Positions 1 to 33,109 of a stretch of 33,109 nucleotides of DNA are shown here, piece by piece. This DNA is from Actinomycetes bacterium. Lineage in GTDB: Bacteria > Actinomycetota > Acidimicrobiia > Acidimicrobiales > Palsa-688. Below the pieces are notes generated by a model, which was not told where the DNA came from, searched no databases, and saw only the letters and a list, made by a program, of their open reading frames with translations. Position 1 is the stretch's first letter, and the number at the start of each line of letters is the position of its first letter. The position numbers and the translations under genes were made by a program. The stretch lies in NCBI GenBank assembly GCA_021808785.1, contig JAKBAX010000011.1, positions 1 through 33,109 on the forward strand, read 5' to 3'.

Positions 1-93
1 GGCCCCAAGGTAGACGGCCCCAACGTAGCCAGCGACCCGCCGGTTCCGGTGCCAGGGGGCGGCCCGAGGAACGCTCCGAGTAGCGTCGAGCAG

Positions 94-672
94 ATGCTGG
101 CCTGGATGGACCTCGAGATGACGGGGCTCGATCCCGACTGCCACGTCATCGTCGAGATAGCCACACTCATCACCGACAACGACCTGCAGGTGGTGGCCGA
201 GGGTCCCGACATCGTCGTGCGAGCGACCGAGGAGGAGCTGGCCGCCATGGACGACGTGGTGGTCAACATGCACACCCGCAGCGGTCTGCTGCCGGCCATC
301 CGGACCTCGCAGGTCGACCTGGCCGAGGCGGGCCGGGCCACGCTCGAGTTCCTGCAGAGCCACATCCGAGAGGCGGGATCGGTGCCGCTCTGCGGGAATT
401 CGATCGGCACCGACCGCCGCTTCCTCGCCCGCTGGCTGCCGGAGATCGACCGGTTCCTGCACTACCGATCGATCGACGTGTCGACCGTCAAGGAGCTGGC
501 CCGCCGCTGGTACCCAGAAGCGCTGGCCGCCCAGCCCCGCAAGGTGGGATCGCATCGAGCCATGGGTGACGTCCTCGAGAGCGTGGCCGAGCTCGCCTAC
601 TACCGGAAAGCCATCTTCGTACCCGGCCTGGCGCGGGGTACGACCCCCGAAGCCCCCTCCCCCGGTTCTTGA
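94..672 (+). CDS. orn: Oligoribonuclease (3'-5' exoribonuclease, DEDDh family)
   Basis: Degrades 2-5 nt RNA fragments, including pGpG from c-di-GMP turnover, to mononucleotides in the cytosol. The protein (192 aa from the ATG at 94) follows E. coli Orn almost end to end. The DxE pair is D6/E8 in the WMDLEMTGLDPD block, the third acidic residue is D107 in GNSIGTDRR, and H154 and D159 lie in GSHRAMGD, so the full DEDDh set is present. The family block DVSTVKELARRWYPE is also there. An upstream in-frame GTG at 49 would add 15 residues without family similarity, so I prefer 94, although neither start has a strong Shine-Dalgarno. The C-terminal tail after AYYRKAIF is slightly longer than in E. coli. 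Identification is very secure. Confidence 0.95.
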   Translation: MLAWMDLEMTGLDPDCHVIVEIATLITDNDLQVVAEGPDIVVRATEEELAAMDDVVVNMHTRSGLLPAIRTSQVDLAEAGRATLEFLQSHIREAGSVPLCGNSIGTDRRFLARWLPEIDRFLHYRSIDVSTVKELARRWYPEALAAQPRKVGSHRAMGDVLESVAELAYYRKAIFVPGLARGTTPEAPSPGS

Positions 673-790
673 AAAGTACCTGAAATGGCAAAAGGTCCCT
701 GACGAAGCGGCGCCGCCCGTGGCAGCATGGCAGGACCAGGCCCGGTACCGGAAGGTACCGGCGGAACAGCAGGGAGGTCTCGTTACCGTT

Positions 791-1159
791 ATGCGTACGA
801 GCGAGCCAGCCATCCGTCCGCCAGTCGATGAGTCCGCGGCCGAGGACATCCGGCCTCCTGACGACATCGTCGAAGCCGCCCCCGAGCACCGCAGGAGGAC
901 GGCCCGCCAGGTCCGCCACGTGGCCCGGACCCGGCTCCACCTACTGGCCGGCGACCAGGACGCCCTCGAGGATGCCGACCTCATGTGCCCGCAGGCGGCA
1001 CACGACCTCGGGCGCAAGGCCTCCCGACCCCCTCGCCCGACGGCCAAGCCGGGGCGCCGGGGCGGATTCAAGGTCTGGAAGACCCCGTTCTGGAAGCGGC
1101 GCAGCCAGCTGTGGGCCGAGCGCAACGCGGCAGCCCGCCGGTTGGCCGACGGCGACTGA
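791..1159 (+). CDS. Small basic hypothetical protein
   Basis: Unrecognised 122-aa protein. Start chosen at the ATG at 791, preceded by an AGGGAGG motif at 771-777, which is a somewhat long 13-nt spacing. The N-terminal third is acidic and proline-rich, the middle carries a basic helix-like stretch (HRRRTARQVRHVARTRLHLL), and the C-terminus is strongly basic with an aromatic patch (FKVWKTPFWKRR), which could bind nucleic acid or an acidic surface. It follows orn on the same strand after about 120 bp and converges with msrB, with 33 bp between the stops. The open frame continues further upstream, but that part only shadows orn. A real gene seems more likely than not because of the ribosome-binding motif and coherent codon use. 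No function is claimed. Confidence 0.5.
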   Translation: MRTSEPAIRPPVDESAAEDIRPPDDIVEAAPEHRRRTARQVRHVARTRLHLLAGDQDALEDADLMCPQAAHDLGRKASRPPRPTAKPGRRGGFKVWKTPFWKRRSQLWAERNAAARRLADGD

Positions 1160-1192
1160 GCCCGACCGGATCCGGATCCGGGCCCGGCGCCC

Positions 1193-1597
1193 TCAGGCCC
1201 CGGGCCCGGGCTCGAAGTCGAGGGCCAACGAGTTCATGCAGTAACGCTGGCCCGTCGGCTGGGGCCCGTCGTCGAACACGTGTCCTAGGTGCCCTCCGCA
1301 GCGCCGGCACCGGACCTCGGTCCGGGCCATGCCGTGACTGCGGTCCTCCACCAGTTCCACTGCGTCGGCGACCTTCGGCTCGTAGAAGCTGGGCCAACCG
1401 CTGCCGGACTCGAACTTGGTCGCCGAGTCGAACAGCACCGCCTGGCACCCCGCGCACCGGTAGGTCCCGTCGTCGTGGTTGTGAACGTGCTGGCCCGACC
1501 AGGGGCGCTCGGTGGCGGCCCGCCGGAGCACGTCGAACTGCTCGGGGCTGAGTTCGGCACGCCACTCTTCATCGGTCTTTCGGATGTCCGGGGCCAT
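1193..1597 (-). CDS. msrB: Peptide-methionine (R)-S-oxide reductase
   Basis: Reduces methionine-R-sulfoxide in oxidised proteins, using thioredoxin as reductant. The 134-aa length is normal for a stand-alone MsrB. Two zinc-binding CxxC pairs are visible (C48/C51 in CAGC and C97/C100 in CRRC), along with the family block SGSGWPSF and the catalytic cysteine C120 in RYCMNS. The order of motifs is canonical. It starts at an ATG and is separated by 63 bp from the carboxyltransferase gene upstream on the same strand, so the two may be co-transcribed. No MsrA domain is fused or adjacent. Confidence 0.95.
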
Positions 1598-1660
1598 GCC
1601 GGCAGGGTACCGCGGCCACGGTGGTACTCCCCCGGTCGGGCCGACCCGGTACCGGCGGGC

Positions 1661-3529
1661 CTACCAGGTGTCGACGCAGGGACGTTTCTTGCCCCTCCGG
1701 GGCGGCGGTACGGGAGCCGCATCCAACGCCACCAGCACGCGGTCGCGGGTGGTCGCCGGATCGATGACGTCGTCGATCTCGAAGTGGCTGGCCGCGTTGA
1801 GTGCCTTGCCGTTGCGGTAGGCGGCCGCGATCAGGCGTTGCTCGAGCTCCTGGCGGCTGGCGTCGTCGGGCTCGGCCTCGAGCTGGCGGCGATAGCCGAG
1901 CCGTACCGCGCCTTCCAACCCCATCCCGCCGATCTCGCCGGTCGGCCACGCCACGGTCAGAACGGGGGCCCGGAAACTGCCCCCGGCCATGGCCTGGGCC
2001 CCGAGCCCGTACCCCTTGCGGAGCACCACCGTCACATAGGGCACGGTGAGGCTGCCGCCGACGACGAACAGGCGGGCGAAGTGACGTACCTGGGCGGTGC
2101 GTTCCGCCTCCGGACCCACCATGAACCCCGGCGTGTCGCACAGGAAGACGATGGGGATGTCGAAGGCGTCGCAGAGCTGCATGAACCGGGCCGCCTTGTC
2201 CGCCCCGTCGGCATCGATGGCCCCGCCCAGGTGGGCCGGGTTGTTGGCGATCATCCCCACGGGGTGCCCCGCCAGGCGGGCCAGGGCGGTGATCATCCCC
2301 GGGGCCCAACCAGACCGGAGCTCCAGCACGGAGTCGGTGTCGGCCAGCCCCGTGACCGCTCGCCGCATGTCATAGACCCGCAGGCGATCCTCCGGGACGA
2401 CGGTGCGCAACTCCATCTGGTCGGGGCAGCTCCACTTCTCCTGTCGACCCTGGAAGTACGACAGGTACCGCTTGGCCGCGGCCACCGCCTCGTCCTCGTC
2501 GGCGACAAGGACGTCGATGACGCCATTCGAGTGCTGCACCGACGACGGCCCCACCTCGTCGGGATGGAATCGGCCCAGGCCACCGCCCTCGATCATGGCC
2601 GGGCCGGCCATGGCGATGCTCGAGTCCTCGGTGGCGATGATGACATCGCAACAGCCGGCCAGAGCGGCGTTACCGGCGAAGCACCGGCCGGAGACCACCC
2701 CCACGAGGGGCACCAGACCGCTCAGCCGGCCGAGCAGGGCGAACGCCATGACGTCCAAGCCGGAGACCGAAGGCGACGAGGTGTCGCCCGGGCGACCGCC
2801 TCCCCCTTCGGCCAGGATGACCAGTGGCCGGACCAGCCGGGCGGCCAGGTCGAAGAGGCGGTCCAGCTTGTGATGGCCGTAGAAGCCCTGGGTGCCGGCC
2901 AGCACGGTGTAGTCGTAGGCCATGACCACGCAGTCGGTCCCGTCGACCCGGGCCAGCCCGCCGATCAGGCCGTCGGCCGGCGTGTTGGCGATGAGGTCGT
3001 CCAGGTCCCGGCGATCCCGCTGGGCGGCCAGGGCCAGGGATCCGTACTCGCTGAAGCTGCCCGGATCGCACAGGTCGGCCAGATTCTCCCGGGCCGTGCG
3101 GTGGCCCCTCGTGTGACGGCGCGCCACCGCCGCCGGGCGGGCGTCATCGCCTGTCAGCCGCTGCCGCTCCAGCACCTCGACCAGGTCGGACCTGACACCG
3201 GTCGCCGCGGGGGTCGGGGTTGGCGATGCGGCCGGGCCGTCGAGCGAGGCCTCCCTCAGTACGAGCAGGCGATCACCGACGGAAACGGTCAGGCCCGGCC
3301 GGGCGGTGACTGCGACCACCCGGCCGCTCACCGGAGCCGGCACCTCGTGCTCCATCTTCATGGACTCGATCACCACGACCGGGCGGCCGACGGGTACCAC
3401 CTCACCCGGCTCGACCAGGACCTCGACGACGGTTCCGGCGAGTGGAGCCTCTACTGGGACCTCCCTTGGTCGATCCTCAGAAGGCACCGGAAAAAGAGAC
3501 GCCCACCCCGCCTCGGGTCGCTCCCCCAT
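1661..3529 (-). CDS. Biotinyl-domain/acyl-CoA carboxyltransferase fusion protein
   Basis: Predicted carboxyltransferase subunit of an acyl-CoA carboxylase with a biotin carrier domain at its N-terminus. Residues about 24-95 form a biotinyl/lipoyl fold with the biotinylation motif ESMKMEHE (lysine 58). A Pro/Thr/Ala-rich linker follows (about 97-110), then a full carboxyltransferase of the AccD5/PccB type to about residue 600, with QGFYGHHKLDRLFDLA, GGGGRPGD, DTPGFMVGPEAE and WPTGEIGGMGLEGAV. Such carrier domains are more often fused to biotin carboxylase. No biotin carboxylase is in this window, so a partner must be encoded elsewhere. The ATG at 3529 has a GAGAAGG motif about 6 nt upstream but makes the gene overlap the VOC gene by 53 bp; a GTG at 3487 would reduce this to 11 bp. 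Substrate unknown. Confidence 0.85.
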   Translation of the reverse strand: MGERPEAGWASLFPVPSEDRPREVPVEAPLAGTVVEVLVEPGEVVPVGRPVVVIESMKMEHEVPAPVSGRVVAVTARPGLTVSVGDRLLVLREASLDGPAASPTPTPAATGVRSDLVEVLERQRLTGDDARPAAVARRHTRGHRTARENLADLCDPGSFSEYGSLALAAQRDRRDLDDLIANTPADGLIGGLARVDGTDCVVMAYDYTVLAGTQGFYGHHKLDRLFDLAARLVRPLVILAEGGGGRPGDTSSPSVSGLDVMAFALLGRLSGLVPLVGVVSGRCFAGNAALAGCCDVIIATEDSSIAMAGPAMIEGGGLGRFHPDEVGPSSVQHSNGVIDVLVADEDEAVAAAKRYLSYFQGRQEKWSCPDQMELRTVVPEDRLRVYDMRRAVTGLADTDSVLELRSGWAPGMITALARLAGHPVGMIANNPAHLGGAIDADGADKAARFMQLCDAFDIPIVFLCDTPGFMVGPEAERTAQVRHFARLFVVGGSLTVPYVTVVLRKGYGLGAQAMAGGSFRAPVLTVAWPTGEIGGMGLEGAVRLGYRRQLEAEPDDASRQELEQRLIAAAYRNGKALNAASHFEIDDVIDPATTRDRVLVALDAAPVPPPRRGKKRPCVDTW

Positions 3530-3971
3530 AACGGGCCTTCTCGGCTTCCAGGTCGAGGGGCTTGGTCATCTGATCGATCTCGACCGGCAGCCGGTCGGCC
3601 GGCACCAGCCAGCACACCTCGAACTCGAGTCCGTCGGGATCGTGGGCGTAGAGCGCCTTGGTGGTGCCGTGGTCGGACGCGCCGACCAGGCTGCCGGCCT
3701 GGCGCAGCCGGTCGGCCAGGCGGCCCAGCTCGTCCAGCGTGTCGACCTCCCAGGCCAGGTGGTACAACCCGACAGTCGTCCGTCCCGCCCCGGAGGGCCC
3801 GGCCTCCGAGCCGATCTGGAACAACCCGATGTCGTGGTCGTTGTGGCTGGCGGGCGCCTGGAGGAAGGCGGCTTGGCCGGGGATCTCGAACCTCACGCGG
3901 AACTCGAGGATGTCGGTGTAGAAGGCGACGCTGCGGGCCACGTCGCGGACGTAGAGCACCGCATGGTTCAT
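3477..3971 (-). CDS. VOC-family (glyoxalase/extradiol dioxygenase-like) protein
   Basis: A 164-aa vicinal-oxygen-chelate protein with two beta-alpha-beta-beta-beta modules. Candidate metal ligands are His3 in MNHAVLYVRD, the His in GLYHLAWEV and the Glu in DPDGLEFEVCW, the arrangement seen in CatE/catechol 2,3-dioxygenase-like members. The ATG at 3971 is chosen because it begins the first strand exactly; a GTG three codons upstream is also possible. The product overlaps the start of the carboxyltransferase fusion on the same strand, so the two are likely translationally linked. It is divergent from the prolyl oligopeptidase gene across 64 bp. Substrate cannot be deduced: ring cleavage, epimerase and lyase activities all occur in this fold. 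Confidence 0.85.
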   Translation of the reverse strand: MNHAVLYVRDVARSVAFYTDILEFRVRFEIPGQAAFLQAPASHNDHDIGLFQIGSEAGPSGAGRTTVGLYHLAWEVDTLDELGRLADRLRQAGSLVGASDHGTTKALYAHDPDGLEFEVCWLVPADRLPVEIDQMTKPLDLEAEKARYGGATRGGVGVSFSGAF

Positions 3972-4035
3972 TCGGGTCACGGGCACGGGGTCAAGGCTAG
4001 GCCCCGGGCGGGGTCCTGCGGTAGAACGGCCCACC

Positions 4036-6087
4036 ATGGTCCCGACTTACCCGAAGCCGCCGCGATCCGACCTCGTCGAGGTCCTCCACGGCGTCGACGT
4101 GGCCGATCCGTTCCGGGCTCTGGAGGCCGACGGGCCGTCCACCAGGGCGTGGATCGAGGAGGAGAACGAGCTCACCTCGGCCCACATCTCCTCCATCCCG
4201 GTGTGGGCCGGCCTGCGGGCCCGCATCGCCGAGCTGTGGGATCACCCCAAACGAGGGGTGCCCTTCGAGCGGGGCGGCCGCTGGTTCCAGTTCCGCAACA
4301 GCGGCCTGCAGGCCCAGTCCGTGCTGTACGTTGCGGACGCGCCGGCCGCAGAGGGACGGGTCCTGATCGACCCCAACGCCCTGTCGGAGGACGGGATTGT
4401 GTCGCTGACCGGGATGGGGGTCTCCGCCGACGGCACCAAAGTGGCGTGGGCGACCAGCCGGGCGGGTTCCGACTGGATGACCTGGCGGGTGCGCCATGTA
4501 GAGGGGGGAGACGATACCAGCGACGTGATCGAGTGGTCCCGCTACTCCGAAGCGGCCTGGGACGGAGACGGCTTCTACTACATCTCCTTCGACCCACCCA
4601 CCCCCGGGGAGGAGCTGACCGCGTCGGTGTCGAGACCGCGGGTCGCCTACCACCGGACGGGGACGGCGCAGTCCGCCGACCGCATCGAATGGGAGGCCCC
4701 TGACCAGCAGGACTGGATGCCGCAGGTCGGCACCACCGACGACGGTCGCTACCTGGTGGTCACCGTCACGCGCGGCACCGGTACCGAGACTCTCGTGATG
4801 GTGCGGGACCTGACCGATCCCGGCTCGGTCCTGACTCCGCTCAACGACCCCTTCGAGGCAAAGGACGAGGTGATCGACCACGGCGGTGAGGGCCGGTTCT
4901 ACGTGCTCACCGACCGGGGCGCGGAGCGGGGCCGGGTCGTCCGGGCCCGGGTGGGCTCGGAACCGGCACGGTGGGAAGAGATCGTGCCCGAGTCGGGCGA
5001 CACCCTGCTCGCCGCCCACTTGTACGGCGGTCACCTCGTGTGTCACTACCTGCGCCATGCGCAGAGCGTGCTCCGGGTGTTCGCGCCCGACGGCACTCCG
5101 GCCGGGTCGGTCGACCTGCCCGGACCGGCCTCTGTCGGCGAGACCTCCGGACGGGCCGGCTCACCGGTGGTCCACCTCCAGCTGACGTCCTACGTCCAGT
5201 CCGGTGCCATCTGGCAGCACGACCTGGCCGAGGGGGTCACCAGGCTCGTCACGCCGTCGGCCGCCCCTCTCGAACCGTCCGACTACCTGACCGAACAGGT
5301 CTTCGTCACCTCGCCCGACGGCTCCGAGGTCCCGATGTTCCTCACCCACCGGGTCGGGGCCCACCCGAGCGGCGACGTCCCGGTCCTGCTGTACGGATAC
5401 GGCGGCTTCAACGTCGCGTTGACTCCCACCTTCTCCGTCACCTTCGCCAGCTGGCTGGACCGGGGTGGGCTGCTGGCGGTGGCCAATCTGAGGGGCGGCG
5501 GCGAGTACGGGCGGGCCTGGCACGAGGCCGGCCGCCTGGCCCACAAGCAGAATGTCTTCGACGACTTCGCCGCGTGCGCCCGCTGGCTGGTGTCCTCCGG
5601 CTGGTCGCGCCCGTCGAGTATCGCCATCATGGGCGGGTCCAACGGCGGCCTGCTGGTGGGGGCCACCATCACCCAGCACCCCGAGCTGGTAGGCGCCGCC
5701 CTGGCCGAGGTGGGGGTCATGGACATGCTCCGCTTCCACCTCTTCACCATCGGCCGGGCCTGGAAATCCGACTACGGAGACCCTGACGACCCCGAGCAGT
5801 TCGCCTGGCTGCGGGCCTACTCGCCTCTGCACAACATCCGGGACGGGGTCTGCTACCCGGCCACCCTGGTGATGACCGGCGACCACGACGACCGGGTGGT
5901 CCCGGCCCACTCGTTCAAGTTCGCGGCCCGCCTCCAAGAGGCCCAGTCCTGCGAGCATCCGGTCCTGCTCAGAGTCACCGCGTCGGGCGGCCACGGCGCC
6001 GGCAAGCCCACGTCGATGCTCATCGACGAGGCGGCCGACCGGCTGGCGTTCCTGGCCGACGCCCTCGACCACAGGGACAGGCCATGA
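4036..6087 (+). CDS. Prolyl oligopeptidase (serine peptidase family S9A)
   Basis: Cleaves short peptides after proline. The 683-aa length is typical for the family. The N-terminal beta-propeller domain (about residues 70-400) is followed by an alpha/beta hydrolase domain. The catalytic triad is complete: Ser535 in GGSNGG, Asp in GDHDDRV (about 618-619) and His653 in SGGHGAGK. The family blocks YGYGGFN and NLRGGGEYG are also present. The first residues (PKPPRSDLVEVLHGVDVADPFRALE) match the usual N-terminal start, supporting the ATG at 4036. No signal peptide is seen, so it is probably cytosolic. It converges with the PilZ gene with only 15 bp between the stop codons. Confidence 0.95.
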   Translation: MVPTYPKPPRSDLVEVLHGVDVADPFRALEADGPSTRAWIEEENELTSAHISSIPVWAGLRARIAELWDHPKRGVPFERGGRWFQFRNSGLQAQSVLYVADAPAAEGRVLIDPNALSEDGIVSLTGMGVSADGTKVAWATSRAGSDWMTWRVRHVEGGDDTSDVIEWSRYSEAAWDGDGFYYISFDPPTPGEELTASVSRPRVAYHRTGTAQSADRIEWEAPDQQDWMPQVGTTDDGRYLVVTVTRGTGTETLVMVRDLTDPGSVLTPLNDPFEAKDEVIDHGGEGRFYVLTDRGAERGRVVRARVGSEPARWEEIVPESGDTLLAAHLYGGHLVCHYLRHAQSVLRVFAPDGTPAGSVDLPGPASVGETSGRAGSPVVHLQLTSYVQSGAIWQHDLAEGVTRLVTPSAAPLEPSDYLTEQVFVTSPDGSEVPMFLTHRVGAHPSGDVPVLLYGYGGFNVALTPTFSVTFASWLDRGGLLAVANLRGGGEYGRAWHEAGRLAHKQNVFDDFAACARWLVSSGWSRPSSIAIMGGSNGGLLVGATITQHPELVGAALAEVGVMDMLRFHLFTIGRAWKSDYGDPDDPEQFAWLRAYSPLHNIRDGVCYPATLVMTGDHDDRVVPAHSFKFAARLQEAQSCEHPVLLRVTASGGHGAGKPTSMLIDEAADRLAFLADALDHRDRP

Positions 6088-6102
6088 TAGGGCGGCGGAT
6101 CG

Positions 6103-6678
6103 TCAGCTGACGACGTCGGCGATGCGTCCCGCGTCGTGGCCGTCGAGATCCTGGAAGGCCAGCCGGTAGCGCCAGCCGTCGCCCAGATCCTCGGCCGCGA
6201 CGGTGCTCGTCAGCGACACCACCGAGGTGCCATCGGGCAGGCTCAATATCACCATCGGGTCACCCTGGCCCGGCACCTCGCGCAGGGTTTCGACGCACAG
6301 TCCGCCGACCCCGACGTCTACGGTCCGCCCCGGTACCCCCTCCAAGTGGCGCCCGTCCACGACGGGGCAGAGGGTGACGGCCAGGTCGAGGCGTCGGCGC
6401 GGCCATCGGCGCCGCTGAATTCGCTCGACCGACCCGTCGGGGCCCATCGTCACGGTCGCCCCGACCACGGTGGCCGGCCCGCTGACGCGATACAGCGCGT
6501 CCGGGGCGAACACGCTTACGAGGGTGGAATCCGGTCGGGCCCCGGCCCACTCGTCGCTATCGCAGGTAAAGCTGATCCTGCCGTCCTCGACCGCCGAGAC
6601 CGACGCCGTCACCTCCACGTCCCCGGTCTCCACCAGGGCGGTCAGCCCGATCAGATGGACCAGATCCTCGGTATCCAT
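6103..6678 (-). CDS. PilZ-domain protein (putative c-di-GMP receptor)
   Basis: A 191-aa protein with an N-terminal YcgR-like beta domain (about 1-85) and a C-terminal PilZ domain. The arginine-rich c-di-GMP motif lies at residues 89-96 (RRRWPRRR, which contains RxxxR). The second PilZ motif, usually D/N-x-S-x-x-G, reads DVGVGG at 121-126, with glycine where serine is usual. Binding of c-di-GMP is therefore likely but not certain. In other bacteria such two-domain proteins tune motility or exopolysaccharide; no flagellar or polysaccharide gene is adjacent. It is divergent from the membrane protein gene at 6775 across 96 bp. Confidence 0.85.
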   Translation of the reverse strand: MDTEDLVHLIGLTALVETGDVEVTASVSAVEDGRISFTCDSDEWAGARPDSTLVSVFAPDALYRVSGPATVVGATVTMGPDGSVERIQRRRWPRRRLDLAVTLCPVVDGRHLEGVPGRTVDVGVGGLCVETLREVPGQGDPMVILSLPDGTSVVSLTSTVAAEDLGDGWRYRLAFQDLDGHDAGRIADVVS

Positions 6679-6774
6679 AGCCCGGCCCCCCAGTCAACCA
6701 CGGTCGGTCGCGGCCCGCTCGCGATAGGTCTGGGCCCGGGGAGGGAATAGATCCTCCAGACCGAAGGAGGAACC

Positions 6775-7392
6775 ATGTCAGTAGCAGTCAGACACCGTCA
6801 TGGTGTCGACCTCAGATCGCCCGCTGCGGGCGGCTCAGTGGGAGCGACTCCCATAATGTACGAACGCCCCGTCGGTGCCGCCGTCACGGGGCTTCTGGCC
6901 CTCCTCGTGGGCGCGTGGGGCGCCCTGGCTGGCTACGTGGGGCCGTATTTCGGCTTCCGTCCGGTAGCGCAGACCACCTGGGTGACCAACCTGGACAACG
7001 GTTTGCTGCACCTGCTCCCCGGTGCCGTTGCCGCGGCCGCCGGAGTGATGCTGCTGGCCATGGGCCCGGCCCGCCGGGCCGTCCGGGGTGGCGCATTCGC
7101 GCTCCCGGCCCTGCTGCTCGTGGCGGCCGGCGCCTGGTTCGTCATCGGGCCGGTGGCATGGCCCACCTTCGAGAGCGGGAGCGCCTTCGTCACCGGCGTC
7201 AGCCCACTGCGCAACCTGCTCGATGTGGCCTGTGCCAGCTATGCCCCCGGCCTGGCTGTCGTCATGCTGGGCGGCGTGGCCCTGAAGGCCGCCGCCGTGC
7301 CCCGGGTGGCGGCCCGGACCGGACCGGGGGAAGAGGGCGTCGAGCCGAACACCACCTGGACCGACCAGGAGGGACCGCGCAGAACCGTCTGA
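6775..7392 (+). CDS. Small membrane protein with four predicted helices (DUF4383-like)
   Basis: A 205-aa protein with four hydrophobic segments at roughly residues 33-55, 75-96, 103-128 and 154-176 and a hydrophilic, proline-containing C-terminal tail. The pattern of a loop ending in NLLH or NLLD before a helix recalls the DUF4383 membrane family, but I hold this only as a resemblance. The ATG at 6775 has a near-perfect Shine-Dalgarno (AAGGAGGA) 4 nt upstream, so the start is firm and translation is probably efficient. A perfect stem-loop lies 30 bp after the stop. Function unknown. Confidence 0.75.
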
Positions 7393-7422
7393 GCCTGGCT
7401 CCGGCCGGAGCGACCGATCGAA

Positions 7423-7450
7423 GCGAGCCCCCGGCACCCCGGGGGCTCGC
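7423..7450 (+). terminator. 12-bp perfect stem-loop terminator
   Basis: The arms GCGAGCCCCCGG (7423-7434) and CCGGGGGCTCGC (7439-7450) are perfectly complementary around a 4-nt CACC loop. The hairpin begins 30 bp after the stop of the membrane protein gene. There is only a weak T-containing tail (GCTCGTT), as is common for GC-rich actinobacterial terminators. It probably insulates the downstream LLM oxidoreductase gene. Confidence 0.8.
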
Positions 7451-7496
7451 GCTCGTTCCGGGAAGGACCGAAGGCGGTCCGGCGTTGGCATCAGGG

Positions 7497-8516
7497 ATGC
7501 CCTCACTCTCGGTACTGGATCTGGCCACGGTCGGCACGGGGGCCACGCCCGCCCGTGCCCTGGCCGACACGACCCGCCTGGCGGTGGCCGCCGAGCGGCT
7601 GGGCTACGAGCGGCTGTGGGTGGCGGAGCACCACGGAATGCCGGCCGTGGCCAGTTCGGCGCCCGCGGTCCTGATCGCGCATCTGGCCGCGGCCACCTCG
7701 GCCATCCGAGTCGGCTCCGGCGGCGTCATGCTGCCCAACCACTCCCCATTGGTGGTGGCCGAACAGTTCGCCACCCTAGAGGCCCTGCACCCGGGCCGGA
7801 TCGATCTCGGCTTGGGTCGGGCGCCGGGCACCGATCAGCTCACCGCCCGGGCTCTCCGGCGCACCTCGGGCCTCGGCCCCGACACCTTCCCGGAGGACGT
7901 GGTCGAGCTCATCCGCTACATGTCCGACGACGGTCCCGACCATCCGAGCGCTACACCCGGGCGCGGCTACCTGCCCGAGGTCTGGCTCTTGGGGTCCTCC
8001 CTCTACAGCGCCCAGCTGGCTGGCCTGCTCGGACTGCCGTTCGCCTTCGCATACCACTTCAGCCCCGGCCCAGTCGATGCCGCGCTCGACGCCTACCGGT
8101 CCAATTTCCGACCCGGGGTGTATGCCTCCGCGCACACCATGGTCGCAGTGACGGTGCTGTGTGCTCCCACCGAGACCGAGGCCCGCTGGCTGTCCGGTTC
8201 GTCGGCACTCGGCGTCCTGCAGTTGCGCACGGGTCGGCTGGGCCCGCTGCCCTCGCCGGAGGAGGCCGCCTCCTACCGCTACACAGACGCCGAGCGGGCC
8301 GCGGTGGAGCAGACCCTCGCCACCCACGTGATCGGCGACCCCGACACGGTCCGAGGCGGTCTGGAAGCGCTGGCTCGGCGCACCCGGGCCGACGAGCTCA
8401 TGATCTCCACCCGTGTCCATTCCTACGAGGCCCGCCTCCAGTCGCTCGAGCTGGTGGCCTCCCTCGGCCTGGACGAGGACCGGTCTGCCCCGCTGGCCTC
8501 TGCCGAGGGCAGCTGA
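7497..8516 (+). CDS. LLM-class flavin-dependent oxidoreductase, MsnO8-like
   Basis: A bacterial luciferase-like TIM-barrel monooxygenase of 339 aa, expected to use FMNH2 (or F420H2) with O2 or as a hydride-transfer enzyme. Family blocks of the MsnO8/YhbW subgroup are intact: [12 protein letters not shown] at the N-terminus, [41 protein letters not shown] and [16 protein letters not shown]. The start at the ATG at 7497 fits the family N-terminus, although no clear ribosome-binding motif precedes it; a TTG at 7485 is an alternative with AAGGCGG upstream. It sits just past the terminator at 7423-7450 and converges with the YdeI-family gene. Physiological substrate unknown. Confidence 0.9.
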
Positions 8517-8547
8517 CCGCGCCGCCGACCGGGCGCCACCAGTCGAT

Positions 8548-9183
8548 TCACGTCGGGTCCGGACCGCCCTCCGGTCCCTCCGGGTTGGGGTCGCGGGCCT
8601 GGCTCTGCGGGTGGATCGTCTCCCCTCGCGCCAGCATGGCCACGAACTCCTCGATCTTGCGGGCCCTCGTCTCGGGCCGCTTCACCCGCCCCAGGCGGAA
8701 GAGGATGGCGAATCGGTTCTGGCTGGTGAGACGGGTGAAGCTCTCCCGGGCCGCCGGGTCGGCGTCGATGGCGGCCCCCAGATCGGCCGGTACCTCTGCG
8801 GTGGCCGGCCCGTCGTAGGCCGACGCCCACCGACCGTCAGCCCGGGCCCGGTCGATCTCGGCCTGCCCGGCCGGGCGCATACGCCCATCGCGGATGAGCC
8901 GTTCGGCATGGCCCACGTTGCGTCTCGACCAGGTGCTGGTCGGACGGCGGGGAGTGAAGCGCTGCAGGTAGGTGCGCTCGTCGCGCCGTTGGACCTGGCC
9001 GTCGATCCATCCGAAGCAGAGCGCTTCGTCGAGCGCCTCGCCATAGCTCAGCCGGGTCGGTTCCCGGCTGCCCTTCTTGGCCAGGACCAGCCGCACGCCG
9101 GCCGACCGGGCATGGTTGGTCTCCAGCCAGGTCCGCCAGGCGGCCTGATCTTGAACGAGGACTTCGAGCAGTTCCGGGCTCAT
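8548..9183 (-). CDS. YdeI/OmdA-family protein
   Basis: A 211-aa protein with the YdeI block near the N-terminus (residues about 40-95: RLSYGEALDEALCFGWIDG, then RRDERTYLQRFTPRRPTSTWSRRN) and the OmdA-type C-terminal domain (FTRLTSQNRFAILFRLGRVKRPETRARKIEEFV). Family members are linked to tolerance of cationic peptides and bacteriocins in some bacteria, but the biochemical role is not established. It lies 25 bp downstream of the DHA2 exporter gene on the same strand, so exporter and protection-type protein may form a two-gene operon. The start at the ATG at 9183 matches the family N-terminus (SPELLEVLVQDQAAWRTWL). Confidence 0.85.
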   Translation of the reverse strand: MSPELLEVLVQDQAAWRTWLETNHARSAGVRLVLAKKGSREPTRLSYGEALDEALCFGWIDGQVQRRDERTYLQRFTPRRPTSTWSRRNVGHAERLIRDGRMRPAGQAEIDRARADGRWASAYDGPATAEVPADLGAAIDADPAARESFTRLTSQNRFAILFRLGRVKRPETRARKIEEFVAMLARGETIHPQSQARDPNPEGPEGGPDPT

Positions 9184-9208
9184 GGGATCCGAGCACCCGC
9201 CATGCCGG

Positions 9209-10765
9209 TCATCTTGCCGCGTCCCGATCAGGTGCGCCCGGTGCCGACCGGGCCGGCGCCGGGGCGTCCAGGGCGCAGTGCCATTCGGCGACCATCGGGC
9301 GCTCCTCGGCCCGGGACTTGCGGATGCTCAGCAGGGCCACGACGGCCCCGATCCCACACGCACCGGCGGCGGCCAGGACCGCGCTGTGGAAGCCCGACGT
9401 GAGCTGGTCGGGATGCTCGTAGCTGTAACCGCGGATGCCGGCGATGGCCGGCAGGGCGGCCACTGCGAACAGGCCCGCGGCCCGGGCCACATCGTTGTTG
9501 ATGGCAGACGCCACCCCGGAGTATTCGGCCGGGACCGCCCCGAGGGCGGTGGCGGTGAGAGGGGCCACCGTGACGGCCAGCCCGAGGCCCAGAACCGACA
9601 CCGCGGGCAGGACCGCCGAGACATAGCTCGATCCGGGGCCGATGCGCGCCAGCAGGGCCAAGCCGCCGCCGACGAGGAGCGGCCCCAACGACATCTGGGC
9701 GCGCGGCCCGATGCGGGCGGCCACGGCTCCCGAGCGGGCCGAGAGGGCGAGCATGAGCACCGTCACCGGCAGCAATGACGTGCCGGCCGCGATAGGGCTG
9801 TAACCAACGGCGTCCTGCAACTCGACCGGCAGCAGGAACAGGGCTCCGCCCAGCCCGCCGTATACCGCGAATGTGACGGCGTTGGTGGCGGTGAACTGCC
9901 GGGATCGGAAGACTTCGATGGGGATCAGAGGGGCCCGGCTCCGCCATTCGACGACGAGAAAGGCTCCAAGAAAGACCCAGCCGGCGGCTGACGGCCAGAG
10001 GGTGCCGGGCGCGGTCCAGCCGAGGGAAGCGCCCTCCGTGAGTCCATAGCACAACCCGACCAGCCCGATGCTCACCAGGGTTGCACCGGCCAGGTCGAGC
10101 GGCCTCCCGGCGGCGGCCGCATCCCTCGACTCGGGCACGTGGCGGGCCGAGATGGCGAGGGTCGCCACGGCCACCGGTAGGTTGATGAAGAAGACCAGCC
10201 GCCACGAGACCGCACCGATGAGCCAACCGCCGAGGAAGGGGCCCACGGCCATCGCCACGCCACCGAGACCCGACCACGCCCCGATAGCCCGGCTCCGATC
10301 GGCGGGCGCGAAGGAGGCCTCCAGAATGGCCAGGCTCCCAGGGACCAGCATGGCAGCTGCGACGCCTTGCAGGCCGCGGGCCGCGATCAGGAGGGCGGCG
10401 GAGGGAGCCAAGCCGCACAGTAGCGACGCGATCGCGAACCCGATCGTTCCGAGCTGGAACAGGCGCCGCCGGCCCAGACGGTCACCGAGTGCCCCTCCGA
10501 GTACCAACAGACCGGCCAGGGCCAGGGTGTACGAATTGCTTATCCATTGCAGCTGGCTCAACCCGGCGTGGAACTGCCGACCGATCCGGGGCAGGGCCAC
10601 TCCCACCACGGTGGAATCGATGCCGGCCATGGCCGATCCCAGCACGGTCGCAGCCAACACCCACCGTCCGGGCGGAGAGGAGTAGCGGAGAAGCTCGGGG
10701 TCGATCGGATCACAGTACGAGCAAATCCACCACTCGCTACGATGCCCCATGATCCAGCCCGTCAT
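9209..10765 (-). CDS. DHA2-family MFS drug/H+ antiporter (EmrB/QacA type)
   Basis: A 14-helix major facilitator exporter of about 518 aa. Visible motifs: RWVLAATVLGSAMAGIDSTVVGVALP in helix 1 with the Asp typical of DHA2 pumps, motif A GALGDRLGRRR after helix 2, and antiporter motif C in helix 5 (GLGGVAMAVGPFLGGWL). The start is either the ATG at 10765 (MTGWIMG) or the ATG at 10750. With the first, only 3 bp separate it from the start of the divergent P450 gene; with the second, the leaders overlap. The N-terminus before helix 1 contains an unusual CSYC segment. The C-terminal tail after the last helix is hydrophilic. It probably exports a hydrophobic compound, perhaps the P450 substrate or product, by proximity only. 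Confidence 0.9.
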   Translation of the reverse strand: MTGWIMGHRSEWWICSYCDPIDPELLRYSSPPGRWVLAATVLGSAMAGIDSTVVGVALPRIGRQFHAGLSQLQWISNSYTLALAGLLVLGGALGDRLGRRRLFQLGTIGFAIASLLCGLAPSAALLIAARGLQGVAAAMLVPGSLAILEASFAPADRSRAIGAWSGLGGVAMAVGPFLGGWLIGAVSWRLVFFINLPVAVATLAISARHVPESRDAAAAGRPLDLAGATLVSIGLVGLCYGLTEGASLGWTAPGTLWPSAAGWVFLGAFLVVEWRSRAPLIPIEVFRSRQFTATNAVTFAVYGGLGGALFLLPVELQDAVGYSPIAAGTSLLPVTVLMLALSARSGAVAARIGPRAQMSLGPLLVGGGLALLARIGPGSSYVSAVLPAVSVLGLGLAVTVAPLTATALGAVPAEYSGVASAINNDVARAAGLFAVAALPAIAGIRGYSYEHPDQLTSGFHSAVLAAAGACGIGAVVALLSIRKSRAEERPMVAEWHCALDAPAPARSAPGAPDRDAAR

Positions 10766-10768
10766 GGA

Positions 10769-11983
10769 ATGACGAGGACCCCCGTGGACCCCTCCGCCCC
10801 AGACTTCTTCGCCGACCCGTACCGTCACTTCGCCGATGCCCGGCGTTCCGCGCCGGTGCAGTGCTACCAGCCGGGGATGTGGATGGTCTTCGGCCATGAC
10901 GACGTGAGCCAGGTACTCAAGGACCGGGGCCTCACCTCGACTGAGCGCCACACACTGGATGCGCCGCGGAACCTGGCCATCAAAGCAGCCGGCGGGACCG
11001 ACGCCTATCTCCTGCGGCCCTCGTTGTCGAAGATGGATGCCCCCGACCACACTCCGCTCCGGGCCCTGCTGGCCCGCCTCTTCACCCCCCGGGCCGTGGG
11101 GAGCCTCCGTCGAGCGGCCACGGATCTGGTCGCCGGGGCCTTCGATCGCCATGCCGGAGGCGAGATGGAGGTAATCGAGTCCCTGGCCCATCCGCTTCCG
11201 TACCAGCTGACCTGCACCTGGCTCGGAGTGCCGGCCCTCGACGACGACGGGGACATCCGCCGCTGGAGCTTCGAGGGGCTTCAGATGATCGACCCCTTCC
11301 GCCGCCCGGAGCAGTACCGGGAGTACATCTCGGCCAGCGCCGACTTCGCCGGCTACTTGCGGGAGCTGGTGGCGTGGAAACGGTCCCGCCAAGGCGACGA
11401 CGCCATCTCCCGTCTCATCGCGGCCGGCGACGCCGGTGAGGTCATCACCCCCGACGAGGTGGTGGCCACGATCCACACGCTCTTCCTGGCCGGGTTCCAC
11501 ACGACTGTCAATCAGATCGGGCTCAGTGTCCTGGCCCTCCTCCAGGCTCCAGACCAGTGGGCCGCCCTCGTCGCCGATCCCGAGCTGCTACCCAACGCCA
11601 TCGACGAACTGTTGCGCTTCGATCCGACGGCCCAGTTCATGATCAGGGCCACCGCGGCCGACTACCGGGTCGGTGGGGTCACCATCCCGCCCGGCCAGCA
11701 CATCGTGGCCTGGATCGCCTCGGCCAATCGGGACGAGGCCAGATGGGGCAGCTCCGCCGATCAGCTGGATCTGGGCCGGCCCGACGCCCGTTACCATCTG
11801 GCCTTCGGCAGCGGAATCCATTCGTGCTTGGGAATGTGGCTGGCCCGGCTCGAGCTGGAGGAGGTGCTCTCCGCCCTGATCCGGCGGTTCCCGAAGGCCT
11901 CCCTCGTGGACGAGGAACCGAGATGGCGGAGTACCGCATTCATGCGCGGCTTGGAATCGCTGACCCTCCTGCTACCCGCCTGA
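10769..11983 (+). CDS. Bacterial cytochrome P450 with altered I-helix motif
   Basis: A soluble class I-type P450 of 404 aa. The heme-binding loop FGSGIHSCLG carries the ligand Cys353; the K-helix ExxR is E280/R283 in ELLRFDP; the conserved DAPDHTPLR-FTPR block is present. The I-helix reads AGFHTT, with His244 where most P450s have Asp or Glu before the conserved Thr245. No ferredoxin or ferredoxin reductase gene lies in the window, so electrons must come from elsewhere. The ATG at 10769 fits the family N-terminus (PDFFADPYRHFADARR); an in-frame ATG at 10742 is preceded by a TACGAT -10-like hexamer. It is divergent from the DHA2 exporter and converges with the MDR oxidoreductase. Substrate unknown. 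Confidence 0.93.
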   Translation: MTRTPVDPSAPDFFADPYRHFADARRSAPVQCYQPGMWMVFGHDDVSQVLKDRGLTSTERHTLDAPRNLAIKAAGGTDAYLLRPSLSKMDAPDHTPLRALLARLFTPRAVGSLRRAATDLVAGAFDRHAGGEMEVIESLAHPLPYQLTCTWLGVPALDDDGDIRRWSFEGLQMIDPFRRPEQYREYISASADFAGYLRELVAWKRSRQGDDAISRLIAAGDAGEVITPDEVVATIHTLFLAGFHTTVNQIGLSVLALLQAPDQWAALVADPELLPNAIDELLRFDPTAQFMIRATAADYRVGGVTIPPGQHIVAWIASANRDEARWGSSADQLDLGRPDARYHLAFGSGIHSCLGMWLARLELEEVLSALIRRFPKASLVDEEPRWRSTAFMRGLESLTLLLPA

Positions 11984-11998
11984 CCGGCGGCCCCGCGG

Positions 11999-13147
11999 CT
12001 AGAGCTGAGGGCGGATCAGATACTTGGAGCCTGTCGATTGGCGCCCGTAGACAGCTATGGCGTCGGGGTCCAATGCGGACGCCAGGGACACCTCGGCGGT
12101 GTAGCTGCTGGCAAAGGTCGTCTTCAGGCCGGAGACCACCCGCCGGCGCATACGTTGCGCGACCTCCGGTCCGATCCTCTGCAGGAAGGGGGCGAGCAGC
12201 CAGCCGGCCGTCCCCCATGCCATCCCGAAGCTACGGGTGAGCTCGGTCGGGCGGCGGTCGAGGCCACCGTAGATGTAGACCTGCTTGTGCACATTCGTCC
12301 CGTAGCGGTGGTAACCCGGCTCCGCAGAGCCGGCGGCCGCTTCCATCCCCGTCAATATCTGGCTGGCCAGCTTTCCCCCACCGACGGCGTCGAAGGCAAT
12401 GGTGGCCGAAGTAGCCCGCAGCGCCTCGATCAGGCGCTCCATGAAATCGGTCGCAGACGAGTTGCAGACGTGCTCGGCGCCGAGCGAAACCAGGGCCTCC
12501 TCCTGCTCACGGCGGCGAACGATGTTGACCAGGTCGATTCCCTCCTCCTGGCACACCCGGACCAGCATCCGGCCCAGATTCGAAGCGGCTGCTGTGTGGA
12601 CCAGGGCGCGGTGGCCCTCCATCCGCATCGTCTCCACCATCGCCAGGACGGTCATCGGATTGACGAACGACGAGGCCCCCTCCACGGCGCTGGTGCCCTC
12701 GGGCAGTTCGAGGCACAGGGATGTGTCGACCACCCGGTACTGGCCGTACATGCCGCCACCGACCGCAGCGACTGTCTTACCCAGTAATGCCCGGGCGGCC
12801 GGCGACGCGCCGACCGACACGACGGTCCCCGCTCCCTCGATGCCCGCAGGCAGTGCCTGGCCCACCCTCGGTGCCACGGCCCGGGCGGCCGGGTCGGGAA
12901 GCGGGATGGTCACGACCGGCCGGTCCGCCGTCCCGTGGCGCGAGGCGGCGGTGATGTCGCCACCCGCCATCAGTAGACCCAGGTCAGAAGGATTGATCGG
13001 GGCCGCCTCCACCCTGACGACCACCTCGTTCAGCTGCGGTGCCGGCACGTCGACCGGCTCGAGGTACAGCTCGACGGTCTGGCGATCAGTGACGCGGGAG
13101 AGAAGCTGCAGTGACACTCCCGGTACCTCGGTGACACCTGTCGTCAT
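11999..13147 (-). CDS. MDR-superfamily zinc-type alcohol dehydrogenase/quinone oxidoreductase
   Basis: A 382-aa medium-chain reductase. The N-terminal GroES-like part contains the family block EVVVRVEAAPINPSDLGLLMAGG, then a Rossmann part with HTAAASNLGRMLVRVCQEEGIDLVNIVRR and FDAVGGG. The catalytic and structural zinc cysteines of true alcohol dehydrogenases are not seen, which favours a zinc-free NAD(P)H quinone/enone reductase. The ATG overlaps the stop of the MarR gene as ATGA (13144-13147), which indicates translational coupling with that regulator. The 3' end converges with the P450 gene across 15 bp. Confidence 0.88.
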   Translation of the reverse strand: MTTGVTEVPGVSLQLLSRVTDRQTVELYLEPVDVPAPQLNEVVVRVEAAPINPSDLGLLMAGGDITAASRHGTADRPVVTIPLPDPAARAVAPRVGQALPAGIEGAGTVVSVGASPAARALLGKTVAAVGGGMYGQYRVVDTSLCLELPEGTSAVEGASSFVNPMTVLAMVETMRMEGHRALVHTAAASNLGRMLVRVCQEEGIDLVNIVRRREQEEALVSLGAEHVCNSSATDFMERLIEALRATSATIAFDAVGGGKLASQILTGMEAAAGSAEPGYHRYGTNVHKQVYIYGGLDRRPTELTRSFGMAWGTAGWLLAPFLQRIGPEVAQRMRRRVVSGLKTTFASSYTAEVSLASALDPDAIAVYGRQSTGSKYLIRPQL

Positions 13148-13491
13148 CTGGTCGACACCTCCTGTGCAATGGACCGCGTCGAGAGCATACGGGGCCGCAG
13201 ATCCGGACCATGGCTGACGGTCGGGGGCCGGGCCGGGTCACGTTCCTCGGCATCGAGGAGACTTGGGTGGACCAGGGCGTCCACGGTGGAGGCGAGCGCT
13301 CCCGCTTCGGTCGCGGGGAGCTTGTCGATGAGCCGCTCGATGGATTCGGCGCTCTGCTGGCGCAGCCGTCCGAGATAGCCCGAGCCGAGCTCGGTGATCG
13401 CCATCAGGACCGCTCGTCGATCCTCTGGGCCGCGGTGGCGCCGGACCAGACCATCGCGTTCGAGCTTGCTGACCAAGCTGGTCATCGACAT
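13144..13491 (-). CDS. MarR-family regulator, 5'-truncated
   Basis: The 115-aa product begins directly in the DNA-recognition helix of a MarR winged helix (MSMTSLVSKLERDGLVRRH), continues through the wing (GPEDRRAVLMAITELG) and the C-terminal dimerisation helix. Normal MarR proteins are about 140-160 aa; the first helices and the front half of the winged helix are missing. Upstream in the same frame no MarR-like residues follow, because the DHA2 gene starts 14 bp away on the other strand. A GGAG motif 4 nt before the ATG could still allow translation of the shortened form. DNA binding is doubtful, since both halves of the helix-turn-helix are normally needed. It is ATGA-coupled to the MDR gene. 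Pseudogene, or a short dimerising remnant. Confidence 0.7.
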   Translation of the reverse strand: MSMTSLVSKLERDGLVRRHRGPEDRRAVLMAITELGSGYLGRLRQQSAESIERLIDKLPATEAGALASTVDALVHPSLLDAEERDPARPPTVSHGPDLRPRMLSTRSIAQEVSTR

Positions 13492-13505
13492 GATTCTCCG
13501 GAGAC

Positions 13506-15035
13506 ATGCGCAGCCCGGATAGTCCCCCCCACGAGGTAGGCCCAGGTGACGGCGGTTCGGGAGAGCGGGTCCACCACCAGGTGACCTTCCTGGTCCTGGC
13601 GCTGGCGACCCTGGCCTACGCCATGTTGCAGTCGCTGGTCAACCCGGTCCTCCCCACGATCCAGCGGCACCTGCACACGACCCAGGCCAACGTCACCTGG
13701 GTATTGACCGCATACCTGCTGGCCGCGTCCATCGCCACCCCAGTGGTAGGTCGCGCCGGCGATATCGTCGGCAAGAAGAAGGCGCTCGTGGCGGTCCTGG
13801 TGTTCCTGGCCGCCGGAACGGTGCTCGCGGCCGTTGCCCCCACCATCGGGGTGATGATCGTCGCTCGCCTCGTGCAAGGTGCCGGCGGCGCGCTGCTCCC
13901 TCTCGCCTTCGGGATCGTACGCGACGAGTTCCCCCGCAAGGATGTGGCCCGGGCGGTCGGGACCATCGCCGCCCTCATAGCCGTCGGAGGCGGCCTCGGT
14001 ATCGTCCTCGCCGGACCGATCGTCGACTCTCTCGGCTACCGCTACCTGTTCTGGATCCCCCTGGTGATCGTGGTGGTCGCCCTCATCGCCGCCGTCATGG
14101 TGGTTCCGGAGTCGAAGACCCGCGCCCCGGGGCGCCTCAGTGCCGGACCGGCGATCCTCCTCACACTGTGGCTGGTAGCAGTCCTGATCGCGGTCAGCGA
14201 GGCCAGCAACTGGGGTTGGGGCTCTGGTCGCACTCTGGGCCTGCTCGCGCTCGGGCTGGCCCTTGTGCCTGTCTGGGTGCTGGCCGAGTCGCGCAGCGCC
14301 GATCCGGTCGTCGACATGAAGATGATGCGGGTCCCCGTGGTTGCGACCACCAACCTGGCCGCTCTCCTCCTCGGGATCCCCATGTACTCGGTCATGGCCT
14401 TCCTGCCGGAGTTCGTCCAGACCCCGCGTTCATCCGGCTACGGCTTCGGCGCCAGCATCACCGCATCCGGACTGTTCCTGCTCCCCCTGACCGCAGTCAT
14501 GTTCTTCTTCGGCCTGTGGTCCGGACGGCTGGCTGACCGCTACGGATCCAAACCGGTGCTGATCGCCGGCGCCGTCCTGACCGCAGCGTCATGCGGCATG
14601 CTCACCTTCGCTCACCACCAACGGTGGGAGATCTACGTGGCCACGGCCGTCGTCGGCGCCGGTCTCGGCTTCTCCTTCTCGGCCATGTCGAACCTGATCG
14701 TCGAGTCCGTTCCTGTGACCCAGGTCGGAGTGGCCAGCGGTATGAACGCCAACATCCGGACCATAGGTGGCTCCATCGGGGCGGCCGTGACCGGCACGAT
14801 CATCACCTCAGGAATGTCGGGCGCGGGCACACCGCTCGAGGCCGGCTACACCCACGCCTTCCTCTTCCTCTTCATAGCCGCGGCCGGGACCGCTGGGGCG
14901 AGCCTGCTGATACCCGGGGCCGGTCGCCTGGCCACCCCCTCGCCGATCGGGACCGGAGCCGCCGGCGGCACCGTGCTCGTCCACAATGCCGAGGCGGCCA
15001 TCATCGCCGGCGCGCCGATCGTCGAGGCCGAGTAG
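13506..15035 (+). CDS. DHA2-family MFS transporter (14 helices)
   Basis: A 509-aa exporter of the EmrB/QacA type. Helix 1 (TFLVLALATLAYAMLQSLVNPVLPTI) is followed by motif A variant GRAGDIVGKKKAL, the RLVQGAGGALLPLAFGIVRDEFP block and motif C-like GGGLGIVLAGPIVDSLGYRYLFWI. It differs from the exporter at 9209-10765 in sequence and in its N-terminal helix. The ATG at 13506 has GGAG only 2 nt away, which is short; a GTG further in would also precede helix 1. It is divergent from the truncated MarR gene with 14 bp between start codons and is followed 44 bp later by an SDR gene. The classical MarR-pump layout suggests this pump was once repressed by that regulator. Confidence 0.9.
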   Translation: MRSPDSPPHEVGPGDGGSGERVHHQVTFLVLALATLAYAMLQSLVNPVLPTIQRHLHTTQANVTWVLTAYLLAASIATPVVGRAGDIVGKKKALVAVLVFLAAGTVLAAVAPTIGVMIVARLVQGAGGALLPLAFGIVRDEFPRKDVARAVGTIAALIAVGGGLGIVLAGPIVDSLGYRYLFWIPLVIVVVALIAAVMVVPESKTRAPGRLSAGPAILLTLWLVAVLIAVSEASNWGWGSGRTLGLLALGLALVPVWVLAESRSADPVVDMKMMRVPVVATTNLAALLLGIPMYSVMAFLPEFVQTPRSSGYGFGASITASGLFLLPLTAVMFFFGLWSGRLADRYGSKPVLIAGAVLTAASCGMLTFAHHQRWEIYVATAVVGAGLGFSFSAMSNLIVESVPVTQVGVASGMNANIRTIGGSIGAAVTGTIITSGMSGAGTPLEAGYTHAFLFLFIAAAGTAGASLLIPGAGRLATPSPIGTGAAGGTVLVHNAEAAIIAGAPIVEAE

Positions 15036-15079
15036 GGTCCACCGGTCGGCGCCAGTTGGGGGGCCCGGAGGGGGTGGCC

Positions 15080-15892
15080 ATGACCACAGGAGATGTACCG
15101 CGCTTCGCCGGCAAGGTGGCCATAGTCACCGGCTCGACCGCCGATCCGAGCATCGGCCGATCCTGTGCCGTGCGCCTGGCCGAGGAGGGCGCGTCGGTGG
15201 TGATCAACGGCCGCTCGTCCGAGCAACTGAGAGCCGCCGAGCACCAGTTGCGTGACGCCGGTCTGGCCGTGGCCGGGGTGGTCGGCTCCCTCGACGACGA
15301 CACCACGGTGACCGACCTGGTGGACACCGCTCTTGACCGGTTCGGGTCGGTCGACCTGATCGTCAACACCGTCGGTGGCGCCCCGTTCCCGGGGCCGGTA
15401 TGGGAGATGGACCGCCGATCGCTGATCGACACCTTCTCCCTGAACACCTGGCCCACGGTGGCGCTGGTCAAAGAGGCCATGGCCCGGGGCTTGGCCGATG
15501 GTGACGGCAATGCCGTGGTCAACATCTCGAGCGGCTCCCCGAACAAGACCACTCCCAGCATGATCGCCTACGCGGCCGCCAAGGCCGCCCTCAATGCCCT
15601 GACGCGTACCATGGCCGCCGATGCGGGCCGACGGGGGGTCCGCGTCAACGCGGTCAGCCCGGGCCTCACCCGTACGACCGCCACTCGGGACATGTGGGAA
15701 GCCGATGGTGGGGTCGGAGCCGGCTCCCATCTGCTGCTGCGCCGCCTCACCACCGCGGACGACATCGCGTCGGCCGCCCTGTTCCTCCTCTCCGACGACG
15801 CCCGACAGATCACCGGGGTGGTCCTCGATGTGGACGGGGGCAACCATCTCCAGGGCGGGGGCTGGTCCCCGTTCGCCGCCGCCCCGCAGTGA
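15080..15892 (+). CDS. Short-chain dehydrogenase/reductase
   Basis: A classical SDR of 270 aa. The cofactor loop is TGSTADPSIGRS (residues 18-28), a stretched version of TGxxxGxG. The catalytic residues are Ser150/151, Tyr164 and Lys168 (YAAAK), and the usual NNAG is replaced by NTVGG, a known variation in this group. The ATG at 15080 is preceded by GGAGGGGG with 5-nt spacing. NRS after the second strand (VVINGRSSEQL) suggests NADP(H) preference. It follows the DHA2 gene by 44 bp on the same strand, so they probably share a transcript. FabG-like or hydroxysteroid-type substrates are both possible. Confidence 0.92.
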   Translation: MTTGDVPRFAGKVAIVTGSTADPSIGRSCAVRLAEEGASVVINGRSSEQLRAAEHQLRDAGLAVAGVVGSLDDDTTVTDLVDTALDRFGSVDLIVNTVGGAPFPGPVWEMDRRSLIDTFSLNTWPTVALVKEAMARGLADGDGNAVVNISSGSPNKTTPSMIAYAAAKAALNALTRTMAADAGRRGVRVNAVSPGLTRTTATRDMWEADGGVGAGSHLLLRRLTTADDIASAALFLLSDDARQITGVVLDVDGGNHLQGGGWSPFAAAPQ

Positions 15893-15947
15893 CCGACCCT
15901 GCGGCTAGAGCCCGCTTCGCCCGCCCGAACCGAACGTCGGCCCCGGC

Positions 15948-16817
15948 TCACCGCAGCACGTCAGCCGCCCATTCCAGCAGTTGGGGTACCAGCAGAGGCC
16001 AGCGCTCGAAGGCACCCCTCTGCTGCCCCGCCGCCCTTCGATTGGTGCCGTCGATCCACTCGGTGTCGGGCCAGGGCGGATCGACTATGCGGGCGCCGGG
16101 GATCAGCTCGGCGACCGCCTCCGATGTACGGCGCGGGTGCCACCAGTCGCTCTCTCCGCTGCGAAAGACGAGAGTGGGCACCTTGATGGCTCGGGCGGTG
16201 TCCTCGGGCAGTCCGGGTACGGCCTCACCAGGAAGTGGGTAGTAAGCGGCCATCCACCGCTCCATGGTGCGGAGGAAGGTCATCCGATCCTGCTCCACGA
16301 TCCGCCCTCGGTTACCCGGGTTGCGACTGATCACTTCCTGCCAGTCGGGCAGGTCCGCGACGTCCTCCATGCCGCCCATCACAGCGGCCCTTATGGACGG
16401 CGCGCAGTACACGCCACCCAGGGTCATGAGCCCGTATACCCCACCGCTGATCCAGAGCACGGCCAGCGCCGCAGCTACGTCGGGGTGGCGGGCCGCGGCC
16501 AGCAGCGACACCCGCGCCCCGCCCGACCCGCCCATCACAACCGCGGGCGCCATGTCCAGCTCCCGAAGAAGCGCCGCCAGGTAGTCGGCTTGCATCTCGG
16601 ACTCGCTAGCCCCCTCGAAGCACACATCCGACTCGCCGCAGTTCGGCCGGTCCCAGATGACGACCCGGTTGCCGGCCGCGGCGATGGCTTGCGCCAACGG
16701 GTGGATACCGGGATCCTCCTTCGTGTAACGGCCGCCCGGTGTGATGATCCACGGCCGACCGGAATCACCGATCACCTCGTAGCCGAGCGTCAGCCCGTCC
16801 ACCGTCACTCGGGCCAC
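15948..16817 (-). CDS. Alpha/beta hydrolase without an obvious C-terminal catalytic histidine
   Basis: A 289-aa alpha/beta hydrolase. The nucleophile elbow is GGSGGA (Ser98), an oxyanion/HG-like segment PGGRY lies at 27-31, and the front block VIWDRPNCGESDVCF resembles MhpC/epoxide-hydrolase relatives. The acid is probably Asp224 in SGESDWWHP. After that point the only histidine is His227, three residues on; the usual histidine near the C-terminus is replaced by a PPWPDTEW segment. The enzyme may use His227 or be altered in activity. It converges with the SDR gene (55 bp) and is divergent from the HSL-type hydrolase across 337 bp. Confidence 0.85.
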   Translation of the reverse strand: MARVTVDGLTLGYEVIGDSGRPWIITPGGRYTKEDPGIHPLAQAIAAAGNRVVIWDRPNCGESDVCFEGASESEMQADYLAALLRELDMAPAVVMGGSGGARVSLLAAARHPDVAAALAVLWISGGVYGLMTLGGVYCAPSIRAAVMGGMEDVADLPDWQEVISRNPGNRGRIVEQDRMTFLRTMERWMAAYYPLPGEAVPGLPEDTARAIKVPTLVFRSGESDWWHPRRTSEAVAELIPGARIVDPPWPDTEWIDGTNRRAAGQQRGAFERWPLLVPQLLEWAADVLR

Positions 16818-17154
16818 TTCAGGCCCCCCGCCTGCTCGAAGACGGGCTGCTCGTCGAGTGGTCGCCTATTGCCACATGATCCTCCGGTACGCGAGAGATG
16901 ACATCGTCGCGCGGAGGATAGCGAGCATGCACCCTGCTCGGGACACCTGCTCGTCCAGCCGGGTGTTGATCCAGGCCGCGATGTCCTGGCGGGCGGTGGC
17001 CGCCAGTGCGGTCGGCGGACTTCGCTTGGGCCGGTCGGCGGACGCCGGGGCGATCGGCGACACCGCTTCGGGACCGGTCACCGGCGGCCGCATCCGGCGG
17101 CTGGATAAGGTCATCCCGACTCAGCACTACGGCACCGACAAAGCGAGGGTGGGC
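16818..17154. other. Divergent intergenic region between two hydrolase genes
   Basis: This 337-bp stretch separates the starts of the two alpha/beta hydrolases. Open frames exist on both strands (minus 16866-17114 and the upstream part of the plus-strand frame from 16858), but neither has a ribosome-binding motif or recognisable protein similarity, so I do not call a gene. It holds a 41-bp imperfect inverted repeat at 16879-16919 and must contain the promoters for both hydrolases. Confidence 0.6.
16879..16919. promoter_or_regulatory. Two-part inverted repeat, possible operator
   Basis: The outer arms ATCCTCCG (16879-16886) and CGGAGGAT (16912-16919) are perfect, as are the inner arms CGCGA (16890-16894) and TCGCG (16907-16911), with a 3-nt bulge on the left side and a 12-nt centre. 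Thirteen paired bases in an intergenic region between divergent genes fit a dimeric regulator site or a transcript hairpin. No regulator is identified for it. Confidence 0.45.
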
Positions 17155-18192
17155 ATGGCCGCCGATCGAATCACCAAGGACCCGAGAATCGACCCCCGGA
17201 TCAAGAGCCTGTTCGGACAGTTCGAGCTGCCCTCGGATCTGGGAGACGTCCCCGACCGCGACGCCCTCCTCGAAGAGGCGGCCTCCGAAGAGGCCGTCGC
17301 CAGAACGGCCATGTTCAAGAGCTTCATGGACATGGCCGACTCCGAAGAGGCAGCGCCCTCAGCCGGACTGGAACTCACTGAGCACCGCATCACGTCCCAA
17401 CCGGACGGCAACCTGATCAACCTCCGCCTCATCCGACCTTCGGCTATCGATACACCCGCCTGCGTCTACTACATCCATGGTGGCGGCATGGCATCTCTCT
17501 CCTGTAACGACGGCAACTACAGGGCCTGGGGCCGCATCATCGCCAACCAGGGGGTTGCCGTCGCCATGATCGACTTCCGCAACTGCGTCACCCCTTCGTC
17601 GGTTCCCGAAGTGGCCCCGTACCCGGCCGGCCTGGACGACTGTGTCTCGGGTCTGCAATGGCTGGCCGACAACGGGTCCTCACTCGGTATCGATCCGGCC
17701 CGCATAATCGTGGCCGGCGAGAGCGGAGGCGGCAACCTCACCTTGGCCACCGGGCTGCGCCTCGAGCAAGAGGGGAGACTCCACCTCATCAGGGGTCTGT
17801 TCGCCCTCTGCCCGTACATTGCGGGGTCCTGGCCCCGGCCCGATCTCCCCTCTTCGGTGGAGAACAACGGCATCCTGCTCGATCTGCACAACAACCGGGG
17901 CGCCATGGGATATGGCATCGAGGAGCTCGAGCGGGGCAACCCGCTGGCCTGGCCACTGTTCGCCACCACCGAGGACGTGGCCGGCCTGGTCCCGACGGTG
18001 ATCAGTGTCAACGAGTGCGACCCGCTGCGCGACGAAGGGATCGAGTTCTACCGGCTTCTGCTACGCGCCGGGGTCCCCGCCCGCTGCCGGCAGGTGATGG
18101 GCACCATCCACGGCACCGAGGTATTCCCCATCACCTGCCCTGACATCAGCCGGGACACCGCTGCGGCGATCGCGGCCTTCGCTCGGGAATAG
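17155..18192 (+). CDS. HSL-family (alpha/beta hydrolase fold-3) esterase
   Basis: A 345-aa hormone-sensitive-lipase-type esterase. The oxyanion-hole motif HGGG is at residues 108-111, the nucleophile Ser190 lies in GESGGG, Asp289 in ECDPLRDEG and His319 in TIHGTE, giving a complete triad. The N-terminal 95 residues form the cap region, rich in acidic residues. The ATG at 17155 has AGGGTGGG just upstream; the frame is open to 16858 but that part has no family similarity. It is followed 86 bp later by the CoA-transferase gene on the same strand. It could hydrolyse an ester or lactone whose acid is then activated by the CoA-transferase, which is inference from order only. Confidence 0.92.
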   Translation: MAADRITKDPRIDPRIKSLFGQFELPSDLGDVPDRDALLEEAASEEAVARTAMFKSFMDMADSEEAAPSAGLELTEHRITSQPDGNLINLRLIRPSAIDTPACVYYIHGGGMASLSCNDGNYRAWGRIIANQGVAVAMIDFRNCVTPSSVPEVAPYPAGLDDCVSGLQWLADNGSSLGIDPARIIVAGESGGGNLTLATGLRLEQEGRLHLIRGLFALCPYIAGSWPRPDLPSSVENNGILLDLHNNRGAMGYGIEELERGNPLAWPLFATTEDVAGLVPTVISVNECDPLRDEGIEFYRLLLRAGVPARCRQVMGTIHGTEVFPITCPDISRDTAAAIAAFARE

Positions 18193-18278
18193 GCGAAGAG
18201 TCTCCAGATCCTGCTCACCACGGCGCGACCATTCCCACGCGGGAGTGATCGCCTGACGGTCGTATGGGAAGCTGGGGC

Positions 18279-19439
18279 ATGCTGCCTCTACAGGGGATCC
18301 GGGTGGTGGAGATCGGAGTGGTGATCGCCGGTCCAGCCGCCGCCGCCTTACTCGGTGATTGGGGGGCCGAGGTGATCAAGGTCGAGCCGCTGGATGGGGA
18401 TCCGGCTCGGGGAAACCCGGCCAAATCGTACTTCCAGTTGGATAATCGGGGTAAGCGAAGCATGGCCGTCGATATCGCCTCGCCCGAAGGACTCGGCATC
18501 GTGCTGGCGCTCCTCGACTCGGCTGACGTCTTCGTCACCAACCTCCGGGCCCGGGCTCTCACCCGGCTGGGCTTGGATCCGGCCTCGTTGGCGGCTCGAA
18601 ATCCCCGCCTGGTCTACGCCTCGGTAAGTGGCTACGGGCCGACTGGGCCGGCGGAGGACAAACCCGGCTACGACATCGGCGCGTTCTGGTCGCGCGCCGG
18701 CGTGGCCGCCGCCCTGGTGGGCCCCGGCAATGAGCCCCCGGTCTCCCGGCCCGGCATGGGAGACCACACAACTGCGCTCTCCTTGGTGTCAGGCATCCTC
18801 GCCGCCTTGCTGGAGCGGGGGCGCACCGGTCGCGGCCAGACGGTGAGCACATCTCTGATGCGGGCCGGAACCTACTTCATATCGTCGGACATCTCGGCCC
18901 TGCTCAATGGGGACCGGCCCCAATCCGGTCTTCGCCGGGCCATGTACAACCCGCTCCTCGCCTGCTACCAGGCGGCGGACTCGAGGTGGTTCTGGCTGCT
19001 CGGCCTGCAGGCGTGGCGCCACTGGCCGAACGTACTGGCGGCAGTCGGCCGTACCGAGCTTCTCGACGACGCCCGGTTCTCCTCCTTCACCGCTCTGACC
19101 ACCCATCGGGAGGAGGTCATGAGCGTTCTGGACGCCGAATTCGCCCGGCGACCGTTGAGCGAGTGGGCTCCGATATTCGACGCCCACGACGTCTGGTGGG
19201 ATCCGGTTCAGGATCTCGACGAGGTGGTCGCGGATCCTCTCTTCGAGGCATGCGGTGCAGTGCGGCCCATGGTCGGGGGTGTGAGGACCATCGCTCCTCC
19301 CGCCGATCTGGCGCACCACGATCTGGGACCGGCGGGCCCGGCGCCCGAGACCGGCCAGCACACCGAGGAGATCCTCCTCGAGCTGGGCTACGACTGGGAC
19401 CGCATAGCCCACCTCAAGAAATCATCGACGGTGGGTTGA
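18279..19439 (+). CDS. Class III (CaiB/BaiF-type) CoA-transferase
   Basis: Transfers CoA between acyl-CoA donors and a carboxylic acid acceptor. The 386-aa protein has the N-terminal LQGIRVVEIGVVIAGPAAAALLGDWGAEVIKVE block, the NLRARALTRLGLD and YASVSGYGPTGP segments, and the catalytic aspartate D162 in PGMGDHTT. The family is dimeric with interlocked subunits. The ATG at 18279 has GGGAAG about 6 nt upstream and fits the family N-terminus; an in-frame ATG at 18264 lacks a ribosome-binding motif. It is the last gene of the plus-strand group starting at 17155. The acceptor is unknown; bile-acid, carnitine and aromatic-acid transferases all share these motifs. Confidence 0.92.
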   Translation: MLPLQGIRVVEIGVVIAGPAAAALLGDWGAEVIKVEPLDGDPARGNPAKSYFQLDNRGKRSMAVDIASPEGLGIVLALLDSADVFVTNLRARALTRLGLDPASLAARNPRLVYASVSGYGPTGPAEDKPGYDIGAFWSRAGVAAALVGPGNEPPVSRPGMGDHTTALSLVSGILAALLERGRTGRGQTVSTSLMRAGTYFISSDISALLNGDRPQSGLRRAMYNPLLACYQAADSRWFWLLGLQAWRHWPNVLAAVGRTELLDDARFSSFTALTTHREEVMSVLDAEFARRPLSEWAPIFDAHDVWWDPVQDLDEVVADPLFEACGAVRPMVGGVRTIAPPADLAHHDLGPAGPAPETGQHTEEILLELGYDWDRIAHLKKSSTVG

Positions 19440-19942
19440 ACCGCCACGATCGGCGCCTTGGGCCATCCGCAGGAAGAGGCGTACTTGTAGACGAGGAGAT
19501 CTCCGGTGGTCACCTCCAGCGGGGACTAGCCCAACCGGGGAACGGTGCGGAGATCGGCGACACTGACGCCACCCCATCGACCGCCTCGATGCCGGCCGGC
19601 GACCCGCTCTCGGCCGATGCTGACGACCTGTTCGACCTTCTCTTCTCCACCGACGCAGAACCTTCTTCGGGGTCAGAGGCCGGCTGATGTCGACTTTGTT
19701 CGTCCCCGCCGACGACGTGTACCAGCCGACGTTGCCGTCGCGCAGGTACTTCCAGTCGAAGTTGCCGAACAGGACGTCGTTGGTGAGGAACAGCCGCCCC
19801 GGCGTCCAGAGCCGATTGTGTCCGCGTCCGCTGGTGCTGGAGGCTCATCCAAACGGCGATGTCATGGTCCAACGCCTCGTAGGGCTTGGGTTTGGCGGGC
19901 CTCCTGGTTTCAACGAAGTGCTTGTACTCGGCCGGTTTCTCA
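19389..19942 (-). pseudogene. Probable decayed gene downstream of nrdJ, family unknown
   Basis: No intact gene fits this 500-bp stretch, but the minus strand shows protein-like segments in successive frames. From about 19941 to 19840 one frame gives EKPAEYKHFVETRRPAKPK and ALDHDIAVWMSL. From about 19836 to 19660 a second gives NRLWTPGRLFLTNDVLFGN, then DWKYLRDGNVGWYTSSAGTN and KVDISRPLTPKK. From about 19650 a third gives EEKVEQVVSIGRERVAG, a TAG stop near 19526, then LEVTTGDLLVYKYASSCGWP and KAPIVAVQPTVDDFL. Two frameshifts and a stop would be needed. The plus strand also has an open frame here (from 19687) that shares third codon positions, so the strand is not certain. I do not recognise the family. 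The segment begins right after the nrdJ stop and runs into the CoA-transferase 3' end. Confidence 0.35.
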
Positions 19943-22798
19943 TCATGAGCAGCCGCTCGTCGTTCCGCACGACGGGCAGGCGTGGCAGCTACCGGCCCGC
20001 TGCATCTGAACTCCGCACTGGAAGCAGTAAGGGGCGTCCGATTCGATCATCGAGTGGCGCAGCTCTACGACCGGCGGCTCGCCCGCCACGGCGGGCATGG
20101 GGGTGGCGCTCGGCATCGGCAGCATCTCGGTCTCGGCCCCGGCGCCCGGCCCGGCGTCGAGGGGGATGTTGTGGGTGGTCGCCTCCTCCAAGCCGGGCAG
20201 CGTCATTTGCGTCCGCTCCTGCGACGTGAGCACGCCGAGCTCCACCCGGTCCTCGTAGGGCAGGTAGTCGACCGCCAGACGCCGGAAGATGTAGTCAACC
20301 AGAGACTGGGCGATGCGAAGCTCGGGGTCGTCGGTCATTCCGGCCGGCTCGAAGCGCATGTTGGTGTACTTGCGCACGTAGGTCGCCAGCGGTACCCCGT
20401 GCTGGAGGCCCAGACTGATGGCGATGGAGAAGGCGTCCATGATTCCGGCCAGGGTCGACCCCTGTTTCGACACCTTCATGAAGACCTCGCCGGGGCGGCC
20501 GTCGTCGTACTCGCCGACGGTGACGTAGCCCTCGCAGTCGGCGACCCGGAACGCGAACGTGCTCGACCGCCGCTTACGGGGCAGGCGCTCCCGGATGGGC
20601 TGCTTCACGACCACCGTGGTCTGGCGCTCCAGCGCCCTCTCCAACTCGGCCACCTTCAGGGCCAACTCGGCGTCGTGCACCTCCGCCGGCGACGCCGACG
20701 GATCGGCGACGGTCTTCTTGGCCGTGGCCAGGGGTTGGGCGACCTTGCAATTGTCCCGGTAGATGGCTACCGCCTTGAGACCGAGCTGCCACGCCTCGAT
20801 GTGCAGCTGCTCGATGTCCTGCACCGAGACTTCCTCGGGCACGTTGACCGTCTTGGAGATGGCGCCGCTTATGAACGGCTGGACGGCACCCATCATGGTG
20901 ATGTGGCCCCGGTAGTGGATCGTGTTGTCACCCATGGAGCAGGCGAACACGGGCAGATGGTCGGCGGTCAGGTGGGGGGCGCCCAGGATCGACTTGTGCT
21001 CGTCGATGTAGGCGACGATCTCCTCGATCTGGGTGGGCTCGTAGCCCAGGCGACGTAGCGCCCGCGGCACCGTCTGGTTGACGATCGACATGGTGCCCCC
21101 ACCGACCAGCTTCTTCATCTTGACCAGACCGAGGTCCGGCTCGATCCCGGTGGTGTCGCAGTCCATGAGCAGCCCGATGGTGCCCGTCGGGGCCAGCACG
21201 CTGGCCTGGCTGTTGCGTACGCCGTGCTGCTCGGCGATCTCCACCGCCGAGTCCCATGCTTCCTGGGCCGCCGACAGGATCTCCGGTGGGACCAGCTCCT
21301 CGTCGATGCGAGCCGCGGCGTCGCGGTGCATGCGCAGGACGTCGAGCATGGGGTCGCGGTTGGTCTGGTAGCCGGCGAAGGGACCCATGCGCGATGCCGT
21401 CCGGGCCGACGTGGCGTATGACTGACCGGTGAGCAGGGCGGTGATCGCCGCCGCCCAGGCCCGCCCGGCATCGGAGTCGTAGGGCAGACCCTGGGCCATG
21501 AGCAAAGCGCCCAGGTTGGCATAGCCGATACCGAGCTGGCGGAAGCGCCGAGAGTTCTCGGCGATGGCCTCGGTCGGGTAGTCGGCGTTGCCGACGATGA
21601 TCTCCTGGGCGGTGAACACACAGTCGGTCGCGGCCTTGAATCCGGCTACATCGAAGGTCCCGTCACTCTCCAGGTAGGTCAGCAGGTTGAGGCTGGCCAG
21701 GTTGCACGCCGAATTGTCGATGTGCATGTACTCGCTGCAGGGGTTGCTGGCGTTGATGCGACCGGCATTAGGGGCGGTGTGCCAGCGGTTGATAGTTGTA
21801 TCGAACTGCATCCCCGGGTCGGCGCACTCCCAGGCGGCCTTGGCGATCTGTCGGAACAGGTCCCGGGCCCGGATGGTATCGATCACCTGATCGGTGGTGA
21901 TGGCCCGCAGATGCCAGTCGGCGTCGTCGAGTACCGCGTGCATGAACTCGTCGGTGACCCGCACCGAGTTGTTGGCGTTCTGGTACTGGATCGAGTGGCA
22001 GTCCTTGCCGTCCAGGTCCATGTCGAAGCCGGCGTCTCTCAGGGCCCGGGCCTTGCGCTCCTCGATGGCCTTGCACCAGATGAAGTCCTCGATGTCGGGG
22101 TGGGCCGCGTCGAGGATCACCATCTTGGCCGCCCGGCGGGTCTTGCCGCCGCTTTTGATAGTGCCGGCCGAGGCGTCGGCGCCGCGCATGAAACTGACCG
22201 GGCCCGACGCGGTGCCCCCTCCCCGCAGCCCCTCCTTGGAGGAACGGATGCGCGACAGGTTGACCCCGGCGCCCGAGCCCCCCTTGAAGATGATCCCTTC
22301 CTCGGTGTACCAACGCAGGATCGAGTCCATCGAGTCGTCCACGGAGAGGATGAAGCAGGCCGAGCCCTGCTGAGGCACTCCCTTCACCCCGATGTTGAAC
22401 CACACCGGCGAGTTGAATGCCGCCTTCTGGTGGATGATCAGGTACTTGAGCTCATCGCTGAAAGCGATCGCCTCTTCGTCGTCGAGGAAGTAACCATCCT
22501 TGCGGCCCCAGGCGGTGACCGTGTCCACCACCCGGTCCACGACCTGGCGCAGCGACCACTCCCGGTCCGGATGGCCGAGCGTGCCCCGGAAGTACTTCTG
22601 GGCCAAGATGTTGGTGGCATTGAGACTCCAGGTGGAGGGTACTTCTACGCCGAGCTGCTCGAAGGCCACGGCACCGGTCGCGTAATGGACGATACGGGCG
22701 TCCCGGCGCTCCCAGACGACGGTGTCGTAGGGGTCGGCGCCGGCCCGGGTGAAGTGCCGGGTGATGCCGATTCCCATCCGTTCGGGCGCTATTGCCAT
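19943..22798 (-). CDS. nrdJ: Class II (adenosylcobalamin-dependent) ribonucleoside-diphosphate reductase
   Basis: Makes deoxyribonucleotides using B12 radical chemistry, independent of oxygen. The 951-aa protein has the large catalytic barrel with GSACFILSVDDSMDSI, FKGGSGAGVNLSRIRS, NPCSEYMHIDNSACNLASLNL and the APTGTIGLLMDCDTTGIEPD block. A TSCPD domain follows (about residues 750-880), then a short linker and a C-terminal zinc-ribbon-like tail with two CxxC pairs, CFQC and CPSC, that ends in the redox-relay type sequence. There is no N-terminal ATP-cone. The ATG at 22798 has AGGAGGAG about 6 nt upstream. Its leader contains a near-consensus promoter and an NrdR-box-like palindrome. No class I or III reductase gene is present in the window. 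Confidence 0.96.
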   Translation of the reverse strand: MAIAPERMGIGITRHFTRAGADPYDTVVWERRDARIVHYATGAVAFEQLGVEVPSTWSLNATNILAQKYFRGTLGHPDREWSLRQVVDRVVDTVTAWGRKDGYFLDDEEAIAFSDELKYLIIHQKAAFNSPVWFNIGVKGVPQQGSACFILSVDDSMDSILRWYTEEGIIFKGGSGAGVNLSRIRSSKEGLRGGGTASGPVSFMRGADASAGTIKSGGKTRRAAKMVILDAAHPDIEDFIWCKAIEERKARALRDAGFDMDLDGKDCHSIQYQNANNSVRVTDEFMHAVLDDADWHLRAITTDQVIDTIRARDLFRQIAKAAWECADPGMQFDTTINRWHTAPNAGRINASNPCSEYMHIDNSACNLASLNLLTYLESDGTFDVAGFKAATDCVFTAQEIIVGNADYPTEAIAENSRRFRQLGIGYANLGALLMAQGLPYDSDAGRAWAAAITALLTGQSYATSARTASRMGPFAGYQTNRDPMLDVLRMHRDAAARIDEELVPPEILSAAQEAWDSAVEIAEQHGVRNSQASVLAPTGTIGLLMDCDTTGIEPDLGLVKMKKLVGGGTMSIVNQTVPRALRRLGYEPTQIEEIVAYIDEHKSILGAPHLTADHLPVFACSMGDNTIHYRGHITMMGAVQPFISGAISKTVNVPEEVSVQDIEQLHIEAWQLGLKAVAIYRDNCKVAQPLATAKKTVADPSASPAEVHDAELALKVAELERALERQTTVVVKQPIRERLPRKRRSSTFAFRVADCEGYVTVGEYDDGRPGEVFMKVSKQGSTLAGIMDAFSIAISLGLQHGVPLATYVRKYTNMRFEPAGMTDDPELRIAQSLVDYIFRRLAVDYLPYEDRVELGVLTSQERTQMTLPGLEEATTHNIPLDAGPGAGAETEMLPMPSATPMPAVAGEPPVVELRHSMIESDAPYCFQCGVQMQRAGSCHACPSCGTTSGCS

Positions 22799-22831
22799 GC
22801 CACTCTCCTCCTGAAATCGCTGTAGGCCGAA

Positions 22832-22849
22832 ACCACAAGACGTTGTGGT
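22832..22849. promoter_or_regulatory. NrdR-box-like palindrome in the nrdJ leader
   Basis: Perfect inverted repeat ACCACAA-GACG-TTGTGGT. Its 16-bp core keeps the CwA and TwG triplets and the 3-3-4-3-3 layout of the NrdR box (consensus acaCwAtATaTwGtgt); only the centre differs. A half-site CCACAA at 22875-22880 lies exactly 42 bp away, about four helical turns, over the predicted transcription start. NrdR represses ribonucleotide reductase genes in many bacteria, so placement before nrdJ fits. No nrdR gene is in this window. Confidence 0.55.
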
Positions 22850-22892
22850 CTCGTCGGCGAGATACCCCCGCCGCCCACAACATGAGGACCAA

Positions 22893-22922
22893 ATTACAAC
22901 ACCGTAGTTTCACCCTTGTCAA
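22893..22922 (-). promoter_or_regulatory. Predicted sigma70-type promoter of nrdJ
   Basis: Reading on the minus strand, a perfect -35 hexamer TTGACA (22922-22917) is followed after 18 bp by TGTAAT (22898-22893), which matches five of six -10 bases. This stands out in a GC-rich sequence. Transcription would start near 22886, giving a leader of about 88 nt before the nrdJ ATG. Confidence 0.65.
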
Positions 22923-23288
22923 TGGCTGTCTCGGGACAACGGGGCAGGTCAGGGCGCGCTCGCGAAGGTTTGCGCGACCGGATCGGGACCTCGCGGTGCG
23001 TCGACGCCAGCCACGCTAGGGGGCCGGCCCTGTGGAACGACAGGGGGTCAAAGCTGTGAGCGGTGCGGTGGACAACCGGTGGGCTCCACCTGTCCCGCCG
23101 ATGTCGGGTCACCGATCCCCACGCTGAGTGCCGGTACCAGCGCGGACAGAAATTCTTCCGCCAAAGAAGGTTGAGGAACAGCCCGCGGGGTACATAAATA
23201 GTCAAGAGTCGCCGAAGCTGCCCCCTCGGCGACCTTCACCCTGGCGTAGGCCCCCTAGTCCCCGCCCCTTCGACGGGGGGCCACGCCG
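22923..23288. other. Intergenic region between nrdJ and glpK
   Basis: Together with the flanking sites this is a 515-bp gene-free gap. Open frames here have no ribosome-binding motif or recognisable content. A more A/T-rich patch at 23161-23205 holds a weak plus-strand promoter candidate for glpK: TTGAGG at 23171-23176 and ATAAAT at 23194-23199, with 17-bp spacing. I saw no tRNA and no cobalamin riboswitch box. Confidence 0.5.
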
Positions 23289-23309
23289 GGGAACTCCTCT
23301 AGAGTTCCC
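23289..23309. promoter_or_regulatory. Palindrome abutting the glpK start, possible operator
   Basis: The perfect 8-bp arms GGGAACTC (23289-23296) and GAGTTCCC (23302-23309) flank a 5-nt CTCTA centre. The right arm ends 4 bp before the glpK ATG, so the site occupies the place of the ribosome-binding region, and no separate Shine-Dalgarno is seen. It could be a repressor site or a leader hairpin controlling translation. Confidence 0.5.
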
Positions 23310-23313
23310 GACG

Positions 23314-24798
23314 ATGGCGGTGGTCCTCGCAGTGGACGCCGGGACCACCGGGGTGAGGTCGCTGGCGGTGGACGAGTCCGGACGGGTGGTCGCTTCCCGC
23401 TACCAGGAGTTCCCCCAGTACTTCCCCCGTCCGGGATGGGTGGAGCACGACGCGGAGGAGATCTGGCAGGCGGTGGCGGGCACCCTCGCCGACCTGGTGG
23501 CCGGCCTGCGACTGCCCGTCGCCGCGGTCGGGCTGGCCGTCCAGCGGGAAACGACCGTGGTCTGGGACCGCCGGGAGGACCGTCCGCTGCACCGGGCCAT
23601 CGTGTGGCAGGACCGCCGCACCGCCGGGGCTTGCGAACGCCTCGAGCAAGAGGGCCATCTGGCCATGATCCGGGCCCGCACCGGCTTGGTCCTCGACCCG
23701 TATTTCTCGGCCACCAAGCTGGCCTGGCTGCTCGGCGAGGGGGGCGTGACCGCCGGCCCCGACACCGCGTTCGGAACGATCGACTCGTGGCTGATCTGGC
23801 GGTTGTCGGGAGGTCGGGCCCACGTCACCGATCCCAGCAACGCGTCACGAACCATGCTGTTCGACATCGCCCGGCGGGCCTGGGACGACGAGCTGACCGG
23901 ATTGTTCGGAGTGCCCGCCTCGATGCTGCCGCAACTCGGACCGTCGAGCGGCCGCCTGGCCCGGACCGCGGACGGGGTCGTGCCCGGCCTGGCAGGTGGG
24001 ATACCGGTGAGCGGAGTGGCCGGCGACCAGCAGGCGGCGCTGTTCGGCCAGGCCTGCTTCGAACCGGGCATGACGAAGAACACCTATGGCACCGGGAGCT
24101 TCGTGCTCATGAACGTCGGCCGGGAGCCGCCCCCGCCGACCGATGGGCTGCTGACGTCGGTGGCCTGGTCGCTAGGCGACCTGTCCGCCGACCACACCGC
24201 CTACGCCCTCGAAGGCGCCGTGTTCGTGACCGGTGCCGCCGTCCAATGGCTGCGCGACGGCCTCGGCCTCATCTCCGAGTCGGCCCAGATCGGCCCGCTG
24301 GCGGCATCGGTAGCCGATACCGGCGGGGCCTACTTCGTGCCCGCCCTGACCGGCCTCGGCAGCCCGTGGTGGGACCCTCACGCGAGGGGGACGATGGTGG
24401 GTCTCACCCGGGGAGTGGGCCGGGCCCAACTGGCCCGGGCGGTGGTAGAGGCGATGGCATTCCAGACCGCCGACGTCGTCGTCACGATGGGCCGGGCCAG
24501 CGGCCACGGGATCTCGGAGTTGCGCATCGACGGAGGGGCGTCGGTGATGGACCTCCTGCTGCAGCTCCAAGCAGACGTGACCGGCATCCCGGTCCGGCGG
24601 GCCGCGGTCACCGAGACAACCGCGCTGGGAGCCGCCTTCCTGGCCGGGCTGGCCGAGGGGGTCTGGGGGTCGCTCGACGACCTGGCCGGCCTGTGGACCG
24701 ATTCGGCCGTCGCCGTACCGGCCGCCGACCGGACCGCGGTCACGACGGCCTACGAGGGCTGGAGCCGGGCCGTGGCCCGGGCTCGGCACTGGGCCTGA
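23314..24798 (+). CDS. glpK: Glycerol kinase (FGGY family)
   Basis: Phosphorylates glycerol to sn-glycerol 3-phosphate using ATP. The 494-aa protein has the ATP-binding start VDAGTTGVRSLAVDESG, IVWQDRRTAGACERL, DPSNASRTMLFDI, the GlpK block GMTKNTYGTGSFVLMN, YALEGAVFVTGAAVQWLRDGL, LTGLGSPWWDPHARG and the C-terminal DGGASVMDLLLQLQADVTG signature. Similarity to E. coli GlpK extends along the whole length, which separates it from other FGGY sugar kinases. The ATG at 23314 is where family similarity begins; the frame is open further upstream without similarity. No glpF or glpD is adjacent. The product could feed the PlsC-type acyltransferase nearby. It converges with the ACT-domain gene across 16 bp. 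Confidence 0.94.
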   Translation: MAVVLAVDAGTTGVRSLAVDESGRVVASRYQEFPQYFPRPGWVEHDAEEIWQAVAGTLADLVAGLRLPVAAVGLAVQRETTVVWDRREDRPLHRAIVWQDRRTAGACERLEQEGHLAMIRARTGLVLDPYFSATKLAWLLGEGGVTAGPDTAFGTIDSWLIWRLSGGRAHVTDPSNASRTMLFDIARRAWDDELTGLFGVPASMLPQLGPSSGRLARTADGVVPGLAGGIPVSGVAGDQQAALFGQACFEPGMTKNTYGTGSFVLMNVGREPPPPTDGLLTSVAWSLGDLSADHTAYALEGAVFVTGAAVQWLRDGLGLISESAQIGPLAASVADTGGAYFVPALTGLGSPWWDPHARGTMVGLTRGVGRAQLARAVVEAMAFQTADVVVTMGRASGHGISELRIDGGASVMDLLLQLQADVTGIPVRRAAVTETTALGAAFLAGLAEGVWGSLDDLAGLWTDSAVAVPAADRTAVTTAYEGWSRAVARARHWA

Positions 24799-24814
24799 GA
24801 ATCGGCCAGGACGG

Positions 24815-25480
24815 TCAGACCCGCGCCGCCCCGTTGCGCCCGCTCAACTCGGTCCACCGGGTGTCAACGATGCGAGCCAGGGCGGTCAGCTGACGTCGCT
24901 CCCGGATCCGGAACGGGCGGCCTTGGCGGCCCAGGACCAGCACCAGGCCGGCCACGTCGAGGTCGGCCCAGGCCACGTCGTCGGGGGCCACCTCCCCCGG
25001 GCGGGGAGCTATGGACGCCCGGCTACCGGCCAGGAAGGCCCGCAGCCAGGCACCGGGCGGAGCCGGCCCCACCATCGCGGCGGGATCGATCCGGTCCGGA
25101 TCCACGATGCTGGCCCAGTCGCTCTGGAAGTCCCGCAGGCTGCTGCGAGCCAGGCTGGCAAGCAGGGGCTCCACCGCCTGCTGGGTGACCAGGGCGACCG
25201 CCGTCTCCAGCGCGTCTAGGCGGGGATCGGCGAGGGCATCGCTCGCCCGGCGCACGTCCTCCACGTCAACGCCATCGACCTCGGAGATCTCCGACACCAG
25301 GAGACCGACCAGCGATTCGGAGGGCAGCTCCACGATCAGCTCGTCGATGGCCCGGCCCCCGCCACGCTCGAGAATGTCGATTCCTATCAGGTCCCCCCGT
25401 ACCGCGCCGATACGGCTGGCCACCGATCCGAGCGCCCCCGGGCGATCCGGCACCCAGACACGAACGGCGTAGAAGGGCAT
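24815..25480 (-). CDS. ACT-domain protein
   Basis: A 221-aa protein with an N-terminal ACT domain (about residues 2-75; FYAVRVWVPDRPGALGSVASRIG, then a second strand GIDILERG and IDELIVELP). ACT domains bind amino acids and regulate enzymes allosterically. The rest (about 80-221) holds helices followed by a segment (VAGLVLVLGRQGRPFRIRERRQL, then a long helix) that recalls the end of a GAF-like fold, a weak resemblance. The ATG at 25480 begins exactly at the first ACT strand but has no ribosome-binding motif. It is separated by 58 bp from the acyltransferase gene upstream on the same strand. Ligand unknown. Confidence 0.75.
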   Translation of the reverse strand: MPFYAVRVWVPDRPGALGSVASRIGAVRGDLIGIDILERGGGRAIDELIVELPSESLVGLLVSEISEVDGVDVEDVRRASDALADPRLDALETAVALVTQQAVEPLLASLARSSLRDFQSDWASIVDPDRIDPAAMVGPAPPGAWLRAFLAGSRASIAPRPGEVAPDDVAWADLDVAGLVLVLGRQGRPFRIRERRQLTALARIVDTRWTELSGRNGAARV

Positions 25481-25538
25481 CGGGCCCGACGGTATCAGCG
25501 GAGTGTGAACCGCTTGTTTCGCACAGTTACCGGGGCGG

Positions 25539-26333
25539 TTACGGGACGGCTCGGGCCCGTGGTGTGACCAGCTCGCGCACGACGGTCGGCTCGGCGTCGG
25601 ATCCGGGCGCCGACAGCAGACCCCGGTCGCGCTTGGCGTAGGCCCCGACATACTCCTGACCCGACAGATCGGCGATGGCCCGCATGATCTCGTCGGTGAT
25701 CCGCCGTAACTCTCTCGGCCCCGGCATGGCCCGGGGGCCGCCACCCGTGCCGGACGACCCGGCCTCCGCTCCGGCACGACCCGGGTCCGGTCCCCCGGCG
25801 TCCGGGCCGATCCGCAACGGGGCACCCATCTCGAGATGCACCCGCTTGAACAGCTTGGGCAACAGGGCGCCGATCGGCTGTACGCCGGCCGTACCGAACT
25901 GGGCCACAGGGACCACCGGTGCGCCGCATTGGATGGCCAGGCGGGCCACGCCGGTGTGGCCTTTGTAGAGCCGCCCGTCCGGAGAGCGGGTCCCCTCCGG
26001 GTAGATGCCAAGGACTCCGCCCGCCATCAACACCTCCCGAGCCGCGGCCAGCGCTCTCTCAGATGCCGAACCGCCCTCCCGTTTGAGGGGGATCATGCCG
26101 ACAGCCCGGAAGAACCACGCCGTCTTCCAACTCTCGAAGTATTCGGCCTTGGCCACGAAGGTGACCCGGCGGCCGACGCAGAGCGCCAAGAAGACACTGT
26201 CGATGAACGACTGGTGATTCGACGCCAATATCACCGGCCCGGAACGGGGCACGTGACCGCTCCCCTCCACCCGTACCCGGTACAGCAGGCGGAGGATCGG
26301 CGTGAGAACGATCTTCAGTGCCCAGTAGGCCAT
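25539..26333 (-). CDS. 1-acyl-sn-glycerol-3-phosphate acyltransferase (PlsC-type)
   Basis: Membrane-associated acyltransferase of phospholipid synthesis, 264 aa. A hydrophobic N-terminus precedes the catalytic NHQSFID (His40, Asp45; the HX4D motif). The second motif, substrate binding, is PEGTRS (Glu113-Arg116), followed by VPVAQFG. A glycine/proline/alanine-rich insertion at about 177-206 precedes a C-terminal helix (RRITDEIMRAIADL) and a hydrophilic tail. The start is 4 bp after the aminotransferase stop, so the genes are probably co-transcribed. It may act on lysophosphatidate or a related lipid; the family includes both. Confidence 0.9.
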   Translation of the reverse strand: MAYWALKIVLTPILRLLYRVRVEGSGHVPRSGPVILASNHQSFIDSVFLALCVGRRVTFVAKAEYFESWKTAWFFRAVGMIPLKREGGSASERALAAAREVLMAGGVLGIYPEGTRSPDGRLYKGHTGVARLAIQCGAPVVPVAQFGTAGVQPIGALLPKLFKRVHLEMGAPLRIGPDAGGPDPGRAGAEAGSSGTGGGPRAMPGPRELRRITDEIMRAIADLSGQEYVGAYAKRDRGLLSAPGSDAEPTVVRELVTPRARAVP

Positions 26334-26337
26334 TGTG

Positions 26338-27513
26338 TCACCCCAATTTCGTCAAAGCCCTGCGCATGTTTCGAACCGCCTGCTGGATCCGCTTCTCGTT
26401 CTCTATCAGCGCGAACCGCACGAAGCCCTCGCCGCCCTTGCCGAACCCCACCCCCGGCGAGGTGGCCACCTCGGCGTCGGTCACCAGGTACTTGGCGAAC
26501 TCCAACGAGCCCATCTCCAGGTAGGGCTCGGGGATCGGGGCCCACACGAACATCGTCCCCTTGGGCGCCTCGAGCTTCCAGCCGATGCGATTGAGCCCCT
26601 CACAAAGGGCGTTGCGCCGGGAGAGGTAGATGTCGTTGACCTCTTTCGGATAGTCGGCGGCCTCGTTCAGCGCCACGATCGACGCGATCTGGATGGGCTG
26701 GAAGGTGCCGTAGTCCAGGTAGCTCTTGAGCTTGGTCAGAGCCTGGACGATCTCCCGGTTCCCGACCAGGAACGCCACCCGCCACCCGGCCATGGAGAAC
26801 GACTTGGTCATCGTGTACAGCTCGACCGCCACGTCCTTGGCCCCGGGGACCTGCAGAACCGAAGGCGGCTCGTACCCGTCGAAGGCAGTGTCGGAGTAGG
26901 CGAAGTCGTGTACCAGGATCACGTCGTGCTCCTTGGCGAAGGCCACCAGCCGTTCCATCCAGGCCAGGTCGACGCACTCGGTGGTGGGGTTGTGCGGGAA
27001 GGAGAACACGATCACCCTCGGCCGCGGCCAGGTCGACTCCCAGCTGTCCATCAGGTTGGCGAAGAAATCCTGATCCGGCCCCAGCCGCACCTGCTGCACA
27101 TCGGCCCCGGCGAAGAGCGGGGCGTAGATGTGGATCGGATAGCTGGGGGTCGGTACCAGAGCGGTGTCACCGGGCCCGACCAGGGTCCACATCAGATGGG
27201 ACAAGCCCTCCTTGGCCCCGATGGTGGTGACCACCTCGGTGTCGGGGTCGAGGTCGACGCCGAAGCGGCGCTGGTACAGGTTGGCGATGGCCAGCCTCAG
27301 CTTCGGGATACCTCGCGACGCCGAGTAGCGGTGGTTGCGGGGGTTGCGGGCCGCCTCGGCCAGCTTCTCCACCGCCACCTCCGGTGAGGGGATATCGGGG
27401 TTACCGAAGCCCATGTCGACGATGTCGCGGCCTGCTCGCCGGGCCTCGTCGCGCAGTTCGTTGATGATGGCGAACACGTAGGGCGGCAGCCCGTTGATCC
27501 GGCGAAAATCCAC
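26338..27513 (-). CDS. PLP-dependent aminotransferase, AlaC-like
   Basis: A fold type I aminotransferase of 391 aa, closest in pattern to the alanine aminotransferase AlaC (YfdZ) of E. coli. The PLP lysine is Lys237 in [12 protein letters not shown]; Asn175 in FPHNPT and Asp203/Tyr206 in HDFAYSD contact the cofactor; the substrate arginine is expected in the [10 protein letters not shown] block near the C-terminus. The N-terminal [16 protein letters not shown] is typical of the subgroup. It would interconvert pyruvate/glutamate and alanine/2-oxoglutarate. It is 27 bp downstream of the ROK kinase gene and 4 bp upstream of the acyltransferase gene. Confidence 0.92.
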
Positions 27514-27540
27514 AGCCCGAGGTTAGTGGGCCCCGCCCCT

Positions 27541-28485
27541 CTATCCTCGAGCATTAGCGGCCATGAGACCGGCGCCGACCGCGCCGGCCTGCGGGCCCAG
27601 GATGGCCGCCACCACTTCTGGCACGGGTCGGACGCCGCCCGCCTCCACCAGATCACCGAAGGCGTCACGGACCGGCCCCATCAGCACCTCCCCGGCGCCC
27701 ACCAGGCCGCCGCCCACCACGATCATCGCCGGGTCGAACAGATTGGCCAGGTTGGCCAGTCCGAGCGCCACCCACCACCCGAACTTCTGCATGATCTCCA
27801 ACGCGGCCACGTCACCCGCGGCGGCCGCCGCCGTGACGTGCTCCCCTTTGACATGTTCGGGATCACCGCCGGCCCGCTCGGTGAGCCCCGGTGCACCACC
27901 GGCCACGGCCAGCTCCCGGGCTAGCACGCCGAGCCCGGCTCCGGATGCGAACCGCTCCCAGCATCCGCGCTTTCCGCACGGACACAGCGGCCCGTTGGGG
28001 TCGACCACCATGTGGCCGAACTCGCCGGCGAAGCGGTGGGCCCCCTCGATCAAGCGACCTTCGAGCACCACACCGCCGCCGATCCCGGTGCCGAGAGTGA
28101 CCATGAGCATGTCGGAGGCATGGCGGCCGGCCCCGGTGCGGAACTCCCCCCAGCACGCTGCAGTGGCGTCGTTGCCCACCCAGATCCGGCTGCCGGGCGC
28201 CCCGACCCTGAGAGCCGACCCGATCCGGGCCCCGGCCGCCCCCGACAGGTTGGGAGCGAAGACCAGGGTGTCGGTCCGGTCCACCAGGCCGGGCACCCCA
28301 ACACCGATGGAACCCGGCTCGCCTCCACCGCTCAGCCGCTGGGCCGAGCCCAGCACCGCGGTGACCAGCTCCTCGGCGGTACGGGGGGCCGCCATGTAGA
28401 GCGAATCCCCGTCAACCTCGCCACCGGGGCCGAGGCGCACCGCCATGAGCTTGGTGCCGCCTATGTCAACGCCGACGGCGGTCAC
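27541..28485 (-). CDS. ROK-family sugar kinase (glucokinase-like)
   Basis: Phosphorylates a hexose, most likely glucose, with ATP or polyphosphate. The 314-aa protein has the phosphate loop GVDIGGTKL at the N-terminus, catalytic Asp106 in VGNDATAA, GTGIGGG at 132-138, His158 in GEFGH and the ROK zinc cysteines C168, C170 and C175 in CPCGKRGCWE. No DNA-binding domain is present, so it is an enzyme rather than a repressor of the NagC type. The GTG start at 28485 overlaps the stop of the SDR gene as GTGA, implying coupled translation. Confidence 0.92.
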   Translation of the reverse strand: MTAVGVDIGGTKLMAVRLGPGGEVDGDSLYMAAPRTAEELVTAVLGSAQRLSGGGEPGSIGVGVPGLVDRTDTLVFAPNLSGAAGARIGSALRVGAPGSRIWVGNDATAACWGEFRTGAGRHASDMLMVTLGTGIGGGVVLEGRLIEGAHRFAGEFGHMVVDPNGPLCPCGKRGCWERFASGAGLGVLARELAVAGGAPGLTERAGGDPEHVKGEHVTAAAAAGDVAALEIMQKFGWWVALGLANLANLFDPAMIVVGGGLVGAGEVLMGPVRDAFGDLVEAGGVRPVPEVVAAILGPQAGAVGAGLMAANARG

Positions 28486-29288
28486 CCGGTGACGCGCTGC
28501 AGGAGACGCCGCATGCCGCCCAGCCAGCGGTCCCGGTCGGCCACCTTGGCCTGCTCATAGCGTTGCACCTCGGGATGGGGCAGCACCATGAATCGATCGG
28601 CCCGAATCGCCTCCAGCACCGCCTCGGCCACCGCCACCGGCTCCAGCAGGTGGCCGCTGGCCCGCAACTCGGACTCGGCTGTCGGCGACCCGCCGGTCAC
28701 CATGGGGGTCAGCACCCCTTGAGGGCACAGGCAGTGGAACCGGACCCCCGACCCCCCGTAGTTGACGGCCAACCACTCGGCGATGGCCACCGAGGCATGC
28801 TTGGTGGCGGTGTAGGCCGCCGACTGCATCATCATCAATAATCCGGCGGCCGACGCGGTGACCACGAACACCCCGGAACCCCGCTCGCTCATTCCGGGCA
28901 ACACCGACCGGGCGGCGTGAACGTGAGCCATGGCGTGCACCCGCCAACCGGCCTCCCACATCCCGTCGTCGCCCAGCCCCGGTCCGGTGGCTATGCCGGC
29001 ATTCGAGCAGTACACATCGATCGGGCCGAGCCGCCGCTCGGTCTCGACCACCATGGCCTCGACCGCGGCCCGCTCGCCCACGTCGACACCCAGACCGATG
29101 TGGGATCGTGCTCCTCCGGGGAGGGCGGAGGCCGCCTCCTCGGCGCGGGCCGGGTCCAGATCGACCACGGCCAGCCGACAGCCCTCGGCGGCCAACATCG
29201 CCGCCAGAGCCCGGCCGATCCCACCCGCGCCTCCCGTGACGACGGCGACCCGTCCCTCCAGCTCGAATGGGCGGGGCTCGTCGCTCAT
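28482..29288 (-). CDS. Short-chain dehydrogenase/reductase
   Basis: A classical SDR of 268 aa from the ATG at 29288. The cofactor loop is TGGAGGIGRA, Asp in VVDLDPARAEE suggests NAD(H) preference, NAGI replaces NNAG, the catalytic serine is in TASAAG, and YTATK supplies Tyr and Lys. A GTG at 29318 would add 10 residues without family similarity. The C-terminal region (RYEQAKVADRDRWLGGMRRLLQ) is a longer helix than usual. It is coupled to the ROK kinase by a 4-bp overlap. Substrate unknown. Confidence 0.9.
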   Translation of the reverse strand: MSDEPRPFELEGRVAVVTGGAGGIGRALAAMLAAEGCRLAVVDLDPARAEEAASALPGGARSHIGLGVDVGERAAVEAMVVETERRLGPIDVYCSNAGIATGPGLGDDGMWEAGWRVHAMAHVHAARSVLPGMSERGSGVFVVTASAAGLLMMMQSAAYTATKHASVAIAEWLAVNYGGSGVRFHCLCPQGVLTPMVTGGSPTAESELRASGHLLEPVAVAEAVLEAIRADRFMVLPHPEVQRYEQAKVADRDRWLGGMRRLLQRVTG

Positions 29289-29334
29289 ACCGACCAACTT
29301 AGAGGTTGCCTGTGACACCGAACGGCGGAGCTGG

Positions 29335-30039
29335 TCAGGAGATGCCGGACAAAAGGTGAAGGGCGATGGCCGCCGCCGTCGCCACGTTGACCGAATCCAC
29401 GCCGAAGGCCATGGGGATGCGCACGGCCAGATCGGAACCGGACCGGGCCGCTGAGCTGAGCCCCTCCCCCTCGGACCCGACCAGCACCGCCCACCTGCCG
29501 GTCCCGCCCCCGGCCAGGGCGGCCGTCGTAGCGGGGCCCTCCGGGGTGAGCGCGACGACCCGGAAGCCGAGGCCCCGCAGCTCGGCCAGCTCGCCCGGCC
29601 AACTGGTCGCCCGGGCGAAGGGGACCCTCAGCACCTGACCGACCGAAACGCGGACCGATCGGCGGTAGAGCGGCTCAGCGGTGCTCGGGTCGAGGATGAC
29701 CGCCCCGGCCCCGAAGGCAGCCGCATTGCGAAACAGGGCGCCCAGGTTCTCGTGATCGTTGACACCTTCCACGACCAGGACCAGACGGGCCCCGTCGACG
29801 ACTGACGCCACCGACGCGGCCGGCGGGCGGTGGGCCAAGGCCAGCGCCCCCCGGTGGGCGTGGTAGCCCACGATGCCGTCGAAGAGCTCCTGGCCGGCCA
29901 CCAGGACGGGGATCCCCGCCCGCGCCGCCCCGGTCGCGATGTCGGGGGTGCCCCGGTAGCGGGCGGCGGAAAGCAGGATCGACGCGAGCGGCCACCCGTC
30001 CTGCAGCAGCCGGCGAATGGCCCGCACCCCTTCGACCAC
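29335..30039 (-). CDS. TrmH/SpoU-family RNA 2'-O-methyltransferase
   Basis: A SPOUT methyltransferase with the three family motifs: VVEGVNDHENLGALFRNAAAFG (motif 1), VLVGSEGEGLS (motif 2) and IPMAFGVDSVNVATAAAIAL (motif 3), forming the trefoil-knot SAM site. The first canonical start is the GTG at 30039, inside what should be the FVVEG strand. Upstream in the same frame the sequence still looks like this family (PDPVRLAGPDDLRAAGYRSL, then IDSERHRDADRLGGVF) up to about 30150, yet only CTG (30132) or ATT (30150) codons are available there. The true protein is probably about 30-37 residues longer. Target RNA unknown. Confidence 0.88.
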   Translation of the reverse strand: MVEGVRAIRRLLQDGWPLASILLSAARYRGTPDIATGAARAGIPVLVAGQELFDGIVGYHAHRGALALAHRPPAASVASVVDGARLVLVVEGVNDHENLGALFRNAAAFGAGAVILDPSTAEPLYRRSVRVSVGQVLRVPFARATSWPGELAELRGLGFRVVALTPEGPATTAALAGGGTGRWAVLVGSEGEGLSSAARSGSDLAVRIPMAFGVDSVNVATAAAIALHLLSGIS

Positions 30040-30142
30040 GAAGACACCCCCGAGCCGGTCGGCGTCGCGGTGGCGCTCCGAGTCGATCAGGCTTCGGTAA
30101 CCGGCCGCCCTCAGGTCGTCGGGGCCGGCCAGGCGGACAGGA

Positions 30143-30628
30143 TCAGGAATCCGTCGCCGCCGGGCGGTGGGCCGCCGCGATATCCCGCTTGCCGCCCTCC
30201 ACCACCGCCTTGAGCTCCCGCAGGGCGGTCCCCATGATGCGTCCCTCGGCCCGTCGCTTCACGAAACCCGGGAGAGGCACCTTGAGATCGACCACCAGCC
30301 GGTAGACGATCTCGGTGCCGGAGTCCCCCGACGGCGACAGCTGATACGAACCGTCCAACCGGCGCGTCAGGTCACCGGCCGTCTGTACCCAGGCCAGCAC
30401 ATCGGGGGCCCCGCTGTAGTCGTAGCGCAGTGTGTAGGAGGTGCTGCGCCCGAAGGCGGCCGCCCGGTAGGTCACCACCAGGGGTCTGTCGGACGGGTCC
30501 CGCTCGTCGACGTGCACCGCCTTGATGTCGGCCGCCCACTCCGGGTAGTGCTCGAACTGGGAGAGCACCAAGTAGCACTCATCCGGCGTCCCCCGGATGA
30601 TCATCCGTTCGGCGACCTGTTCCTCCAC
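30143..30628 (-). CDS. SRPBCC (START-like) family protein
   Basis: A 161-aa protein of the polyketide-cyclase/START superfamily, a helix-grip fold with a hydrophobic cavity. Recognisable features are RMIIRGTPDECYLVLSQFEHYPEWAADIKAVHV at the front and the long C-terminal helix (RIMGTALRELKAVVEGG). The GTG start at 30628 has AAGGAGG 9 nt upstream. The position between a mannosyltransferase and an RNA methyltransferase on one strand suggests co-transcription. Such actinobacterial proteins probably bind lipids, but no ligand can be named. Its stop overlaps the likely real N-terminus of the TrmH gene. Confidence 0.85.
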   Translation of the reverse strand: MEEQVAERMIIRGTPDECYLVLSQFEHYPEWAADIKAVHVDERDPSDRPLVVTYRAAAFGRSTSYTLRYDYSGAPDVLAWVQTAGDLTRRLDGSYQLSPSGDSGTEIVYRLVVDLKVPLPGFVKRRAEGRIMGTALRELKAVVEGGKRDIAAAHRPAATDS

Positions 30629-30691
30629 GGGTGGGAACCTCCTTGGCGATGTCCCGATGCAGAAAAGTAGTCCGACCCAGGGCCCCGGCGC

Positions 30692-31828
30692 TCAGCGCCC
30701 CGCCGACAAAGTGTCCAGGGCGTCCCGGAGCCGGTTGGCCAGGACGTCGTAGGAGAAGAGTTGCACCGCTCTCGCCCGGGCCGCCCGGCCCTGTCTCGCG
30801 GCCTGCTCCGGGTCACGGATGAGCCGCCCGAGGGCGGCCGCGGTGAGCGCCGCGTCACGCGGCTCGGCCACGACCAGACCGGTCTCGCCGTCACCCACCG
30901 CCTCCGCCGCCCCCCCGCTGGACCCGGCCACGGAGGGCACCCCGGCGGCGGCCGCCTCCAGAAACACGATCCCGAACCCCTCCTGCTCCAGGCCGCCCCA
31001 ACGGGTCCGGCACAGCAGGGCGAACACGTCGCCGGCCCCGTAGAACGCGGGCAGGTCGGCGTCGGGCAGCCGACCCAGGAGCCGGACCGGCGCGCCGGTC
31101 CGCTCGACCAGGCGGTCCAGGCGGGAGCGATCCCGGCCGTGCCCGGCGATGGCGACACAGAGGTCAGGGTGGTCCCCGGACAGTCGGGCCGCCGCCTCCA
31201 CGAGCACGTCCATCCCTTTTCTCGGGACCAGACGGCTGACGCTGGTCACCAGAGGGCCGTCGGCGGACAGGCCCAACCGGAGCCGAACGGCTCTCTTCTC
31301 CTCCGGGCCGAGCGGCACGAACCGCTCGACGTCGACGCCGGGCGGCACCTGGACCACCGGCGGCAACCCGCCCCCGGAGGCACGGGCCGCCTCGGCCGCC
31401 GCGTAGCCCCCGGCGGAGATGATCATCGCGGCCCGCCGCAGCACACGGCCGAGCAACTGCCGGGTGCCCGGCAGCCGCCCGGGTACCGTCACCTCGGCCC
31501 CGTGCAGGACCGGCACGTAGGGCAGGCCCAGTTCCGGCCCGACCAGCCCCAGAGGGAGCGCCGGATCCAGCACCACCACCTGGGCCCCCTTCTCCGCCGC
31601 GAGGCGCCGGATGCGGCGGGTCATGACCGGGCTCGGGAGCAGCACCGGCTCGGGCGTACGCCGCACGTCGAAGGGCTGCTCCCGGTCGAAGCGGTCGGCC
31701 CCTTCGTAGGGGCTGGTGAGCACCGTGAAGTCGTCGGCGGGCAGGCGGCGCCACAGCTCCCACAAGTACGACTGGATCCCTCCGACCTTGGGCGGGAAGT
31801 CGTTCGTGACGAGCAGGTGCCGGATCAC
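30692..31828 (-). CDS. GT4 glycosyltransferase, PimB-like mannosyltransferase
   Basis: A 378-aa GT-B glycosyltransferase. The front block LLVTNDFPPKVGGIQSYLWEL is close to mycobacterial PimB' (phosphatidyl-myo-inositol monomannoside mannosyltransferase, GDP-mannose donor). VPPGVDVERF, SRLVPRKGMDVLVEA and CRTRWGGLEQEGFGIVFLEAAAAGVPSVAG complete the donor-site region, with the E-x7-E type motif. The GTG start at 31828 overlaps the queG stop as GTGA. If the role is right, the product is part of the phosphatidylinositol mannoside pathway of the cell envelope, which supports an actinomycete origin. Other GT4 donor or acceptor choices cannot be excluded. Confidence 0.9.
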   Translation of the reverse strand: MIRHLLVTNDFPPKVGGIQSYLWELWRRLPADDFTVLTSPYEGADRFDREQPFDVRRTPEPVLLPSPVMTRRIRRLAAEKGAQVVVLDPALPLGLVGPELGLPYVPVLHGAEVTVPGRLPGTRQLLGRVLRRAAMIISAGGYAAAEAARASGGGLPPVVQVPPGVDVERFVPLGPEEKRAVRLRLGLSADGPLVTSVSRLVPRKGMDVLVEAAARLSGDHPDLCVAIAGHGRDRSRLDRLVERTGAPVRLLGRLPDADLPAFYGAGDVFALLCRTRWGGLEQEGFGIVFLEAAAAGVPSVAGSSGGAAEAVGDGETGLVVAEPRDAALTAAALGRLIRDPEQAARQGRAARARAVQLFSYDVLANRLRDALDTLSAGR

Positions 31829-33036
31829 CGGCGGGCCCGGGCCAGCTCGTCGGCCACGAAGGGATCCCCACCCTCCACGCCGGCCAGCAGGTCGGCGCGG
31901 CCCATCTGGCCGGCCGCCCACACCGCGTGGCCCCTGAGAAGCGGGTCAGGATCGCCGAGGTAACGCGTGAGCGTCGCTTCCACCACCGGATCGGTCGCGT
32001 CGCCGATATTGCCCAGCACCACCAAGGCATTGCGTCTGACGTAACGCATCTCCCGTCCTGGGATGTACCAGCGGCCGACCAGATGCTCGAGCTCGGCGTC
32101 GTCGGCCCCGAGGACCTCGGCGACCGCGAGCCACGGCTGGGACCCGGGACCAGCCGGCTCGGGCTCGAACGAGGCCAGGGCCTTACGATTGACCGGGCAC
32201 CTTTCCTGGCACTCGTCGCAGCCGTACAAGCGGTCGCCGAGGGCCCGACGGAACTCGACCGGGAACGGGCCGGGCGCCTGCACCAGCCAGGCCAGGCAGC
32301 GCCGGGCGTCCAGATGGCCCGGTTCGACCAGAGCGCCGGTCGGGCAGTCGGACAGGCAACGCCGGCAGGTGCCGCACCCGTCGGCAACCGCCTCCACCGG
32401 CGTTAGGGGGGCAATCGGGGCGTCGGTCAGAACCGAGCCGAGCACGAACCATGAGCCCCGGTCGGGCACCAGGACGTTGGCGTTCTTGCCGTACCAGCCC
32501 AGTCCGGCCCGGATGGCGGCCGGCCGGTCGACCAGGGAGTTGTCATCGACGAGCACCCGGGACCGCCATCCCTCGGTACGCAACCGCTCGGCCACCTCTC
32601 CGAGCGCTTCCCTGAGCGGGGTGTAGTGGTCCTGCCAGGAGTAGCGGGCAACCCGCCCGACCGGGCCGGTCGGGCCGGTCATGGCGGTCGGGCCGGTCGG
32701 GCCGGTCATGGCGGTCGGGTCGGTCATGGCGGTCGGGCCGGTCGGGCCGGTCATGGCGGTCGGGTCGGGCGGCTGAGCGGCGGCCGGCCTGCGGTAGTAC
32801 GAGCGGGCGCCGACATAGAGGGCCCGGGCCCCGGGGAGGGTGACCTCGGGATCGGTGGAGCGCTCCGGCCGGCGGTAGGTGAACTGCATTCCACCCGACT
32901 CTCCGGCCCGCTTCCGCTCCTCGATCACCTGGCGGGCATCATCGAAGGGCCCGGCGTCGCATATGCCGACGCAGTCGAGGCCGGCGCGGCGGCCGATGCG
33001 CCGGAGCTCGTCGGCCAGTTGACCGACGCCGGTCAA
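31825..33036 (-). CDS. queG: Epoxyqueuosine reductase with an internal repeat tract
   Basis: Cobalamin-dependent iron-sulfur enzyme that reduces epoxyqueuosine to queuosine in tRNA. The 403-aa protein has the N-terminal domain (LADELRRIGRRAGLDCVGICDAGPF), the RVARYSWQDHYTPLR and DNSLVDRPAAIRAGLGWYGKN blocks, 4Fe-4S cysteine clusters in CGTCRRCLSDCPTGAL and CDECQERCPVNR, and a C-terminal HEAT-like part. Between residues about 89 and 125 a repetitive insertion of GPT, AMT and DPT triplets replaces the usual short loop. The start is a TTG at 33036, overlapping the stop of the preceding gene as TTGA; no better start is visible. No other queuosine genes are in the window. Confidence 0.92.
   Translation of the reverse strand: MTGVGQLADELRRIGRRAGLDCVGICDAGPFDDARQVIEERKRAGESGGMQFTYRRPERSTDPEVTLPGARALYVGARSYYRRPAAAQPPDPTAMTGPTGPTAMTDPTAMTGPTGPTAMTGPTGPVGRVARYSWQDHYTPLREALGEVAERLRTEGWRSRVLVDDNSLVDRPAAIRAGLGWYGKNANVLVPDRGSWFVLGSVLTDAPIAPLTPVEAVADGCGTCRRCLSDCPTGALVEPGHLDARRCLAWLVQAPGPFPVEFRRALGDRLYGCDECQERCPVNRKALASFEPEPAGPGSQPWLAVAEVLGADDAELEHLVGRWYIPGREMRYVRRNALVVLGNIGDATDPVVEATLTRYLGDPDPLLRGHAVWAAGQMGRADLLAGVEGGDPFVADELARARR
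32663..32770. repeat. In-frame 9-bp tandem repeat tract inside queG
   Basis: Twelve consecutive 9-bp units, mostly GGGCCGGTC and ATGGCGGTC with GGGTCGGTC variants, arranged in three copies of a 27-bp higher-order unit plus an 18-bp partial copy. Each unit is three codons, so changes in copy number keep the frame and encode runs of Gly-Pro-Thr and Ala-Met-Thr. Confidence 0.9.
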
Positions 33037-33109
33037 TCCCGCTGGCCGGTCTCGGTCGGCGAGACGGGCCGTGGCATGTCGGCCATCGGGAGGCGGGGTT
33101 GCGCGCTGT
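33033..33109 (-). CDS. 3' end of an upstream gene, cut by the window edge
   Basis: In the frame that ends with a TGA at 33035-33033 the minus strand is open to the right edge and reads SAQPRLPMADMPRPVSPTETGQRD before the stop. The stop overlaps the queG TTG start by TTGA, the same coupling pattern as the other gene junctions nearby. Too short to identify. Confidence 0.4.
   Translation of the reverse strand, partial: SAQPRLPMADMPRPVSPTETGQRD

Follow-up and report, generated by a model that had tools for sequence, protein, structure and literature searches.

The window analysed here, the whole stretch of 33,109 nt, carries on its minus strand the gene nrdJ (19943..22798), which encodes an adenosylcobalamin-dependent class II ribonucleotide reductase of 951 aa (NF005122, 1430.6 bits against a cut-off of 859). 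It is the sole gene for a reductase large subunit detected in the genome (4.9 Mb, 90% complete; one match to PF02867), and the same search gave no second such gene for comparison. The sequence AGGAGGAG (22805..22812, minus strand) is the likely ribosome-binding site of nrdJ, and the divergent neighbour, at approximately 23314-24798, encodes a glycerol kinase. Near relatives by nrdJ are labelled, for example, Actinomycetes bacterium, Acidimicrobiaceae and Acidimicrobiales; no plasmid records resembling the nrdJ promoter region were found. The nrdJ frame of the window is uninterrupted. Long in-frame, intein-like interruptions were seen in nrdJ of other genomes (G005, G006, G007, G013, G016, G017, G022, G031 and others) and in recA (G004, G007, G024, G040, G041, G059), where the open frames reach about 700-2000 aa and match the profiles in pieces. 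The recA gene of the window's own genome is split over two contigs (G000:C528 684-1433 and G000:C34 733-984), each part lying within a longer open frame, which suggests an intein at the assembly break.

The promoter of nrdJ, assigned from the sequence and from an alignment of the promoters of relatives, consists on the minus strand of the −35 element TTGACA (22917..22922) and, after a spacer of 18 bp, the −10 element TGTAAT (22893..22898), which is preceded by TGT (extended −10). Transcription is predicted from the promoter to start at 22886, 7 nt past the −10 element. The preliminary description of this DNA had named both hexamers correctly and had called the promoter near-consensus. The second base of the −10 element is G, however, and for this reason a strict σ70 scan finds no promoter in the stretch. 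σ70 prefers A at this position. In the 81 nrdJ regions with a recognisable promoter, the second −10 base is G in 98%, the columns around the −10 element read AA(T/C)TAC(A/G)-GTGN-TGTAAT, and the spacer between −35 and −10 is conserved as strongly as the NrdR boxes described below.

The transcribed leader contains, at about +38 to +55, the perfect palindrome ACCACAACGTCTTGTGGT (22832..22849, minus strand), designated here NrdR box 2, which ends 33 bp before the ATG of nrdJ. The arms ACCACAA and TTGTGGT around a GACG centre are thus present exactly as described earlier, and the scored core, CCACAACGTCTTGTGG (22833-22848), fits the box core CCACAANNNNTTGTGG at 12/12 positions. The window contains one mismatch-free copy of this core and two sites with at most two mismatches (0.59 expected), whereas the whole 4.9-Mb genome contains one exact copy, and a backward control pattern also occurs once. 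Since the control equals the real count, the palindrome is by count alone within chance, and the case for it rests on position and conservation. A total of 132 nrdJ upstream regions were gathered, 56 from 55 genomes (the window's own included) and 76 from 80 named loci, four of which (L151, L157, L158, L173) had no usable N-terminus. After the removal of three regions that were too short and four duplicates, 125 distinct regions remained, mostly from Acidimicrobiia but including distant groups (Saccharibacteria, Rhodococcus, Nitriliruptorales). The best box fitted CCACAANNNNTTGTGG at 10/12 or more in 88 of the 125 regions, against 17 of 2500 mononucleotide shuffles, and a box of this quality was missing in the other 37. 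Recurrence of the motif near nrd genes of relatives, the absence of which would have spoken against an NrdR box according to the preliminary description, was thus found. One nrdJ upstream region (L052, G017:C22 25938-25972) carries a tandem pair of exact NrdR boxes at a distance of only 19 bp.

A second, degenerate box, GGTCCTCATGTTGTGG (box 1; 22875..22890, minus strand), covers the predicted start point. A half-site CCACAA at 22875-22880 on the plus strand had been noted there before; it is present, but as part of a whole degenerate 16-bp box, and the distance of 42 bp assigned to it is exact, the centres of boxes 2 and 1 lying at 22840.5 and 22882.5. Box 1 scores only 7/12, and its assignment comes from the sequence, a best-second-site histogram and a paired-box scan. 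In the 88 regions with a good box, the best second site on either side was found at 42 bp in 30, at 41 bp in 7, at 31 bp in 20 and at 32 bp in 15, i.e. in 72 of the 88, whereas about 6 would be expected at these 8 of 122 offsets if the sites were distributed uniformly. The weights of the second-site score were chosen after the data had been seen and the scoring was thus not blind. As 740 of 880 shuffles also gave some second site at the threshold, only the offsets carry weight. An earlier profile of mean scores by offset, diluted by the mixed spacings, had shown little and was superseded by the histogram. When box 1 was restricted to 16-23 bp from the start of the McdR operator (see below), 60 of 74 strong pairs were at 31, 32, 41 or 42 bp. 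In most relatives, box 1 starts 7-10 bp past the first −10 base, with box 2 in the leader. The paired-box spacings indicate that box 1 is anchored to the promoter and that box 2 follows downstream at a distance of three or four helix turns; with a 26-bp spacer between its boxes, the window represents the four-turn form. The placement of the palindrome inside the leader, previously regarded as unusual, is consequently not a local oddity, as most relatives share the arrangement. Nor is roadblock repression, suggested on account of that placement, supported: with box 1 over the predicted start point, NrdR and RNA polymerase would be competitors at initiation, and occlusion of the polymerase fits the layout better. 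If box 2 stood alone, a roadblock in the leader would be possible, but the presence of box 1 renders that explanation unnecessary. These regions provide numerous natural examples of NrdR operators whose box 1 keeps to the start point while box 2 shifts by one helix turn.

The presence of nrdR in the genome, also proposed as a check beforehand, was established (TIGR00244, 161 bits against a cut-off of 124.65); the gene lies on another contig than nrdJ. Of 53 genomes, the window's own included, 44 have nrdR, and a box of at least 10/12 occurred in 40 of these, as against 3 of the 9 lacking the gene (p=0.0006, uncorrected for kinship), and the three nrdR-less genomes with a box are assemblies only 75-89% complete. 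Alignment of the genome's own NrdR to the Streptomyces and Escherichia coli NrdR structures showed that the RRRR motif and the specificity residues D and R, whose roles are described in PMC9110341, are kept. The linker of this NrdR is of the longer, E. coli-like length, and so are the linkers of all 30 NrdRs examined (27 by script and 3 by eye), which represent 30 of 50 genomes with a match. Linker length was considered as a determinant of box spacing and rejected, since it is the same in three-turn and four-turn genomes. No NrdR box was found in the 320 nt upstream of the genome's own nrdR, and none of at least 9/12 upstream of nrdR in 30 of 30 genomes. With the repressor encoded, two palindromic boxes beside the reductase gene, their integer-turn spacing and the co-occurrence of box and repressor, the predicted NrdR operator at nrdJ is very likely. 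NrdR control of reductase genes is already well known and the operator itself is of the known kind; its layout is conserved here but unlike the textbook one.

The palindrome of box 2 might also act in RNA, as a leader hairpin involved in attenuation or mRNA stability. The leader does fold at −42.2 kcal/mol (z −3.71), and the complementarity extends at least 7 pairs beyond the 16-mer in 4 of the 88 regions, with a mean extension of 1.57 as compared to 1.24 (sd 0.10) when the flanks were dealt among the genomes. Within the box, however, single changes that break a pair are common and compensated double changes are rare (28 vs 3 at pair 6 and 23 vs 1 at pair 2). The box spacing moreover tracks helix turns, and the window gave no Rfam match at the gathering threshold. 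We therefore regard an RNA element instead of a DNA site as highly improbable. In four regions (L046 of G006, L103, L014 of G011 and L045 of G005), box 2 lies inside an inverted repeat with arms of at least 13 bp, unlike in most relatives.

The earlier interpretation, although partly supported overall, overlooked a second operator. The sequence AACTACGGTGTTGTAATT (22892..22909, minus strand), which overlaps the spacer and the −10 element, fits at 10/12 the motif AATnACAnnnnTGTnATT, with its 4-bp centre, published as the site of McdR/ResR (Rv1830), a checkpoint regulator of mycobacteria (PMC9040748, PMC10336103). The motif was taken from these publications and not derived from the sequences analysed here. 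The G at the second −10 position, odd for a −10 element, is demanded by the motif of this predicted operator. The site, which has two deviations from the 12-position motif, is the only one of 10/12 in the 33 kb of the window (0.04 expected). Sites of at least 10/12 were found in 76 of the 125 nrdJ upstream regions (0.7% of dinucleotide shuffles) and in 17 of 30 recA upstream regions (0.3% of shuffles; the set comprises those 30 of 60 genomes with a match that were assigned a locus), whereas upstream of nrdR none of at least 9/12 was found in 30 regions. A McdR-like site (at least 9/12) was retained in 6 of 9 genomes lacking nrdR and is therefore not part of the NrdR site. The upstream region of the genome's own recA contains a 10/12 McdR site together with the SOS-like box CGAACGGGTGTTCG, and in many of the recA regions (L222-L251) the McdR-like site starts a few bases past an SOS-like box, CGAACN4GTTCG. 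LexA and McdR would thus stand side by side at recA. LexA was set aside as a regulator of nrdJ, as the SOS-like boxes found lie in recA promoters and none was noticed among the nrdJ promoters viewed. On this evidence, McdR control of nrdJ, as predicted, is likely. What is new in the present findings is the predicted McdR operator at nrdJ and recA, which the sequences strongly support. No literature linking Rv1830 with ribonucleotide reductase was found in open-licence papers, so that novelty is not established; in the same type of source, no literature was found on NrdR in Acidimicrobi, the matches listed for McdR with nrd concerned unrelated subjects only, and "nrd" is absent from the main text of PMC9040748 and PMC10336103.

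The same conservation could also arise if NrdR acted alone and the spacer and −10 element formed an unusually conserved strong promoter read only by RNA polymerase, as the consensus −35 at 17-18 bp and the extended −10 (TGN) would allow. This is unlikely in view of the base G where the polymerase prefers A, the fit of a published operator at 10/12 or more in so many nrdJ regions, and the distribution of the element. In its relaxed form (at most two mismatches), it has a single match in the genome besides that at nrdJ and hence does not represent a general promoter. The element also recurs in recA promoters which have no TTGACA at 17-18 bp, and before mcdR-like genes. Searches for exact forms of the element in 61 relatives and 396 genomes of the phylum gave 52 distinct matches (after the removal of 3 seen twice): 35 at nrdJ, 5 at recA, 7 at mcdR-like MerR genes (the gene being visible at 6 and cut just past its start codon at 1), 2 at SMODS-type nucleotidyltransferase genes and 3 unclear or cut. 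The backward controls of these searches gave 0, 1 and 0 matches. As the search patterns were derived from nrdJ, the nrdJ matches were expected, whereas those at recA and mcdR were not.

The first candidate for a protein reading the spacer element was PafBC, the DNA-damage activator that works via sigma adaptation, with the element as its −26 site; nrdJ and recA, both typical damage genes, would then be damage-induced. The genome has a tandem WYL pair, its PafB matches the solved PafBC at 6e-34, and a PafC from the same order matches at 1e-37. TGT and TA are 16 apart, which is also the distance in TGTCRG-N10-TANNNT (PMC8151990), and the spacing of PafBC sites is similar to that of the element (PMC8151990, PMC5656591). 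Unlike the PafBC site (PMC6789036), however, the element is palindromic; it has TGTAAY instead of TGTCRG, and the final T of TANNNT is unconserved (28%), so that it does not conform to a −26 site. PafBC was set aside because the published McdR motif fitted the element at more positions, and we consider its action here improbable.

A mcdR-like MerR gene occurs in the same-order genome G046 (L267), adjoining genes for a bifunctional-nuclease-domain protein (PF02577) and for FtsR (NF050798, 229.8 bits against a cut-off of 150), a neighbourhood resembling that of Rv1828-Rv1829-Rv1830. Five loci from a family outside the class have a related MerR gene with 35-39% identity to that of L267. Two perfect McdR-like palindromes, AATTACAnnnnTGTAATT, 14 bp apart and sharing four bases (AATT), precede the mcdR-like gene at L291, L292, L294, L295 and L298, and at L292 the nuclease-domain gene again adjoins it. 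These paired palindromes point to a likely self-regulation; the text passages of PMC9040748 place mcdR under WhiB2 and mention no self-site. At two loci of one genus (L286, G246:C10; L297, G150:C21), a TTGACA promoter with an exact McdR-like element stands before a SMODS-type cyclase gene (PF18144; an oligonucleotide cyclase according to PADLOC), as if this anti-phage gene used an nrdJ-type promoter.

The observed sequences, their conservation and geometry, the match to published motifs and the presence of nrdR are best explained, with fairly good probability, by a σ70-type nrdJ promoter (TTGACA, 18 bp, TGT-TGTAAT) bearing operators for both NrdR and McdR/ResR; inferred are the binding of the two proteins, the sense in which McdR acts and the site where transcription starts. 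Upon build-up of dATP, the NrdR tetramer loaded with dATP/ATP would occupy box 1 at the start point and, four helix turns further on in the leader, box 2; it would bend the DNA across the start site and shut out RNA polymerase. Polymerase blocking by NrdR has been proposed for Streptomyces coelicolor (PMC9110341). McdR/ResR, a checkpoint regulator of the MerR family, would bind the 18-bp palindrome formed by the spacer end and the −10 element. Regulators of the MerR type usually activate from mid-spacer. Because the centre of the operator is too close to the −10 element for this, repression is favoured, most likely by covering the −10 element. In Mycobacterium smegmatis, McdR overexpression raises the level of recA mRNA (PMC9040748), which argues against plain repression unless the effect is, possibly, indirect. 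With the same operator near the SOS box of recA in the same organisms, one regulator could set dNTP supply and recombination together.

A wider proposal, to which we assign about even chances, is that McdR/ResR in Acidimicrobiia controls both recA and the reductase directly, via an operator merged with the −10 element and stacked, at nrdJ, on the three- or four-turn NrdR operator, that dNTP supply answers both to dATP and to a division and repair checkpoint, and that McdR regulates its own gene in at least some lineages. DNA supply may thus be tied to a cell-cycle checkpoint. If true, the stacked McdR/ResR site would link an essential regulator, associated with antibiotic resilience in tuberculosis, directly and anciently to DNA precursor supply. 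This bears on the question of which targets McdR/ResR has outside mycobacteria and why this regulator touches replication.

Among the closest known systems is the nrdRJ operator of S. coelicolor, in which NrdR represses a class II nrdJ and two palindromic boxes lie at the start point or close to it (PMC9110341). Its boxes are separated by three turns and its nrdR belongs to the nrdJ operon, whereas here the separation is four turns, nrdR is found box-less on a different contig, and the leader contains box 2. The long-spacer NrdR operators of Streptococcus pneumoniae are similar in their 25-26-bp spacer, in the about 42 bp between centres and in the seven-residue linker of NrdR, and differ in phylum, reductase classes and position, their boxes lying upstream of or over the −35 element instead of at and after the start point (PMC12051234). 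Shahid et al. 2025 (PMC12051234) described a second binding optimum at about four turns, and since many phyla were surveyed there, the four-turn spacing is not claimed to be new for the phylum. The −26 element of PafBC in mycobacterial recA is likewise a spacer element upstream of −10, but of a different, non-palindromic sequence. The mycobacterial whiB2 operator of McdR/ResR shares the motif AATnACAnnnnTGTnATT and a position near the promoter core (PMC9040748). The direct targets shown in that work are whiB2, MSMEG_0833 and MSMEG_5468, with recA only rising on overexpression, whereas here the predicted target is nrdJ (and recA) and the operator lies on the −10 element itself.
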